In this document: positions 1 to 64,000 of the stretch, piece by piece
Layout: each line of letters opens with the position of its first letter
Position numbering within the stretch: position 1 is the first letter of the stretch
Assembly (NCBI GenBank): GCA_026625625.1
Contig: CP113055.1
Coordinates: 932,501-996,500, forward strand
DNA: 64,000 bases
Reading direction: 5' to 3'
From: Blastomonas sp. SL216
Lineage (GTDB): Bacteria > Pseudomonadota > Alphaproteobacteria > Sphingomonadales > Sphingomonadaceae
Made by a program: the position numbers and the translations under genes
The notes under the pieces: model-generated
Told to the model about the DNA's origin: nothing
Database searches by the model: none
The model's input: only the letters and a program-made list of their open reading frames with translations

Positions 1-243
1 ACAATAGGTGCAGCCGTTGATCTCGGCGACCGCCAGCGCAATCCTTTCGCGGGTCGCTGCGGGGAGGCTGCCCTTGGAGAGTGCACCAGCCATGGCGAGA
101 TGGCCGTCGAGCGCTTGCGGACTGTTGGCGATGGTGCGGAACATGTTGGGGGCGCTGCCCAGCTGCCTGGCAACCGAATTCAGGGCGGTATGCGAAGCGG
201 CGGGGGCATCAGTTATGGTGGCAAACGTGGTGATGCGGGTCAT
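1..243 (-). CDS. Carboxymuconolactone decarboxylase/AhpD-like family protein, 3' end cut by window
   Basis: The reverse strand reads from an ATG at 243 to the window edge without a stop (81 codons), so only the N-terminal part is present. It contains NSPQALDGHLAMAG and ends in NGCTYC, the CxxC that opens the redox-active motif of AhpD/CMD-family alkylhydroperoxidase-like proteins. Family members reduce peroxides or act on lactones; the substrate here is unknown. It is divergent from the LysR gene at 364, the usual layout for a LysR and its target. It resembles the second CMD gene at 2336 (similar N-terminal spacing and the same CxxC position), so the two are probably paralogues. The family call is firm; the function is open. 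Confidence 0.8.
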   Translation of the reverse strand, partial: MTRITTFATITDAPAASHTALNSVARQLGSAPNMFRTIANSPQALDGHLAMAGALSKGSLPAATRERIALAVAEINGCTYC

Positions 244-363
244 GGTGGTGGCTCCTTCTGTCGGTTCAGGCCGGTTCGGCCGGTGGCACCGAAATAGACG
301 CTTCCACATGTGCGCAGTAGTCGCTTATGTTGGCAGCCTCCCTTCCATAATATGGGAATCAAG

Positions 364-1278
364 ATGGATCGCTTCGAAGCCATGCGCACGTTGATCGCCG
401 CTGTCGATGCGGGTAGCCTTTCAGCTGCATCGCGGGCATCGAACACGCCGTTGGCCACTGTCAGCCGCCGCATCTCCGACCTCGAAGCGCATCTGGGCGC
501 GCAGCTTCTGTTGCGGACGAGCCGCAAGCTGATCCTGACCGAGGCGGGCGAAGCCTATGTGGCGACGGTCCGCAAGCTGCTCGACGAGCTGGGCGATGCC
601 GAGCGCATGGCAATCGGCGAATATCGCGCCCCACGTGGTGAATTGCTGATTACCGCGCCGATCATGTTCGGGAAACTGCACGTCGCGCCGCTCGTCCATG
701 CGTTTCTGGCGGCCTATCCTGACGTCAGCGTTCGATTGGTTCTGGCAGATCACGTGATCGATCTTGTCGAGGCGCATATCGATGTCGCAATCCGCATCGG
801 GACCTTGCCGGACAGCGATCTGGTCGCGCGGCAGGTGGGGAGGGTGGCGTGGACACTGGTCGCCAGCCCCGACTACCTCGCCGTCAGCCCTCCGCCGCTG
901 AGGCCTTCAGATCTGATCGAACACAGCTGCATCGCATTTGAAGGGTTGCAGCGCCATCGCGACTGGGGCTTTGGCAGGGGCACAACGACCGAAATGGTGC
1001 AGATACGCCCTCGGCTGTCGATCAACACGGCCGATGCCGTGATCGCGGCAGCGCTTGGGCGCATGGGCATCGCGCGCGTGATGACCTACCAGGCAGCTTC
1101 AGCGGTGGATAATGGCCTGCTGATCCCGCTGCTCCGCGAGTTTGCCCCTGAGCCATTACCCGTCAGCCTGGTCCACCGGCCGCAGAGAAGCCAGCCGCTG
1201 AAGCAGCGTGCGTTTCTGGATTTCATTACGCCTCGTCTGCAGGCGACGCTGGAGCAGATCGAAAGGATCATGGCCTGA
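364..1278 (+). CDS. LysR-family transcriptional regulator (module 1)
   Basis: The product is 304 aa. The N-terminal winged HTH (about residues 4-63) includes SLSAASRASNTPLATVSRRI, followed by a LysR substrate-binding domain with the VDLVEAHIDVAIRIG-type signature common in LysR proteins of this subgroup. ATG at 364 is preferred because it starts directly with the conserved MDRFEAMRTL; an in-frame ATG at 352 would add four residues. It is transcribed away from the CMD gene at 1-243 and is convergent with the second LysR at 1314. It probably controls the divergent CMD gene; the inducer is unknown. Confidence 0.9.
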   Translation: MDRFEAMRTLIAAVDAGSLSAASRASNTPLATVSRRISDLEAHLGAQLLLRTSRKLILTEAGEAYVATVRKLLDELGDAERMAIGEYRAPRGELLITAPIMFGKLHVAPLVHAFLAAYPDVSVRLVLADHVIDLVEAHIDVAIRIGTLPDSDLVARQVGRVAWTLVASPDYLAVSPPPLRPSDLIEHSCIAFEGLQRHRDWGFGRGTTTEMVQIRPRLSINTADAVIAAALGRMGIARVMTYQAASAVDNGLLIPLLREFAPEPLPVSLVHRPQRSQPLKQRAFLDFITPRLQATLEQIERIMA

Positions 1279-1313
1279 TCAGATGTACGCGCGGCTGGCA
1301 GCGCCGCCTGGCT

Positions 1314-2219
1314 CTAGCCCAGGTGCGCATCGCCGCGTACCTCGTTGGCCAGGAAATCCGAAAAAGCCCTGACGCGCGGGGCCAGCAGACGCCTGGACGG
1401 CATCACCGCCTGTACCCGCCTTGGCGCAGCCTGGAAATCAGCGAGAACCTCCACGACCTCGCCGGTCGCCAGCTCCTTGCGGAAGAACCATGAGGGCGTG
1501 ATGCTCGGGCCCATGCCCAGAAGCACGGCTTCGCGCAGGGCGTCGGAAGTACTCATCGTCAACCGACCATGGATTGGCACGGCGATAGGGCCGGTGGCGC
1601 TGTCGAACGTCCAGCTGCCCTGTTCGTGCAACCCAGTGAAGATCAGGCACGCATGCTGCGAGAGCTGGGAGGGATGTTCTGGCACGCCCGTTCGCTGCCA
1701 ATAGTCGCGGTGCGCCACCACGATGCGGCGCGTCTGACCGATGTTGCGGACGATGAACCCTGCCTGCTCCACCGAGCCGATGCGGATAGCAAGATCGATG
1801 CCGTCTTCGACCAGATCGACAAACCGATCGGTCAGCGCCAGATCGATCTCGATTTCCGGATATTTCTCCATGAACCGGCCCAGCCTGGGCAGAAGTTCAA
1901 GTCTGCCGAACACGATCGATGCTGCAATGCGGACCCTGCCGCGGATGTCGCGCCCGCGCGCGACCAAGCTCGCCTCGACATCGTCAGCAGCGTCGAACAG
2001 CTTTTGGGCATGGCCATACACCATCTGCCCGTCCTCGGTGGCACGGACGCTGCGGGTCGATCGCTCCAGCAGCCGCGCCTGGTAGCGGTCTTCCAGCGCT
2101 GCGATCTGGCGACTGATGCTCGGCTGGGTGAGCCCCAATTCCGCAGCGGTGCGGGTGAAACTGCCGGTTTCCACGACACGCGCAAATATCCGCAACTGCT
2201 CAAGGATACCATTATTCAT
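1314..2219 (-). CDS. LysR-family transcriptional regulator (module 2)
   Basis: The product is 301 aa with an N-terminal HTH (SFTRTAAELGLTQPSISRQI, about residues 20-40) and a substrate-binding domain containing VDLVEDGIDLAIRIG, which nearly matches the corresponding stretch of the LysR at 364. The two regulators are therefore paralogues. It lies divergent to the CMD gene at 2336 with 116 bp between starts, and a perfect 11-bp dyad sits 11 bp ahead of its own start. Probable autoregulator and regulator of the CMD gene. Confidence 0.92.
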   Translation of the reverse strand: MNNGILEQLRIFARVVETGSFTRTAAELGLTQPSISRQIAALEDRYQARLLERSTRSVRATEDGQMVYGHAQKLFDAADDVEASLVARGRDIRGRVRIAASIVFGRLELLPRLGRFMEKYPEIEIDLALTDRFVDLVEDGIDLAIRIGSVEQAGFIVRNIGQTRRIVVAHRDYWQRTGVPEHPSQLSQHACLIFTGLHEQGSWTFDSATGPIAVPIHGRLTMSTSDALREAVLLGMGPSITPSWFFRKELATGEVVEVLADFQAAPRRVQAVMPSRRLLAPRVRAFSDFLANEVRGDAHLG

Positions 2220-2229
2220 GCAATTGGCG

Positions 2230-2240
2230 TATCAATGATA
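2230..2240. promoter_or_regulatory. Candidate LysR operator dyad
   Basis: The 11-bp palindrome TATCAATGATA lies in the AT-rich part of the divergent LysR/CMD intergenic region, close to the regulator start. LysR proteins usually bind dyads in this position. Assignment rests on symmetry and location only. Confidence 0.35.
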
Positions 2241-2335
2241 TTCAATAATGCAAGATTATCTTCATCTGCGTGCAGGGCTAGATCCTCTCCATCGGTACCG
2301 AATGGTTCGGCTGCCAGCACGATCGGAGAAGCCTC

Positions 2336-2908
2336 ATGTCGCAGTTCACCATCCACACCCCCGCCAGCGCTCCTGAAGGCTCGCGCCCCATCCTGGGCAG
2401 CGTGCAGCAGGCGTGGGGCTTCGTTCCCAATCTGCACAACGTTCTCGCGGAAAGCCCGCAGGTACTGGAAGCCTATGCTGACACTTGGGCGTTGTTCGAC
2501 AAGACCGCGTTTTCGCCGGTCGAACGGAACATCGTCTATCTGGCGATCATCTTCGAAAATGAATGCAGCTATTGCATGGCCGGGCATACCGGGCTCTCCA
2601 GGATGGCGGGCGTCAAGCAGGCCCATGTCGATGCCATGCGCGCCGGTACACCGCTCGACGATGCGAAGCTGGAAGCACTTCGCAAGTTCGCCCAGCAGGT
2701 CACCCGTCAGCGCGGTCATTTGTCCAGCGCCGATACTCAGGCGTTTCTCGATGCAGGATATGACAACCGCGCGATCCTCGATGTTATCCTTGCCGCCGCC
2801 GTCAAGCTAATCTCCAACTATACCAACCACTTCGCCGATACCCCGCTCGATGCCTTCATGGTCGGCAACGAATGGACGCCGCCGGTCTCGATCGCCCAGG
2901 CGGCCTGA
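2336..2908 (+). CDS. Carboxymuconolactone decarboxylase/AhpD-like family protein
   Basis: The product is 190 aa. The CMD domain carries ENECSYCMAGHTG (about residues 76-88), the CxxCxxxH redox motif of AhpD-like proteins. It starts at ATG 2336 with GGAGAA upstream. It is divergent from the LysR at 1314-2219 and is followed 112 bp later by a glutathione transferase gene on the same strand, which suggests an oxidative-stress or detoxification unit. The exact reaction cannot be read from sequence. Confidence 0.9.
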   Translation: MSQFTIHTPASAPEGSRPILGSVQQAWGFVPNLHNVLAESPQVLEAYADTWALFDKTAFSPVERNIVYLAIIFENECSYCMAGHTGLSRMAGVKQAHVDAMRAGTPLDDAKLEALRKFAQQVTRQRGHLSSADTQAFLDAGYDNRAILDVILAAAVKLISNYTNHFADTPLDAFMVGNEWTPPVSIAQAA

Positions 2909-3020
2909 TCTGCTGTTGCGCTCATTCGCGCCCACCCCCTTTTCCCGGTGGCTAATGTTGCCCCAGAATCAGGTCACCGGGACACCGCTTGAATCGCTAT
3001 GCCGCCTTGGAGACATCAAG

Positions 3021-3656
3021 ATGATCGAAGTGTACGCCTTCGCCACGCCCAACAGTATCAAGGTACCAATTGCGCTTGAAGAAGCTGGCCTCGAATACAC
3101 CCTTCACAGCGTAAACGTTCGCGCCGGGGATCAAAAGCTGCCAGGTTTTCTGGCCCTCAATCCCAATGCCAAGGTGCCTGTTCTGGTCGACCCACATGGT
3201 CCAGACGGCGACACGCTGTTGCTGACGGAGTCCGCCGCCATCCTGGTATATATCGCAGAAAAGTCGGGCCAGATGTTGCCCGCCATCGGTACCGAACGCG
3301 CTCGCGTGTTCGAGCAGTTGTTTTTTCACGCTTCGGCACTCAGTCCATCTTTCGGGCAGGCAGGCTATTTCCAGAGATTCGCACCCGAACCGATGCCACA
3401 TGCCATCGGCAGATTTCTGGGTGAGGCGAACCGGCTCGTGGACCTACTTGAAGCCAAGCTCGAAAGGCACAGGTTTGTCGCCGGCGAGGAGATAACAATT
3501 GCCGACATCGCTCATTATGGCTGGCTTTGGCGACGTGAATTCATCGGCATCGATTTTGAGAATCGTCCCAATCTTGCGCGTTGGTTCGAGGCGCTGGCCG
3601 CCCGGCCTTCATTTCAGCGTGCCGAGCATCGGCTCAGCGCTCTGGCCCCCACATGA
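3021..3656 (+). CDS. Glutathione S-transferase, Nu-class-like (YfcG type)
   Basis: The product is 211 aa, a normal GST length. The thioredoxin-fold N-terminal domain starts with MIEVYAFATPNSIKVPIALE; the TPN element is characteristic of YfcG/YghU-type (Nu) transferases, and ESAAILVYIAEKSG is the glutathione gamma-glutamyl-binding SNAIL/TRAP-equivalent segment. The C-terminal all-alpha domain follows (EEITIADIAHYGW). ATG 3021 is chosen because the fold begins there, although the frame is open upstream to 2850. Likely role: glutathione-dependent peroxide or disulfide reduction, or detoxification alongside the neighbouring CMD protein. Confidence 0.88.
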   Translation: MIEVYAFATPNSIKVPIALEEAGLEYTLHSVNVRAGDQKLPGFLALNPNAKVPVLVDPHGPDGDTLLLTESAAILVYIAEKSGQMLPAIGTERARVFEQLFFHASALSPSFGQAGYFQRFAPEPMPHAIGRFLGEANRLVDLLEAKLERHRFVAGEEITIADIAHYGWLWRREFIGIDFENRPNLARWFEALAARPSFQRAEHRLSALAPT

Positions 3657-3735
3657 CCCGGCCAAACATCATCACCGGTGCCTCAAAGAATATTGGTCTT
3701 ACAGGCGGATGACGTGGCTTTTCATGCTGGGTAAA

Positions 3736-3821
3736 TTTCCCTGCCAAGGCGATGACCCGCGCAGTCTGGGCGCTTGGGGGATACATCTTTAGCCAAGGGA
3801 TCATCGCTCCTTGGCAGGAAA
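3736..3821. repeat. Long imperfect inverted repeat at the 3' end of a membrane-protein gene
   Basis: Arm 1 (3736-3755) and arm 2 (3801-3821) match as reverse complements over about 18 positions, with a perfect core CCTGCCAAGG/CCTTGGCAGG. Arm 2 overlaps the last codons and stop of the gene ending at 3801. The loop is about 45 nt and there is no U tract, so it could be a transcript 3' stabilising stem or a weak terminator. Confidence 0.45.
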
Positions 3822-4223
3822 CCACAACGGGCCCACCAGGATCAGGAGCACAGCGATGTTGAACAGCGCATTCACAGCAAAGCCCGAGGCAATCGACCCT
3901 AGGCTGTCGAGCACGAACCAGGCCAGCAGGCCGGCAAGGACGGCCTGGCGCACCGGTTCGGGCGCAACAGTATGGACCCGGGTCGCCAGGAACCAGATCA
4001 TCACGCCCCAGCCGAGCAGAAAGCCCCCGGTCAACGCCGCAAGAAAGCGGGTGGTGGGGGTGGTGAATTGTTGCGCTCCGTCAACCGGCCAGGCCAGCAC
4101 GTCCAACGACCAGCGCGCCGGCTCGGCGATGCTCTCCACGCTGCCAAGCGAAAAGATCGGGCCGAAGATGGCCACTGAAAAGGCGGTAAACTTCATCCAG
4201 GCCCGCTGCTGTGTCACAGTCAT
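3801..4223 (-). CDS. Small integral membrane protein of unknown function
   Basis: The product is 140 aa from ATG 4223 (MTVTQQRAWMKF); the frame is open to 4268 but that extension overlaps the operator-like palindrome. About four hydrophobic segments can be seen (about residues 10-28, 58-80, 88-108 and 113-133), so it is an inner-membrane protein. I do not recognise the family. It lies downstream of a TetR gene on the same strand, and an 18-bp dyad nearly identical to one ahead of the tetR gene sits 32 bp upstream of its start. It is therefore the probable regulatory target. Confidence 0.75.
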   Translation of the reverse strand: MTVTQQRAWMKFTAFSVAIFGPIFSLGSVESIAEPARWSLDVLAWPVDGAQQFTTPTTRFLAALTGGFLLGWGVMIWFLATRVHTVAPEPVRQAVLAGLLAWFVLDSLGSIASGFAVNALFNIAVLLILVGPLWFPAKER

Positions 4224-4255
4224 TGACCCACTCCGTCGGCTTGCACATTTCAGAA

Positions 4256-4273
4256 ATGTAGTAGTCACTACAT
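4256..4273. promoter_or_regulatory. TetR-type operator, copy 1
   Basis: The palindrome ATGTAGTAGTCACTACAT has 7-bp perfect arms around a 4-nt centre. It lies just upstream of the membrane-protein start at 4223. Fifteen of its 18 bases match the copy at 4875-4892 ahead of the tetR gene. Confidence 0.65.
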
Positions 4274-4314
4274 AAAAGCGCGCGGGAAGGGAAGGCTTTA
4301 TGTGTGCGAGCGCT

Positions 4315-4866
4315 TCAGGTGAAACGCAGATGGCGCAAGGCCGCCTGCGCCGCGTCGGCCTCGTCGGTGCCGCCCGTCATGTCGAACAGGGCGATCCCGT
4401 CGACAAGTGCCAGCAACAGGGCCGCGTGGCGCCGGCGGTCGCTCCCCGGTTCGCCCTCAAGCCGCGCCTCCATCCATTCCATCAACTGCCGCAAGACGGA
4501 CGTCGAAATGGCCTGGAAGGGGGGCTCCTGCCGCGCGGCCGCGGCGACCATCTCCAGCCACAACCGCATGATCGGCCGCATCGCCGGCGAGCGGATCAGT
4601 GTGCTGGTCTGCATCAGCAGTTGCTCTGCAGGCAGGCGATCGGCGGGCATCGCCAGATTGAGCGCACCGGTAAATTGCTCTGCGACACGGCCCAGCACCG
4701 CCGTCATGATGTCGATCTTGTCGGCAAAATAATAGAGCAGCATGCGATCACTGGTGCCTGCCGCCACTGCCAGCTGCTTTAGGCTTGTGCCAGCCAGGCC
4801 ATTGCGCAGCACGTGATCGGCGAGGGCCTCTATCACTCGTTCGCGCTGAATTTTCTTGCTGGCCAT
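4315..4866 (-). CDS. TetR-family transcriptional regulator
   Basis: The product is 183 aa from ATG 4866 (MASKKIQRERVIEAL). The N-terminal HTH includes TSLKQLAVAAGTSDRMLLYY, the standard TetR recognition helix pattern ending in the Y-Y-F segment, and the C-terminal ligand domain is diverged. An upstream ATG-like start at 4923 is less likely because it would run through the operator at 4875-4892. The gene precedes the small membrane protein by 91 bp on the same strand. Paired operators indicate autorepression plus control of that membrane protein. Confidence 0.88.
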   Translation of the reverse strand: MASKKIQRERVIEALADHVLRNGLAGTSLKQLAVAAGTSDRMLLYYFADKIDIMTAVLGRVAEQFTGALNLAMPADRLPAEQLLMQTSTLIRSPAMRPIMRLWLEMVAAAARQEPPFQAISTSVLRQLMEWMEARLEGEPGSDRRRHAALLLALVDGIALFDMTGGTDEADAAQAALRHLRFT

Positions 4867-4874
4867 CACAATCC

Positions 4875-4892
4875 TTGTAATAGACACTACAT
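4875..4892. promoter_or_regulatory. TetR-type operator, copy 2
   Basis: TTGTAATAGACACTACAT lies 8 bp upstream of the tetR ATG and matches 15 of 18 bases of the palindrome at 4256-4273. It is less symmetric than copy 1. The position overlaps the expected promoter/leader, consistent with autorepression. Confidence 0.6.
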
Positions 4893-4993
4893 TTCTATAG
4901 ACCTGATTCCGCAAGGGACGCAAGGCCTGCCGGGGTCTGGAGGGACCGTGGCAACATGAGGGGCAATTTGCAAATGCACTGTGTCACCGATGC

Positions 4994-5842
4994 ATGCCGG
5001 ACAGGATCAGACTGCGCGCGCCAGCCTATGGCTCCTGGCGAAACACGCTAGCCGTGCGGACCGCGGGCAAGGTCAGCGGCGTCGCCTGGATTGCTTCGGG
5101 GGAAGCGCGACCCTCTGTTCCCAGCCTGATGCTGATCCACGGAGCGGGCGGCAACAGCAGCGGCTGGTGGCAGCAATTCGAACGCTTCGCGCCGGCGCGG
5201 CATGTCATTGCGCTGGACCTGCCGGGCTTCGGACTTTCTGATCCGCCGCCAGCCGATGTAGGCATCGCCGACACACTCGCGCGCGGCGTGATTAATGTGC
5301 TTGCCGAGCAACAGGTTCAACGTGCAGATTTGGTGTGTCAGTCGCTTGGCGGATGGGCAGGGGTGCGGGCCGCAATGGCCCGACCGGATTTGATCAGCTC
5401 GCTTGTATTGTGCTGCACATTGGCGGGGATCGACCATCCGCCAGGTGTAGAGGCCTTCCGCAGTGCGGCCAAACAGATGGATACGCGCGGGCCTGCCGCG
5501 TTGGGCCTGCAGCCAGCGTTCGAGGCGGCGTATCCTGCAAAGGCCCGGCTCTACCGACAAATTGGTGCGGCCAATCCGCCGCCTGATCCGGCCTGGGGGG
5601 CCCAGTTGTTCGCACGCGATGCCCTTGTTCGCCCAGACCAGCTGGCAGACCTGACGATGCCCGTGACGCTGATCATGGGAGAAAATGACCCGATATGGCC
5701 GCCAGCCAGCCTTGCCGGGATGCTGGCCCCGGCCAGAGCACGCGAGATCATCCTGCCGGCCGCCGGGCATTCGCCCTATTTCGAGCATCCTGACGCGTTC
5801 AACGCCGTTTTGGCGGAGGTGCTCGGGATCGGCGCATCGTGA
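4994..5842 (+). CDS. Alpha/beta-fold hydrolase
   Basis: The product is 282 aa. Oxyanion-loop motif LMLIHGAGG is at about residues 45-53, the nucleophile elbow is VCQSLGG with Ser117, an acid candidate lies in GENDPIWP and the catalytic His in AAGHSPYFEHP near the C-terminus, all in the expected order. The first Gly of the GxSxG elbow is Cys115, which is unusual though tolerated in some family members. The start is uncertain because no strong Shine-Dalgarno precedes 4994. It is followed 37 bp later by a LysR gene on the same strand. The substrate (ester, C-C bond product or epoxide) cannot be decided. Confidence 0.85.
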   Translation: MPDRIRLRAPAYGSWRNTLAVRTAGKVSGVAWIASGEARPSVPSLMLIHGAGGNSSGWWQQFERFAPARHVIALDLPGFGLSDPPPADVGIADTLARGVINVLAEQQVQRADLVCQSLGGWAGVRAAMARPDLISSLVLCCTLAGIDHPPGVEAFRSAAKQMDTRGPAALGLQPAFEAAYPAKARLYRQIGAANPPPDPAWGAQLFARDALVRPDQLADLTMPVTLIMGENDPIWPPASLAGMLAPARAREIILPAAGHSPYFEHPDAFNAVLAEVLGIGAS

Positions 5843-5879
5843 TAGTCTGGCCAATCGATCCGGAATGGTGCGCTTAGGT

Positions 5880-6743
5880 ATGGAGATGCATCAGGTCCGA
5901 TATTTTCTGGCAGCGGTGCGAACACTCAACTTCACGCGCGCAGCGGAGGAGTGCAATGTCACGCAACCGTCGCTGACGCGCGCAATCCAGAAGCTGGAGG
6001 AGGAGTTTGGCGGGCCTTTGTTCCGGCGCGAGCGGTCCTTGACCCACTTGACCGAGCTGGGTCGCCAGATGGTGCCGCATTTGCAGCAAACCTTTGATGC
6101 GGCGCAGGCGGCCAAGCTGCTGGCAAAGGGCATCGGCACGCAATTGCATGCGCCTGTCACGCTGGGGCTGGCCGGGCCTGTATCTGATCAACTGGGAACA
6201 GCGCTCTCGCGAGTGGTTCAAGGCCTGCCGGGATTTCGGCTGTCGCTGGTCAAGGCCGATACCGCGGCGATCGTGCAGGGTCTGCTAAAGGGTGATATCG
6301 ATGCTGCGATCCTGCCGGATCCGTGCAATCTGCCCGACCGGCTCAATACCTTCATCCTGTCACGCCAACAGCTGGCCGTCATTGCTCCGGCGACATCTGC
6401 GTTGGGAGGTCCGGAGCCAGCCAGGGTGCAGGATCTGGCGACAATGACCTGGATCGAAGCCGACCCCCATGTCGCTGCCGAGTTTTGCGCCCGGTGCAGC
6501 GAAATCGGCATAAGACCCGATTTTCGCCATCACGCAAACCTCGAGGTTGATCTGGTTGACCTGGTCGCAAACGGCCTCGGGTGCGCCTGGGTGCCTGCCG
6601 GGCTTGCACTGCCTGACAAGGTTCGTTCGGTTGCGGTTGCTGACATGTCGATTGCTCGCACGACGGTGTTTGCAACTGTTGCCGGACGAAGGCGGTCTGT
6701 GGCCACGGACACACTTGCGCGCGCCCTGCGTGTGCTGGCCTGA
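5880..6743 (+). CDS. LysR-family transcriptional regulator (module 3)
   Basis: The product is 287 aa. The HTH lies at the very N-terminus (NFTRAAEECNVTQPSLTRAI), followed by an OxyR/CynR-like substrate-binding domain. ATG 5880 is selected because MEMHQVRYFLAAV is the canonical LysR opening; an ATG at 5886 is equally possible. It follows the alpha/beta hydrolase co-directionally and may be in one transcript with it. It differs clearly from the two regulators at 364 and 1314. Confidence 0.92.
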   Translation: MEMHQVRYFLAAVRTLNFTRAAEECNVTQPSLTRAIQKLEEEFGGPLFRRERSLTHLTELGRQMVPHLQQTFDAAQAAKLLAKGIGTQLHAPVTLGLAGPVSDQLGTALSRVVQGLPGFRLSLVKADTAAIVQGLLKGDIDAAILPDPCNLPDRLNTFILSRQQLAVIAPATSALGGPEPARVQDLATMTWIEADPHVAAEFCARCSEIGIRPDFRHHANLEVDLVDLVANGLGCAWVPAGLALPDKVRSVAVADMSIARTTVFATVAGRRRSVATDTLARALRVLA

Positions 6744-6744
6744 A

Positions 6745-6762
6745 GATCCTGAAACCAGGATC
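6745..6762 (+). terminator. Possible weak terminator hairpin after LysR
   Basis: A perfect 7-bp stem with a 4-nt loop starts two bases after the LysR stop codon. There is no downstream T run, so intrinsic termination is doubtful. Confidence 0.3.
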
Positions 6763-7040
6763 CCCTGATTAATCCAAGCGGGCCGATCATTTCGAACTTG
6801 TCTCGGCGCTGGCCTTGTAGGGTGCGGGTTAGTCCGTCTGATCGGCGGCTTTTGTCAGGAGCGGACCTTCATGATGACAGAGGCGAACGACCGAAACTGG
6901 ATCGCTTTCTGCCGTTGCCGACTGCTAGATCGGGCGGTCGCTTTTTGCCAATCGCTACTCGCTATCTGCCATCCGGCAAACGAAGTCAGTCACAATTTCG
7001 GACTCGAACACACTCTAAATCAGATGGTTAGATGAATTTT

Positions 7041-7059
7041 GGGGGCATGATCGGGGGCA
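7041..7059. repeat. Two direct GGGGGCA repeats, 12-bp period
   Basis: GGGGGCA occurs at 7041-7047 and 7053-7059 in an AT-rich context. Such G-rich heptamers recall short repeats I remember near integrase promoters in related bacteria; here they may be integrase arm-type sites or an element end. Location is the only support. Confidence 0.3.
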
Positions 7060-7101
7060 AAATCGACAATGTGAGCTGATTAAATGCTTGAATTCAATTA
7101 C

Positions 7102-7374
7102 CTAAGATGGCTGTGAGGGTCCCGTAAGCGGCTTGTCGTTAACGATGATCAGCAGATCGAAGTCTGAGCGATAGCCTTTGGCCGTATGCGGCTCATCGAC
7201 CCAGCCACCACGCGCATAGCTGCCGTAAAGGATGAGCTTCTCGATCCGGCGCTTCTTCTTCCACGTGTTGGTGGCGAGCGAGAGCGCGTCCTCGAACTCC
7301 TCGAAGATGATCTGCTTCACGCGCTCAAGCTCGCGCTGCTTGTTGGCAGGAAGATGGTCGAGGTCGGTTCGCAT
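7102..7374 (-). pseudogene. Truncated nucleotidyltransferase (MNT-type, HEPN part missing)
   Basis: From ATG 7374 (MRTDLDHLPANKQREL) the frame gives 90 aa with LILYGSYARGGW and SDFDLLIIV, which are the GS and DxD motifs of the minimal-nucleotidyltransferase fold. Related proteins that I recall in sphingomonads are around 300 aa and carry a C-terminal HEPN domain. Here the frame ends soon after the DxD strand with an unrelated tail (GPSQPS). It is therefore probably a 3'-truncated remnant and inactive. An upstream in-frame start at 7413 exists. It lies with other element-derived genes next to tRNA-Ser. Confidence 0.65.
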
Positions 7375-7426
7375 GGGCGGCGGCACCCGGTAGAGATGAA
7401 AGACGATTGGCAAGGTGGAAGCGGCA

Positions 7427-7675
7427 TCACCAGCGCCAGTACTGCCAGCAGTCTGGTGGCTTCTCGGTCGGCATCTGCATTAGCACGGACAGGGCATTGA
7501 CAAAATGCTGCTCGATCTGTTGCAGGGTCATGCCGTGCTTTGTTGCAGGCTGGCGGTAGCTCAGCTCATCGACGTGGATGCCGAGGAAGATTTCCCGGTC
7601 AAGCGGCTCCATCCGCTCGACCGCCTTCTCGAACTTGTGCAAGCGCCTGCGCTCTTGGCGCGACAGGCGGGACAA
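7427..7675 (-). CDS. Sigma-70 region 4-like HTH protein of a mobile element
   Basis: The product is 82 aa. ERMEPLDREIFLGIHVDELSY followed by KHGMTLQQIEQHFVNAL matches a sigma-factor region-4-like helix-turn-helix, a small protein type I associate with conjugative or integrative regions of sphingomonads. The only start in the right place is TTG at 7675, one base after the integrase-remnant stop at 7677, so the two overlap tightly in layout. It may be intact, but its neighbours are both decayed. Confidence 0.6.
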   Translation of the reverse strand: MSRLSRQERRRLHKFEKAVERMEPLDREIFLGIHVDELSYRQPATKHGMTLQQIEQHFVNALSVLMQMPTEKPPDCWQYWRW

Positions 7676-7676
7676 C

Positions 7677-7952
7677 TCAGCTCTCCTTGTCGCAATAGGC
7701 GGCCCATTCGGCCATCATGATCCGGCGCTTCTCTAACAGATTGCCGCGTCGGCAGGCTGCCTCAGTCTTGTTGGCGACCATATGGGCAAGGGCAGCTTCC
7801 GCCACATCGCTGGGGTGGTTCGTCTCTTCGCTCACCCAGTCCCGGAACGATGATCGGAACCCGTGTGGGGTATAGGGCTGGAGCATCTCCTTCATGAGCT
7901 TGGACAGCCTCATGTCCGACAGTGGCCGATTGTTCTTGAAGCCGGGAAAATG
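7677..7952 (-). pseudogene. C-terminal remnant of a tyrosine site-specific integrase
   Basis: The reverse-strand frame from about 7952 reads a P4/phage-type integrase C-terminus: FPG and NRPLSDM, then TPHGFRSSFRDWV (catalytic H-x-x-R, box II), ALAHMV (third catalytic His) and TEAACRRGNLLEKRR. In the family the position after EAA is the nucleophilic Tyr; here the codon at 7754-7752 is TGC (Cys). About the N-terminal two thirds, including the core DNA-binding region and first catalytic Arg, are missing. It lies about 100 bp from the 3' end of tRNA-Ser, the usual integration position, so it is a dead remnant of an integrative element. Confidence 0.85.
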
Positions 7953-8054
7953 TCGGTCTGGACGACGTGGGACACACAGGGATCCGAATCACCAGCGTAA
8001 CCCGCAGGGAAGCTGGACTTCGGAACCGATCAGGGATGTTGTGGGATTAGTGCC

Positions 8055-8144
8055 TGGCGGAAGAGGTGGGATTCGAACCCACGGAGAGCTTGCACCCTCG
8101 CCGGTTTTCAAGACCGGTTCCTTAAACCACTCGGACACTCTTCC
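8055..8144 (-). tRNA. tRNA-Ser (anticodon UGA)
   Basis: A 90-nt class II tRNA runs leftward from 8144 (GGAAGAG acceptor start) to an encoded CCA at 8057-8055. The acceptor stem pairs GGAAGAG with CTCTTCC, the anticodon loop is CTTGAAA, an extra arm follows, and the T loop contains GGTTCGAATCC. Anticodon TGA gives serine. The integrase remnant lies just beyond its 3' end, marking it as the integration site. Confidence 0.97.
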
Positions 8145-8350
8145 ATTGGCTCCGCGCCGGGCGCGTTATGGGCGGGCCGGGCGTGCGGCGCGCTTGTTAG
8201 CCGAGGTGGTAAAATCTGGAAAGCGAAACTTGCGGTGGCGCGCCGCGCGTGGTTCAGCGCCGGTCAAGCGTGGCCATGGCGGGATGGGTGACCGATGTTC
8301 GCCCTTTCCCCCGCACCGCCTTGGTGGCACAACCGCCCTGGGAGTATCGC

Positions 8351-9442
8351 ATGGATTTCAATACCGTAAACAGGTTTGCGCTGCGTTTGGGCGCGACCTT
8401 CAGCACCGTGGCTCTGCTCGCCTGCGGATCACCGAGCACCGCGCAGCGCGAGATCGTGCAGCCGCTGCCGGGGATCAATATCGAGGCACAGACCGGCTTT
8501 CGCGCCTATCTGGAGAGCGTTGCCACGCGCGCACGGCGCGAAGGCGTTTCGCAGCGCACCATTGATGCGGTGCTGCCGACGCTGAGCTTCGACGAGAGCG
8601 TCGCTGCGCTCGACCGGCGCTTCGCGCCGACGCCGGCGGGCCAGTCCTTCCCGTCCTTCGGCCCGGAAATGGCCAAGCGCATCAACGCGGCCAAGATCCG
8701 GCAGGGCAGGCAGGTCTATGCCGACGAGGCCGCCCGCCTTGTCGCGATCGAACAGAAGACCGGGGTGCCCGGATCGATCATGGTCGCGATCTTCGGGCAC
8801 GAAACCAACTATGGCACGCTGCTCGGCAGCACCGATCTGCCTCGGGCGCTGGCAACGCTGGCCTATGAAGGCCGCAGGCGCGACCTGTTCGAGGGCGAGC
8901 TGATCGCGGTGCTCAAGATGGTCGACATGGGCGTGCCGCGCACGGTGCTGCGCGGCAGCTATGCCGGAGCCTTTGGCTATCCGCAGTTCCTGCCATCGGT
9001 CTATCTCAAGCTCGCCAAGGATGGTGACGGCGATGGCAAGGCGGAAATCTGGTCGAGCCGCGCCGATGCCTTTGCCTCGATCGCCAATTACATGGTGGCT
9101 GCCGGATGGCGGCGCGGTGAGCCCTGGGGCTTTGCCGTCTCGGTGCCCGCGACGCTCAATGTCGCGGCGATCGCCAGTCGCGAGCGGGTCGCCAAATGCG
9201 CCCGCGCGGTCGAGCGGCACAGCGAGTGGAAGACCATCCGCGAATGGAAGGCGCTGGGCGTGGCGCCTTATGGCGGCGTCTGGCCCAATGACGACAAGAT
9301 CGAGGCATCGCTGCTGCTCACGCCGGGATTGGACGCGCAGGGCTATCTGCTGACGCGCAATTACCGTGCAATTCTCGACTATAACTGCTCCAACTATTAC
9401 GCGATGTCGGTAGGGCTGCTGGCGGACGGCGTGCGCAACTAG
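8351..9442 (+). CDS. Lytic murein transglycosylase, MltB type
   Basis: The product is 363 aa. The catalytic region FGHETNYGTLLG contains the general-acid Glu of family 103 transglycosylases, followed by GAFGYPQFLPSVY and a Ca-loop-like DGDGDGKAEIW. The N-terminus has a signal sequence ending VALLAC, a plausible though imperfect lipobox. ATG 8351 (MDFNTVNRFALRLG) is used because the longer frame from 8249 has no signal sequence at its start. It cleaves peptidoglycan glycan strands in the periplasm. It leads a cell-wall group with the RlpA-like and DacC-like genes downstream. Confidence 0.93.
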   Translation: MDFNTVNRFALRLGATFSTVALLACGSPSTAQREIVQPLPGINIEAQTGFRAYLESVATRARREGVSQRTIDAVLPTLSFDESVAALDRRFAPTPAGQSFPSFGPEMAKRINAAKIRQGRQVYADEAARLVAIEQKTGVPGSIMVAIFGHETNYGTLLGSTDLPRALATLAYEGRRRDLFEGELIAVLKMVDMGVPRTVLRGSYAGAFGYPQFLPSVYLKLAKDGDGDGKAEIWSSRADAFASIANYMVAAGWRRGEPWGFAVSVPATLNVAAIASRERVAKCARAVERHSEWKTIREWKALGVAPYGGVWPNDDKIEASLLLTPGLDAQGYLLTRNYRAILDYNCSNYYAMSVGLLADGVRN

Positions 9443-9466
9443 ACACCGGATAAAGGGGGAAGGCTG

Positions 9467-10564
9467 ATGAGGACATGGATGATCGCAGGCGCGGGGCTCT
9501 CGCTGCTGGCGAGCGGCTGCGGCGGTGGCGGCAGCGTCAGCCGCAGCCTGGAAACCGCGCCCCCCAAACTGGCGGGCGGCGTCACCGATTATCCGGTCAA
9601 GCTCGGCGAACCCTATGTCATGGGCGGCAAGACCTATACGCCATCCGACGCCTTCAATTATGACGAGACCGGCTATGCCAGCTGGTATGGCCAGGAACTG
9701 GAAGGCCGCGCCACCGCCAATGGCGAGACCTTCGTCTCCGATGCGATCAGCGGCGCGCATCGCACCCTGCCGCTGCCCAGCTATGTCGAGGTGACCGCGC
9801 TCGATACCGGCAAGACCATATTGGTCCGCCTCAACGACCGTGGCCCCGCCACGCCCGACCGGCTGATCGACCTTTCGCAAGGGGCAGCGCGGCAACTGGG
9901 CGTGCTAGGGCAGGGCGCTTTCCCGGTGCGCGTGCGGCGAGTCAATCCGCCCGAAGCGGAACGCGCGATGCTGCGTCAGGGCCAGCCGGTCGCCGCGCGC
10001 ATGGAAACGCCCGAATCGCTGCTTGTCCCGCTCCGGCGCAAGCTGGACGGCAAGCCCAGGCCAGCCAATGCAGCAGTTGCGGCAGAACCCGCATCGGTCC
10101 CGGCCAGCCCGGCGCCGGTCAAGCCCAGCGAAGGGCCAAAGGCCAAGCCCGCGCCCGCCAAGCCGGTGCCCGCCAAGCCTGTACCCACGGCTGCCGCCCC
10201 GAAATTGCCCGCGCCAACCCCGCGCACCCAGGGCGGCGATCGGTTCATCGTCGAAGGCGAGGACGGACGGCCCCGGATGGCGCAGAACAGCACCGGCGAC
10301 AATCGCGCGACGCTGAACCCTGCTCCGGTGGCTCCAGCCAGTGGCGGCAGCTATTTTGTCCAGGTGGCGGCATTCTCCTCCAAGGCGCGCGCGGACGAGC
10401 TCGCCAAGCGGATTGGCGCCAAGACCGTGGGCAGCGCCGATGGCAAGGTCTACCGCGTCCGTTATGGCCCCTATCCCGATGCGAATGCTGCGCAAGAAGG
10501 GGTTACGCTTGCGCGGCGGAAGGGCTATCAGGGGGTACAGATTCAGCAGGACTCCGGTCGCTGA
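9467..10564 (+). CDS. rlpA: RlpA-family septal lipoprotein with SPOR domain
   Basis: The product is 365 aa. Lipobox LLASGC at the N-terminus predicts a lipoprotein. The double-psi beta-barrel RlpA domain (about residues 70-165) contains YASWYGQELEGRATANGE and VRLNDRGPA, with the conserved Asp. A long Ala/Pro/Lys linker (about 190-250, repeated AKPVP units) leads to a C-terminal SPOR domain (SYFVQVAAFSSKARADELA). RlpA proteins cleave or bind denuded glycans at the division septum and SPOR targets them there. It follows the MltB-type gene by 24 bp. Confidence 0.93.
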   Translation: MRTWMIAGAGLSLLASGCGGGGSVSRSLETAPPKLAGGVTDYPVKLGEPYVMGGKTYTPSDAFNYDETGYASWYGQELEGRATANGETFVSDAISGAHRTLPLPSYVEVTALDTGKTILVRLNDRGPATPDRLIDLSQGAARQLGVLGQGAFPVRVRRVNPPEAERAMLRQGQPVAARMETPESLLVPLRRKLDGKPRPANAAVAAEPASVPASPAPVKPSEGPKAKPAPAKPVPAKPVPTAAAPKLPAPTPRTQGGDRFIVEGEDGRPRMAQNSTGDNRATLNPAPVAPASGGSYFVQVAAFSSKARADELAKRIGAKTVGSADGKVYRVRYGPYPDANAAQEGVTLARRKGYQGVQIQQDSGR

Positions 10565-10621
10565 CACAGACGGGCCAGCTAAAGGCCTGCGTCCCTGCAA
10601 CACGCATAACATGGATAGTGC

Positions 10622-11767
10622 ATGAAAACCCCGATTCTCGGTCTTACCCTGTTTTCGCTGCTGGCGACGCCGGTGGTGGCGGCTGCCCCCAGCTATGTTT
10701 CCGAAGCCCCGATCGCCTATATGACCGACCTGTCATCGGGCGCAGTGCTTTTTTCGCGCGATGCGGACAAGCAGATCCCGCCCGCCTCGATGGCCAAGAT
10801 GATGACGGTCTATGTGGCGTTCGACCTGATCAAGAAGGGCGAACTCAAGCTGGACCAGACACTGCCGGTTTCGGCCGAGACCTGGACCAAGTGGAACAAT
10901 CAGGGGTCGAGCATGTTCCTGGCGGTCGGCAGCAAGGTCACCGTCGCCGATCTGCTCGATGGCATCGTCACGCTGTCGGGCAATGATGCCTGTGTCGTGC
11001 TGGCAGAAGGCATTGGCGGGTCCGAAGAGGCGTTCGTCGACATGATGAACAAGAAGGCCAAGGAAATAGGCCTCAACAACAGCCGCTTCGGCAACAGCAA
11101 TGGCTGGCCCGATGAGGGCGTGACCCAGGTGACCGCACGCGACCTGGCGACGCTGGCAACCGCGACGATCCGCAACCATCCCAAGCTGTACAAGCGCTTC
11201 TACAGCAAGGGCAGCTTCACCTGGAACGGCATCACCCAGCCCAACCGCGATCCGCTTCTGGGCAAGGTGCAGGGCGCCGACGGCCTGAAGACCGGCCATA
11301 CCGATGAGGCGGGCTATGGCTTTACCGGATCGGCCGTACAAAATGGCCGCCGGCTGGTGATGGTCGTGGCCGGGCTGGACAGCTTCAATGGCCGGGTCAA
11401 TGAATCGGTGCGGTTCATGAACTGGGGCTTCAAGGCGTGGAAATCGGTGCCGCTGTTCGCCAAGGGCAAGACCGTCGATACCGCGCCGGTGCAGCAGGGC
11501 GGCACCCGTGAGCTGCCGCTGGTCGCCCCGCGCGATCTGGCGCTGACGCTGCCGCGCACGTCGGATACCGACAAGGTGTCGCTCAAGGTCGTCTATCAGG
11601 GTCCGCTCAAGGCCCCGATCGCCAAGGGCCAGCAGGTCGCCAGCCTCATCGTCACCGCGCCCGACATGCAGCGCCAGGTAATGCCGCTGGTGGCGGGCGA
11701 AGCGGTCGAGGAGGCCGGCTTTTTCGGACGGATCTGGGCCGGAATTCTCTCCTTCTTCGGCGCCTGA
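10622..11767 (+). CDS. dacC: D-alanyl-D-alanine carboxypeptidase (PBP5/6, DacC/DacF type)
   Basis: The product is 381 aa with signal peptide to about residue 22. The active-site tetrad S56-M-A-K59, SGN motif in LSGNDACVVLAEG and KTG in DGLKTGHTDEAG are in the right order. The C-terminal PBP5 beta domain is followed by an amphipathic tail ending WAGILSFFGA, the typical inner-membrane anchor. It removes the terminal D-Ala from pentapeptide stems. It is spaced 57 bp after rlpA and 6 bp before tmk. Confidence 0.95.
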   Translation: MKTPILGLTLFSLLATPVVAAAPSYVSEAPIAYMTDLSSGAVLFSRDADKQIPPASMAKMMTVYVAFDLIKKGELKLDQTLPVSAETWTKWNNQGSSMFLAVGSKVTVADLLDGIVTLSGNDACVVLAEGIGGSEEAFVDMMNKKAKEIGLNNSRFGNSNGWPDEGVTQVTARDLATLATATIRNHPKLYKRFYSKGSFTWNGITQPNRDPLLGKVQGADGLKTGHTDEAGYGFTGSAVQNGRRLVMVVAGLDSFNGRVNESVRFMNWGFKAWKSVPLFAKGKTVDTAPVQQGGTRELPLVAPRDLALTLPRTSDTDKVSLKVVYQGPLKAPIAKGQQVASLIVTAPDMQRQVMPLVAGEAVEEAGFFGRIWAGILSFFGA

Positions 11768-11773
11768 TCCGCG

Positions 11774-12400
11774 ATGCGGGGGCGCTTCATCTCGATCGAG
11801 GGCGGCGAGGCGGTGGGTAAGTCGACCCAGATCCGCCTGCTGGCAGATTGGGTCGAGGCGCAGGGCCGCAGCGCGACGGTCACACGCGAGCCGGGCGGTA
11901 CCGCCAGCGCCGAAGCCATTCGGGCGCTGCTGCTGGAAGGCGGTGCGGATCGCTGGAATGCGCGGAGCGAGGCGCTGCTCTTTGCCGCCGCGCGCGCCGA
12001 TCATGTCGCCAGGCTGATCCGTCCGGCAGTGGATGCCGGAGGCTGGGTGATATCCGACCGTTTCGTCGACAGCAGCCGCGCCTATCAGGGCGTGGCAGGC
12101 GGGCTGGGCGATGACGCGATCATGGCGCTGCACCGGTTCGGGTCGCAAGGCTATCTGCCCGACATCACCTTGCTGCTGGAGCTCCCGGCAGACGAGGCCG
12201 CGCGCCGCGCCGAGTTGCGTGACGGGGCGCGCAGCGACCGCATCGGTGGCCGCGATGCCGCCTATCATGCCCAGGTCGTCGCGGCATTTCGAAGGTTTGC
12301 TGAAGCGGAGCCGGAGCGCTTCCGGATCATCGATGCCAGCGGCACAAGCGACGCCGTCCACGCGCGCATCGTCGCCGCGCTGCAACCGCTGATGGCATGA
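11774..12400 (+). CDS. tmk: Thymidylate kinase
   Basis: The product is 208 aa, the family's normal length. P-loop EGGEAVGKSTQ is at the N-terminus, followed by the conserved TREPGGT and the DRFVDSSRAYQG (DRY/F) motif. It phosphorylates dTMP to dTDP. It begins 6 bp after dacC and ends 4 bp before holB, so tmk-holB are co-transcribed as in many bacteria. Confidence 0.97.
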   Translation: MRGRFISIEGGEAVGKSTQIRLLADWVEAQGRSATVTREPGGTASAEAIRALLLEGGADRWNARSEALLFAAARADHVARLIRPAVDAGGWVISDRFVDSSRAYQGVAGGLGDDAIMALHRFGSQGYLPDITLLLELPADEAARRAELRDGARSDRIGGRDAAYHAQVVAAFRRFAEAEPERFRIIDASGTSDAVHARIVAALQPLMA

Positions 12401-12404
12401 CGTC

Positions 12405-13415
12405 ATGAAGCCATCCACCGCACTCTGGAAAGGCCATGCGGAGCCAGAAGCCACGCTATTGCGGGCGTTTCAGGCGCGCAGGCTCCATCACGGCTGGCTG
12501 CTCGCCGGCCCTGAAGGCATTGGCAAGCGCAGCTTTGCCCTGGCGGCTGCGGCGCATCTGCTGACCCGGGGGCCGGATCAGGAAGGCGATCGGTTCGATG
12601 GCGATCTCGACAGCACATCGGGCCGCCTGCTGCTGCAGGGCAAGCATCCCGACTGCCATTATGTGACGCTGGGGCCCAAGGATGACAAGGAAGCGCGCAA
12701 GGCGGAAGACGGCAAGCCGTTCGAGGTCGCGCGCAACATCAAGGTCGACCAGATCCGCGCGCTGCAGAAGCGCCTGACAGTGCGCCCAAGCCTGGCCGAC
12801 CGCCGCGTGATCATCTTCGATTCCGCCGATATGCTGGAGCGCAACGCCGCCAATGCGCTGCTCAAGAGCCTGGAAGAGCCGCCTGCGGATACCGTGTTCC
12901 TGCTGATTGCGCATAATCCCGGACGGCTGCTGCCGACGATCCGCTCGCGCTGCCTGGTGCTCGATTTTCCGGCCCTGAGCGATCCCGAAATGGCCGACGC
13001 CTTGCGCGCGGCGCGGCCCGAACTGCCCGAGGCAGAGATTGCCGCGCTTGTCCGCCTGGGCCAGGGCGCGCCGGGTCAGGCGCTCAGCTTTGCCGGGCTG
13101 GACATGGCCAGGATCGATGCCCTGCTCAGCGAGATCGCCGATCATGGCGATCATACCCACCGCGCGCGGCTGGCGCTGGGGACACTGGTCGCCAACAAGG
13201 CCAATCGCGATCGCTTCCAGGCGCTGCTCGCTTATGCTCCGCGCTTTGCCGCCCGGCGAATCCGCCTCTTGCGCGATGACCGCTTGCCCGGCGCGATCGC
13301 CGCATGGCGGGAAATCGGCGCGCTAGCCTCGCGCGCGGTGGTGCTCAACCTTGATGCATCGGCCGTGGCGTTTCAAATTGGCGGCTTGCTGGCGCGGCTG
13401 GCCCCGCCTAGATAG
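12405..13415 (+). CDS. holB: DNA polymerase III subunit delta'
   Basis: The product is 336 aa. It has the clamp-loader AAA+ N-terminus with LLAGPEGIGKRSFALA, a modified Walker A as expected for the non-hydrolysing delta' subunit, then NAANALLKSLEEPPADTVFLL and the SRC sensor TIRSRCLVLDFP. It forms part of the clamp loader with delta and tau/gamma. It is placed between tmk and metG. Confidence 0.94.
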   Translation: MKPSTALWKGHAEPEATLLRAFQARRLHHGWLLAGPEGIGKRSFALAAAAHLLTRGPDQEGDRFDGDLDSTSGRLLLQGKHPDCHYVTLGPKDDKEARKAEDGKPFEVARNIKVDQIRALQKRLTVRPSLADRRVIIFDSADMLERNAANALLKSLEEPPADTVFLLIAHNPGRLLPTIRSRCLVLDFPALSDPEMADALRAARPELPEAEIAALVRLGQGAPGQALSFAGLDMARIDALLSEIADHGDHTHRARLALGTLVANKANRDRFQALLAYAPRFAARRIRLLRDDRLPGAIAAWREIGALASRAVVLNLDASAVAFQIGGLLARLAPPR

Positions 13416-13467
13416 GCCCTCATCCAGTACGGCCAAACTTCCACACGAAACGGCAGACACGCACGCC

Positions 13468-15030
13468 ATGGGCGAACCCTATTATATCACCACCGCGATC
13501 AGCTATCCCAACGGTCGCCCGCATATCGGCCATGCCTATGAGGCGATTGCCGCCGATGTCATCGCGCGCTTCCAGCGGCTGATGGGCCGCGACGTGCGCT
13601 TCCAGACCGGCACCGATGTGCATGGCCTGAAGATGCTGCAAAAGGCGCGCGAGCTGGACACCACACCGCGCGCGCTGGCAGATGAAATGTCGCAATATTT
13701 CAAGGAAATGTGCGACAGGCTTGATGTCAGCTATGATCGTTTCATCCAGACATCCGAAGACGATCACCACCGTGCCAGCCAGGCCATCTGGCAGGCGATG
13801 GAGGCCAATGGCGATCTGTATCTCGACCGCTATGAAGGCTGGTACTCGGTCCGCGACGAGGCCTATTATGCCGAGGATGAGCTGGTCGATGACGGGCAGG
13901 GGGGCAAGGTCTCTCCGCAGGGCACGCCGGTCGAATGGACGGTCGAGGAAAGCTGGTTCTTCCGGCTCGACCAGTATCAGGACAAGCTGCTTGCGCTGTA
14001 CGAGGCACATCCCGAATTTCTCCAGCCCGACAGCCGCCGCAACGAGATAGTCAGCTTCGTCAAGTCGGGCCTGCGCCCGCTATCGGTCTCGCGCACCAGC
14101 TTCGACTGGGGCGTCAAGGTGCCCGGCAGCGACGGCCATGTGATGTATGTCTGGGTCGATGCGCTGACCAATTATCTCACCGGCCTGGGCTATCCCGATG
14201 CGGATAGCGCGCTGATGAAATACTGGCCTGCAGACCTGCACCTGATCGGCAAGGATATCGTCCGCTTCCATGCGGTCTACTGGCCCGCCTTTCTGATGAG
14301 CGCCAATATCCCGCTGCCCAAGCAGGTGTTCGGCCACGGCTTCCTGCTCAACAAGGGCGAGAAGATGTCCAAATCGGTTGGCAATGTCGTCGATCCGATG
14401 GCGCTGGCCGATGCGTTCGGCGTCGATCAGCTGCGCTATTTCCTGCTGCGCGAGGTCAGTTTCGGCCAGGATGGAAGCTATTCGCCCGAGGCCATTGCCC
14501 AGCGTGCGAATGCTGACCTTGCCAACAGTTTCGGAAATCTTGCGCAGCGGATCTTGAGCTTCATCGCCAAGAATCTCGACGGTTACCTGCCTGCTGTGCA
14601 TGGCCACACGCCCGCCGATACGGCGCTGTTCGCAGTGCTGGAAGAGGCCTTGCAGCGCGACATGCCCAAGGCCTTTGCCGAGCTTGCGCTGTCGCAAGGG
14701 CTGGAGGCATGGATGCGCGCGGTGTTCGCCTGCAACGCCTATGTCGACGAACAGGCCCCCTGGGCGCTGAAAAAGACCGATCCCGAGCGGATGCAGACTG
14801 TGCTCGCGACGCTGTATATCGCGATTGCGCAGCTGGCGATCGCGATTTCTCCGGTCATTCCGGGCAGCGCCAAGGCCTTGCTCGACCATATAGGCGTGCC
14901 CGACGATGTGCGCAGCATCGCCGGCATGGGCAGCCACTGGTATTCGCCCCTGGCCGAAAGCGATTTCCGCATGGCCGTGCCCAAGCCGCTGTTCCCGCGC
15001 ATCGAACTTCCGGCGGAAGACGCGGCCTGA
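13468..15030 (+). CDS. metG: Methionyl-tRNA synthetase
   Basis: The product is 520 aa. Class I signature HIGH (GRPHIGHAYEA) is near the N-terminus and GEKMSKSVGN (KMSKS loop) lies mid-protein, followed by the anticodon-binding helical domain. ATG 13468 starts the protein at MGEPYYITTAISYPNG, which fits the family; the frame is open upstream inside holB. The short form without a C-terminal EMAP-like dimerisation domain is typical of alphaproteobacteria. Its stop overlaps the tatD start (TGATG at 15028-15032). Confidence 0.97.
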   Translation: MGEPYYITTAISYPNGRPHIGHAYEAIAADVIARFQRLMGRDVRFQTGTDVHGLKMLQKARELDTTPRALADEMSQYFKEMCDRLDVSYDRFIQTSEDDHHRASQAIWQAMEANGDLYLDRYEGWYSVRDEAYYAEDELVDDGQGGKVSPQGTPVEWTVEESWFFRLDQYQDKLLALYEAHPEFLQPDSRRNEIVSFVKSGLRPLSVSRTSFDWGVKVPGSDGHVMYVWVDALTNYLTGLGYPDADSALMKYWPADLHLIGKDIVRFHAVYWPAFLMSANIPLPKQVFGHGFLLNKGEKMSKSVGNVVDPMALADAFGVDQLRYFLLREVSFGQDGSYSPEAIAQRANADLANSFGNLAQRILSFIAKNLDGYLPAVHGHTPADTALFAVLEEALQRDMPKAFAELALSQGLEAWMRAVFACNAYVDEQAPWALKKTDPERMQTVLATLYIAIAQLAIAISPVIPGSAKALLDHIGVPDDVRSIAGMGSHWYSPLAESDFRMAVPKPLFPRIELPAEDAA

Positions 15031-15809
15031 TGCTGGTCGATTCGCACTGCCACCTCAATTACAAGGGCATGGCCGAACAGCAGGCCGTGCTGCTAGAGCG
15101 CGCACGCGCATCGGGCGTCACGGCGATGCTCAACATCTCGACCCGCGCCAGCGAATGGGATGACGTCACCGCCACCGCGCACCGCGAGGCCGATGTCTGG
15201 GCTAGCATCGGCATTCATCCGCATGAAGCCGACGCGCATGCCGATATGGACACCGCCCGGCTAGTCGACCGCGCCGAGCGCGACGAGCGCGTCGTCGGCA
15301 TCGGCGAAACCGGGCTCGATTATTATTACGACAAGTCGGATCGCGACGAGCAGCGCCGCTGTTTCCGCGCGCATATTGCGGCGTCCCGCGCAACCGGCCT
15401 GCCGCTGATCATCCACACCCGCGATGCCGAGGAGGACACGGCGGCAATCCTGGCCGAGGAAACGGGGAAGGGGGCCTTCCCCGCGCTGATCCACTGCTTC
15501 ACGGCCAGCGCAGATTTCGCCGCCAAGGTCTTGGAAATGGGGCTTTCGATCTCGATTTCAGGCATTGTGACGTTCAAGAACGCCAAGGATCTGCAGGCCG
15601 TCGCGCGGGACATTCCGTCCGATAGGCTGCTCGTTGAAACCGACGCTCCGTTTCTCGCCCCGGTGCCGCATCGCGGAAAGCAGGGCGAGCCTGCCTTTGT
15701 CGCCGATACAGCGCGCTTCCTCGCCGAGCTGCGCGGCGAGAGCTATGAGCAGCTGTGCGAGACAACCTCTCGCAATTTCTACACTTTGTTCAACCGGGCG
15801 TTGCCGTGA
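15030..15809 (+). CDS. TatD-family metal-dependent hydrolase
   Basis: The product is 259 aa. The N-terminal DSHCHL gives the metal-binding HxH, followed by GIGETGLDYYY with the conserved Glu, then PLIIHTRDAEED, IHCFTAS and VETDAPFLAP. All are hallmark TatD motifs. Members are Mg-dependent 3'-exonucleases. ATG 15030 overlaps the metG stop, indicating translational coupling, and its own stop overlaps the next gene's GTG. Confidence 0.95.
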   Translation: MLVDSHCHLNYKGMAEQQAVLLERARASGVTAMLNISTRASEWDDVTATAHREADVWASIGIHPHEADAHADMDTARLVDRAERDERVVGIGETGLDYYYDKSDRDEQRRCFRAHIAASRATGLPLIIHTRDAEEDTAAILAEETGKGAFPALIHCFTASADFAAKVLEMGLSISISGIVTFKNAKDLQAVARDIPSDRLLVETDAPFLAPVPHRGKQGEPAFVADTARFLAELRGESYEQLCETTSRNFYTLFNRALP

Positions 15810-16585
15810 AGGCGATCCTGCTCGGTACCGGAACCTCGGGCGGTGTTCCGCGGATCGGCAATGACTGGGGTGCGTGCGATCCTGCCAATCCGCGCAATCG
15901 GCGGACGCGCGTATCGATCATCGTCGAGCATCAAGGCCAGCGCATCCTGGTCGATACCTCGCCAGACCTGCGCCAGCAGCTGCTCACGCAGGAAGTCGAC
16001 GCACTCGACGCGGTCATCTGGACGCACGACCATGCCGACCACACGCACGGCATCGATGACCTTCGCGCGCTTTATCATCGCACCCGCAAGCCCGTCGCCG
16101 GCTATGCAAAAGACTATACGCTGCAAAGTCTTGTCAGCCGTTTCGACTATGTGTTCGATGGTGGTGACGGCTATCCGGCAACCGTCGCCGCGACGGCGTT
16201 GGGCGACGAGCAGACGATCTGCGGGCTGACGGTCCGCACCGTCGACCAGCCACACGGATCGGTTCTGTCCACCGGATTGCGGTTCGATCACCACGACCTG
16301 TCGATCGTTTACGCGACCGATTTCAGCCATGTCACCGACGCGATGGTTAGGCTGTATTCCGGCTGCGATCTGCTGATCACCGACTGCCTGAGGCACGAAA
16401 AGCATCCGACCCATGCCAGCCTGCCGATGGCGCTCGATCTCGCCGAACGCTGCGGTGCGCGGCATACGGTGCTGACGCACATGGACAAGACGCTGGATTA
16501 TGCCGCGCTGTGTCTCGAATTGCCCGGCGGCGTGGAGCCCGGTTATGACGGCCTGACCATCGACCTGGCGAGGCTTGCTGCATGA
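15806..16585 (+). CDS. MBL-fold metallohydrolase, PhnP-like
   Basis: The product is 259 aa. GTSGGVPRIG at the N-terminus and the zinc-binding THDHADHTHG (HxHxDH) define a PhnP/RNase Z-like metallo-beta-lactamase fold. The likely activity is a phosphodiesterase on a cyclic phosphate or nucleotide. The start is GTG at 15806, overlapping the tatD stop (GTGA), so the pair is coupled. This tatD-MBL arrangement downstream of metG is common in alphaproteobacteria. Confidence 0.93.
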   Translation: MKAILLGTGTSGGVPRIGNDWGACDPANPRNRRTRVSIIVEHQGQRILVDTSPDLRQQLLTQEVDALDAVIWTHDHADHTHGIDDLRALYHRTRKPVAGYAKDYTLQSLVSRFDYVFDGGDGYPATVAATALGDEQTICGLTVRTVDQPHGSVLSTGLRFDHHDLSIVYATDFSHVTDAMVRLYSGCDLLITDCLRHEKHPTHASLPMALDLAERCGARHTVLTHMDKTLDYAALCLELPGGVEPGYDGLTIDLARLAA

Positions 16586-17199
16586 GCGAAGGCGATACCG
16601 CCAGCCTGGTCTACAGCCTGTTGCTGCTGGTCCTAGTAGGCAGCGCGCTGGTATCGCGGACCTTGCCAATCGGCCAGACGCTCAAGATGGCGTTGGGCTG
16701 GATCGGCATTTTCGCGCTGATCTTCCTGCTGGTCAGCTTCCGTCCGGAAATGAAGCTGATCTGGCAGCGCGTGACCGGCGAACTCGGGCTGGCCAGCGCA
16801 CCGGCCATATCGGGAACGCCGATGACGATCCGCAAGAGCGATGATGGTCATTTCTGGGTCACGGCCGACCTCAATGGCCGCCCGGTCCGGTTTCTGATCG
16901 ACAGCGGCGCTACATTCACCGCGCTATCGGCGGACGCGGCTCGTCAGGCCGGGGTCGAAGCGGACAGCCTGCGCCTCAAGACGGTCATCGAGACCGCCAA
17001 TGGCACGGTCGAGGCCGAGCGCGGCACGATCGGGAAACTGGACGTTGGATCGTTGACGATGCGAGATCATGATGTCGTCATTTCGGATACCTTTGGTGAT
17101 ACCAACGTGCTGGGAATGAACTTCCTGTCGGACCTGGAAAGCTGGCGTGTCGAGGGAAGCAGCATGATCCTGACCCCGAGGCCCCAACGCACCGACTGA
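16582..17199 (+). CDS. Membrane-anchored retropepsin-like aspartic protease (clan AA)
   Basis: The product is 205 aa. Two N-terminal hydrophobic segments (about residues 9-25 and 35-53) anchor it, and the catalytic motif FLIDSGATFTALS (DSGAT, about residue 105) with a later NVLGMNFL turn defines the bacterial retropepsin family. A single Asp means activity requires dimerisation. It overlaps the MBL gene stop by ATGA. Substrate unknown. Confidence 0.9.
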   Translation: MSEGDTASLVYSLLLLVLVGSALVSRTLPIGQTLKMALGWIGIFALIFLLVSFRPEMKLIWQRVTGELGLASAPAISGTPMTIRKSDDGHFWVTADLNGRPVRFLIDSGATFTALSADAARQAGVEADSLRLKTVIETANGTVEAERGTIGKLDVGSLTMRDHDVVISDTFGDTNVLGMNFLSDLESWRVEGSSMILTPRPQRTD

Positions 17200-17224
17200 C
17201 GCGCGCCGACTGATTTTATTTAAC

Positions 17225-17238
17225 ATAATATATATTAT
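17225..17238. promoter_or_regulatory. 14-bp AT palindrome ahead of mazG
   Basis: ATAATATATATTAT is a perfect palindrome 14 bp upstream of the mazG start, in otherwise GC-rich sequence. It may form the -10 region of a mazG promoter or an operator. No clear -35 was identified. Confidence 0.4.
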
Positions 17239-17251
17239 CGGACTTACAGAT

Positions 17252-18055
17252 ATGGCCAATCCGACCGATGAGACCACCCAGTCCACGCACTCCCCCGATG
17301 CAGCCGTGCCGCTCGACCGGCTGGTGGCAATCATGGCGCGGTTGCGCGACAAGGATCATGGCTGTCCATGGGATATCGAGCAGGATTTCTCCACGATCGC
17401 GCCTTACACGATCGAGGAAGCCTATGAGGTCGCCGATGCCATCGCGCGCGATGACATGGCAGCGCTCAAGGACGAACTCGGCGATCTTCTGCTCCAGGTC
17501 GTGTTCCACAGCCGCATGGCCGAGGAAGCTGGCCATTTCACTGTCGCCGACGTCATCGCATCGATCAGCGACAAGATGGTGCGGCGGCATCCGCACATCT
17601 TTGCAGACCAATCGGTCGAGAGCTGGGATTGGGAAGCGATCAAGGCGGCAGAACGCAGCGATGGCGGCGCTGAGAGCGCGATGGACGGCGTCGCGGTGGC
17701 GTTGCCCGCGCTGATGCGCGCGCAGAAGCTGCAGAAGCGCGCTGCACGCACCGGGTTCGATTGGCCCGATGTCATGGGTGCGGTCGAAAAGATCGGCGAG
17801 GAAATCGAGGAACTGCTCAATGCCGAAACCGAGGCGGATCGGGCCGAGGAAGCCGGCGATCTTTTGTTCGCAGCGGTCAACACGGTCCGGCATATGGGCG
17901 TGACTGCCGAGGACGCGCTGCGCGCCGCCAACGCCAAGTTCGAACGGCGTTTCCGCATGATGGAAGCGCTTGCCGGTCAGGGCTTTGCCGACTTGTCGCT
18001 CGAGGACAAGGAAGCGCTGTGGCAGCGCGCCAAGCGTGGCGAGGGCGCGCTATAG
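17252..18055 (+). CDS. mazG: Nucleoside triphosphate pyrophosphohydrolase MazG
   Basis: The product is 267 aa, the full two-domain length. The first domain has RDKDHGCPWDIEQDF and YTIEEAYEVADAI followed by ELGDLLLQVVFHSRMAEE (the ExxE...ExxD metal site). The second domain repeats the pattern in EEIEELLN and EEAGDLLFAAVN. It hydrolyses NTPs to NMPs and can lower ppGpp-linked stress. It is convergent with hflX; the two coding regions overlap by 6 bp (18050-18055). Confidence 0.96.
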   Translation: MANPTDETTQSTHSPDAAVPLDRLVAIMARLRDKDHGCPWDIEQDFSTIAPYTIEEAYEVADAIARDDMAALKDELGDLLLQVVFHSRMAEEAGHFTVADVIASISDKMVRRHPHIFADQSVESWDWEAIKAAERSDGGAESAMDGVAVALPALMRAQKLQKRAARTGFDWPDVMGAVEKIGEEIEELLNAETEADRAEEAGDLLFAAVNTVRHMGVTAEDALRAANAKFERRFRMMEALAGQGFADLSLEDKEALWQRAKRGEGAL

Positions 18056-19357
18056 CGCCTGGAACCGGCCCCAGTCCTTGTCCGAGAGGCGCACCGAAAG
18101 TGCCACATCGTCCCCCTGCTCGCGGCTGTGCAGCACCTCCCCATGGGCATGCAGCCAGGCGATCCGCTGGCCATCATGGCGCGCGAGCGTGACATCGTGG
18201 ACGCGGTGACCGATGACGAGCGCTGCTGAGGCTGCGCGCAGGAGTTCGCTCACGCCTTCGCCAGTCAGGGCGGATATCGGGCACACCTTGCGATCGCGCG
18301 GCGCGGTGTCGATCAATCGTTCGCGGGTCTCCGCGTCCAGCGCGTCCCATTTGTTCCAGGCTTCGATCAGCGGGATGGCCATCCCCTGCCCGGCCAGCAC
18401 CGGATCCAGTTCCAACCCCAGATCGGCCAGGATCGTTTCGACCGATTGCGCCTGCATGTCTGCATCGGGATGCGACATATCCCGCACGTGAAGGATGAGA
18501 TCGGCGGAAAGAACCTCTTCCAGCGTGGCGCGGAAGGCGGCGACCAGCTCGGTCGGCAGGTCCGAGACGAACCCCACGGTATCGGAGAGGATCACCTTCT
18601 CGACCCCATTGAGCCGGATCGCGCGCATGGTCGGGTCGAGTGTTGCAAACAGCAGGTCCTCGGCCATGACGCCTGCGTGCGTCAGCCGGTTGAACAGGGT
18701 CGATTTGCCCGCATTGGTATAGCCGACCAGCGCGATCACCGGCCAGGGCGCTTTTTGCCGCCGTTCGCGGTGCAGGCCGCGCGTGCGCTTGACCTGTTCG
18801 AGTTCGCGGCGCAGCTTGGCCATGCGATCGCGGATCATGCGGCGGTCAGCCTCGATCTGAGTCTCGCCAGGGCCACCCAAAAAGCCGAATCCGCCACGCT
18901 GGCGCTCGAGATGGGTCCAGCTGCGCACCAGCCGCCCCGCCTGATAGTCTAGATGCGCCAACTCGACCTGCAATCGGCCCTCGGCGGTTGCTGCGCGCTC
19001 GCCGAAGATTTCCAGGATCAGGCCGGTGCGGTCGATGACCTTGACCTTGAGACGCTCCTCGAGGTTGCGTTGCTGGATCGCGGACAGGCTGCCATCGACG
19101 ATCAGCAGATCGGCCTTTTCGTCTTCCAGGCTATGCGCAATGATCTCGACCTGCCCTCCCCCGAACAGCGTCGCAGGCCGCGCGGTGCGGATGCGGAAGG
19201 CATGCGTCGCGCGCACTTGAATGCCGATGGCGAGCGCCAGACCGCGCGCTTCTTCAAGGCGCGCGTCGGCGTCCACCGATCCACGGCGTCCAAGATCCGG
19301 ATAGGCGATCACGGCGCGCGCGCCGCGAGCGAATTCAAGAGTCTGCGGGTCGTTCAA
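18050..19357 (-). CDS. hflX: Ribosome-associated GTPase HflX
   Basis: The product is 435 aa. The N-terminal HflX domain includes ATLFGGGQVE and GGFGFLGGPGETQIEADRR, followed by a coiled-coil linker and a G domain with GYTNAGKSTLFN (G1), DTVGFVSDLP (G3) and NKWD (G4). It rescues or splits stalled ribosomes in related bacteria. It lies 39 bp downstream of hfq on the same strand, the conserved hfq-hflX pair seen in many proteobacteria. Confidence 0.97.
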   Translation of the reverse strand: MNDPQTLEFARGARAVIAYPDLGRRGSVDADARLEEARGLALAIGIQVRATHAFRIRTARPATLFGGGQVEIIAHSLEDEKADLLIVDGSLSAIQQRNLEERLKVKVIDRTGLILEIFGERAATAEGRLQVELAHLDYQAGRLVRSWTHLERQRGGFGFLGGPGETQIEADRRMIRDRMAKLRRELEQVKRTRGLHRERRQKAPWPVIALVGYTNAGKSTLFNRLTHAGVMAEDLLFATLDPTMRAIRLNGVEKVILSDTVGFVSDLPTELVAAFRATLEEVLSADLILHVRDMSHPDADMQAQSVETILADLGLELDPVLAGQGMAIPLIEAWNKWDALDAETRERLIDTAPRDRKVCPISALTGEGVSELLRAASAALVIGHRVHDVTLARHDGQRIAWLHAHGEVLHSREQGDDVALSVRLSDKDWGRFQAL

Positions 19358-19396
19358 ACGTCAATTCAATCCTTGTCCGCCCCCGCAACCATGGCG

Positions 19397-19894
19397 TCAG
19401 TCATCATCGCCTTCGGCATCGCCCCAGTCACCGGTCAGGTCGACCGGTGCATTGGGCTGCACGGTCGAAACCGCGTGCTTATAAGCCAGCTGCGCCATGC
19501 CTTCGCGTTCCAGCAGCATGCAGAACAGGTCATAAGCGGCCACCTTGCCCTGCAGCATCACGCCGTTGATCAGGAACATGGTCACCGGCACGCCGGTTTC
19601 CTGAACCGTGCGCAGGAAGACTTCCTGCAGATTGCGGTTCTTTGCGCTCTTGGCCCCCATCAGGCCGGCGAACATGCCGAGATCGATCGGCTGCGCGGGC
19701 ATCACGGTGGATATGGCGTGCTTGTACACCAGCTGCGACTGTCCGTCGCGCCGCAGCATCACGGAGAAATTGTCAAACCAGGTGACGATCCCCTGAAGCT
19801 TGACGCCCTTGACCAGAAACATGGTCACGGGAATTTTCGATTTTCTCAGGGAGTTGAGGAAAACATCCTGAATGTTCTGGGCCTTTTCGGTCAT
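19397..19894 (-). CDS. hfq: Tandem-domain Hfq RNA chaperone (two Sm-like domains in one chain)
   Basis: The product is 165 aa, about twice a normal Hfq. Domain 1 (residues 7-72) and domain 2 (88-153) each show the Hfq pattern: [10 protein letters not shown] and [10 protein letters not shown], then VPVTMFL-type strands, LQG, and the Sm2 motif YKHAIST/YKHAVST. They are joined by a 15-residue linker and offset by 81 residues. Domain 1 keeps rim basics (R17, K18, K20) and K32; domain 2 has Q98, E99, G101 and M113 at those positions and L123 for the proximal Gln. A tail GDAEGDDD is acidic. Three chains could form the usual six-domain ring. The hflX gene follows directly. I recall a double Hfq in Novosphingobium, so this may be a clade trait. 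Confidence 0.96.
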
Positions 19895-19992
19895 TTTTTG
19901 ACCCCCGGTCTTGGTGGCGACGTTGCGCCACGGTTCATGAAAAGCCGGTGCGACACATCCCGCCCCGGCTGCGCTTGGAGGACGCGCCTTTA

Positions 19993-20021
19993 TACATAGT
20001 GCGAATGCTGCACCGCGCCAA
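19993..20021 (-). promoter_or_regulatory. Candidate sigma-70 promoter for hfq
   Basis: On the reverse strand TTGGCG (20021-20016) and TATGTA (19998-19993) are separated by 17 bp, giving a start about 90 nt upstream of the hfq ATG at 19894. It lies in the 166-bp gap after the ntrX stop. The -10 is imperfect. Confidence 0.45.
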
Positions 20022-20060
20022 TGGCCAGTTGTGGCTTTCTTGCGGTTTATCGCCTGGCAA

Positions 20061-21425
20061 TCAGCGGTCGTGCAGTCCCAGCAGCTTGAGCTTGCGGTGC
20101 AGCGCCGAGCGTTCCATGCCGATGAACTCTGCCGTCTTCGAGATATTACCTGAAAAGCGGCGGATCTGGATCTTCAGATATTCGCGCTCGAAGCTCTCCC
20201 GCGCCTCGCGCAGCGGCACACCCATCAGGCTGGAAATGCCCGCCGCACGCCCGCCATCACCCTGCACCAGCTCGGGCGGCAGCATGTCGATATCGATCTG
20301 GCTGAGCCTTCCGCGCGGAGCGAGAATGATCGTCCGCTCGATGACATTGCGCAGCTGGCGGACATTGCCCGGCCAGTTGTAGCTCTGCAGCGCCGCCATC
20401 GCCTCGCTGCTCGTTTCAGGCGGGGTGATGCCGTGTTCGCTGGCAAAGCGCGCGACATAATGCTCGACCAGCGCTGGGATATCATCGCGCCTGTCGGTCA
20501 GTGCGGGGATTTCCACCGGGACAACGTTGAGCCGGTAGAACAGATCCTCGCGAAACCGTCCCTCGGCAATCTCGTTCTCCAGGTTGCGCGATGTCGCGGA
20601 GACGAAGCGGACATCGACCTTGATCGGCCGCGTCGAGCCAACCCGCGAAAAGCTCTGGTCGGTCAGCACGCGCAGGATCTTGGCCTGGGTGGATTCGGGC
20701 ATGTCGGCCACTTCGTCGAGGAAAAGCGTGCCGCCATGCGCGCGCTCGAGCAGTCCGGGGGTCGCCATGCGCCCCTGATCCTCCTCGCCGAACAGTTCCT
20801 GCTCGAACCTGTCCGGTGTCATCCGCGCCGAATTGACCGTGATGAACGGGCCTGATGCGCGCCCGCTCCAGCTGTGCAACAGCCGCGCCGCCACTTCCTT
20901 GCCGACGCCTGCGGGACCGGTAATCAGCAGGCGGCTGCCGCTGTTGGCGACGCGCTTGAGCGTGGCTCGCACGGCATTGATCGCGCTCGAATTGCCGGTC
21001 AGCTCATCCGAAATGCCCAGCTTTTCGCGCAGCTGGGCATTCTCGCGCCGCAGCCGGGCGGTTTCGGTGCCGCGTGCGACCATGTGGATGAGCCGCTCTG
21101 CCTCGAACGGCTTTTCGATGAAATCCATCGCCCCGCGCGAGATGGCGGAAACGGCGGTGTCGATATTGCCGTGGCCGGAGAAAATGATCACCGGCAGGTC
21201 GGCATCGCGCGCCTTGATCTCGTCGAGCAGCTCCAGCCCGTCGAGCCGGCTGCCCTTGAGCCAGACATCGAGCAGCACCAGCGAAGGGCGGCGCTCGTCG
21301 ATCGCGGCCAGGGCTTCGTCGCTCCCGCCAGCCGTCCGACAGTGATAGCCCTCGTCCTCCAGCACCCCGGATACCAGCTCGCGGATATCGCGCTCGTCAT
21401 CAACGATCAGAATTTCCAAGGGCAT
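20061..21425 (-). CDS. ntrX: NtrX response regulator (NtrC-family, lacking GAFTGA)
   Basis: The product is 454 aa. Receiver domain ([13 protein letters not shown], phospho-acceptor in LLDVWL, residues 1-120), AAA+ domain with [12 protein letters not shown], and a C-terminal Fis HTH ([19 protein letters not shown]). Where sigma-54 activators have GAFTGA after ELFGHEK, this has [15 protein letters not shown], so the sigma-54 contact loop is missing, a known NtrX feature. It probably acts as a repressor or sigma-70-type regulator. It starts 3 bp after ntrY ends. Confidence 0.95.
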
Positions 21426-21428
21426 GGC

Positions 21429-23753
21429 TTAATTGCTTTCCTCATCCTGAGCGGTTGGGCTCATCTCGCTTTTCGGGCGTGCCGCACGTGCGGTGATCGC
21501 CGCCAGCTTTTCGGATCCATGGCGCATCGCCTCTGATCCATTATCCTGCAGCGAACCTGCGTGGAGCAGCACCGTGTCCATCCTGATGGTCACGCGCGTG
21601 CCGCCCTGGTCATTGGGTTCGAAGGCCAGCTCGCCATAATGCTCCTCGACGATCTTCTTGACGATGGCGAGGCCCAGGCCGGTGCCTTTCTCGCGCGTCG
21701 TCATATAGGGCTCGACGATCCGGTCGCGGTCTGCGGGCAGGCCGATGCCGTTATCGTCGAGTGTCAGAATGACAAACGGTTCCTGACGCGAGACGGTTGC
21801 CGTAACCACGCCCTGATAGCCTTCCTGGCCCTGCTGCCGTGCTTCGATCGCTTCAACCGCGTTCTTGAGGATGTTGGTCACCGCCTGGCCGATCTGGCGG
21901 CGATCGCAGAACATGTCGCTGCCTTCGTGCGCGCCCTCGGCAGCAAAGCGGATGGCCGGGTGCGCGACCTCTTGCAGGAAGATGGCCTGACGCACGAGGT
22001 CGAAGAAATTCTCCTCGCGGAACACCGGCTTGGGCATCCGCGCGAACGACGAGAATTCATCAACCATGTTTCGCAGATCGCCGACCTGACGGACGATGGT
22101 GTCGGTCAGCTGGCCAAATGTCGCATCGTCTGCGCTGACCTTGCTGGCATAGCGGCGCTTGAGCCGCTCGGCGGCGAGCTGGATCGGGGTCAGCGGGTTC
22201 TTGATCTCATGCGCGATCCGCCGCGCCACGTCGGACCAGGCTGCCTGGCGCTGATCGACGAGCTGCTGGGTAATATCCTCGAAGGTGATCACGATGCCAT
22301 GCGGCTCGCGCACCACGCGCACAGCCAGCGTCAGCAGATCGTTGCCGCGCGAATACTGGATGACGGCCTTCTCGGTCCCCTCGCCCACCAGCCGCGCAAA
22401 GGGCGGCGCGATGCTGGACAAGGTGCAGCCCAGGCAGCGCTCGACATTGACCTGCAACAGTCGCTGCGCGGTGCTGTTCATCAGCCGCAAAATGCCCATC
22501 GGATCGACCGATATGACCCCTGCGCTGACCGATTCCAGCACGGCCTCGGTGAACGCGCGCCGATCGTCGAGCTGGCTGTTGGCGCGGATCAGGGCAGAGG
22601 TCTGCTCGGCCAGCCTGCTCGCCATGCGGTTGAACGCCCGGCCGAGGACGCCGACCTCGTCGGTACGATTGGCGGTGTCGACACGGATCGCGAAATTGCC
22701 GGTGCTGATATCGCGCGCCGCGCCTGCCATATCGGTCAGCGGGCGCACCATCCGGTCGGCGAATTTCAGCGCCGCCCAGAGCGCGACCGCCACCAGCAGC
22801 AGCGATACGACGAACAGCGCGATGTTGAAGCGCACCTGCAGGTTCTGCGAGCGGGAAAAGAGCGCCTTGTAATCGGTGAGCACGGTCTGCGCGCGCTCCC
22901 ACTGGCTGAGCGCCAGCTGGTTGGATGCGCGGGCAACATAGAGATAGATTTTCGCCTGGCGGTCGATCGGGGTCACCACCTCGATCCGGTCGGCTTCGGC
23001 AGAGACCACCGCTGTCTCGCCCTTGTCGAGCTGCTGGATGATGGCGGGGCTGACCCTATCCGAGGATGTCCGGTTGTCGGGATCGACGATCGCGGCGGTG
23101 CGCAGAACGCCGTCATTGCCCACCTCGACGATCGCCGATTCGTTCATCTTGCGCCCGGCGACCTGGAAGACATAGGCCTCGGCAAATTCGGGGCTGTCGA
23201 TGCGCGCCTGTTGCAGATATTGGCGCAGGTCGCTCGCCATTGCGACCGTCTCTGCCGAAACGTCGCGCCGTCCCTCCTCGTAATAGCCGCGCGCCAGGTC
23301 ATTGGCATTTTCCAGCATCGCGCGCGCGCGATCGGAGAACCAGAACTCGACGCCATATTGGAACAGCAGCGAAGTGATCACCACGACGAGCAGCATCGGG
23401 ATCGACGATATCAGCGAGAACAGCGCCACGAACCGGACGTGGAGCTGCCCGGTCCCCTGCTCGCCGCTCGCATTGGCCCGGCTGATTGCAACGCGGCGCC
23501 CGATCAGTGCCAGCAACGCCATGGCGGGGACGAGATTGGCTACCAGCAGCGTTGCCGTCACCGGGGCAGGCACCATTGCCGCACGCCCCTGATAGCTGCC
23601 GACCAGCCACCACGACATGGCGATCATGCCGATCAGCAGCGCCACGCAGCCGATCTCCAGCGCCGGAAACAGGCTGCCACGGCGCATCATCACGGTGAAG
23701 CGGCGAGCGAGTCGACTCTTTCTGGCGGGGGGCAGTGCGACAGACGCGGGCAT
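21429..23753 (-). CDS. ntrY: NtrY sensor histidine kinase
   Basis: The product is 774 aa. Several N-terminal membrane segments (about residues 30-140) flank a periplasmic sensor region, followed by another membrane segment, a HAMP linker (FADRMVRPLTDMAGAA), a PAS domain, the H box IAHEIKNPLTPIQL and an HATPase with DNGIGLP and GTGLGLAIVKKI. It pairs with NtrX immediately downstream and links nitrogen or redox state to gene expression. It is preceded by an 84-bp gap containing a 7-bp dyad. Confidence 0.96.
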   Translation of the reverse strand: MPASVALPPARKSRLARRFTVMMRRGSLFPALEIGCVALLIGMIAMSWWLVGSYQGRAAMVPAPVTATLLVANLVPAMALLALIGRRVAISRANASGEQGTGQLHVRFVALFSLISSIPMLLVVVITSLLFQYGVEFWFSDRARAMLENANDLARGYYEEGRRDVSAETVAMASDLRQYLQQARIDSPEFAEAYVFQVAGRKMNESAIVEVGNDGVLRTAAIVDPDNRTSSDRVSPAIIQQLDKGETAVVSAEADRIEVVTPIDRQAKIYLYVARASNQLALSQWERAQTVLTDYKALFSRSQNLQVRFNIALFVVSLLLVAVALWAALKFADRMVRPLTDMAGAARDISTGNFAIRVDTANRTDEVGVLGRAFNRMASRLAEQTSALIRANSQLDDRRAFTEAVLESVSAGVISVDPMGILRLMNSTAQRLLQVNVERCLGCTLSSIAPPFARLVGEGTEKAVIQYSRGNDLLTLAVRVVREPHGIVITFEDITQQLVDQRQAAWSDVARRIAHEIKNPLTPIQLAAERLKRRYASKVSADDATFGQLTDTIVRQVGDLRNMVDEFSSFARMPKPVFREENFFDLVRQAIFLQEVAHPAIRFAAEGAHEGSDMFCDRRQIGQAVTNILKNAVEAIEARQQGQEGYQGVVTATVSRQEPFVILTLDDNGIGLPADRDRIVEPYMTTREKGTGLGLAIVKKIVEEHYGELAFEPNDQGGTRVTIRMDTVLLHAGSLQDNGSEAMRHGSEKLAAITARAARPKSEMSPTAQDEESN

Positions 23754-23814
23754 AGTGTTCAGTTTACAACAGTTGCGTTGCCAGAATACAAGAGCTTTCC
23801 TGTTATGACGCGAA

Positions 23815-23834
23815 GGTTACCGCAATTGGTAACC
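23815..23834. promoter_or_regulatory. Dyad between ntrC and ntrY
   Basis: GGTTACC-GCAATT-GGTAACC is a perfect 7-bp inverted repeat starting 4 bp beyond the ntrC stop and about 60 bp ahead of ntrY. It could be an operator for a separate ntrYX promoter or an mRNA hairpin. There is no U tract in either direction. Confidence 0.4.
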
Positions 23835-23837
23835 GTT

Positions 23838-25253
23838 TCAGCGCAGCTCGCCGCTGCCCAGCCCGTGCTCGACCAGCTTCTTGCGCAAGGTGTTGCGGTT
23901 GATGCCCAGCATCGCCGCGGCCTTGACCTGGTTGCCATCGCATCTGCGCATGATCGCCTGAAGCAGCGGAATCTCGAACGCCGCCAGTGCCTTGTCATAA
24001 ACCAGGCCATGTTCGGGCCGCTCGGTCAGCAGGAAGCGGCTGACGGCCTGTTCGAAGTCGCTTTCCTCGCGCCGGGTCTCTCCGGTGCCCAGCGCCGGTT
24101 CGTCGAAAATGCCGCCCAGGGCATCGGCAGTGATCAGGTCATCGCGGCTCATGATCACGGCGCGGAACACAAGGTTGCGCAGTTCGCGCACGTTGCCGCG
24201 CCAGTTGCGCCGCTGCATCGCCGCGATCGCGCTGTCGTCGAAGCTCCGGCGTGGCAGCCCTTCGTGCACCGCCAGCGCCAGGAAATGATCGACGAGCGCG
24301 GGGATATCGCTCAACCGGTCGCGCAGCGGCGGCAGGTCGATCGGCACCACGTTGATCCGATAATACAGATCCTCGCGGAACAGCCCGGCTTCGATCAGCG
24401 GCCCGAACGGCTTGTTGGTGGCCGCGACGAAGCGCACGTCCAGCTCGATCTCGCGATGCCCACCGACCCGGGTGATGCGCCCGGTCTGCAACGTCCGCAA
24501 CAGGCGGGTTTGCGCCTGCATCGGCATGTCGCCGATCTCGTCGAGAAACAGCGTGCCGCCATGCGCCTGTTCGAACTTGCCGATGGTCTGCGCGACGGCG
24601 CCCGTGAACGCGCCCTTTTCATGCCCGAACAGCTCGGATTCGATGAGCTCTGCCGGGATCGCCGCCATGTTGACCGCCACGAACGGCCCCTGCTTGCGAT
24701 GGCCCAGCTGGTGGATCGCCTCTGCCACCAGCTCCTTGCCGGTGCCCGATTCGCCCAGGATCAATACTGACAGGTCGTTGCGCAGCACGCGCGTGATCAT
24801 GCGGTAGACATTCTGCATCGGCGCGCTGCGGCCGACCAGCGGCAGCCCGCTATCGGCAGGGTCGGCATCGGCATTGCCCGATACATCGCCGCTGCGCGCA
24901 ATCGCCTGCAGCACGGCGCGGATCAGTTCGTCGAGATCGAACGGCTTGGGGAAATACTCATAGGCCCCCGCTTCGCTCGCGCGCACCGCCGTATCGAGCG
25001 TGTTCTGGGCCGACAGCACGATGACTGGCGTGTCGGGATGACGATCGAGCACGGTGCCCAGCGTCGCGATGCCATCGCCGTCTTCCAGCATCACATCGGT
25101 GAGGATTGCGGCATAGCGCTTGTTCGCGATCAGCGCGTTGCGCCTGGCGATCGAGGTGCAATGGTCGACGCTGCAGCCCTCGGCCTCGAGCGCGGCCATG
25201 ATCACCTGACCGATCGAACGGTCATCTTCGACCAGAAGAACCGATTTGGCCAT
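23838..25253 (-). CDS. ntrC: NtrC nitrogen-regulation response regulator, sigma-54 activator
   Basis: The product is 471 aa. Receiver (VLLVEDDRSIGQVI, LTDVMLEDGDG), AAA+ domain with GESGTGKELVAEA and the intact sigma-54 contact motif in HEKGAFTGAVAQ, and a Fis-type HTH ending VKAAAMLGINRNTLRKKL. It activates sigma-54 promoters under nitrogen limitation when phosphorylated by NtrB. It starts 6 bp after ntrB. Confidence 0.96.
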   Translation of the reverse strand: MAKSVLLVEDDRSIGQVIMAALEAEGCSVDHCTSIARRNALIANKRYAAILTDVMLEDGDGIATLGTVLDRHPDTPVIVLSAQNTLDTAVRASEAGAYEYFPKPFDLDELIRAVLQAIARSGDVSGNADADPADSGLPLVGRSAPMQNVYRMITRVLRNDLSVLILGESGTGKELVAEAIHQLGHRKQGPFVAVNMAAIPAELIESELFGHEKGAFTGAVAQTIGKFEQAHGGTLFLDEIGDMPMQAQTRLLRTLQTGRITRVGGHREIELDVRFVAATNKPFGPLIEAGLFREDLYYRINVVPIDLPPLRDRLSDIPALVDHFLALAVHEGLPRRSFDDSAIAAMQRRNWRGNVRELRNLVFRAVIMSRDDLITADALGGIFDEPALGTGETRREESDFEQAVSRFLLTERPEHGLVYDKALAAFEIPLLQAIMRRCDGNQVKAAAMLGINRNTLRKKLVEHGLGSGELR

Positions 25254-25259
25254 GATGCG

Positions 25260-26345
25260 TCAGCCCTCCTGGGGTGCCAGCGGCAGGAACAGGCGGAAAT
25301 GGGTGAGGCCCAGCGCCGTATCGCGGTCGTGCACGATCCGCCCGTTCATGTCGCGCACCAGTTTCTGCACCAGCGCGAGGCCAAGACCCTGGCCCGTCTT
25401 CTTGGTGGTGACGAAGGGCGAGAAAATGTCTTCGGCAATGGCGGTATCGATGCCCGGGCCGTTGTCGGTGACGCGGATTTCCACCGGCAGCCGGATATAG
25501 CGATCATCGCGCGACAGCCGCAGGCGCACGCCGCTGACGAACTTGGTGGTCAGCGTGATGCAGGCATCGTCCTGGCCCTCCATCGCCTCACGCGCATTGG
25601 TGATGAGGTTGAGCAGGATCTGCACAAGATTGTCGGCATCGGCGAGAACCGGCGGGATCGACGGATCGAACCGTTCGACAAACTGGACGGTATCGGGATG
25701 CGCGGTCTCGACGATCTCGCGCACCCGGCCCAGCGGTTCATAGATATTGCACGGCCGCATCGGGGCTGCGGTGCGCCGGGTGAGCGACTGCATCTGGTCG
25801 ATCAGCAGCGCGATCCGGTCGACTTCCGCCGTGATCAAGCCGGACAGCCTGCGACCGGCGCCATCGAGCTGGCGTTCGATCAGCTGCGCGGCCCCCTTGA
25901 TCGCGGCGAGCGGGTTCTTGATCTCGTGCGCCAGAATGTCGGGTCCGCGCACCGCAAAGCCTTCGGTCCCGGCCTCGCTGTCGAACAGCGGCGATCCTGC
26001 GCCCGATTCATTGAGCACCAGCAGCTGCCAGCCCTCGCCCTGCCCCACCGGGCTCAGCGAGATATCGACCTTGCGCACGCTGCTACGGCCAATCTGCACG
26101 CGCATGCCATGCGCTGCCAGATTGGTGTCGGGCTGGTTCAGCGCGGCTCCGATCCGCGCATCATCGAATTGCAGGAACTCGGCGAGCGGCCTGCCGACCA
26201 GGCGGCGCGCGCTCTGTTCGAGCAGGTTTTCAGCTGCGGCATTGGCCGCCGCGATCGTCCGGTCGGCATGCAGCATCAGCACCGCCATCGGCAGGCTTTG
26301 CAACTGCGCGGCGGCATCGGGCGCCGTGCCGGACATGGCCTCCAT
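25260..26345 (-). CDS. ntrB: NtrB nitrogen-regulation histidine kinase
   Basis: The product is 361 aa from ATG 26345. A PAS domain (about residues 15-110) precedes the H box LAHEIKNPLAAIKGA and an HATPase domain with DNGPGID and GQGLGLALVQKL. No membrane segments are present, as expected for a cytosolic partner of GlnB. The ATG at 26345 overlaps the dusB stop (TGATG), supporting coupling, although ATG 26336 is also possible. Confidence 0.95.
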   Translation of the reverse strand: MEAMSGTAPDAAAQLQSLPMAVLMLHADRTIAAANAAAENLLEQSARRLVGRPLAEFLQFDDARIGAALNQPDTNLAAHGMRVQIGRSSVRKVDISLSPVGQGEGWQLLVLNESGAGSPLFDSEAGTEGFAVRGPDILAHEIKNPLAAIKGAAQLIERQLDGAGRRLSGLITAEVDRIALLIDQMQSLTRRTAAPMRPCNIYEPLGRVREIVETAHPDTVQFVERFDPSIPPVLADADNLVQILLNLITNAREAMEGQDDACITLTTKFVSGVRLRLSRDDRYIRLPVEIRVTDNGPGIDTAIAEDIFSPFVTTKKTGQGLGLALVQKLVRDMNGRIVHDRDTALGLTHFRLFLPLAPQEG

Positions 26346-27352
26346 CAGGCAGCGGCGCGGCGCAGCCACGGGCGATAGAATTCGCCCAGCATGCTCAGGA
26401 CCACATCCGGATTGTCGATCTGGTTCATCTTGTTGCGCAGCTCTGCAGAGCCGGGCAGTCCCTTGGTGTACCAGCCCAGATGCTTGCGCGCCATCTTGAC
26501 GCCGGTTTCAGCGCCGTAATGGTCCAGCATCGCCTGATAATGCTCGACGATGACGCCATATTGTTCGTCGAGGTCAGGATCGGGCAGCGTCTCGCCAGTG
26601 CGCAGTGCATGCATCACCTGGCCCAGCAGCCAAGGCTTGCCATAGGCCCCGCGCCCGATCATCACGCCGTCGGCCCCGCTCAGCTCCAGCGCCTTGCGGG
26701 CATCGTCGATGCTGCAGATATCGCCATTGACGATCACCGGCAGCTTCACCGCCTGCTTGACGCTGGCGACGAACGCCCAGTCGGCGCTGCCCTTGTACAT
26801 CTGGTTGCGGGTGCGGCCGTGCACCGTGATCATCTTCGCGCCCAGATCCTCGGCGATCCGCGCAAGCTCGGGCGCGTTCAGGCTGTCATGGCACCAGCCC
26901 ATGCGCATCTTGACCGTGACCGGTACCTTGACCGCGTTGACCGTCGCTTCGATCAGCTTTGCCGCCAGCGGCAGGTCGCGCATCAGCGCGGAGCCGGCGT
27001 CGCCATTGACCACCTTCTTGACCGGGCAGCCCATGTTGATGTCGATGATGGCCGCGCCGCGATCCTCGTTGAGCTTGGCCGCTTCCGCCATCTCCTTGGG
27101 CCCGCACCCGGCGAGCTGCATCGATACGGGTTCCTCGACCGGATGCCAGGCGGCTTTCTGCAGCGACTGGCGCGTCTCGCGGATCATCGCCTGGCTGGCG
27201 ATCATTTCGGTGACGTTGAGCCCCGATCCATAGCGGCGCACAAGCGTGCGGAACGGCATGTCGGTCACGCCGGTCATCGGCGCGAGCAGCACCGGTTCGT
27301 CGATCTGGAGCGGGCCGATCCGGATCGGCTTGAGCGCGGGAACATGGGTCAT
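26345..27352 (-). CDS. dusB: tRNA-dihydrouridine synthase (NifR3/DusB)
   Basis: The product is 335 aa. FMN-binding TIM barrel with [32 protein letters not shown] (catalytic Cys) and [15 protein letters not shown] plus [10 protein letters not shown]. It reduces uridines in the tRNA D-loop. Its position heading ntrB-ntrC is the classical nifR3-ntrBC operon of alphaproteobacteria. ATG 27352 ([13 protein letters not shown]) is chosen; a longer open frame upstream is spurious because it crosses the ispDF gene on the other strand. Confidence 0.96.
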
Positions 27353-27363
27353 GGGGATATGAT

Positions 27364-27378
27364 GCCTAATATTTAGGC
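27364..27378. promoter_or_regulatory. AT-rich dyad between dusB-ntrBC and ispDF
   Basis: GCCTAA-TAT-TTAGGC is a perfect 6-bp inverted repeat 11 bp upstream of dusB in the 87-bp divergent gap. It could be an operator for the ntr operon. No partner copy was found in the window. Confidence 0.35.
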
Positions 27379-27439
27379 AGCGCACATAATCGCAAAGCCG
27401 CTGGCGAGCAAGCGGCACTTGGTCTATGCGCCCTGCCCG

Positions 27440-28654
27440 ATGAACGACACACTGTCCCGTCCTGGCGAGCCCGCCCCCCGCCGCACCGCGCTGATCGTCG
27501 CGGCAGGCAAGGGGCTGCGCGCCGGCGGCGATCTTCCCAAGCAATATGCGCTGCATCAGGGCAAACCGCTGCTGCGCCACAGTGTCGAAGCGTTTCAAGC
27601 ATGGCAGCAGGATTGCGCCGTCGTCGTCGTGATTGGCGAAGGGCAGCAGGCTCTGGCCGAGCAGGCGCTGGCGGGACTTGCGGGCATCACCTTTGTCACC
27701 GGAGGCGAAGAGCGCAGCGACTCCGTGAGGCTCGGGCTGCTCGCCATCGCAGCGCTGGGCGGAACCGAGCGGGTGTTCATCCATGATGCCGCCCGCCCGC
27801 ATCTGTCGTCCGCCGTTCTGAAACGGCTCGACAAAGCGCTGGCCGTCCACCCCGGCGCGGTGCCTGTCCTCCCGGTGGTCGACAGCCTGGCGCGCGGCCA
27901 GGCGGAGCTGATGGGTGCGAGCGTCGACCGTGCGGCGCTTTGGCGTATCCAGACCCCGCAGGCTTTCCGGTTCGATGCCATCCTCGCCGCGCATCTTGCC
28001 TGGCTACAGGGTGCCACTGCTACCGACGACAGTCAGATCGCGCGCGCCGCCGGGCTGGACGTGGCGCTGGTAGAGGGCGATGAAGCGCTCAAGAAGATCA
28101 CTTTTGCCGAGGATTTCGCGATGGAGGCACCCCGCCCCGTGATGATGACCCGTACTGGCCTTGGCTATGACGTCCATCGCCTCGCCACCGGCGAGGAGCT
28201 CTGGCTGGGCGGCATCCGGATCGCGCACGACAAGGGCCTGGTCGGGCATAGCGATGCCGATGTCGCGCTCCACGCGATCACCGATGCGTTGCTAGGTGCG
28301 ATGGCGCTGGGCGATATCGGCGAACATTTTCCGCCCAGCGACCCGCAATGGCGCGGCGCGGACTCGGCGCGCTTTCTTGAGCATGCCGGCTCGCTGGTGC
28401 GCGCCAAAGGCGGCGTGATCGCCAATATCGACCTTACCATCATCTGCGAGGCCCCCAAGATCGGCCCGCACAAGGCCGCGATCCAGCAACGGATCGCCCA
28501 AATCCTCGGCCTTCATGCCGATCAGGTGGGGGTCAAGGCCACCACGACCGAAAGGCTCGGCTTTACCGGGCGCGGCGAGGGCATTGCGGCCCAGGCCGTT
28601 GCCAGCGTCATGGCCCCCCTTCCCTCACCACCAGCACAGGATGAAAGCGCATGA
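27440..28654 (+). CDS. ispDF: Bifunctional IspD-IspF enzyme of the MEP isoprenoid pathway
   Basis: The product is 404 aa. The N-terminal IspD half (to about 230) has [20 protein letters not shown] and [11 protein letters not shown] plus HDAARPHLS. The C-terminal IspF half starts near [12 protein letters not shown] with zinc ligands DVH and [19 protein letters not shown], and ends [16 protein letters not shown]. It makes CDP-ME and then MEcPP. The fusion is normal in many alphaproteobacteria. ATG 27440 ([10 protein letters not shown]) is preferred over 27419. The stop overlaps the next gene's start by ATGA. Confidence 0.96.
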
Positions 28655-29202
28655 TCCGTTCCCTTCCCGGCCTTCGCATCCTCGCCGCACTCGCCGCCAT
28701 CGGCACGCTGACCAGCCAGGCCGCTTATGCGGCCCAGGCCGGCAAGTGCCTGACCCCGGCTGAGGCGGAATCGGTTGCGGTCAGCGCGCTCCCCAATGCG
28801 CTTGCCAGTGCGCAAAAGGCGTGCACCCCGCATCTTCCGGCGCGGTCGGCACTGCGCAACGCCTCGACGCGCATCACGCAGGTGTATCAGCCAGCCGCCG
28901 ACAAGGCCTGGCCGAGCGCCGGTCGTGCCTTCCTGTCGGCGTTCGAACTGCCCTTGCCCGAAGGGACCAGCCCGGATGTCGTGCGACCGCTCTTGCTCGC
29001 GACGATCAGCGCGCTGGTGGAGCAGGAGATCAAGCCCGAGGATTGCGGTACGGTCGACGAGTTCTACGCCGCATTGGAACCGTTGCCGCCCGCGAATGTA
29101 GGCAAGCTGCTGGTCGCGTTTCTGAAACTGGGCGATGACGGCAAGAAGCCGGGTCAGGCCAAGAGCAACCCGTTCACCCTCTGCGAGGATCCCAAACGAT
29201 GA
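28651..29202 (+). CDS. Secreted hypothetical protein
   Basis: The product is 183 aa. A clear signal peptide ends at about residue 28 (SQAAYAAQA). The mature part has four Cys (in GKCLTP, KACTP, EDCGT and LCEDP), suggesting disulfides in the periplasm. I recognise no family. It overlaps the ispDF stop (ATGA, 28651) and the pncC start (29199-29202), so it is translated as part of an ispDF-orf-pncC operon. Confidence 0.85.
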   Translation: MIRSLPGLRILAALAAIGTLTSQAAYAAQAGKCLTPAEAESVAVSALPNALASAQKACTPHLPARSALRNASTRITQVYQPAADKAWPSAGRAFLSAFELPLPEGTSPDVVRPLLLATISALVEQEIKPEDCGTVDEFYAALEPLPPANVGKLLVAFLKLGDDGKKPGQAKSNPFTLCEDPKR

Positions 29203-29702
29203 ACAGCCTGTTGCCGCAATCGCTGACGGAGTTGGCCGCGAGGGTCGTCGCGGAAAATGCTGCTGCCGGACGCAAGGTCGCCCTGGCAGAAAGCTGTACC
29301 GGCGGGTTGGTCTGCGCGGCCATTACCGACATTCCGGGTAGCTCCGAAGTGCTCGAGCGCGGCTTTGTGACCTATTCGAACGAGGCCAAGATCGAATCGC
29401 TGGGGGTCAGTGCGGAGCTGATCGACACGTTCGGCGCGGTTTCGGTCGCCGTGGCCTGGGGCATGGCGCGCGGCGCGCTCAAGCATTCGGATGCGGATGT
29501 TGCAGTCGCGATTACCGGCATTGCCGGGCCCGGCGGCGGTACGGAAAGCAAGCCGGTCGGCACCGTCGTCTTTGCCTGCGCGCTGCGCGGTCAGAACGAG
29601 AATGACATCAGCGCCGAGCAGAAGAATTTCGATCCCTCGCTCAGCCGTGCCGAGATCCGTCAGGAAGCGGCGCTCGCGGCGCTGGAACTGTTGCTGCCGT
29701 AA
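29199..29702 (+). CDS. pncC: CinA-type nicotinamide-nucleotide amidase
   Basis: The product is 167 aa, the standalone C-terminal CinA domain. Motifs AESCTGGLVCAAITDIPGSS, GFVTYSNEAKI and ITGIAGPGGGTESKPVGTV are diagnostic. It deamidates NMN to NaMN in pyridine-nucleotide recycling. It is coupled to the preceding secreted protein and its 3' end overlaps the convergent ratA by 43 bp (29660-29702). Confidence 0.93.
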   Translation: MNSLLPQSLTELAARVVAENAAAGRKVALAESCTGGLVCAAITDIPGSSEVLERGFVTYSNEAKIESLGVSAELIDTFGAVSVAVAWGMARGALKHSDADVAVAITGIAGPGGGTESKPVGTVVFACALRGQNENDISAEQKNFDPSLSRAEIRQEAALAALELLLP

Positions 29703-30124
29703 AGCTCTGCCGCGCGCGTTTCGAACGCGCTGACCATCTTGCGGAAGGCGCGGTCGAAATACTGGCCGGCGAGCGATTCAAACAGCCGGTTCTTGAAATT
29801 GAACGATACGTAGAAATCGACCGTGCAGCCGCCCTGCCCATCGCTGGCAAACTGCCAGACATTTTCCAGGTTCTTGAGCGGCCCGTCGAGATATTCGACC
29901 TCGATCTTCTCGCCCGGCACCTTGCGCACCAGCGAGGTGAATTTCTCGCGCAACTGCTTGAAGCCCACCACCATATCGGCAACCATCTCGGTCGGGCTGT
30001 CCGACTTCACCCGGGTGGCAATCACCCAGGGCAGGAAATCGGCATAGTTTGCCACATCAGCGACCAGATCGTACATCTGATCGGGCCTGAAGGGCAGATG
30101 CCGGGTTTCGCGGTGCGAGGGCAT
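29660..30124 (-). CDS. RatA/COQ10-like START-domain protein
   Basis: The product is 154 aa. RHLPFRPDQMYDLVADVANY and NFLPWV-like sequence (ADFLPWV) plus PLKNLENVWQF and SFNFKNRLFESLAG match the polyketide-cyclase/COQ10 (RatA, YfjG) family. Members bind ubiquinone or ribosomes; here a quinone-chaperone role is plausible. The last residues (SNSSSAASAAS) form a low-complexity tail antisense to the end of pncC. It starts 6 bp after lipA on the same strand. Confidence 0.92.
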   Translation of the reverse strand: MPSHRETRHLPFRPDQMYDLVADVANYADFLPWVIATRVKSDSPTEMVADMVVGFKQLREKFTSLVRKVPGEKIEVEYLDGPLKNLENVWQFASDGQGGCTVDFYVSFNFKNRLFESLAGQYFDRAFRKMVSAFETRAAELYGSNSSSAASAAS

Positions 30125-30130
30125 CGTGCC

Positions 30131-31072
30131 TCAGCGTGCCGCCTGCTTGGCGAGCTTTGCCTCGCGCGCGGCGCGCATCTGGGCGAAATCTTCACCGGCA
30201 TGATAGCTGGAGCGCGTCAGCGGGCTGGATGCGACCTGCAAAAAGCCCTTGGCGCGCGCGATGGCAGCATAGGCATCGAACGCCTTGGGGGTCACGAAAT
30301 CGATCACCTTGGCATGGCGCGGGGTCGGCTGCAGATACTGGCCCATGGTGAGGAAATCGACATCGGCCGAGCGCATGTCGTCCATCACCTGGTGCACTTC
30401 CAGCCGCTCTTCGCCCAGGCCCAGCATGATGCCCGATTTGGTGAAGATCGACGGGTCGAGCCGCTTGACCATCTCCAGCAGCCGCAGCGAGGCATAATAG
30501 CGCGCGCCGGGCCGAATGGTCGGGTAGAGCCGGGGCACGGTTTCCAGATTGTGGTTGTACACATCGGGCCGCGCCGCGACGATCGCCTCGACCGCTGCTT
30601 CGTGCTTGTTGCGGAAATCGGGGGTCAGGATCTCGATCGTGGTGCTGGGCGTGGTGCGGCGGAGAGCCTCGATCACCTTGACGAACTGGCTCGCGCCGCC
30701 ATCGGCCAGGTCATCGCGGTCGACCGACGTGATGACGATGTGCTCGAGCCCCATCGAGGCTGCGGCATCGGCGACATGCTGGGGTTCGTTCACATCGACC
30801 TTGCGCGGCATGCCGGTCTTGACGTTGCAGAACGCGCAAGCGCGAGTGCAGACATCGCCCAGGATCATCACCGTGGCATGCTTCTTGGTCCAGCACTCGC
30901 CGATATTCGGGCAAGCCGCCTCTTCGCACACCGTATTGAGATTGAGGTCCCGCATCAGCTTGCGAGTCTCGTTAAAGCCCTTGCTGGTCGGCGCTTTGAC
31001 GCGAATCCAGTCGGGCTTGCGGACACGGGCCGGACGACCTTCTGGCGTCTCGATGGGAGTGATCTCGTTCAT
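30131..31072 (-). CDS. lipA: Lipoyl synthase
   Basis: The product is 313 aa from ATG 31072. The auxiliary cluster [12 protein letters not shown] (Cx4Cx5C) and radical SAM cluster CTRACAFC (Cx3Cx2C) are both present, followed by [14 protein letters not shown]. It inserts sulfur into octanoyl groups of lipoyl-dependent enzymes. The longer upstream frame to 31387 is antisense to the next gene and is not used. Confidence 0.97.
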
Positions 31073-31166
31073 GCAGCGCGCTTTAGCGCAGGGGGAAGCG
31101 CACTTCCACTGGTAAAAAATTGGCCAGGGACTAGATCGGCTTTCCTGAATTGGATGAGGCCGGGCG

Positions 31167-31787
31167 ATGAATGCGAACGACGATGTGATCGACGATCTGG
31201 ATGCGGTGCGCGCTGACATATTCCGCAGGCTGGGCCGTGCCGCCAAGGATCGGCGCAGCGCGATGCACACGCCGGTTGTCGGCACCGTTCGGGCCGATGG
31301 CACGCCCAGCCAGCGCGTCATGGTGCTGCGCGCCTTCGATCCGGCTACCGCGACGCTGCGCTTCCACACCGATGCCCGCGCCGCCAAGGTCGATGAGCTG
31401 CGCGATGGTGCCCCTATCTCGGTGCTGGCCTATGATCCGGGCGCCAAGCGCCAGTTCCGCCTGTCCGGCACGGGCTTCATCGACGCAGCGGGAGAGACTG
31501 CCGACCGCGCCTGGTCCGCCTCCACGCTGTTCGCGCGCCGCTGTTATCTGGCCGATCCTGCGCCGGGTACGGTTTCGGAACACCCCATGTCAGGGCTTGC
31601 GGCCGATATCGAAGGCCGCAAGCCTGACGACGAAGCCGAGGTCGCACCGGGACGCGCCAATTTTGCCGTGCTGCTGGCAACGATCGACAGCATTGAATTC
31701 CTGCACCTCGCCCATACCGGCCACCGCCGCGCGATCTTCCGGTTGAGTGCGGACGGCACATGGCAGGGCGAATGGCTGGTGCCCTGA
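31167..31787 (+). CDS. Pyridoxamine 5'-phosphate oxidase-like FMN-binding protein
   Basis: The product is 206 aa. The split-barrel pattern shows in [35 protein letters not shown] and [10 protein letters not shown], followed by HPMSGL. This is the PNPOx-like/Alr4036-type flavin-binding group. Not a confident PdxH because the C-terminal substrate signature is diverged. It is divergent from lipA. Confidence 0.82.
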
Positions 31788-31845
31788 AGGCACCTGATCG
31801 AGAGCGGCAGATCGACAGAGGCTTGGCAGCATTCGCGGCCGCCAC

Positions 31846-33759
31846 TCAAGGCGCGCGTTCAGCGCCTTCGCGTGTCAGGACTTCATCCAGGCGCCTCGCC
31901 AGCCAGGGCTCGAACCGTGCTATGCCGGCGACCGATAAATGGCTCTGGTCGATGATATAGGGCTCACCCCTGGCACTGAAGAGCGCGCACTGCTTCTTGC
32001 GTTCCAGGCAAAATGCATCAAACCCCTCGATCGTCGGAATTCTGAGCTTCTGCGCGGTGGATTCCAGAACGGCATTCGCCATCACCGTTCTGCCGTGCTT
32101 GTTCAGATATACGAATTCGGCAAAACCAGATTCTGAAAACGATTGGTCATCGCCGTTCAACGACAGGATCAGCGAGTCTGCCGGGGCAAAGGCATGAGTC
32201 TTGTAGACGATGACACGCTTTTGGCGAAACTCGGGGCGGCCGAGCAGCGTATCGAGGAACTCCGCGTTGGACAGCCAGGCCTGAGCCAGCACGATCACCT
32301 CTGCTCGCGCGAACAGATCCGACTGGAGTGTTTCGGGCACGGCCAGCGCGCACAATCTCCCATCATGGTTGAGTTCGTTGCCGCGTGTCGCGAGATGCCT
32401 GGCGCAATTGTCGTCCAACGGCATCTGCCGAACATCGGCCAGTGCCGCAATTCGGGACGAGCGGCGAGCAACCACATAAAGGTCTGCAGACAATGAGTCG
32501 CCAAGGAACAGCATGCGCAACTTGCCATCCTGCGGCCAGTCGTCACGCGCAAAAGCCAGCTCGCGCTTCCACACGCCGTCTCGCGCCGTTCTTTGAACTT
32601 CAAGCTTTTCTACAAGGTCTCGGGTTGCCGGAGGCATCAGGGCCATCTTGATGGCATTCAGTCCATTGGTGAAATGCATGGCCAGGCCAAACGTGCCCAG
32701 CACAAAAAATGGCAGGGCCATCAACAGGATTAGGCGAGGCTTTCTGATCTTGCCTGCTGTTCTGAAAGGCTGCTCAACGAACCCGTGGGAAAAATAGGCG
32801 ATGATGAAGGTGGCGAAAACGATGAGCAGCTTCGTCGTGACTGCCATATCGACGCTGGCGTTGGAAACCCGGAACAATGCCAGGAGCGGTTGATGCCACA
32901 AATAGGCCGAATAGCTGATCAGGCCGATCAGCACGAGCGGCCTAGCGCTCATCAGCCGGGCAGCCCAGGTTTCCTTGCCGGCAAACAGGATCAACAGTGA
33001 TGTCCCGACAACGGGCACGAGAGCGTAGAGACTGGGGAATGGCGTTGTCGGCTCATAGGCCAGAACGGCAATGACAATGGCCCCGAGGCCGACCATGGAA
33101 AGCGCCTCGCTGTTTTGAACGCCCCGCTTCTGAACGATCAGCGCGGCGATGGATCCGGCGAGCAGCTCCCATGCCCGCGTTGGTGCGAGATAGAAATTGG
33201 CCGCAGCATCGTGTCTCCAGCCCCATTCGCTCAGACACAGGCTCGCAATTGCGAGCACAATGATCGGTGCAAGAATTCGGTCCCTGCCAAAACGCCAGAT
33301 CAAAGCAAGGAGCAGCGGAAACAACAGGTAGAATTGTTCCTCGACGCCGATGCTCCACAGATGCACAAGCGGCAGGAATTCGGCCGATTGCGACCAATAG
33401 TCGGTTTTCAGATAAAAATAGACATTGGGGACCAGCCCGACCGACGCGACCACGCTCTGGCCGAAATCCTTGAGCTGCGAAGGCAGCATGATGATCGTGG
33501 CGAACACGCTGGTGCACAGGATCATGAAATAGAGCGCAGGTAGAATGCGCCGTGCGCGGCGCTCATAGAAATTCAAGAGGCTGAATTTCCGATGTTTCAG
33601 GTCGTCGACCAGGATCGACGTGATGAGGTATCCACTGATGACGAAGAAGATATCGACGCCGACAAAGCCGCCCTTGAACAGATCAAAACCGGCATGATAC
33701 AATATGACCGGAACGACGGCCAGCGCCCGCAGTCCATCTATTTCCTTCCGGTGCTCCAT
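31846..33759 (-). CDS. OafA-type membrane acyltransferase with C-terminal SGNH domain
   Basis: The product is 637 aa. The acyltransferase-3 domain opens EIDGLRALAVVPVILYHAG and carries about ten membrane segments (to about residue 365). The C-terminal SGNH hydrolase-like domain has LFLGDSLSADL (GDS, nucleophile) and DQSHLSVAG (DxxH). Such fusions O-acetylate surface polysaccharide or peptidoglycan. Two sampled 60-base rows inside the gene (32581 and 33241) hold 32 G+C each (53%), lower than rows sampled in core genes (57-72%), suggesting transfer. No polysaccharide cluster surrounds it. Confidence 0.93.
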   Translation of the reverse strand: MEHRKEIDGLRALAVVPVILYHAGFDLFKGGFVGVDIFFVISGYLITSILVDDLKHRKFSLLNFYERRARRILPALYFMILCTSVFATIIMLPSQLKDFGQSVVASVGLVPNVYFYLKTDYWSQSAEFLPLVHLWSIGVEEQFYLLFPLLLALIWRFGRDRILAPIIVLAIASLCLSEWGWRHDAAANFYLAPTRAWELLAGSIAALIVQKRGVQNSEALSMVGLGAIVIAVLAYEPTTPFPSLYALVPVVGTSLLILFAGKETWAARLMSARPLVLIGLISYSAYLWHQPLLALFRVSNASVDMAVTTKLLIVFATFIIAYFSHGFVEQPFRTAGKIRKPRLILLMALPFFVLGTFGLAMHFTNGLNAIKMALMPPATRDLVEKLEVQRTARDGVWKRELAFARDDWPQDGKLRMLFLGDSLSADLYVVARRSSRIAALADVRQMPLDDNCARHLATRGNELNHDGRLCALAVPETLQSDLFARAEVIVLAQAWLSNAEFLDTLLGRPEFRQKRVIVYKTHAFAPADSLILSLNGDDQSFSESGFAEFVYLNKHGRTVMANAVLESTAQKLRIPTIEGFDAFCLERKKQCALFSARGEPYIIDQSHLSVAGIARFEPWLARRLDEVLTREGAERAP

Positions 33760-33869
33760 CGGGCGCGGCCTGCCTCAGCTTGTGTCACTTACCTCGTAAC
33801 CGGAAGGACGGGCCGGAACCGCCTGGGATCTGTACGATATCGGCCACAGTCATTGCAGCAGGCCGAAGA

Positions 33870-35435
33870 TCACTCCCACTCGATCGTGCCGGGGGGCTTG
33901 GACGTATAGTCGTACACGACGCGGTTGATGCCCTTGACCTCGTTGATGATGCGCGTCGCGGTACGCTGGAGGAAGCTGGCGTCGAACGGATAGATATCCG
34001 CGGTCATGCCGTCGGTGCTGGTCACGGCGCGCAGCGCGCAGACGCTGTCATAGGTGCGACCATCGCCCATCACGCCCACCGTTTTCACGGGAAGCAGCAC
34101 GGCAAAGGCCTGCCAGATCGCATCGTACAGCCCGGCATTGCGGATCTCGTCGAGATAGACGGCATCGGCCTTGCGCAGGATGTCGCAGCGCTCGCGGGTC
34201 ACCTCGCCGGGGATGCGGATGGCAAGACCGGGGCCGGGGAACGGGTGACGGCCGACGAACACATCGGGCAGGCCAAGCTCGCGGCCCAGCGCGCGGACTT
34301 CGTCCTTGAACAGTTCGCGCAAGGGTTCGACGAGCTTCATGTTCATCCGCTCAGGCAGGCCGCCGACATTGTGGTGGCTCTTGATCGTCACCGACGGTCC
34401 GCCGGTGAACGATACGCTTTCGATGACATCCGGATAGAGCGTGCCCTGCGCCAGGAACTCCGCGCCGCCGATCTTGCGCGCTTCGCTCTCGAACACGTCG
34501 ATGAACGTCTTGCCGATGAACTTGCGCTTCTGTTCGGGGTCGGTGACCCCCGCCAGACCGCCCAGAAACAGTGCCTCGGCCTGCACATGCACCAGCGGGA
34601 TGTTGTAATGGCCCTTGAACAGGCTGACGACCTGATCGGCCTCGCCCATGCGCATCAGGCCGTGATCGACGAACACGCAGGTGAGCTGGTCACCGATCGC
34701 CTCGTGGATCAGCACCGCGGCAACCGCGCTGTCGACACCGCCTGAAAGGCCGCAGATGACCCTTGAGGAGCCCACCTGCGCACGGATTTCGGCGATCTTG
34801 GCGGCCTTGAACTCGGCCATCGACCAATCGCCGCGACAGCCGCAGACATGGCGAACGAAATTGGCGATCAGCTTGCCGCCATCGGGCGTGTGCACCACTT
34901 CGGGATGGAACTGCATCGCATAGAAACAGCGCTCGTCATCGGCGATCACCGCATAGGGCGCGCCGGGCGATGAGGCGACCGACCGGAAGCCCGGAGCGAG
35001 CGCGGTGACCTTGTCGCCATGGCTCATCCACACCTGATGCGCCTCGCCTTCCTTCCACAGCCCGTCGAACAGGCGGCAGCGGTCGGTAATCTCGATGAAC
35101 GCGCGGCCAAACTCGCCGCCCTTCTCGCCGCCGCCCTCGACCATTCCGCCCAGCTGCTGCGTCATCGTCTGTTGGCCATAGCAGATACCCAGGATCGGCA
35201 GGCCCGAGTTGAGAATGGCGTCAGGCGCGCGCGGGCTGCCATCTTCGGTCACCGAGGCGGGGCCGCCCGACAGGATGATACCTTTGGGCTTCATCCGGTG
35301 GAACGCGGCTTCGGCGCTGCTGAACGGGGCGATTTCGCTATACACCCCCGCTTCGCGCACCCGGCGGGCGATAAGCTGCGTTACCTGGCTGCCGAAATCG
35401 ACAATCAGCACGGATTCGTCATGGGCAATGGTCAT
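33870..35435 (-). CDS. guaA: GMP synthase (glutamine-hydrolysing)
   Basis: The product is 521 aa. The N-terminal class I amidotransferase has GICYGQQTM with the nucleophile Cys and FHPEV for the His-x-Glu pair. The ATP-pyrophosphatase part has [14 protein letters not shown] and the C-terminal dimerisation domain ends [12 protein letters not shown], the canonical GuaA tail. It aminates XMP to GMP. It runs leftward between an acyl-CoA synthetase and the acyltransferase. Confidence 0.98.
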
Positions 35436-35468
35436 GGTTGAGCCGATAGTTGCCCTGTCCTGCCAAGT

Positions 35469-37031
35469 CTAGCCTGCAGTCTCCGCCAGCATCGCGCGCA
35501 GATCGGTTTTCAGGATCTTGCCGATATGGCTGCGCGGAAGTTCGTCGATCGGGTAGAGCGCGGACAGGCGCTGGGTCTTGCCGAGTTCCGCGTTGACCGT
35601 ACCCAGCAGCGCATCGAGATCGAGCGCCGTTCCGGATGCGGCAACGATGAAGCCGACGGGGGTTTCGCCCCAGCGCTCGGACGGCATGCCGACCACCGCC
35701 GCATCGGCGACGCCGGGTTGCTGCATCAGCACCTCTTCCAGGTCCTTGGGGTAGATGTTGAACCCGCCGGAGATGATCATGTCCTTGGCGCGGCCGACAA
35801 TCTGGACGAAGCCGTCTTCATCCATGATGCCGATATCGCCCATCTTGAACCACAGCTGGCCATCGGCATCGCGCCATTCCATCTCGCGGGTCTTTTCGGG
35901 CTGGTTCTTGTAGCCGCTCATCATGGTCGGCGAACGCCCGACCATCTCGCCCTTGGAGCCGGGTGGCAGCTCGTTGCCCTCCTCGTCGATCACCTTGAGC
36001 TCGTGGCCCTTGACCGGCTGGCCGACGGTATGGAGCTTGTCCGGAAAGTTATGCGCCTGCAGCATGCAGACGACGCCGCCTTCGGTCATGCCATAGATTT
36101 CGACCAGGCCGCCGGGGAAGCGGCGCAGCGCCTCGGCTTTCAGCTCCGCACTGAACGGTGCGCTGGTGCAGAACTTGATCTGCATCGACGAAAGATCATG
36201 CGCGTCGAACGACGGGTCGGAAAGCAGCCGCTGATATTGGACAGGCACCAGCATGGTGTGCGTGGCGCGCATCGCTTCAGCCGCCTTCAGCCACTGTCCG
36301 ACATCGAACTTGCCCATCAGCCGGGCGAGGCCGCCATGCACCATGGTGGGAAGAAAGACCGCGAGCGTCGTGTTCGAATAGAGCGGGGTCGACAGGATCG
36401 ACCGGGCATTCTCGCTGTAGATCGCCTGAAAGCCCGCGACCGACTGGCGCCAGCGCATGGCATGCGAATGGACGATGCCCTTGGGCGTGCCGGTGGTGCC
36501 GCTGGAATAGATGATGTTGAACGGATCGCCGGGCTGGGGCGGTGCGACATCGGGCACGCTGCCCTCTGCCGCCATCCAGCCATCGATCGCGGGCTCCTTC
36601 CCTTGCGCGCCATCCAGCATGATGTGCCGCGCGCTGCCGAGATCGATGCCGCTGGCGACAAGTTCGGCGCGCTTTTCGCGGTCGATGAACAGGTGGATCG
36701 CGCCTGAATCGGCAAGCATGTTGGCGAGCTGGCGCGGCGTTGCGCTGGTGGTCAGCGGCGCGGCGCAGCCCCCTGCCCTGATCGCGCCGAGATAGACCAG
36801 CGCATAGGCCACCGATGTTGTGCCGAGGATCGCGACAGCCTGGCCGCGTTGCAGGCCATCGGCCAGCAGCTGCGCGGCGATGCGATCAACCCTGGATGAA
36901 AGCTCGCCCCAGTTGATCTGCTGAAGACCGTCATCGAGCGCCGGCGCGTCCAGGCGCGCGCTACCCCATGCGGCCACAATACCGGGCCAGTTGCCGAATT
37001 CCTGTTCCAGCTCCGCGCGTATGTCGATCAA
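35469..37031 (-). CDS. Acyl-CoA synthetase (AMP-forming)
   Basis: The product is 520 aa. AMP-binding motif IYSSGTTGTPKGIVHSH, then EIYGMTEGGVV, and C-terminal KDMIISGGFNIYPKDLEEVL and the lysine motif in PRSHIGKILK. It activates a fatty or aromatic carboxylic acid to its CoA thioester. It sits outside the acyl-CoA dehydrogenase cluster, but its upstream region carries a 13-bp site (37109-37121) similar to the one in that cluster. Confidence 0.94.
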   Translation of the reverse strand: MIDIRAELEQEFGNWPGIVAAWGSARLDAPALDDGLQQINWGELSSRVDRIAAQLLADGLQRGQAVAILGTTSVAYALVYLGAIRAGGCAAPLTTSATPRQLANMLADSGAIHLFIDREKRAELVASGIDLGSARHIMLDGAQGKEPAIDGWMAAEGSVPDVAPPQPGDPFNIIYSSGTTGTPKGIVHSHAMRWRQSVAGFQAIYSENARSILSTPLYSNTTLAVFLPTMVHGGLARLMGKFDVGQWLKAAEAMRATHTMLVPVQYQRLLSDPSFDAHDLSSMQIKFCTSAPFSAELKAEALRRFPGGLVEIYGMTEGGVVCMLQAHNFPDKLHTVGQPVKGHELKVIDEEGNELPPGSKGEMVGRSPTMMSGYKNQPEKTREMEWRDADGQLWFKMGDIGIMDEDGFVQIVGRAKDMIISGGFNIYPKDLEEVLMQQPGVADAAVVGMPSERWGETPVGFIVAASGTALDLDALLGTVNAELGKTQRLSALYPIDELPRSHIGKILKTDLRAMLAETAG

Positions 37032-37108
37032 TGTGCCTCTCCCGTTGCGCCGCTCGGCGTCTGTCTGGCCGGACTATGCCCAGACCATCAGCGGGAGGAA
37101 AGAGGTTA

Positions 37109-37121
37109 TCGGAAACGTAAA
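37109..37121 (-). promoter_or_regulatory. Candidate regulator site upstream of acyl-CoA synthetase
   Basis: Reverse-strand TTTACGTTTCCGA lies about 80 bp upstream of the synthetase start and matches TTGACGTTTACGG at 59164-59176 in 10 of 13 positions. The motif resembles, from memory, sites of MerR-type regulators of acyl-CoA catabolism (LiuR-like). Confidence 0.35.
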
Positions 37122-37140
37122 CTGCGCGACGCCCTGACGG

Positions 37141-37692
37141 CTAGCGCGCGACCACCGCGACAAAGGTGCTTTCGACCCAGCCGCTGAGGCAGGGTCCGGC
37201 ATAGGGCCGCTTGCCGCGAACCGGGGCGGTAACGCCGCAATCGACCCCCGGGCTTGCCGGCGCTGAGGCGGCCTCTGCCGCCTCTTCGGGCTCCTGCGTT
37301 TCTTCTGCCACCGGCTGGGGGGCGGTCGATGGCTTGGTGCCATCCTCCGTCGCCACCACGACACCCAGCCATTGCTGGTCGAGACTGCGGGTGCAGATGA
37401 AGACATGCGCGTCCTCGCCCAGTTCGCCGATCTGCTTGGCATCGTCGAACGGCGCATCGCGCACGACCAGCATTGCGCCGCGCAGATTGCCCACGCGCCC
37501 CCTGCCCTGGCATGCCGCAAAACGCGTGCCGCCTTCGCCGATCTTGACCGGGCGTGCGGTGGGGCTGGGTTGCGCGACATCTACGCGTTCACTGGCGCTG
37601 ACACCGCCTGGCGCACGCTTCTCCGCGGGCTCCGGATCGGCGCATCCGGCGAGCGTCAGGGCAGCGGCGAGAGGCAGCAGGGCAGCTTTCAT
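37141..37692 (-). CDS. Putative SH3-like lipoprotein of unknown function
   Basis: The product is 183 aa. Signal sequence with lipobox LTLAGC (Cys at about residue 17) predicts a membrane-anchored lipoprotein. The central region (MLVVRDAPFDDAKQIGEL ... WLGVVV) looks like a bacterial SH3-like fold, then a Glu/Ala/Pro-rich linker and a Cys-containing tail ending SGWVESTFVAVVAR. I do not know its partner. It lies between the acyl-CoA synthetase and gyrB. Confidence 0.75.
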   Translation of the reverse strand: MKAALLPLAAALTLAGCADPEPAEKRAPGGVSASERVDVAQPSPTARPVKIGEGGTRFAACQGRGRVGNLRGAMLVVRDAPFDDAKQIGELGEDAHVFICTRSLDQQWLGVVVATEDGTKPSTAPQPVAEETQEPEEAAEAASAPASPGVDCGVTAPVRGKRPYAGPCLSGWVESTFVAVVAR

Positions 37693-37812
37693 GGGTTCTA
37701 GCTATAGGGTTAGGGTCATGCATTCAAGCAAGCTGGTGCCATGCGGCACGCGCTTTGCGGCATGGGGCGCTTCCGGGCACGAAAACGCGTACGAAAATAT
37801 GTGCAAAACTGA

Positions 37813-40371
<2,559 letters not shown>

Positions 40372-40384
40372 TGATCGGCGCGGC

Positions 40385-40852
40385 GTGACCCCGCTCAGGC
40401 TCGCCTATATTGTCGCGCACCGGGTGCGGCTGGTCTTTCGCCGCCTGTTCCAGATCCGGACGCGCGGCGTGAAGGCGGTGGTGCTGCGCGATGGCGAGGT
40501 GCTGCTGATCCGGCACAGCTATCATGCCACCGATCGCTTCATGCTGCCGGGCGGCGGCGTGGGTCACGGCGAAACGGCGCTGCAGGCAGGCATTCGCGAG
40601 GTTCTGGAAGAGACCGGTTGCCGGCTTGCCGACGCGCGTGAGCATGGCACCTTTCTCTCGCGCCACGAGGGGTTTCCCGACGAGATCACGATCATCACCG
40701 GCACCACGCAGGATGAACCCAAGGCGGATCGTGGGGAACTACTCGAAGCGCGGTTCTTTCCGCTCCGTGCCCTGCCCGACGCGCTGACCGATGCATCGCG
40801 GCGGCGGGTGATCGAAATTCGCGACGGCCTGCCGCCTTCCGACGCCTGGTGA
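40385..40852 (+). CDS. Nudix hydrolase
   Basis: The product is 155 aa. The Nudix box lies in GGGVGHGETALQAGIREVL followed by EETG, matching Gx5Ex7REUxEExGU. The start is GTG at 40385 because the nearby ATG frame stops after five codons. Substrate unknown. The stop codon directly abuts the dinB stop (TGA|TCA at 40850-40855) with no spacer, so the genes are convergent and touching. Confidence 0.88.
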   Translation: MTPLRLAYIVAHRVRLVFRRLFQIRTRGVKAVVLRDGEVLLIRHSYHATDRFMLPGGGVGHGETALQAGIREVLEETGCRLADAREHGTFLSRHEGFPDEITIITGTTQDEPKADRGELLEARFFPLRALPDALTDASRRRVIEIRDGLPPSDAW

Positions 40853-41953
40853 TCAGGCGAAGGGCAGCTCGGGCTGCCGTTCGTCAGTCTCCTCCCCCTC
40901 CCCGGCCTGGCTCAGGCCCGACAGCGTCAACCCCAGCAGCCGCACGCCGTTATGCAGGGGCAGGATCTGGTCGATCAGCGCGTGGCCGATCTCGCCGAAC
41001 ATGGCGCGTCCGGGGACCGGCTGACCCAGCGACCGCGCTCGGGTGATGGTGTGGAAATCGGCAAAACGCGCCTTCAGCGTCACCGTGCGGCCCTGTGCCT
41101 CGGCACGTTCGACCCGTTCCCACACGATATCGGCGACATGCTCCAGCGCGGTCCGCAGACCATCTTCGGTCCAGATATCCTCGCCATAGGTCCGCTCGCC
41201 GCCGATCGACTTGCGGATGCGGTCGGCGCGGACCGGGCGGTTGTCGATGCCGCGCGCCGCGCCGAACAGATAGCTGCCCCAGCTGCCGAAATGCTGGAGC
41301 AGCCATTGCTCGGGCTTGGCCGCCAGGTCAGCGCCGGTGACGATGCCCAGCGCCGCCATCTTTTCCGCCGTGCGCGGCCCTACGCCATGGAAGCGCTTGA
41401 CCGGCAGACCGGCGACAAAGACTGGCCCCTGTTCCGGACGGATGACGCACAAACCATCGGGCTTGTTCTGGTCGCTCGCCAGCTTGGCAATGAACTTGTT
41501 GTACGAGACGCCCGCGCTTGCCGTGAGCCCGGTCTCGCGCCGAATGTCCGCGCGGATCATTTCGGCGATCACCGTCGCCGAGGCAATCGCCTGATGGTTG
41601 CTGGTGACATCAAGATAGGCCTCGTCGAGCGACAGCGGTTCGATCTGATCGGTATGCTGCGCAAAAATGGCGCGGATCTGCCGCGATACCGATTGGTAGA
41701 CATCGAAGCGCGGCTTGACGAAGATCAGATCGGGGCATCGCCGCTGTGCGGTCACTGACGGCATCGCCGATCGCACGCCAAAGGCCCGCGCCTCATAGCT
41801 GGCCGCCGCCACCACCCCGCGCCGCGACGATCCGCCAACCGCCACCGGACGACCGCGCAGGGCCGGATTGTCGCGCTGTTCCACGCTCGCAAAAAAGGCA
41901 TCCATGTCGATATGGATAATCTTGCGCGGACGGGGATCGGCTGTGTCGTCCAT
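40853..41953 (-). CDS. dinB: DNA polymerase IV (Y-family)
   Basis: The product is 366 aa. KIIHIDMDAFFASVEQRDNP and SLDEAYLDVT contain the catalytic acidic residues, followed by the HhH region FHGVGPRTAEKMAALGI and little-finger domain. A C-terminal QPELPF tail resembles a beta-clamp-binding motif. Start at ATG 41953 (MDDTADPRPRKII). It performs translesion synthesis. It is divergent from the MFS transporter gene with under 90 bp between starts. Confidence 0.96.
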   Translation of the reverse strand: MDDTADPRPRKIIHIDMDAFFASVEQRDNPALRGRPVAVGGSSRRGVVAAASYEARAFGVRSAMPSVTAQRRCPDLIFVKPRFDVYQSVSRQIRAIFAQHTDQIEPLSLDEAYLDVTSNHQAIASATVIAEMIRADIRRETGLTASAGVSYNKFIAKLASDQNKPDGLCVIRPEQGPVFVAGLPVKRFHGVGPRTAEKMAALGIVTGADLAAKPEQWLLQHFGSWGSYLFGAARGIDNRPVRADRIRKSIGGERTYGEDIWTEDGLRTALEHVADIVWERVERAEAQGRTVTLKARFADFHTITRARSLGQPVPGRAMFGEIGHALIDQILPLHNGVRLLGLTLSGLSQAGEGEETDERQPELPFA

Positions 41954-42038
41954 GGGTAGGGACAAAATAGAAATCACGCGCGCGGTTGGCAATCGCCGGA
42001 CAAGCGCCCATTATGGTGCAATGCACAATGAGAACACC

Positions 42039-43298
42039 ATGAAGACCGCATCGCTCGAAGCGACCCGCGATGCCTCCGCCTTCCCGCTGGGAACGCGCGA
42101 ACTCGTGGCCATGATGGCTGCGCTAATGGCGCTGAATGCGCTCGCCATCGATTCGATCCTGCCCGCCTTCCCGGCTCTGGGCGCCGCATTCGATGTCGCC
42201 AGCCCCAACGACCGTCAGTTCGTCATCAGCAGCTATCTGATGGGCATGGGCATCGGCTCGCTCTTCTACGGGCCGATCGGCGACCGCGTCGGGCGCAAGC
42301 CGGTGCTGCTGGGGTCGCTGGTCTTCTACGTGATCTTCGGGTTCGCCTGTGCCTTTGCGCCCGACTTCCAGACATTGCTCGCCATCAGGTTCGCGCAGGG
42401 CTTTGCGGCGGCAGCGATGGGCGTGCTGGTTGTCTCGGTAATCCGCGACATCTTTTCCGGCGACCGGATGGCGAGCTTCATGTCGATCATCTTCATCGTC
42501 TTCATGGCGGTGCCGGTGATCGCGCCGACCGTGGGCCAGCTGATCCTGTATTTCGCGCAATGGCAGTTCATCTTCATCCTGCTCGCGGTGATGGGCAGCG
42601 CCGTCGGCGTCTGGGTGTGGCTGCGCCTGCCCGAGACGCTGCGTCCAGAGAACGTCATCCCGATCCGGCTCGACGCGATTGGCAGCACCTGGTTCAAGGT
42701 GGTGTTCAACCGCACCGGCTTTGGCCATGTCGCCGCTGGCGGCTTGCTGATGGGCGCGATGTTCGGCTTCCTCAACAGTTCGCAGCAGATCTTTTCCGAT
42801 GTCTTCGGCGCGCCGGATATCTTCCCCTATGCCTTTGCCGCGGTGGCAGGGGCGATGGCGGTGTCGAACTGGTTCAACAGCCGCATCGTCGAACGCTTCG
42901 GCGCGCGGCGGGTGTCGCAGTCGGCCCTGCTCGCCTTTCTGGTCCTATCGAGCGCACAGATCGGCGCTGCGCTTCTGCCGGGCGAACCGATGGCGCTGTT
43001 CCTCGTCATCGTCGCGCTGAACATGGCGATGGTGGGCTTTATCGGTGCGAATTTCGGGTCCATCGCCATGGAGCCTTTCGGCGCGATGGCCGGCGCGGCC
43101 TCATCGTTCCAGATGGCGTTTCGCACGGTGCTGGGCACGAGCATCGGCGCTCTGGTCGGCCAGGCGTTCAACGGCACGACGCTGCCGATGGCGATCGGCT
43201 TCTTGAGCTGCGGTGTGCTGGCGCTCGGCGTCATCTTCTGGGCAGAGCGCTGGCAGCTCTTCCGCCGCCCCGGCACCTGCCCCAAATCGCCGATGTAA
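42039..43298 (+). CDS. MFS multidrug transporter, Bcr/CflA type
   Basis: The product is 419 aa. Twelve membrane segments, with the family motif GDRVGRKPVLLGS between TM2 and TM3 and LALAIDSILPAFP-like TM1 (ALAIDSILPAFPAL). Likely drug or sulfonamide/bicyclomycin efflux. In-frame ATGs at 42021 and 42039 are both possible; 42039 is used because GAGA lies upstream. A strong bidirectional terminator follows at 43313-43341. Confidence 0.92.
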   Translation: MKTASLEATRDASAFPLGTRELVAMMAALMALNALAIDSILPAFPALGAAFDVASPNDRQFVISSYLMGMGIGSLFYGPIGDRVGRKPVLLGSLVFYVIFGFACAFAPDFQTLLAIRFAQGFAAAAMGVLVVSVIRDIFSGDRMASFMSIIFIVFMAVPVIAPTVGQLILYFAQWQFIFILLAVMGSAVGVWVWLRLPETLRPENVIPIRLDAIGSTWFKVVFNRTGFGHVAAGGLLMGAMFGFLNSSQQIFSDVFGAPDIFPYAFAAVAGAMAVSNWFNSRIVERFGARRVSQSALLAFLVLSSAQIGAALLPGEPMALFLVIVALNMAMVGFIGANFGSIAMEPFGAMAGAASSFQMAFRTVLGTSIGALVGQAFNGTTLPMAIGFLSCGVLALGVIFWAERWQLFRRPGTCPKSPM

Positions 43299-43312
43299 AC
43301 GGTACGCAAAGA

Positions 43313-43341
43313 AAAACCCCGGCGGATCGCGCCGGGGTTTT
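43313..43341. terminator. Bidirectional intrinsic terminator
   Basis: The 12-bp stem AAAACCCCGGCG/CGCCGGGGTTTT with loop GATCG lies between two convergent genes. It ends in T runs on both strands, so it can terminate both the MFS transporter and the amino-acid permease transcripts. Confidence 0.92.
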
Positions 43342-43352
43342 GTCTTTCTGCG

Positions 43353-44900
43353 TCAGTGCGAGACGACGCCCGGATCATCCTCGGGCACCTCGACAATGCC
43401 CTTGCCCAGATGGCTCGCCTTGTAGCCATAGAGGTAATAGATCACCAGGCCGATCGCGCCCCAGGCGGGCAGCACGATCATCGCTTCGAACGGCAGGTTG
43501 AGGAACAGGAAGATACAGCCTGCAATGGTTGCCGGGCCGACCAGCCACAGCATCGGCGTGCGGAACAGCCGCTCGCGGTGCGGATCGGTCTTGCGCAGCA
43601 TCATTACCGCAATCGCGACCATCATGAACGCATAGAGCGTTCCGGCATTGGCGATGTCGGCAAGCTGACCCACCGGCAGGAAGGCTGCGGCAAAGGCTAC
43701 GATACCACCGGTGATCGCGGTGACGACATAGGGCGTCTTCCACTTGGGGTGGATCTTCGACAGGCCCTCGGGCAGCAGGCCGTCGCGCGCCATCACGAAG
43801 AAGATGCGGGTCTGGCCGAACAGCAGGATGAGGATCACCGAAGGCAGCGCTACGAAAGCCGCAATACCGAGCATGTTGCCCACCGCGCTGAAACCGATCT
43901 TGCGCAGAACATGTGCGAGTGCCTCGTTCGAGCAGACCAGCATATCAGCATATTGCGGCAGCGCGCACTGGCGGGCGAGTTCTTCCGAACCGGCGGGGAA
44001 CGGAATGCCGTTCGGACCGAGGATCGGCTGGCCCCCGATGGTGCCCACGGCACCGGCGGCCACCAGAATGTAGAACACGGTGCAGAAGCCCAGGCTGCCG
44101 ATCAGGCCGATCGGCACGTTGCGCTGAGGGTTCTTGGTCTCTTCTGCCGCCGTCGAAACGGCATCGAAGCCGACATAGGCGAAGAAGATAGTCGCCGCTG
44201 CGCCCACTGCGCCGATGCCCGATCCGAAGCCGCCGAACACGCCTGCCGGCAGGAACGGGTTGAAATTGGCCATGTCGGTCTTGGGCAGCGTCAGGATGAT
44301 GAACGCGGTCAGCGCGGTGACCTTGATCGCCACGAGCACTGCGTTGACCTTGGCCGATTCATTCGTGCCGATCATCAGCAGCCAGGTCACCAGCAGCGCG
44401 ATCACGATGGCGGGCAGATTGACGAAACCACCCGGCGCGCCACCGAGCCACAGCGGTCCGGCGGTGAGATAGGTTGGCAGGGTTATCCCGAAAAACTCGT
44501 TCAATATCGTGCCGGTGAAATAGCCGGACCACCCGACCGACACCGCGCTCGCCGCGACCGCATATTCGAGGACAAGGGCCCAGCCCACCGTCCAGGCGAG
44601 CAGTTCGCCCATGACCGAATAGGTATAGGTATAGGCAGAGCCTGCGACCGGGATCATCGCGGCGATCTCGGCATAGCACAAAGCAGCGACGATGCAGATC
44701 AGGCCGGCAATGGCAAAGGCCAGCATCAGGCCGGGTCCGGCCTTTTGCGCACCTGCCGATGTCAGAACGAAAATACCCGTACCGATGACACAGCCGATGC
44801 CGAACAGGGTCAGCTGGAACCAGCCCAATGTCGGATGCAGCGATTTCTTCTTGGCTGTCGCCAAAATGGCGTCCAGCGGTTTGACACGCGCAAATTTCAT
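43353..44900 (-). CDS. APC-family amino acid permease
   Basis: The product is 515 aa with about 12-14 membrane segments. The N-terminus has LFGIGCVIGTGIFVLTSAGA (the TM1 GIG motif) and later FFAYVGFDAVSTAAEETKNPQRNVP, both typical of cationic/basic amino acid transporters (YfnA/CAT-like). Substrate is uncertain. Its upstream leader (44901-45041) contains several inverted repeats. Confidence 0.93.
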   Translation of the reverse strand: MKFARVKPLDAILATAKKKSLHPTLGWFQLTLFGIGCVIGTGIFVLTSAGAQKAGPGLMLAFAIAGLICIVAALCYAEIAAMIPVAGSAYTYTYSVMGELLAWTVGWALVLEYAVAASAVSVGWSGYFTGTILNEFFGITLPTYLTAGPLWLGGAPGGFVNLPAIVIALLVTWLLMIGTNESAKVNAVLVAIKVTALTAFIILTLPKTDMANFNPFLPAGVFGGFGSGIGAVGAAATIFFAYVGFDAVSTAAEETKNPQRNVPIGLIGSLGFCTVFYILVAAGAVGTIGGQPILGPNGIPFPAGSEELARQCALPQYADMLVCSNEALAHVLRKIGFSAVGNMLGIAAFVALPSVILILLFGQTRIFFVMARDGLLPEGLSKIHPKWKTPYVVTAITGGIVAFAAAFLPVGQLADIANAGTLYAFMMVAIAVMMLRKTDPHRERLFRTPMLWLVGPATIAGCIFLFLNLPFEAMIVLPAWGAIGLVIYYLYGYKASHLGKGIVEVPEDDPGVVSH

Positions 44901-44938
44901 GATGTGTACGATTTCCCACCCTTGGCAGGCCCGTGGCC

Positions 44939-45011
44939 AGCCGGTTGCGTCCCGGGGTTATCCCCCTGTGGAGGACAGGATTAGCGCCTTTTCACGCGCA
45001 AGCAACCGGCT
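44939..45011. repeat. Long-range inverted repeat in permease leader
   Basis: AGCCGGTTGC (44939-44948) and GCAACCGGCT (45002-45011) are perfect 10-bp inverted arms separated by 53 nt. The interior holds a smaller GGGG-TTAT-CCCC hairpin. Just beyond is GTCGC-ATGC-GCGAC. It may be part of the permease 5' leader or operator region. Confidence 0.45.
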
Positions 45012-45041
45012 TGTCACCCATCTGTCGCATGCGCGACGGGG

Positions 45042-46595
45042 TCATTGTTCCATATCGGCCCTCGCGGCATAGCTTTTGAGCACTTCGGGCGGCAGCGCGA
45101 TCCGCCGCATCGGACCAAAAGCCGCGCGTGCGCCGCAGCTTGCATAATCGGCCGATCCTTCGGCACCCTCGCCATAAGGGTGCCCGTTGGCAAAGACGCG
45201 CAACCAGTCGCGGTCGATCTGGACGATCCTGATCCAGCGGTTGCTCTCGTCGTCCCTCAATCCGTACCAGCCGCTGAGGGGATCGAGGCTGAGCCCTGAC
45301 GCACCCAGCGTGCAGGTGTGCGCGTTGGCGCCGATGGATTCGCCGCTGGTCTGGTAACGCCCATCGGCCGTCCGCTCGACATAGGCATAGCCCATCGACG
45401 CCTGCGCCAGCAGCGGCGCAATGCGCGCGAACAACGGCGATGCCCGCATCGCATCGCTCACCGGCAATTCGTCATCGATGAACAAGGCGCCTTCGCCGGG
45501 CTTCAGCCAGTTGCCTTCACCCAGAGCCCCCAGCAGTTGCCCCTGCCGCTCGGCATAAGCGGTCCGCAGACAGTCGGAGGGGAACTCCTGCGCCATGCAG
45601 CCATCGCGCTGCCTGAGCCATTGGCGCTGCTCGGCCACCAGTTGGGGACGCACCTTGCGCGCCTGGCTGAAGGTTTGCGCTAGTGTGCGATCGGCTGAAG
45701 CCAGGTCGCGGTTATCGGGCAGGCACAGCATCTTTTCCGCAGGACTGGCGGCACGGGCGCAGTCGAACGATGGCCCCTGGTCGCCGCTATCGGCAATGGC
45801 GGCATCATCAGCGAGCGTCTGCGCCTCTGCTGCGGTGAGTTCGATCCTGCTATCGCCGCCCACCAGCACCAGCGGGTGAGAGATCATCCGCCCCTTCAGG
45901 CTCGCGAGCTGTGCGGGCGAGATTTCGGTTCGGTCGAGCAGCGCGCCAACCAGCGCAATGTCGGAAAGGCTGTAACGGTGAAAGCTGCTGAGCTTCGCCC
46001 GGCTGAGATTGGCACCCCGCGCCGAAATGCCCTTGTCGCTGCCATAGAGCGGGCAACCATCGGACAGGGTGATGCCGCAGGAAAAGGCAAAGCCGGAAAG
46101 GTTCGCCCCGTCCAGGTCGAGGCCATCTACGCTGCCGTCAAACCAGCCGCCCTCCAGCATGCCGCCGCTGAAATCGGCCCTCCCCGCCTTCACGTTGGTG
46201 AGATTGGCGTCGCGCAGCAGAATTCCCGGGGCCTTGATGCCGACCAGCGAGGCATCGGTCAGGTTCGACTTGATGAAGCCGATTCCGGGAACGCGTGCGC
46301 CATCCCATTGGCTTGCCTTCAGATCGGCTTCGACGAAACAGGCGTTGGTCAGCGCGGCGCGGCGGAAATCCCATCCCGCAAAATTGCCGCCCTGGATGAT
46401 CGCGCCCTTGTCCACCGCCTTGGCGAGCTCGGCAGGCGAGCGGATCGTCGTGCCGTCAATCGTCGGGACATTGGCCTGAGGCTCTTTCTCTCCCCAGAAA
46501 TCGCCCAGCATCGTCTCGCACGGAACGTCCGACTGGGCATAGGCGGGCGCGGTTGCCAGCACGGCAGCGCACAGAACGGCCAGAGTCCGCAACAT
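45042..46595 (-). CDS. Secreted pentapeptide-repeat protein fused to LprI-like domain
   Basis: The product is 517 aa. Signal peptide to about residue 21 (ATAPAYAQ). Residues about 65-215 contain pentapeptide-like repeats (DFRRA, ADLKA, SNLTDA, ANLTNV, ADFSG, ANLSG, ANLSRA) forming a right-handed beta-helix. Residues about 275-355 resemble the LprI/DUF1311 lysozyme-inhibitor-like domain (SFDCARAASPAEKMLC and LRQRDGC). The C-terminal 160 residues are unassigned. The exported architecture suggests envelope or lysozyme-related defence. The combination is not one I recognise as named. Confidence 0.82.
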   Translation of the reverse strand: MLRTLAVLCAAVLATAPAYAQSDVPCETMLGDFWGEKEPQANVPTIDGTTIRSPAELAKAVDKGAIIQGGNFAGWDFRRAALTNACFVEADLKASQWDGARVPGIGFIKSNLTDASLVGIKAPGILLRDANLTNVKAGRADFSGGMLEGGWFDGSVDGLDLDGANLSGFAFSCGITLSDGCPLYGSDKGISARGANLSRAKLSSFHRYSLSDIALVGALLDRTEISPAQLASLKGRMISHPLVLVGGDSRIELTAAEAQTLADDAAIADSGDQGPSFDCARAASPAEKMLCLPDNRDLASADRTLAQTFSQARKVRPQLVAEQRQWLRQRDGCMAQEFPSDCLRTAYAERQGQLLGALGEGNWLKPGEGALFIDDELPVSDAMRASPLFARIAPLLAQASMGYAYVERTADGRYQTSGESIGANAHTCTLGASGLSLDPLSGWYGLRDDESNRWIRIVQIDRDWLRVFANGHPYGEGAEGSADYASCGARAAFGPMRRIALPPEVLKSYAARADMEQ

Positions 46596-46664
46596 ATCAT
46601 CCTCCCTCAGGCCCGCTATCGGCCAGTCTAGACCCGGCGCGCAGGCTTGAGAAGAGGTGGACGA

Positions 46665-47045
46665 TCAGCCGCGCATCAGCATCGGCCCCAGCGGGCGACC
46701 GGCGAACAGATGGACGTGCAGGTGCGGCACTTCCTGATGCGCATCCAGCCCGATATTGGCGAGCAGCCGATAGCCCGGCTCGACCAGCCCGAGCTTGCGC
46801 GCGACCTCGCCGACGCCGCGGACAAAGGCTGCGATCTGTTCATCCGTGCCGCGCGCGGAAAAATCGTCCCAGCTGACAAACGGCGCCTTGGGGATCACCA
46901 GCACATGCGTCGGTGCCTGGGGGTTGATGTCGTGAAAGGCCAGCACATGGTCATCCTCGTGCACCTTGCTGCAGGGGATTTCGCCTCGCAGGATCTTCGC
47001 GAAGATATTCTGATCGTCATAGGGCAAAGTCGGGTCGATCGGCAT
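46665..47045 (-). CDS. HIT-family (histidine triad) hydrolase
   Basis: The product is 126 aa. NIFAKILRGEIPCSKVHEDD at the N-terminus and the catalytic triad HLHVHLF near the C-terminus define an HINT-like nucleotide hydrolase/transferase. It starts 5 bp after hisE ends, as often seen downstream of hisE. Confidence 0.95.
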   Translation of the reverse strand: MPIDPTLPYDDQNIFAKILRGEIPCSKVHEDDHVLAFHDINPQAPTHVLVIPKAPFVSWDDFSARGTDEQIAAFVRGVGEVARKLGLVEPGYRLLANIGLDAHQEVPHLHVHLFAGRPLGPMLMRG

Positions 47046-47050
47046 GATCG

Positions 47051-47374
47051 TTACTCCTTGGGACGGGACTGTTTCTCGGCAATGCCGGATGTGCCTTCAC
47101 GGGCATCGAGCTCGGCCAGCACGTCGGACCAGCTCAGGCCCATATCGGCGAGCAGCACGAGCAGGTGGAACAGCAGGTCGGCGCTTTCGCTGACCACGCC
47201 CTTGCCATCGCCCTGGATCGCGGCGATCACCGCTTCGACGGCCTCTTCGCCGATCTTCTGCGCAATACGCGGGCGACCGCGTGCAGTCAGCTTGGCAACA
47301 TAGCTGCTGTCGGGCGATGCCGTGCGCCGCTCGGCGATGACGGCTTCGAGCCGTTCGATGATTGGGTCTGCCAT
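47051..47374 (-). CDS. hisE: Phosphoribosyl-ATP diphosphatase
   Basis: The product is 107 aa. MazG-like fold with KLTARGRPRIAQKIGEEAVE and ESADLLFHLLVLL (the metal site). It carries out the second step of histidine synthesis. ATG 47374 (MADPIIERLEAVI) is preferred over 47410. It is separated from hisF by a small PEP-CTERM gene. Confidence 0.95.
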   Translation of the reverse strand: MADPIIERLEAVIAERRTASPDSSYVAKLTARGRPRIAQKIGEEAVEAVIAAIQGDGKGVVSESADLLFHLLVLLADMGLSWSDVLAELDAREGTSGIAEKQSRPKE

Positions 47375-47425
47375 GGGCAACGCTCTGCGCCGGTGATCGG
47401 CACGCGTCAAGACAGGCTGAACCGC

Positions 47426-47686
47426 CTACAGCCCTGGTGGTCCGCCGCGTTTGCGTCCTGCAGCCCAGCGCCCGATCAGAAGCCCGGCAATGCCCATGCA
47501 CAACAGCCCCAGGCTGCCAGGCTCGGTAATCTCTATCCAGCTGCGAATGCCCTCGGCGCGGGTCAGCCCGTCCAGCGTCACCCGGGACAGCGGGCTCGCC
47601 TCAAGCGGAGCGGAAAGCACGGTTCCCGCCACCAGCACCACGCTGGCGCGCATGGCCTGCAACCGTCGGCTGATGTCGGGTTTCAT
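47426..47686 (-). CDS. Small PEP-CTERM sorting-domain protein
   Basis: The product is 86 aa from ATG 47686 (MKPDISRRLQAM). It has a signal sequence (ASVVLVAGTVLSA), a short mature part and a C-terminal sorting signal: ITEPGSLGLL, hydrophobic stretch to about GLLIGRW, then basic AAGRKR. That is the EP...TM...Arg pattern cleaved by exosortase. A sigma-54-like promoter lies upstream (47714-47730); the predicted transcript start near 47703 makes ATG 47686 more likely than ATG 47701. It interrupts hisF-hisE. Exosortase itself is not in this window. Confidence 0.8.
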   Translation of the reverse strand: MKPDISRRLQAMRASVVLVAGTVLSAPLEASPLSRVTLDGLTRAEGIRSWIEITEPGSLGLLCMGIAGLLIGRWAAGRKRGGPPGL

Positions 47687-47713
47687 TCCGGGACACTTCA
47701 TGTTGATTGGTTA

Positions 47714-47730
47714 AGCAAGCGCTTTGCCAA
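47714..47730 (-). promoter_or_regulatory. Sigma-54 (-24/-12) promoter candidate
   Basis: The reverse strand reads TTGGCAAAGCGCTTGCT: GG and GC are separated by 10 bp, with flanking TTGGCA and TTGCT matching the YTGGCAnnRNNNTTGCW pattern. It lies 28 bp upstream of the PEP-CTERM gene start. Sigma-54 promoters are reported for PEP-CTERM genes under PrsK/PrsR. Confidence 0.65.
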
Positions 47731-47741
47731 ATCGGGCAAAG
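47722..47741. repeat. Inverted repeat overlapping the -24 element
   Basis: CTTTGCC-AAATCG-GGCAAAG is a perfect 7-bp dyad that shares bases with the sigma-54-like element. It could occlude or open the promoter as a binding site or DNA structure. Confidence 0.45.
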
Positions 47742-47793
47742 CCGCAGAAATGCTTGCGTTCAGTGGTTAACGCTCCAGACGCACTGGGCCCAC

Positions 47794-47812
47794 TTGTCAA
47801 GCTTGCCGACAA
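47794..47812. promoter_or_regulatory. Candidate enhancer-binding dyad
   Basis: TTGTC-N9-GACAA lies about 90-110 bp upstream of the predicted start, a normal distance for a sigma-54 activator site. It is nested inside CCAGAC (47775-47780) and GTCTGG (47816-47821). Confidence 0.35.
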
Positions 47813-47837
47813 TCGGTCTGGCGCAAATGCTGTAAAA

Positions 47838-48605
47838 TCAGTGCGAGCGCGCTGGAAGTCCCGCCTCGGCCAGTGCGCGATGGGCGTCGGCGATGCTCGC
47901 TTCACCGAAATGGAAGATCGACGCCGCCAGCACCGCGCTGGCATGCCCCCTGGTCACGCCCTCGACCAGATGGCCGATATGCCCAACCCCGCCGCTGGCA
48001 ACGATAGGGATGTCGACCTGATCGGCAATGGTCCGGATCAGCTCGAGGTCATAACCATCGCGCGTTCCGTCGCGGTCCATCGAGGTGACAAGCAGTTCGC
48101 CTGCCCCCAGCCGGGTGAGGTTGAGCGCGTGGTTGATCGCATCGATCCCTGTCGCCTTGCGGCCGCCATGGGTGAAGATTTCCCAGCCCTCGCCATTCTC
48201 GCGCCGCCGCGCATCGATCGAGGCGACGATGCACTGGCTGCCGAAGCGCTCGGCGATATCGGCGACCACTTCGGGCCGCGCGACCGCGGCGCTGTTCACC
48301 GCCACCTTGTCCGCGCCTGCCAGCAGCAGCGCGCGCGCATCTTCGGCGCTGCGCACGCCGCCGCCGACCGTGACCGGCATGAAGCAGACCTCTGCGGTCT
48401 TGCGCACCACATCGATGATCGTCCCGCGCGCCTCGTGGCTGGCGGAAATGTCGAGAAAGCAAAGCTCATCGGCACCGGCAGCGTCATAGGCGCGTGCCTG
48501 CTCGACCGGATCGCCCGCATCGCGCAGGTCCACGAAATTCACGCCCTTGACCACGCGGCCATTGGCGACGTCGAGACAGGGGATGACGCGGACCCGGACG
48601 CTCAT
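47838..48605 (-). CDS. hisF: Imidazole glycerol phosphate synthase subunit HisF
   Basis: The product is 255 aa. TIM barrel with [19 protein letters not shown] and [19 protein letters not shown]-type (VASIDARR) and [15 protein letters not shown]. It closes the imidazole ring with ammonia from HisH. It overlaps hisA by 4 bp (48602-48605). Confidence 0.98.
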
Positions 48606-49336
48606 CCGCGCGTGGCCATGGCAATGGCGGTGGCAAGATCGAGCCGGCCATCGTAAAGCGCGCGGCCCGTGATGACGCCTTCAATGCCGTCTTCGGCATG
48701 CAGGCTGAGCAGATGGATATCATCCAGTCCCTTGACCCCACCGCTGGCGATCACCGGGATGTCGGTGGTACGCGCCAGCGCCACGGTCGCATCGATATTG
48801 CAGCCCTTGAGCAACCCATCGCGGCCGACATCGGTGAAGAGAAGGCTGGCGACACCGGCGTCCTCGAACCGGCGTGCCATGTCGGCAACGGGCACGTCGG
48901 AAACATCGGCCCAGCCATGCGTCGCGACCATCCCATCGCGCGCATCGACCGCAACGACGATGCCGCCTTCATAGGCCTTGGCCATGTCGCGCACGAATTC
49001 GGGATCGGTGAGCGCCGCGGTGCCGATGACCACGCGCGCCACGCCCAGATCGAACCAGCTCTCCACCGCCGTGCGGGTGCGGATGCCGCCGCCAAGCTGG
49101 AGATAGCCGGGAAAGCTCCTGATGATCGCCTCCACCGCGGTGCGATTGACCGCCTCGCCCGCGAACGCGCCATCGAGATCGACAACATGCAGATGCTGGG
49201 CACCGGCTTCAGCGAACAGCGTCGCCTGGGCTGCCGGGTCGTCGCCATAGACGGTGGCGCGGTCCATATCACCCTCGGCCAGGCGGACGACCTGGCCGCC
49301 CTTCAGGTCGATGGCGGGAAAGACGATGATGCTCAT
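48602..49336 (-). CDS. hisA: ProFAR isomerase HisA
   Basis: The product is 244 aa. [20 protein letters not shown] and [12 protein letters not shown] plus [12 protein letters not shown] are HisA signatures. It catalyses the Amadori rearrangement step. It overlaps hisH by 4 bp (49333-49336). Confidence 0.98.
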
Positions 49337-49953
49337 GAAACGGTCCAGTCGAGGAAGCGGCGGAGCAGGCCGAGCCCATAGGCCTGGCTCTTTTCCGGAT
49401 GGAACTGCACGCCCAGAATGTTGCCGCGCGCCACGGCGGCGGTGACAGGCCCGCCATGATCGGTCACGGCTGCAACATCCGCGGCTTCAGCGGCGATGAA
49501 ATGATAGCTGTGGAGGAAATAGGCCTCGCCCTGCTCGACCAGTGGCGCGCCATCAGACGGGGTCACATCGTTCCAGCCCATATGCGGGACCTTGATCTCG
49601 TGCGTCGGCTGCATCGCGCGCACTTCGCCGGCGATCCATCCCAGCCCCTGGTGCGTGCCGTGTTCCAGCCCGCGTTCGGCAAGCAGCTGCATGCCGACAC
49701 AGATGCCCAGAAACGGCACCTTGTCGCCAAGCACCCGCGCTTCGAGCGCATCGATCATGCCCGGAATGGCGGCAAGGCCGTTCATGCACGCGGCAAAGGC
49801 GCCGACACCGGGCAGGACGATGCGATCCGCACTATACACCAGCGCCGGATCATCGGTGACTGCGATATCGGGAGCTCCGGCGGCTTTCAGCGCATTATGC
49901 ACGCTGTGCAGGTTGCCCGCGCCGTAATCGATCAGCGCGACGCGATCAGCCAC
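49333..49953 (-). CDS. hisH: Imidazole glycerol phosphate synthase subunit HisH
   Basis: The product is 206 aa. Class I glutamine amidotransferase with [24 protein letters not shown] (nucleophile Cys) and GVQFHPEKS (His-Glu). The start is GTG at 49953 ([14 protein letters not shown]), overlapping the hisB end by 8 bp; no ATG lies in place. It supplies ammonia to HisF. Confidence 0.97.
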
Positions 49954-50539
49954 CCAATATGCCCTTTGTCGAAGGCACCGCGCCTTGCTTGCGTGGATCG
50001 ATCTCCACCGCGGCGCGCATCGCGCGGGCGAAGCCCTTGTAGATGCTCTCGCAGATATGGTGATTGTTGGCACCATAGAGCAGCTCGATGTGCAGCGTCA
50101 GGCCGGCGGTCTGCGCGATCGAATGGAACCAGTGTTCGAACAGCTCGGTATCCATTTCGCCGAGGCGCGGCTGGCTGAACGCGGCCTTCCAGACCATGTA
50201 AGGGCGGCCCGAGATATCGACGGCCACGCGGCTCAGCGTCTCGTCCATCGGCGAATAGGCATGGCCATAGCGGACGATCCCACCCTTGTCGCCCAGCGCC
50301 TGGGTAAGCGCCTGGCCGATGGCGAGCGCGCAATCCTCCGTCGTGTGATGCTGATCGACATGCAGATCGCCCCTGATCTTGCAGGTCAGATCGATCAATG
50401 AATGGCGCGAAAACTGCTCCACCATATGGTCGAGGAAACCGATGCCGGTCGACACGTCGAACTGGCCTGTCCCGTCGAGGTTCAGCTCGACGAAAATGTC
50501 GGTTTCATGGGTCTTGCGTTCTATCCGGGCGGTGCGCAT
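49946..50539 (-). CDS. hisB: Imidazoleglycerol-phosphate dehydratase
   Basis: The product is 197 aa. [50 protein letters not shown] and [15 protein letters not shown] provide the manganese ligands. Starts at ATG 50539 ([10 protein letters not shown]). It is the first gene of the hisBHAF block and lies divergent from sspB. Confidence 0.98.
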
Positions 50540-50658
50540 GGTGCGCCCTATAATCACCTTGCCGGGGCGCGCAACATTTTTGCCGCTGTTTGCCGGATGC
50601 TGTCGTGCGGGGCATTAGCGCCTTGACCCTGAACGATTGTCAGTCCAACAAATTGGAC

Positions 50659-51132
50659 ATGAGTGACGATGCACCCGACAGCCTGATTCCCTATGACGAG
50701 ATCGTCCAGGAAGCCCTGCGCGCGGTCGTGGGCCGTGTGCTTGGCGAAGTCGAATCGAACGGACTGCCCGGCAACCACCATTTCTACATCACCTTCAAGA
50801 CTCGCTCGCCCGGCGTGGACATCCCGCGTCATCTGGTCGAGCGCTTTCCGGACGAGATGACGATCGTCCTGCAGCAGAAATTCTGGGACCTGAAGGTCGA
50901 GAAGACCGGCTTTTCCGTCGGCCTCAGCTTCAACCGGGTGCCCGCGCACCTGTTCATTCCGTTCAGCGCGATCACCGCATTTGTCGACCCGGCGGTCGAT
51001 TTCGGCCTGCAGTTCCAGGTTTCGGGTGATACGCCGCCGCCAGAGCCGCATGAAGCGGCCGAAAATGATCACCCCGGCGGCGATGGTGACGGCTCGAATG
51101 TCGTCAGCGTGGATTTCGGCAAACGCAAATAG
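50659..51132 (+). CDS. sspB: SspB-type ClpXP adaptor, alphaproteobacterial form
   Basis: The product is 157 aa. LIPYDEIVQEALRAVVGRVL and the fold segment FYITFKTRSPGVDIP with QQKFWDLKV match the alpha-type SspB. The acidic, Gly-rich linker leads to a C-terminal VVSVDFGKRK, the ClpX-docking tail. It delivers ssrA-tagged proteins to ClpXP. ATG 50659 (MSDDAPDS) is used; the upstream open frame is not conserved-looking. Confidence 0.93.
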   Translation: MSDDAPDSLIPYDEIVQEALRAVVGRVLGEVESNGLPGNHHFYITFKTRSPGVDIPRHLVERFPDEMTIVLQQKFWDLKVEKTGFSVGLSFNRVPAHLFIPFSAITAFVDPAVDFGLQFQVSGDTPPPEPHEAAENDHPGGDGDGSNVVSVDFGKRK

Positions 51133-51181
51133 CGGCTGAATGGCCGCCTTCAACGGAAGATGGCCCTTGGCAGATTCGGAC

Positions 51182-52567
51182 ATGCGCATGGAAAGCGACT
51201 CGCTGGGCGAGATCGCGGTCCCGGCTTCGGCTTATTGGGGCGCGCAGACGCAGCGCAGCCTTGAGAACTTTCCCTTCGCCCCGCAGGAACGCATGCCCAT
51301 CGGCATTGTCCATGGCCTGGCCGTGGTCAAGCAGGCGGCGGCGAGGGTCAATCGCGGCCATGGCCTGCCCGGCGAAATTGCCGACGCGATCGAAGCGGCT
51401 GCGGCCGAAGTCGCATCCGGCGCGCTGGACGATCAGTTTCCGCTGACCATCTGGCAGACCGGCAGCGGCACCCAGAGCAACATGAACGTCAACGAGGTGA
51501 TCGCGGGGCGTGCCAACGAGCTGCTCACCGGCACGCGCGGCGGCAAATCGCCAGTTCACCCCAACGACCATGTCAACCGCAGCCAGTCCTCGAATGACGC
51601 CTTCCCCACCGCGATCCATATTGCCGTCAGCCTGGCTGTGCAGGCCCGTCTCCGCCCGGCGCTCGACCGGCTGACGGAGGCGCTGGCCGAAAAAGCGGCG
51701 GCTTGGGACACTATCGTGAAGATCGGCCGCACCCATTTGCAGGATGCAACGCCGCTGACTCTGGGCCAGGAATTTTCGGGCTATGCCAACCAGCTCTATC
51801 GCTGCGGGCGCAGGATCGAACCAGGCGTGGTTGCGGGCACCTATCGGCTCGCCATTGGCGGCACGGCGGTGGGTACCGGGCTCAATGCACCCCAAGGTTT
51901 CGCGCAGGATATGTGCGCAGCGATTGCCGACATTACCGGCCATCCCTTCCACCCGGCGGAAAACAGCTTCGAGGCGCTGGCCAGCAATGACCCGCTGGTG
52001 CACTTGTCCGGCACGCTGAACACGCTGGCCGTCGCGCTGACCAAGATCGCCAACGACATCCGCCTGCTCGGCTCGGGCCCGCGCTCGGGCCTGGGCGAAC
52101 TGGATCTGCCCGCGAACGAGCCGGGAAGCTCGATCATGCCGGGAAAGGTCAACCCGACCCAGTGCGAGATGCTGACGATGGTGTCGGCCCAGGTGATCGG
52201 CAACCACCAGGCGGTGACCATCGGCGGGATGCAGGGGCATCTGGAGCTGAACGTCTTCAAGCCGCTGATCGGCGCGAACGTGCTGCGCTCGATCGATCTG
52301 CTGGCAACCGGCATGGAAGGCTTTGCCGAACGGTGCATCGACGGCCTTAAGCCCAACGAATCGCGGATAGCCGAGCTGGTAGACCGGTCGCTGATGCTGG
52401 TGACCGCGCTTGCCCCGGTGATCGGCTATGACAATGCAGCAAAGATCGCCAAGCACGCGCATGCGCACGATCTGACGCTCAAACAGGCGGGCATCGCGCT
52501 GGGTCTGGTCGATGAAGCCACCTTCGATGCGCATGTGCGGCCCTCCGACATGATCGGGCGAGGCTGA
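51182..52567 (+). CDS. fumC: Class II fumarate hydratase
   Basis: The product is 461 aa. WGAQTQRSLENF, SGTQSNMNVNEV, NRSQSSNDAFPTAIH and the superfamily signature GSSIMPGKVNPTQCE are present. It interconverts fumarate and malate. ATG 51182 is selected by length against family; ATG 51140 or 51188 are alternatives. It follows sspB by 49 bp. Confidence 0.97.
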   Translation: MRMESDSLGEIAVPASAYWGAQTQRSLENFPFAPQERMPIGIVHGLAVVKQAAARVNRGHGLPGEIADAIEAAAAEVASGALDDQFPLTIWQTGSGTQSNMNVNEVIAGRANELLTGTRGGKSPVHPNDHVNRSQSSNDAFPTAIHIAVSLAVQARLRPALDRLTEALAEKAAAWDTIVKIGRTHLQDATPLTLGQEFSGYANQLYRCGRRIEPGVVAGTYRLAIGGTAVGTGLNAPQGFAQDMCAAIADITGHPFHPAENSFEALASNDPLVHLSGTLNTLAVALTKIANDIRLLGSGPRSGLGELDLPANEPGSSIMPGKVNPTQCEMLTMVSAQVIGNHQAVTIGGMQGHLELNVFKPLIGANVLRSIDLLATGMEGFAERCIDGLKPNESRIAELVDRSLMLVTALAPVIGYDNAAKIAKHAHAHDLTLKQAGIALGLVDEATFDAHVRPSDMIGRG

Positions 52568-52631
52568 CGGCGGAACGATTGGCGCATCGAGCGCGTTTGA
52601 GGTCGAAACCCAGATCAGCTATGGATAACCC

Positions 52632-53006
52632 ATGACCAGCCCAGTGAACGACGCAAACACCCCGCCGCCTGCCACCACCCCGGTGGTCAGTGCTCCTGCT
52701 CCTGTCGAGGGTACGGGCGTCACCGCCAATCCCCCGGCTGCCCGTGCGCACTGGACACGCGGCGCGTGGAACGGCGCAAGCCGCATCATCACCACGGCAG
52801 CCAATGACGAACTGGTGCGCAACATGATCGGCCAGAAGGCGCGCAGCCAGGTTGCTGCGACCGTCTTTGGCGGAACGGTGATGGGGGCCATCGCCGCGCG
52901 CATCGCGACTCGCTCGGTACCGGGCGCGCTGCTCGTCGGCGGCGCATTGCTCGCCAAGGCGATCTATGACCAGCGCAAGACCAAGGACAATCCGCCCAAG
53001 GCGTGA
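52632..53006 (+). CDS. Small hypothetical protein with glycine-rich hydrophobic segment
   Basis: The product is 124 aa. The first 40 residues are Pro/Ala/Thr-rich and likely disordered; residues about 75-110 form a Gly/Ala-rich hydrophobic pair (FGGTVMGAIAARI, GALLVGGALLAKAIYD) that may insert in or associate with membrane. I recognise no family. It lies between fumC and gmk on the same strand. Confidence 0.75.
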   Translation: MTSPVNDANTPPPATTPVVSAPAPVEGTGVTANPPAARAHWTRGAWNGASRIITTAANDELVRNMIGQKARSQVAATVFGGTVMGAIAARIATRSVPGALLVGGALLAKAIYDQRKTKDNPPKA

Positions 53007-53069
53007 TCCGCACGCGCTTCGGCGCACAAACAGGTTGACCTTTGGCGGCGGCTTTGGCCATGAGCCGCC

Positions 53070-53726
53070 ATGGTCAATACCGTCCTTCAAGCGCCTCTGG
53101 CCCGCCGCGGCCTGCTGTTCATCCTGTCCTCGCCCTCGGGCGCGGGCAAATCCACGATCGCGCGGATGCTGCTGGAAGCGGACAGCCAGCTGGCCTTGTC
53201 CGTATCGGTGACCACGCGCCCGCCGCGTCCGGGCGAGATCGACGGCACCCATTATCATTTCATCGACGAGGCCGAATTCCACCGTCTGGTGGAAGACAAT
53301 GCGCTGCTCGAATGGGCCAAGGTGTTCGGCCATTATTACGGCACGCCCAAGGCGCAGGTGAAGCAGGGTCTGCGCGAAGGCCAGGATTTCCTTTTCGACA
53401 TCGACTGGCAGGGTACGCAGCAGCTGTATCAGCGCGCCGAGGGCGATGTCGTGCGCGTGTTCATCCTGCCGCCCTCACTCGAAGAACTGCACCGACGCCT
53501 GCGCAGCCGCAACACCGACAGCGAGGATGTGATTGCCGGGCGCATGGCGCGTGCCCAGGACGAGATCAGCCATTGGGACGGCTATGACTTTGTCGTCATC
53601 AACGACAATGTGACCAGCTGTTTCGAAAAGGTCAGCCATATCCTCAATTCAGAGCGCATGCGCCGCGCACGCCAGACCGGTCTGATCGGTTACGTCCGCG
53701 ATCTGATGAACAGCCCCTCGCCCTGA
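53070..53726 (+). CDS. gmk: Guanylate kinase
   Basis: The product is 218 aa. P-loop SSPSGAGKSTIARML, then VSVTTRPPRPGEIDGTHYHF and FDIDWQGTQQL are Gmk signatures. It phosphorylates GMP to GDP. It is convergent with the DUF4197 gene; a 6-bp GC hairpin (53733-53751) lies between them. Confidence 0.97.
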   Translation: MVNTVLQAPLARRGLLFILSSPSGAGKSTIARMLLEADSQLALSVSVTTRPPRPGEIDGTHYHFIDEAEFHRLVEDNALLEWAKVFGHYYGTPKAQVKQGLREGQDFLFDIDWQGTQQLYQRAEGDVVRVFILPPSLEELHRRLRSRNTDSEDVIAGRMARAQDEISHWDGYDFVVINDNVTSCFEKVSHILNSERMRRARQTGLIGYVRDLMNSPSP

Positions 53727-53732
53727 TATCTT

Positions 53733-53751
53733 CCGGGCTGGCAAGGCCCGG
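53733..53751. terminator. Possible GC hairpin between gmk and DUF4197 gene
   Basis: CCGGGC-TGGCAAG-GCCCGG forms a 6-bp stem in the 25-bp gap between convergent stops. There is no T run, so termination would be weak or Rho-aided. Confidence 0.35.
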
Positions 53752-54447
53752 TCACATCACCCGGTCGAGCAGCTTCTTGCCTGATTTCAGCGGGTTCTTG
53801 CGGAAATTGGTCTCTTCGCGCCCGATATAGGTGAAGATGCCCGACATCGCCTGATCGGTCACGCTGTCGATCAGTCCATCGCGGCTGAGATCCACGCCCG
53901 CCAGCGCCCCCAGGACACCGCCTGTTCCGCTGGTCGCCAGTGCATCAAGCTGCTTGAACGCGCCGGTCCTGCCCAGAGCGTTGCTGACCAGGGGGCGCAT
54001 CTTCTGGCGCAGCACTTCGCCAGAGGTGCGCCTGAGATATTGCGTACCGGCGGTATCGCCCCCGGCAACGATGCCCACGGCATCGGCCAGGGTCATCGAG
54101 TCGATGGCCGAACGGAACACGGGCTTGGCCTCTTGTGCGGCCAGGCCCGCGGCATCGTTCAAGGACTTGACGAGATTATTGGTGATGCCGGCCTTGTCGG
54201 TCAGGCGCATCAGCTTGGTCGCCTTTTGCAGCGGCCCCGGCAGCAGGATGCGCACCGCCTGATCGGCATAAAAGGCACCGGGTTGGGCGAGCTGGTCAAG
54301 CGCGCTGTCCGAAGCATTGCCGAGCAGGCCCTTCATCGATCCGCCGACCGACGGCGCAGCCTTGCGGCTTTGCGCCTCGGCAGGGGCCGCGATCGCCACC
54401 ACTACGACGCTGAGTGAAACGGCCAAAGCCAGGTCGCGGAAAGCCAT
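53752..54447 (-). CDS. DUF4197 family secreted protein
   Basis: The product is 231 aa from ATG 54447. Signal peptide ends near AAPAEAQS. The body (MKGLLGNASDSALDQLAQPGA, YFDQAVRI-like ADQAVRILLPGPLQ, SGIFTYIGREETNFRKNPL) matches the DUF4197 helical periplasmic family. Function unknown. It is convergent with gmk. Confidence 0.88.
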   Translation of the reverse strand: MAFRDLALAVSLSVVVVAIAAPAEAQSRKAAPSVGGSMKGLLGNASDSALDQLAQPGAFYADQAVRILLPGPLQKATKLMRLTDKAGITNNLVKSLNDAAGLAAQEAKPVFRSAIDSMTLADAVGIVAGGDTAGTQYLRRTSGEVLRQKMRPLVSNALGRTGAFKQLDALATSGTGGVLGALAGVDLSRDGLIDSVTDQAMSGIFTYIGREETNFRKNPLKSGKKLLDRVM

Positions 54448-54543
54448 TACACATCCCTCCAAAGTTATTGGACGGGAGTGTGCCGTAATCCGGCGCGCGC
54501 CACCAGTGCGCGCGCCGGAGATTTTACGTCTGAAGACAGGCGA

Positions 54544-55344
54544 TCAATGGCCTTCGGGGTCGTAGCCGCCCTGCGGGACCGAGGCATTGACGATGCCGCC
54601 ATCCACCGGAATGGTCGTGCCGATGACATAATCGCCTGCCCGGCTGGCGAGGAAGATCACCGCGCCCGAGATATCCTGCCAGTCGCCGACGCGCTTGTTG
54701 GGGATGCCGCTGGCGACCTTGTCACCATAATCGCGCGCAGCCTTGTTCATGTCCGACGGAAATGCGCCGGGGCCGATGCCGGTGACATAGATATGGTCGC
54801 GCAGCAGGCGCACAGCCATGCGCTTGGTCAGCTGGATCAACGCCGCCTTGCTCGCCTGATAGCTGTACGTTTCCCAGGGATTGACGCGCATGCCATCGAC
54901 CGAGGAAATGTTGATGACCTTGGCCGGGGTCTCGGCGCTTGCACCGGCCTTGAGCAGGCCATGCAGTGCTTGGGTCAGGAAGAAGGGCGACTTGACGTTG
55001 AGGTCCATCACCTTGTCCCAGCCGATTTCGGGGAAATCCTCGAACTCGGCACCCCAGGCGGCGCCTGCATTGTTGACCAGGATGTCGAGCCGGCTTTCGT
55101 GCTCGGCAAATTGCGCCGCCAGTTGGCGCGCACCTGCGACGCTCGACACATCAGCCGGCAGCGAAATGCAGTTCGGGCCCAGCTCTTGTGCGGTCGCATT
55201 GCAGGCATCGGCCTTGCGCGCGGAAATATAGACCTTGCAGCCCGCGGCGATCAGGCCCTGTGCGATCATCTTGCCGATGCCGCGCGACCCGCCGGTGACC
55301 AAAGCCACCTTGCCCTTGACCGAAAACAGGTTCTCAATGCTCAT
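54544..55344 (-). CDS. Short-chain dehydrogenase/reductase
   Basis: The product is 266 aa. NAD-binding VTGGSRGIGKMIA, LVNNAGAAWG, catalytic Ser in INISSVDG and YSYQASKAAL (YxxxK). The in-frame ATG at 55350 overlaps the upstream dehydrogenase stop, but GGAGGG then sits directly against it; ATG 55344 has the better 6-nt spacing. It is the last gene of the leftward acyl-CoA operon and likely oxidises a hydroxyacyl or alcohol intermediate. Confidence 0.93.
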   Translation of the reverse strand: MSIENLFSVKGKVALVTGGSRGIGKMIAQGLIAAGCKVYISARKADACNATAQELGPNCISLPADVSSVAGARQLAAQFAEHESRLDILVNNAGAAWGAEFEDFPEIGWDKVMDLNVKSPFFLTQALHGLLKAGASAETPAKVINISSVDGMRVNPWETYSYQASKAALIQLTKRMAVRLLRDHIYVTGIGPGAFPSDMNKAARDYGDKVASGIPNKRVGDWQDISGAVIFLASRAGDYVIGTTIPVDGGIVNASVPQGGYDPEGH

Positions 55345-55346
55345 GT

Positions 55347-56489
55347 TCATCCCTCCGAACGCAAGGCTTCCCTTGCGATAATGGTCCGCTGAATCTCGCT
55401 GGTTCCCTCATAGATGCGGAACAGGCGGACATCGCGGTAGAAACGCTCGACGCCGTAATCGGCGATATAGCCGGCACCCCCGAAAATCTGGACGGCACGG
55501 TCGGCAACGCGGCCCACCATTTCCGACGCGATCAGCTTGGCACAGGCGCAGTCCTCGGTGATCCGTTCGCCACGGTCCTTGGCCTTGGCGGTCTGCAGCA
55601 CCAGCGCCTTGGCCGCCTTGCACTCGGCCACCGAGTCGGCGATCATCGCCTGGATCAACTGGAACTCGGCAATCGGCTTGCCGAACTGCTGGCGTTCCTT
55701 GGCATAGGCAATGCTGTCGGCGATCAACCGCTCGGCCGCGCCCACGCAGACCGCCGAAATGTGCAGCCGCCCGCGATCCAGCACGCGCATCGCCACCTTG
55801 AAGCCATCGCCCTCCGCGCCGAGCCGGTTTTCGGCGGGAACGCGGACATTGTCGAAAATGACATCGCAGACATGCGCGCCCTGCTGCCCCATCTTGCGCT
55901 CGGGCTTGCCGACCGACAGGCCCGGCAGATCGCGCGGCACCAAGAACGCAGTCACGCCCTTGGGCCCCGGCCCGCCGGTGCGCGCCATGACGGTGAACAG
56001 GTCCGCCTTGTCGGCATTGGTGATGTAGCGCTTCGACCCGTTGAGCACATAGGCGTCGCCGTCGAGCTCGGCCCGGGTCTTCACCGCGCCACTGTCTGAT
56101 CCGACATCGGGTTCGGTCAGCGCGAACGAGGTGATGATCTCACCGCTGGCGATCAGCGGCAGATATCGTGCCTTCTGCGCATCATTGCCGTCCATCACCA
56201 GCCCTTGGCTGCCGATCCCGACATTGGTGCCGAAGGTGGAGCGCATCGCGGGCGACGTCCGCCCCAGTTCAAAGGCGATGCGGACCTCTTCCTCCATGTT
56301 GAGGCCGAGGCCGCCATAATCCTCGCTGATCGACAGGCCGAACAGCCCCAGTTCCCGCATGTCCTGCACCAGGTCATCCGGGATTTCGTCCGTCTCGGAC
56401 ACCTGTGCCTCGAGTGGGCGCAGGCGTTCGGTGACAAACCGGCGCACGCCTTCCAGCAGGGCTTCGAAAATATCGGGATCGAGTGCCAT
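55347..56489 (-). CDS. Acyl-CoA dehydrogenase 1
   Basis: The product is 380 aa. FAD-binding SFALTEPDVGSDSGAVKT, NGSKRYITNADKADLF, QFGKPIAEFQLIQ and the C-terminal FGGAGYIADYGVERFYRDVR with IYEGTSEIQR carrying the catalytic Glu. It is a complete homomeric ACAD. The ATG at 56489 is used; a TTG lies at 56498. It is coupled to the SDR by an ATGA overlap. Confidence 0.95.
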   Translation of the reverse strand: MALDPDIFEALLEGVRRFVTERLRPLEAQVSETDEIPDDLVQDMRELGLFGLSISEDYGGLGLNMEEEVRIAFELGRTSPAMRSTFGTNVGIGSQGLVMDGNDAQKARYLPLIASGEIITSFALTEPDVGSDSGAVKTRAELDGDAYVLNGSKRYITNADKADLFTVMARTGGPGPKGVTAFLVPRDLPGLSVGKPERKMGQQGAHVCDVIFDNVRVPAENRLGAEGDGFKVAMRVLDRGRLHISAVCVGAAERLIADSIAYAKERQQFGKPIAEFQLIQAMIADSVAECKAAKALVLQTAKAKDRGERITEDCACAKLIASEMVGRVADRAVQIFGGAGYIADYGVERFYRDVRLFRIYEGTSEIQRTIIAREALRSEG

Positions 56490-56531
56490 TTTTCTCAAGT
56501 CTCCACTATCGTGGCGGGGCGGTTCCGGGCG

Positions 56532-57668
56532 TCAGTACCCGAATATCTCCGCGACCCTGCCAGCGTGGAAATTGGCATCGCCCATAAATTCGTTCAGCGC
56601 ACGATCACGCTTCATATAGAAGCCAATATCATATTCATCTGTCATGCCGATGCCGCCGTGCATCTGAACGCCCTCGCGGACCGAGAGATTCGCAGCGCGC
56701 CCCGCCTTGGCCTTGGCGACCGAAACATAGATATCCGCGCTGTCCTTGCCTTCGTCGAGCAGCTGCTGCGCCTTGAGGACGGTCGCGCGGGCAATTTCCA
56801 TCTCGCTATAGAGATGCGCGGCGCGATGCTGCAGTGCCTGGAATTCACCGATCAGGCGGCCGAACTGCTTGCGCTGCTTGAGATAATCGACCGTCATGTC
56901 CATCGCACCCGATCCCACGCCGACCAGCTCTGCAGCAGAGCCTGCACGGCCTGCGCGCAGCAGCGCGGAGAGAACCTGCCAGCCCTGATCGACCTCACCG
57001 ATCACCGCATCGCCATCGACCTCGACGCCATCGAGCGTGACATGCGCGGCCATCGAGCTGTCGACCAGCCGCGTATTGTCGAGCGACAGGTTGGCCGCAT
57101 CCTTGTCGACGGCAAACAGCGTGATGCCATCGGTTTCGCCCGGGGCACCGGCGGTGCGCGCGGCAACGATCAATGCATCGGCGCTGGCACCCTGGACCAC
57201 GAACTGCTTCTTGCCGGTGAGCTTGAAGCCATTGCCCGATTTCTCCGCCTTGGTGGCAATCTGCGCCGGGCGGTGCTTGGCATGCTCGTCGATCGCCAGC
57301 GCAAGGATGGTCTCGCCAGCCAGAATGCCGGGGAAGAACTTGTCCTTGAGGTGCTGGCTGCCATGGTTCAGCGCGGAAACGCCGGCCACCGCCGTGGAAA
57401 GGAACGGAGACGGCGACAGGTTGCGGCCGATTTCTTCCAGCACCACGCCGGCTTCGACATGGCCGAGGCCCAGGCCACCATCATCCTCACCGATCAGGAT
57501 GCCGGTAAAGCCCATCTCGCCGAACTGCTTCCACAGTGCGTGGCGGAAACCATCCTTGCAGCCTTCGTCGCGCAGCTTGCGCATATGGCTGACCGGGGCT
57601 TCGGATTTGAGGAATTCGCGCGCGCTGTCGCGCAGCATCGCTTGGTCTTCGTTGAGGTAGAGTGGCAT
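56532..57668 (-). CDS. Acyl-CoA dehydrogenase 2, apparent non-catalytic partner
   Basis: The product is 378 aa. It starts MPLYLNEDQAMLRDSAREFL and keeps the ACAD fold (QFGRLIGEFQALQHRAA, MHGGIGMTDEYDIGFYMKR), but the C-terminus reads RALNEFMGDANFHAGRVAEI instead of an EGTSE-type segment, so the usual catalytic Glu is missing. Such subunits pair with a catalytic ACAD in alpha2beta2 enzymes of side-chain degradation. The gene is 145 bp downstream of ACAD 3, separated by a REPIN-like element. Confidence 0.9.
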   Translation of the reverse strand: MPLYLNEDQAMLRDSAREFLKSEAPVSHMRKLRDEGCKDGFRHALWKQFGEMGFTGILIGEDDGGLGLGHVEAGVVLEEIGRNLSPSPFLSTAVAGVSALNHGSQHLKDKFFPGILAGETILALAIDEHAKHRPAQIATKAEKSGNGFKLTGKKQFVVQGASADALIVAARTAGAPGETDGITLFAVDKDAANLSLDNTRLVDSSMAAHVTLDGVEVDGDAVIGEVDQGWQVLSALLRAGRAGSAAELVGVGSGAMDMTVDYLKQRKQFGRLIGEFQALQHRAAHLYSEMEIARATVLKAQQLLDEGKDSADIYVSVAKAKAGRAANLSVREGVQMHGGIGMTDEYDIGFYMKRDRALNEFMGDANFHAGRVAEIFGY

Positions 57669-57677
57669 TTTAAGTCT

Positions 57678-57800
57678 CCCTCTCCCCTTCAGGGGAGAGG
57701 GCCGGGGAGAGGGGAACGAAGCCCTGCCCGGCCCTTTGAATGATATGAAAAACGAGAAGGCACGCCCTTCCCCCAACCCTCTCCCCTCAAGGGGAGAGGG
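57678..57800. repeat. REPIN-like pair of inverted palindromes
   Basis: Two hairpins with arms CCCTCTCCCC/GGGGAGAGGG (57678-57701, loop TTCA; 57777-57800, loop TCAA) face each other in inverted orientation, with G-rich flanks GGGGAGAGGGG and its counterpart. The unit fills most of the gap between two acyl-CoA dehydrogenase genes. A related element lies at 62063-62206. Confidence 0.8.
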
Positions 57801-57812
57801 CTCAAAGGCGGC

Positions 57813-58994
57813 TCACGCCCCCGGCAGGTCGAGGATACGCTTGGAGATGACGTTGAGCATCACCTCGCTGGTGCCGCCCTCGATGCTGTTCGCCTTGGTG
57901 CGCAGCCAGTTGCGGGCCTTGGCGCCGCCCTTCGAGGCTTCGCTTTCCCATTCCAGCGCGTCCGATCCGTTGCCCGCCATCACCAGCTCGTGGCGACGCT
58001 TGTTGAGCTCGGTTCCGGCGTATTTCATCATGTTGGGCTGGGCCGGATGTCCCTTGCCCGCTTTCATCTCGTCGCCGAAGCGTTCGGCCATCGCCTTGAA
58101 CGCCAGTGCGTCAACATCGAACTGCGCCAGTTCCGCACGCAGGATGCCGTCATCAAGCTGGCCAAGGCCATTGGTGCCGATCGAGTGCTTCAGCTGCGCG
58201 CCCAGCGACGGCGCGCCATCGCCCAGGCCGCCGCCCGAGATCATCTCGCGCTCATGGCCCAGCAGATACTTGGCCACATCCCAGCCGCGGTTCAGTTCGC
58301 CGACGATCTGGTGCTTGGGCACCACGACATTGTCGAAGAACGTCTCGCAGAACGGCGAATTGCCGCTGATCAGCTTGATCGGCTTGGTTGTGACACCCGG
58401 TGTTTCCATGTCGAACAGCAGGAACGAGATGCCCTGATATTTGTTCGTCTTGTCGGTGCGGACCAGGCAGAAGATCCAGTCGCACTTGTCGGCATAGCTG
58501 GTCCAGATTTTCTGGCCGTTGACGACCCAATGGTCGCCCTTGTCTTCGCCATAAGTCTGGAGGGACACCAGGTCCGAACCCGAACCGGGCTCCGAATAGC
58601 CCTGGCACCAGCGGATTTCGCCGCGAGCGATCTGGCCGAGATAGTGGACCTTCTGCTCTTCGGTGCCGAAGTGCAGCAAGGCGGGGCCAAGCATCCAGAT
58701 GCCGAAGCTCGACAGCGGCGGACGAGCGCCGATCCGGGCCATTTCCTGACGCAGAACCTTGGTTTCGGGGCCGGACAGGCCAGCGCCGCCATAAGCCTGG
58801 GGCCAATCGGGCACGGTATAGCCCTTGGCAACGCAGCGATCGAGCCACAGCTTCTGCGCCTCGTTCTTGAACTGCCAGTTGCGTCCGCCCCAGCAGATAT
58901 CGTCATCGCCGCGCACCGGCTCGCGCATTTCGGCGGGGCAGTTCTCCTCCAGCCATGCGCGCACTTCTGTCCTGAACTGATCGAGATCGCTCAT
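57813..58994 (-). CDS. Acyl-CoA dehydrogenase 3, catalytic partner
   Basis: The product is 393 aa. CWGGRNWQFKNEAQ near the start, GYSEPGSGSDLVSLQT for FAD, WVVNGQKIWTSYADKCDW, and near the end NSIEGGTSEVMLNVISKRIL containing a Glu in the catalytic position. With ACAD 2 it probably forms a heteromer. ATG 58994 is preferred since GAGAGG lies 6 nt upstream; ATG 59000 would abut the Shine-Dalgarno. Confidence 0.94.
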   Translation of the reverse strand: MSDLDQFRTEVRAWLEENCPAEMREPVRGDDDICWGGRNWQFKNEAQKLWLDRCVAKGYTVPDWPQAYGGAGLSGPETKVLRQEMARIGARPPLSSFGIWMLGPALLHFGTEEQKVHYLGQIARGEIRWCQGYSEPGSGSDLVSLQTYGEDKGDHWVVNGQKIWTSYADKCDWIFCLVRTDKTNKYQGISFLLFDMETPGVTTKPIKLISGNSPFCETFFDNVVVPKHQIVGELNRGWDVAKYLLGHEREMISGGGLGDGAPSLGAQLKHSIGTNGLGQLDDGILRAELAQFDVDALAFKAMAERFGDEMKAGKGHPAQPNMMKYAGTELNKRRHELVMAGNGSDALEWESEASKGGAKARNWLRTKANSIEGGTSEVMLNVISKRILDLPGA

Positions 58995-59309
58995 CGTCAT
59001 CCTCTCTGCGCCTGTATCCCTGAAACGGGTTCCATATGGCCCGGACCGGGAAGCTTTTCCTGCGGCCAAAACCATCCATCGCAGGCCAGTCTATGGTGGA
59101 CGCAAGGCCGCTGCAAGCCTGTTGAATCCTTGTGTGGATGCCGTAACGTCACCCTGTCTGGAGTTGACGTTTACGGTAGCTGCCATATGGTATCGCCCCA
59201 AGGACAAGGACGGGAGAGAATCAATGCAGCGGGCCAGCAAGGCCATCGCATCGCGGGTGCATTGGCACCGTGCGACTGATCCGCGCGGCGGAAAGCGCAG
59301 CTGCATCGC
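58995..59309. other. Divergent promoter region of the acyl-CoA operons
   Basis: This 315-bp gap holds the promoters of both operons, a dyad at 59141-59176 and a possible leader peptide (59224-59313). No larger gene is supported. Confidence 0.6.
59141..59176. promoter_or_regulatory. Dyad operator in the divergent acyl-CoA promoter
   Basis: CCGTAACGTCA (59141-59151) and TGACGTTTACGG (59165-59176) are inverted copies differing by one inserted base. TTGACG at 59164-59169 could also serve as a -35 box for the rightward operon, with TATGGT 16 bp on. The half-site resembles the one ahead of the acyl-CoA synthetase (37109-37121). Confidence 0.5.
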
Positions 59310-59313
59310 ATGA
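59224..59313 (+). CDS. Possible 29-aa leader peptide coupled to the transporter gene
   Basis: A 30-codon frame starts at ATG 59224 after GGGAGAGA at good spacing, and its TGA overlaps the transporter ATG (ATGA, 59310-59313). The peptide begins MQRASKAIASRVHW and is rich in Arg, Lys and His. It may only set translation of the transporter. Confidence 0.4.
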   Translation: MQRASKAIASRVHWHRATDPRGGKRSCIA

Positions 59314-60743
59314 CCGGTCCCGGCGTCTCTCCTGCATCCGCGCCCGCTGCCAGGGTCACGATGGGCACCAAGCTCGCGTTCGGCTTCGGATCGGTCGCCT
59401 ACGGCATCAAGGACAATGGCTTTGCGGTCTTCCTGCTGATCTATTTCAACCAGGTCATAGGGATGCCGGCCGAGCAGGTCGGCCTGGCTGTCGCCCTCGC
59501 GCTGGTCGCCGATGCGTTTTTCGATCCGTTTGTCGGGCACAGGTCTGATGCCACCCGCAGCCGCTGGGGCCGCCGTCACCCCTGGCTCTATGGCGCGGCG
59601 CTGCCAATTGCGCTGTCCTGGCTGTTGTTGTGGAATCCGCCCGAATGGAGCAACGGCGCACTGTTCTTCTACCTGATTGCGGTCGCCATGGCGGTGCGCT
59701 TCTCCTTCTCGGCTTATGAAGTGCCCGCGCTTGCCATGCTGCCGGAGATGACGCGCGACTATCACGAACGGACCGAGGTGCTGCGCTATCGCTTCCTGTT
59801 CGGCTGGCTCGGCGGACTGGTGATGCTCTATGCCGCCTATGCGCTGCTGCTGGTGCCCGAACCCGGCTATGCGAACGGCGTGCTCAACCCGAATGGCTAT
59901 CACCGTTATGCGCTGGTCGGTTCGGCGGTGATGATCGTGTCTGTGGTCGTCTCTGCGCTCGGTACCCACCGGTTGCTGGCGCGCCCCAATACCGATGCGC
60001 CTGCCGCGCATAGCCATGGCCTCAAGGATTTTGCCGCAGCGCTGCGTTTCCGTCCGTTCCAGCTTCTGCTGGCCGCCGGGGTGTGCGCGTTCGCCAATCA
60101 GGGGCTGTTCTTCGCGCTGACCAATTACCTCATGCTCTACGTATGGGAGTTCGAACAGAGCGTGTTCAACATCTACCCGTTCGTGCTGTTCCTGGGCGTT
60201 GCAGTCGCGTTCTTCATCGTCGGACCGGCATCGCGGCGGCTGGAAAAGCCGCGCACCGCCTCGATCGCGGCGTTGCTCTCGCTCGTGTTCGCCACCCTGC
60301 CCTATTGGTTGCGCCTGGCGGGGCTCTTCCCGCCAACGGGCAGCGGGGTCACCACGATACTGATCCTTTCGCTCATTGCGCTTTCGATCACCTTCGGCAT
60401 CTGTGCGATGATGATGATCAGCTCGATGATTGCGGACGTGACCGATGCCAGCGAGGCCGAGACGGGCAAGCGCACCGAAGGCATTTTCTTCGCCGGCTTT
60501 TTCTTCATGCAGAAATGCGTCGGTGGGCTGGGCATCCTGGCCTCGGCGCTGATCCTCGCGATTGCAGGCTTTCCCGACAATGCGGAGCCAGGCAAGGTCG
60601 CGCCGGACGTCATCGACCGGCTGGCCATTACCTTCGCCATCGCCACGACGCTGATCGGCCTGAGCTGTGCCTGGTTGTTCAGCCGCTTTCCCCTGGGCCG
60701 TGCCGATCACGAGGCGCGTCTGGCCCAGATCGCCCGACCTTGA
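59310..60743 (+). CDS. GPH-type MFS transporter
   Basis: The product is 477 aa with about 12 membrane segments. GFGSVAYGIKDNGFAVFLL and LVADAFFDPFVGHRSDATRS with RWGRRHPWL match the glycoside-pentoside-hexuronide:cation symporter (MelB-like) group; the DP...G.RSD...GRR motif is diagnostic. In this context the substrate may be a lipid, steroid or terpenoid acid or conjugate. The start overlaps the small upstream frame; ATG 59361 is an alternative. Confidence 0.9.
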   Translation: MTGPGVSPASAPAARVTMGTKLAFGFGSVAYGIKDNGFAVFLLIYFNQVIGMPAEQVGLAVALALVADAFFDPFVGHRSDATRSRWGRRHPWLYGAALPIALSWLLLWNPPEWSNGALFFYLIAVAMAVRFSFSAYEVPALAMLPEMTRDYHERTEVLRYRFLFGWLGGLVMLYAAYALLLVPEPGYANGVLNPNGYHRYALVGSAVMIVSVVVSALGTHRLLARPNTDAPAAHSHGLKDFAAALRFRPFQLLLAAGVCAFANQGLFFALTNYLMLYVWEFEQSVFNIYPFVLFLGVAVAFFIVGPASRRLEKPRTASIAALLSLVFATLPYWLRLAGLFPPTGSGVTTILILSLIALSITFGICAMMMISSMIADVTDASEAETGKRTEGIFFAGFFFMQKCVGGLGILASALILAIAGFPDNAEPGKVAPDVIDRLAITFAIATTLIGLSCAWLFSRFPLGRADHEARLAQIARP

Positions 60744-60769
60744 GACTTTCATGAAAGGAACCATAGCTC

Positions 60770-62056
60770 ATGGATTTTGACCTTACCGAACGCCAGGCCT
60801 ATTGGCGCGACCGCGTCCGCGCGCATATCGAGGCGCATGTCCGTCCGCGGGTGAAGGACTATTACGCGCAGCAGGCCGAAGGTGGTCGCTGGAAGGTGCT
60901 ACAGGTCATCGAGGACGAGAAGGCCAAGGCCAAGGCTGCAGGCATCTGGAACTTGTTCATGCCGCCGTCGAACCCCAACCTGCCGCATGTCGACGACAGC
61001 TTCGAATTCGACGGCCCCGGGCTCACCAACCTGGAATATGCGCTGTGCGCCGAGGAAATGGGCCGGGTCGAAATGGCCAGCGAGATCTTCAACTGCTCCG
61101 CGCCCGATACCGGCAACATGGAAGTGCTGCACCGCTATGGCACGCGCGAGCACAAGGATCGGTGGCTGGGTCCGCTGATGAACGGCGAGATCCGTTCGGC
61201 CTTTCTGATGACCGAGCCGCAGGTCGCTTCGTCCGATGCGACCAACATCGAAACCTCGATCCGGCGCGAGGGTGACGAATATGTCATCAACGGCCGCAAA
61301 TGGTGGTCGTCGGGCGCTGGCGATCCGCGTTGCAAGATCGCGATCGTCATGGGCAAGACCGATTTCGAGGCCAAGCGGCATGCGCAGCAGTCGATGGTGC
61401 TGATGCCGCTCGATGCGCCGGGCGTGAACATCCTGCGTCATCTGCCGGTGTTCGGCTATGACGATGCGCCGCACGGCCATATGGAAATCGAACTCAAGGA
61501 CGTGCGCATTCCGGCCAGCAACATGCTGCTGGGTGAAGGCCGCGGTTTCGAGATCGCGCAGGGCCGCCTTGGCCCGGGCCGTATCCATCACTGCATGCGC
61601 ACCATCGGCGTTGCGGAAGAGGCGCTGGCCAAGATGGTCCGCCGCCTCCAGTCGCGCGTCGCCTTCGGCAAGCGGATTTCGGAGCACTCGATCTGGGAAC
61701 AGCGCATCGCCGAAGCGCGCATCGATATCGAGATGACCCGCCTGCTCTGCCTCAAGGCGGCTGACATGATGGACAAGGTCGGCAACAAATACGCCAAGGC
61801 CGAGATCGCGATGATCAAGGTCGCCGCCCCGCGCATCGCGCTCAAGGTCATCGACGATGCCATTCAGGCCCATGGCGGCGCAGGCGTCAGCGAGGATTTC
61901 GGTCTGGCCAAGGCCTATGCGCACATGCGCACGCTGCGCCTTGCCGATGGTCCGGACGAGGTCCACAACCGCACCATCGCGCGGCTGGAAATGGGCAAGC
62001 ATGGCGTCAATGCCGAGGAAGGCTTCAGCTCGGGCGATCTGGGCGTGGCGCGTTGA
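60770..62056 (+). CDS. Acyl-CoA dehydrogenase 4, ACAD10/11-like
   Basis: The product is 428 aa. Core motifs [19 protein letters not shown] and [16 protein letters not shown], then [19 protein letters not shown] and [19 protein letters not shown]. The last motif (LADGPDEVH) is the form found in ACAD10/ACAD11 and bacterial relatives, not the EGTSEI form. In animals that ACAD is fused to an aminoglycoside-phosphotransferase-like domain; here such a kinase is encoded two genes downstream. It probably acts on 4-hydroxyacyl-CoA-type substrates. Confidence 0.94.
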
Positions 62057-62062
62057 GCTTTA

Positions 62063-62206
62063 CCCTCTCCCTTCAGGGGAGAGGGACAGCTTCGCATCAG
62101 CGAAGCAGGGAGAGGGGCTGGTCGCCACCAAGACGCCATCCCCTCTCCAACTGCGCCTAGGCAGTCAACTGCCAAGGCTTCGTATCCTCTCCCCTGAAGG
62201 GTGAGG
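62063..62206. repeat. Second REPIN-like element with internal hairpins
   Basis: Left unit: CCCTCTCCC-TTCA-GGGGAGAGGG (62063-62085), a GCTTCGC-ATCA-GCGAAGC hairpin (62089-62106) and AGGGAGAGGGG. Right unit in inverted order: CCCCTCTCC (62140-62148), GGCAGT-CA-ACTGCC (62160-62173) and a CCTCTCCCC...GGGTGAGG stem (62186-62206). It fills the gap between the ACAD 4 and alcohol dehydrogenase genes. Confidence 0.75.
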
Positions 62207-62222
62207 AAAAGGGAGAGCATCA

Positions 62223-63305
62223 ATGAGAGCTGCCATCTGTTTCGAACCGGGCAAGCCGCTCGAAATTCGCGATGTTACCGTCGATAAGCCCGGCCCGCGC
62301 GAGGTGCTGATCCGCACTGCCGCGACCGGCGTCTGCCGGTCCGACCTGCATTTCGTCGATGGCAGCTATCCTGCCCCCCTGCCCTTCATCCCGGGCCATG
62401 AAGCAGCGGGTATCGTCGAAGCAGTCGGGGACGGCGTTTCGACGGTGAAGGTCGGCGATGCCGTGGTCACCTGTCTCAGCGCCTATTGCGGCCATTGCGA
62501 GTTCTGCGTCACGGGCCGCATGGCTTTGTGCATAGGCCAGGATACCAAGCGCGGGCCGCACCAGCATCCCCGGCTCAGTCTGGACGGCGCACCGGTCAAT
62601 CAGCTGCTCAACCTGTCGGCTTATGCCGAACAGATGCTGGTGCACGAACATGCCTGTGTCGCGATCAATCCGGAAATGCCGCTCGACCGGGCCTGCGTGA
62701 TCGGCTGTGCGGTGACGACAGGTGCAGGTGCGATCTTCAACGCGGCCGATGTCGTGCCGGGTGAGACCGTCGCCGTGGTAGGCTGTGGCGGCGTCGGGCT
62801 GGCGGCGGTCAACGCGGCCAAGATCGCTGGTGCCGGGCGGATCATCGCGATCGACCCGGTGGCCGACAAGCGAGCCCTCGCGGCCAGGGTGGGCGCGACC
62901 GATTGCATCGATGCGGGCGCGGACGGTGCGGCTGAACAGGTCATCGAGCTGACCAAGGGCGGCGTTCATCACGCGATCGAGGCGGTGGGACGTCCGGCAT
63001 CGGCGAACATGGCGGTGAAGGTGCTGCGGCGTGGTGGCACCGCCACGATCCTGGGCATGATGCCGCTGGCCGAAAAGGTCGGCTTGAGCGCCATGGAACT
63101 GCTGCAGGGCAAGAAGCTTCAGGGCTCGCTGATGGGCAACAACCGTTTTCCGGTTGAAATCCCGCGCCTGGTCGAGTTCTACATGCGCGGGATGCTTGAC
63201 CTCGACACGATCATTGCCGAACGCTTGCCGCTGGAACGTATCAACGACGCCTTTGACGCGCTGCGGGTCGGCGACTCCGCGCGGTCAGTGATCGTCTATA
63301 ATTGA
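62223..63305 (+). CDS. Zinc-dependent alcohol dehydrogenase
   Basis: The product is 360 aa. Catalytic zinc ligands in GVCRSDLHF and PGHEAAG, structural zinc in YCGHCEFC plus a fourth Cys (C-x2-C-x2-C-x7-C), and Rossmann VAVVGCGGVGLAAVNAAK. It is a class III-like medium-chain dehydrogenase. In this operon it probably oxidises a hydroxy or aldehyde intermediate. It starts 4 bp after a Shine-Dalgarno-like GGGAGAG. Confidence 0.94.
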   Translation: MRAAICFEPGKPLEIRDVTVDKPGPREVLIRTAATGVCRSDLHFVDGSYPAPLPFIPGHEAAGIVEAVGDGVSTVKVGDAVVTCLSAYCGHCEFCVTGRMALCIGQDTKRGPHQHPRLSLDGAPVNQLLNLSAYAEQMLVHEHACVAINPEMPLDRACVIGCAVTTGAGAIFNAADVVPGETVAVVGCGGVGLAAVNAAKIAGAGRIIAIDPVADKRALAARVGATDCIDAGADGAAEQVIELTKGGVHHAIEAVGRPASANMAVKVLRRGGTATILGMMPLAEKVGLSAMELLQGKKLQGSLMGNNRFPVEIPRLVEFYMRGMLDLDTIIAERLPLERINDAFDALRVGDSARSVIVYN

Positions 63306-63328
63306 ACTGGGTGGGGATAATAACTGAG

Positions 63329-64000
63329 ATGGAACAGATCGACGCACAGGCGACGATGACCGGCACCATGGAGGTGCCCGAGCAGGACCGGCTCGACGAG
63401 GCCAGCCTGACCCGCTGGTTCGAAGCAAATGTCGAGGGCTTTGCCGGGCCCCTGGCGCTTTCCAAGTTCAAGGGCGGACAGTCAAACCCGACCTACAAGG
63501 TGACGACTCCGACCGCCGCCTATGTGCTGCGGCGCAAGCCGTTCGGCCCGCTGCTTCCTTCGGCGCATGCTGTGGACCGCGAATACAAGGTGCAGGCGGC
63601 GCTTTACGAACAGGGCTTCCCGGTCTCGCGGCAGTTCGGCCTGTGCGAGGATGACAGCGTCATCGGCTCGATGTTCTATGTGATGGGCTTTACCGATGGT
63701 GCCAGCTATTGGGATGGTACCCTGCCCGGCAAGACGCCTGAGCAGCGCACAGCCATCTACAATGCGATGATCGATACGCTGGCGCATCTGCATAGTTTCG
63801 ACCCCGTGGCGATCGGCCTGGAAGATTATGGCAAGCCGGGCAATTATTGCGCGCGCCAGATCTCGCGCTGGACCAAGCAATATCGTCTGTCAGAGACCGA
63901 GACCATTGCGGAAATGGAATGGCTGATCGCATGGCTGGAAAAGACAGTGCCCGAACAGCGCGGCTTCGGCATCGCCCATGGCGATTTCCGCATCGACAAC
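63329..64000 (+). CDS. APH-like phosphotransferase (ACAD10/11-associated kinase), 3' end cut by window
   Basis: The visible part is 224 codons and open to the window end. LSKFKGGQSNPTYKV (nucleotide loop), YVLRRKPFGPLLPSAHAVDREY (Lys/Arg-rich ATP-binding strand) and the catalytic loop HGDFRIDN identify the aminoglycoside phosphotransferase/ACAD10-11 kinase family. In context it probably phosphorylates a hydroxyacyl-CoA for elimination by ACAD 4. ATG 63329 starts MEQIDAQATM; the end of the gene is outside the window. Confidence 0.93.
   Translation, partial: MEQIDAQATMTGTMEVPEQDRLDEASLTRWFEANVEGFAGPLALSKFKGGQSNPTYKVTTPTAAYVLRRKPFGPLLPSAHAVDREYKVQAALYEQGFPVSRQFGLCEDDSVIGSMFYVMGFTDGASYWDGTLPGKTPEQRTAIYNAMIDTLAHLHSFDPVAIGLEDYGKPGNYCARQISRWTKQYRLSETETIAEMEWLIAWLEKTVPEQRGFGIAHGDFRIDN

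What the first reader, a model, noticed from the sequence alone, without database searches (positions are those of the whole stretch)
19397..19894. Hfq made of two tandem, functionally asymmetric Sm domains
The gene encodes two complete Hfq domains joined by a 15-residue linker, both with YKHAIST-type Sm2 motifs. They are not equivalent: domain 1 keeps the basic rim residues (R17, K18, K20), K32 on the distal face and N42F43, whereas domain 2 carries Q98, E99, G101, M113 and L123 at those positions. A trimer would give a six-domain ring with alternating RNA-binding and RNA-poor rims. I recall a double Hfq in Novosphingobium; the divergence of the second half and its meaning for sRNA annealing look unexplored.
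Basis: partly seen in the sequence, partly recalled or inferred. Interest (0 to 1): 0.75.

Follow-up and report, generated by a model that had tools for sequence, protein, structure and literature searches.

The report
Fused double Hfq with unequal halves
This gene encodes the RNA-matchmaker protein Hfq with two ring units fused into one chain and specialised in opposite ways; the fused form was already known, but here it traces to a single event in one bacterial family and its two halves keep a fixed chemical difference that can now be tested.

Summary
Window 19894..19397 (minus strand) is an intact 165-aa hfq with two Hfq domains, the only hfq found in this Blastomonas-type genome. It is a regular member of a curated family (NCBIfam NF010691). 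The architecture is not new: Yang et al. 2010 (PMC2877685) reported it in Zymomonas and six other Sphingomonadales and asked whether three chains form the ring.

What the calls add:
(1) One duplication-fusion inside one family (f1): single-to-double changes once on a 95-row tree of neighbouring genes (support 100/99), with no loss among the rows.
(2) A fixed, reciprocal swap on the distal face: domain 1 gained Lys at E. coli position 28 (147 of 147 unique proteins); domain 2 lost Lys31, to Met in 140 of 147. Total charge at these two sites is conserved but relocated.
(3) The basic rim is full in domain 1 and eroded, differently by lineage, in domain 2.
(4) Pore and adenine-pocket residues stay in both halves.

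So domain 1 is not simply the ancestral half, and the exact rim cited is seen only in the Blastomonas group. The likeliest design is a trimer forming a pseudo-hexamer with alternating sites. That is inferred: AlphaFold2 supports defined packing only weakly; no oligomer was measured.

The parts
19397..19894 (-). hfq, fused double-domain RNA chaperone Hfq, 165 aa
   Evidence: the only other match in the own genome is E 0.1
19697..19876 (-). Sm/Hfq domain 1, residues 7-66 approx. (R17 K18 K20 rim; K29 and K32 distal face; Q9, K58, H59 pore)
   Evidence: Pfam PF17209 best stretch 8-70; position table
19634..19696 (-). linker, residues 67-87, with a short helix predicted at 72-78
   Evidence: domain bounds; AlphaFold2 secondary structure
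19454..19633 (-). Sm/Hfq domain 2, residues 88-147 approx. (Q98 E99 G101 rim; N110 and M113 distal face; L123; Q90, K139, H140 pore)
   Evidence: two PF17209 stretches counted; bounds from own profile; position table; invariant columns
19397..19453 (-). acidic C-terminal tail (residues 148-165) and stop codon
   Evidence: tail charge median -6 in non-g12 doubles, -4 in singles
18050..19357 (-). hflX, neighbour used as tree marker
   Evidence: TIGR03156 GTP_HflX
20061..21425 (-). ntrX, neighbour used as tree marker
   Evidence: NF051870 NtrX

Best explanation
This is the normal hfq gene of a Blastomonas-group strain, of the fused type. A single in-frame tandem duplication inside this bacterial family joined two hfq units into one gene. 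The two units then specialised by shared, fixed changes: domain 1 gained a lysine at position 28, part of the second-purine (R) pocket of the distal, A-rich-RNA-binding face; domain 2 lost lysine 31 and changed positions 38, 41 and 63. The basic rim of domain 2 eroded to different degrees in different lineages. The likely working form is a trimer whose six domains alternate as a pseudo-hexamer. The U-rich proximal pore stays intact. The distal face has two alternating kinds of site, and there are three strong and three weak annealing rims, with three acidic tails instead of six. It most likely does the usual sRNA-mRNA matchmaking. Shown: domains, distribution, single origin on the tree, fixed substitutions, purifying selection. 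Inferred: trimer ring, alternation, and the effect on RNA.
For: Two PF17209 domains and NF010691 over cut-off. Doubles over cut-off only in family f1: 172 of 296 genomes in the order sample (no genome of another family below E 4.8e-44), 6 of 387 in the class sample and 19 of 397 in the phylum sample. Tree of HflX+NtrX: 95 rows, 53 doubles and 42 singles, one change, 100/99 support, 1 change in 100% of 200 bootstrap trees. Positions 28/31 are K,K in domain 1 with N,M in domain 2 in 138 of 147 unique doubles. Singles: N28 and K31 in 25 of 25 unique order singles, in 24 of 24 class singles read (the best-scoring loci fetched), and in 15 of 15 further f1 singles (read by eye). Charge at 28+31: singles +1 (25 of 25), domain 1 +2 (147 of 147), domain 2 zero (145 of 147). 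Positions 8, 32, 52, 56 invariant in both halves, and 55, 57, 60, 61 nearly so. dN/dS medians 0.12 and 0.18 in non-g12. AlphaFold2 pTM 0.76 and 0.77 for two homologues. A Zymomonas hfq mutant has stress phenotypes.
Against: No oligomer was measured or modelled. No coordinates were available, so D1-D2 ring-neighbour contacts were not checked. Only 2 of 5 and 1 of 5 AlphaFold2 models were confident (mean pLDDT of the rest 36-57). Conserved pore and interface residues would also fit two separate homo-rings. In genus g12 the pattern loosens (domain 2 Met31 in 15 of 22; dN/dS 0.34 and 0.39), so alternation may not be needed there. Domain trees rest on 67 columns, and in the free search long branches joined domain 2 to the outgroup. 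Very diverged doubles outside f1 could be missed, because such doubles score like singles.
Confidence: 0.7

Rival explanations
1. Six chains form two stacked homo-rings, one of domain 1 (lysine-rich distal face) and one of domain 2 (neutral distal face), so the asymmetry is between rings rather than within one ring.
For: Both halves keep pore, pocket and interface residues; a linker of 18-23 aa in non-g12 doubles might span two rings; the opposite charge states would make two distinct faces.
Against: AlphaFold2 pTM 0.76/0.77 from single chains suggests the two domains pack on each other, which a flexible bridge between rings would not be expected to give (inference); linker length is tight in non-g12 (5-95% range 19-22).
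Confidence: 0.15
2. The asymmetry is neutral: once fused, the ring needs only three good sites of each kind, and domain 2 drifted (a constructive-neutral ratchet) without a new RNA-binding behaviour. This can be true together with the trimer ring.
For: Domain 2 evolves about 1.6 times faster (p-distance 0.155 against 0.244, non-g12); rim erosion differs by lineage; relaxed constraint in g12.
Against: K28 in 147 of 147 domain 1s, and Met31 and Gln63 each in 125 of 125 non-g12 domain 2s, are fixed rather than drifting; the change in domain 1 is a gain; median dN/dS of domain 2 is 0.18 in non-g12.
Confidence: 0.3
3. Domain 2 is a degenerate appendage that does not join the ring; domain 1 alone forms the working hexamer.
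For: Domain 2 is more diverged from single Hfq than domain 1 (mean p-distance 0.42 against 0.26, non-g12) and less basic.
Against: Q8, L32, Q52, K56 are 147 of 147 in domain 2 and T61 146 of 147; purifying selection; no loss among the 53 doubles on the tree.
Confidence: 0.05

Closest known systems
Zymomonas mobilis Hfq (ZMO0347) and six other Sphingomonadales, Yang et al. 2010, PMC2877685 (passages seen)
   Same: One protein with two Sm-like domains; the question whether three chains make the ring was already asked.
   Different: The passages seen do not describe the asymmetry, the 28/31 swap or the origin of the fusion; its additional files were not seen.
NCBIfam NF010691 / PRK14091, RNA chaperone Hfq (double-length model)
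   Same: Window protein matches over residues 1-159 above cut-off.
   Different: Nothing; it is a member. By score the model does not separate g12-type doubles from singles.
Single-domain alphaproteobacterial Hfq, e.g. Caulobacter crescentus Hfq, PDB 6gwk
   Same: Domain 1 is very close (best PDB hit by sequence; 79% identity over 66 columns).
   Different: One domain per chain. The single-domain relatives read here all have Asn28 and Lys31; 6gwk itself shows VNGVKLQG.
Heteromeric eukaryotic Sm/Lsm rings (recalled; also mentioned in PMC2877685)
   Same: A ring with non-equivalent subunits in fixed order would be analogous.
   Different: Those use seven separate proteins; this would use one fused pair and belongs to the Hfq family.

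Membership tests
Hfq (PF17209) | Sm fold with Hfq signature (Sm2 YKHA.ST, pore Q8, K56, H57) | tested here: met
   Two stretches above cut-off; residues present in both domains; model matches Hfq structures by fold
Hfq (PF17209) | Six-domain ring | not testable with these tools
   No multimer modelling or coordinates; pTM 0.76/0.77 only hints at fixed packing
Hfq (PF17209) | RNA binding and sRNA-mRNA annealing | not testable with these tools
   Only literature on relatives: Zymomonas hfq mutant phenotypes; Hfq-dependent SuhB regulation in Sphingopyxis granuli (PMC6563040, passages; domain count of that Hfq not checked)
Double-domain Hfq (NF010691 / PRK14091) | Match over both domains above 270 bits | tested here: met
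   287.9 bits, residues 1-159 of 165, model positions 16-173 of 176
Double-domain Hfq (NF010691 / PRK14091) | Window gene belongs to the one clade of doubles | tested here: met
   1 change on the 95-row neighbour-gene tree; domains 1 and 2 each one group in the domain tree, SH-aLRT 94 and 91; Met24 in 8 of 9 unique f1 singles, 120 of 147 domain 1s and 124 of 147 domain 2s, but in 0 of 16 singles of other families and 0 of 24 class singles

The most novel reading that the evidence does not exclude
A natural, obligately three-fold Hfq ring. One fused pair breaks the six-fold symmetry by moving the distal lysine from one domain to the other, giving two alternating classes of A-rich RNA site, with three strong and three weak annealing rims matched to three acidic tails. 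Hfq function would then not require six equivalent subunits, and most of a bacterial family would run its sRNA network on an asymmetric chaperone.
Probability: 0.35. Interest if true: 0.7.

Novelty: new member of a known kind. Interest (0 to 1): 0.42.

Why it matters
How many of Hfq's six identical sites are needed, and whether mRNA and sRNA sites must be equivalent, is hard to test in a homo-hexamer because every mutation appears six times. A naturally fused, asymmetric Hfq lets each half be changed alone (three copies per ring, if the trimer reading holds). The fixed 28/31 swap names the residues to change first.

Tried and rejected
Assembly error: rejected; seven named records carry the same double at 96-99% identity. 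A second, separate hfq in the genome: the only other match is E 0.1. Domain 2 taken from a distant donor: not favoured; Met24 is shared with f1 singles, and the tree holding D1, D2 and f1 singles together scored 34 log units higher than the free search (p-AU 0.84), though a 67-column tree is weak evidence. Singles as secondary losses of the fusion: not supported; one change on the tree. Single-like scores in genus g12: read and found to be doubles with very diverged domain 2 (9 of 9). G1252 with a half score: its hit starts 53 bases from a contig end, so domain 2 is cut off; set aside. G1010 with two equal matches near the two ends of one contig: perhaps overlapping ends, not checked further; one copy used. 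Structural second look by VIA-align: library not available.

Rows dropped before counts: L101, L102 (partial singles) and L062 (duplicate of L004) from the position table; identical domain pairs counted once, 147 unique doubles out of 181 rows and 25 unique singles out of 27. These doubles were fetched from top-scoring lists, chosen genera and the 80 best loci, so they are not an even sample. The dN/dS medians used only pairs with dS 0.2-1.5. AlphaFold2 alignments held 56 rows and 36 rows, chosen from the 80 loci plus the window; the second lists L172 twice by mistake. The tree used one row per genus for most doubles, 10 of 22 g12 rows, and the singles read.

Limits: g12 rim positions in domain 2 are uncertain (gaps at positions 14-15 in 9 of 22). 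Genera are numbered, not named; only loci have names. The count of 48 single-like genomes is by hand.

Papers seen as passages only: PMC2877685, PMC3474761, PMC9797736, PMC10725011, PMC8121710, PMC10628458, PMC5770649, PMC6563040; PMC9797736, PMC10725011 and PMC5770649 were not used for a conclusion. Other papers only as listings.

Full report
WHAT IS THERE. On the minus strand, window 19894..19397 is an open frame of 165 codons starting with ATG. The order on that strand is ntrC-like, ntrY-like, ntrX, hfq, hflX, with mazG on the plus strand beyond. The protein has two Hfq domains (Pfam PF17209, two stretches, E 7.8e-55) and matches the curated double-length model NF010691 over residues 1-159 at 287.9 bits (cut-off 270). 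In the 3.86-Mb genome the only other match is E 0.1. Of seven named records at 96-99% identity, five are Blastomonas and two are labelled Sphingomonas, so the window is Blastomonas or a very near relative.

IS IT KNOWN. Yes, as an architecture. Yang et al. 2010 (PMC2877685; passages seen) describe Zymomonas mobilis Hfq with two Sm-like domains, note six other species of Sphingomonadales with the same, and ask whether only three chains would make the ring. PMC3474761 (passages) lists Novosphingobium aromaticivorans among organisms with two hfq-like copies, which may be the same observation. In the listings of ten paper searches and the passages seen I met no structure of such a protein and no analysis of its asymmetry. 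Most subscription papers are outside that library, so this is not proof of absence. No chain long enough for a double Hfq appears among the 35 PDB sequences matched (longest 114 residues).

DISTRIBUTION AND ORIGIN. In a sample of 296 genomes of the order, 172 exceed the NF010691 cut-off; no genome of another family has an E-value below 4.8e-44, the range of single domains. In a class sample 6 of 387 exceed it, all f1; the best match outside f1 scores 147 bits over model positions 6-94, one domain. In a phylum sample 19 of 397 exceed it, and the 20 genomes with E <= 1e-45 are all f1. In a family sample of 397 genomes, 388 match and 319 exceed the cut-off. By my hand count 48 of those 388 have single-like scores outside g12, in 15 genera; at least one member of each of the 15 was read and has one domain. 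Genus g12 scores low but is double in 22 of 22 read. On a tree of neighbouring HflX and NtrX (95 rows: 53 double, 42 single), single-to-double needs one change; the doubles are one side of a branch with support 100/99, and 100% of 200 bootstrap trees agree (first version with 76 rows). Rows of other families mostly lack NtrX, so their part of the tree rests on HflX. Domain 2 probably comes from the same family's Hfq: Met at position 24 is in 8 of 9 unique f1 singles, 120 of 147 domain 1s and 124 of 147 domain 2s, but in 0 of 16 singles of other families and 0 of 24 class singles. Domains 1 and 2 each form one group in a domain tree (39 rows each; SH-aLRT 94 and 91), but with only 67 columns.

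THE ASYMMETRY (E. coli numbering; 147 unique doubles, of which 22 are g12; 25 unique order singles). Position 28: singles N 25/25, domain 1 K 147/147, domain 2 N 146/147. Position 31: singles K 25/25, domain 1 K 138 and R 9, domain 2 M 140/147 (125/125 outside g12). Position 41: N in domain 1 (125/125 non-g12), L in domain 2 (121/125). Position 38: W (125/125) against A (117/125). Position 63: M (123/125) against Q (125/125). Net charge at 28+31 is +1 in singles, +2 in every domain 1 and 0 in 145 of 147 domain 2s, so the sum per pair of domains is essentially unchanged. Of the 9 doubles with R31 in domain 1, 7 have lost M31 in domain 2; all 9 are g12, so this may be one history. Fifteen further f1 singles and 24 class singles read all have N28 and K31. 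Rim (16, 17, 19): +3 in 25 of 25 singles and 125 of 125 non-g12 domain 1s; mean +0.36 in non-g12 domain 2s, where R16 stays in 99 of 125, position 17 is basic in 37 and position 19 in 3. The QETG rim of the window is found in 9 of 181 fetched doubles, all in genus g1 or the seven 96-99% records; genera g6 and g20 keep R or K at both 16 and 17 in 15 of 20. Thus the distal swap looks old and fixed, and rim erosion looks later and repeated. Kept in both halves: Q8, L32, Q52, K56 (147/147 each); G29, T61, S60, Y55, H57 nearly so.

WHAT THE POSITIONS DO. From passages of PMC10628458: the distal A/R site spans two subunits, with Q33, L32 and Q52 from one and T61, water-mediated N28, L26, I30 and Y25 on the second site; R16/R17/R19 are the annealing patch; the acidic C-terminal tail competes for that patch. 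From PMC8121710: backbone groups of K31 and N28 contact RNA, so a side-chain change there need not abolish binding. In an alternating ring, three second-purine pockets would carry K28 and three N28. Each fused chain has one acidic tail (median charge -6), so a trimer would have three tails and three full rims. This last part is inference.

SELECTION AND STRUCTURE. Domain 2 changes faster (mean p-distance 0.244 against 0.155 in non-g12) but is constrained: median dN/dS 0.18 against 0.12; in g12 0.39 and 0.34. AlphaFold2 gives pTM 0.76 (pLDDT 80.1) for the window protein and 0.77 (80.8) for a Rhizorhapis homologue, both with two Hfq-type strand orders and a short linker helix. In these jobs only 2 of 5 and 1 of 5 models were good; the others had mean pLDDT 36-57.

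FUNCTION. In Zymomonas an hfq insertion mutant is less tolerant to several stressors. In Sphingopyxis granuli the sRNA SuhB represses thnR in an Hfq-dependent way (PMC6563040, passages); I did not check that this Hfq is double. An ordinary chaperone role is therefore most likely.

VERDICT. Real, intact and a regular member of a known fused type. The content added here is the single origin, the fixed reciprocal 28/31 swap with a gain in domain 1, and the split between an old distal change and a later, repeated rim erosion. The alternating-trimer mechanism remains to be measured.

Noticed in passing
genus g12, e.g. L048, L049, L050, L051, L052: A genus with small genomes (2.1-2.9 Mb) has the most diverged double Hfqs read here: both halves less constrained (median dN/dS 0.34 and 0.39), Gln for His57 in domain 1 in 4 of 22, and in some a tail of only 1-2 residues.
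   Followed up: partly
L012, L014, L030, L108, L109, L141 and others: About half of the unique doubles (74 of 147) have an N-terminal extension with a motif like TLSARPRPK before domain 1; by name it is in 22 of 22 unique Novosphingobium and 4 of 4 Croceibacterium but 0 of 2 Blastomonas and 0 of 3 Croceicoccus.
   Followed up: partly
window 18050-21425 and loci: ntrX is found within the fetched flank of hfq in 110 of 112 f1 loci but in only 1 of 16 loci of other families, while hflX is found in 128 of 128; exact order was not checked outside the window.
   Followed up: no
window 18953-19999 (+) and 21561-24770 (+): Long open frames (348 and 1069 aa) run antisense to hfq and to ntrY/ntrC; most likely by-products of base composition, not genes (not tested).
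   Followed up: no
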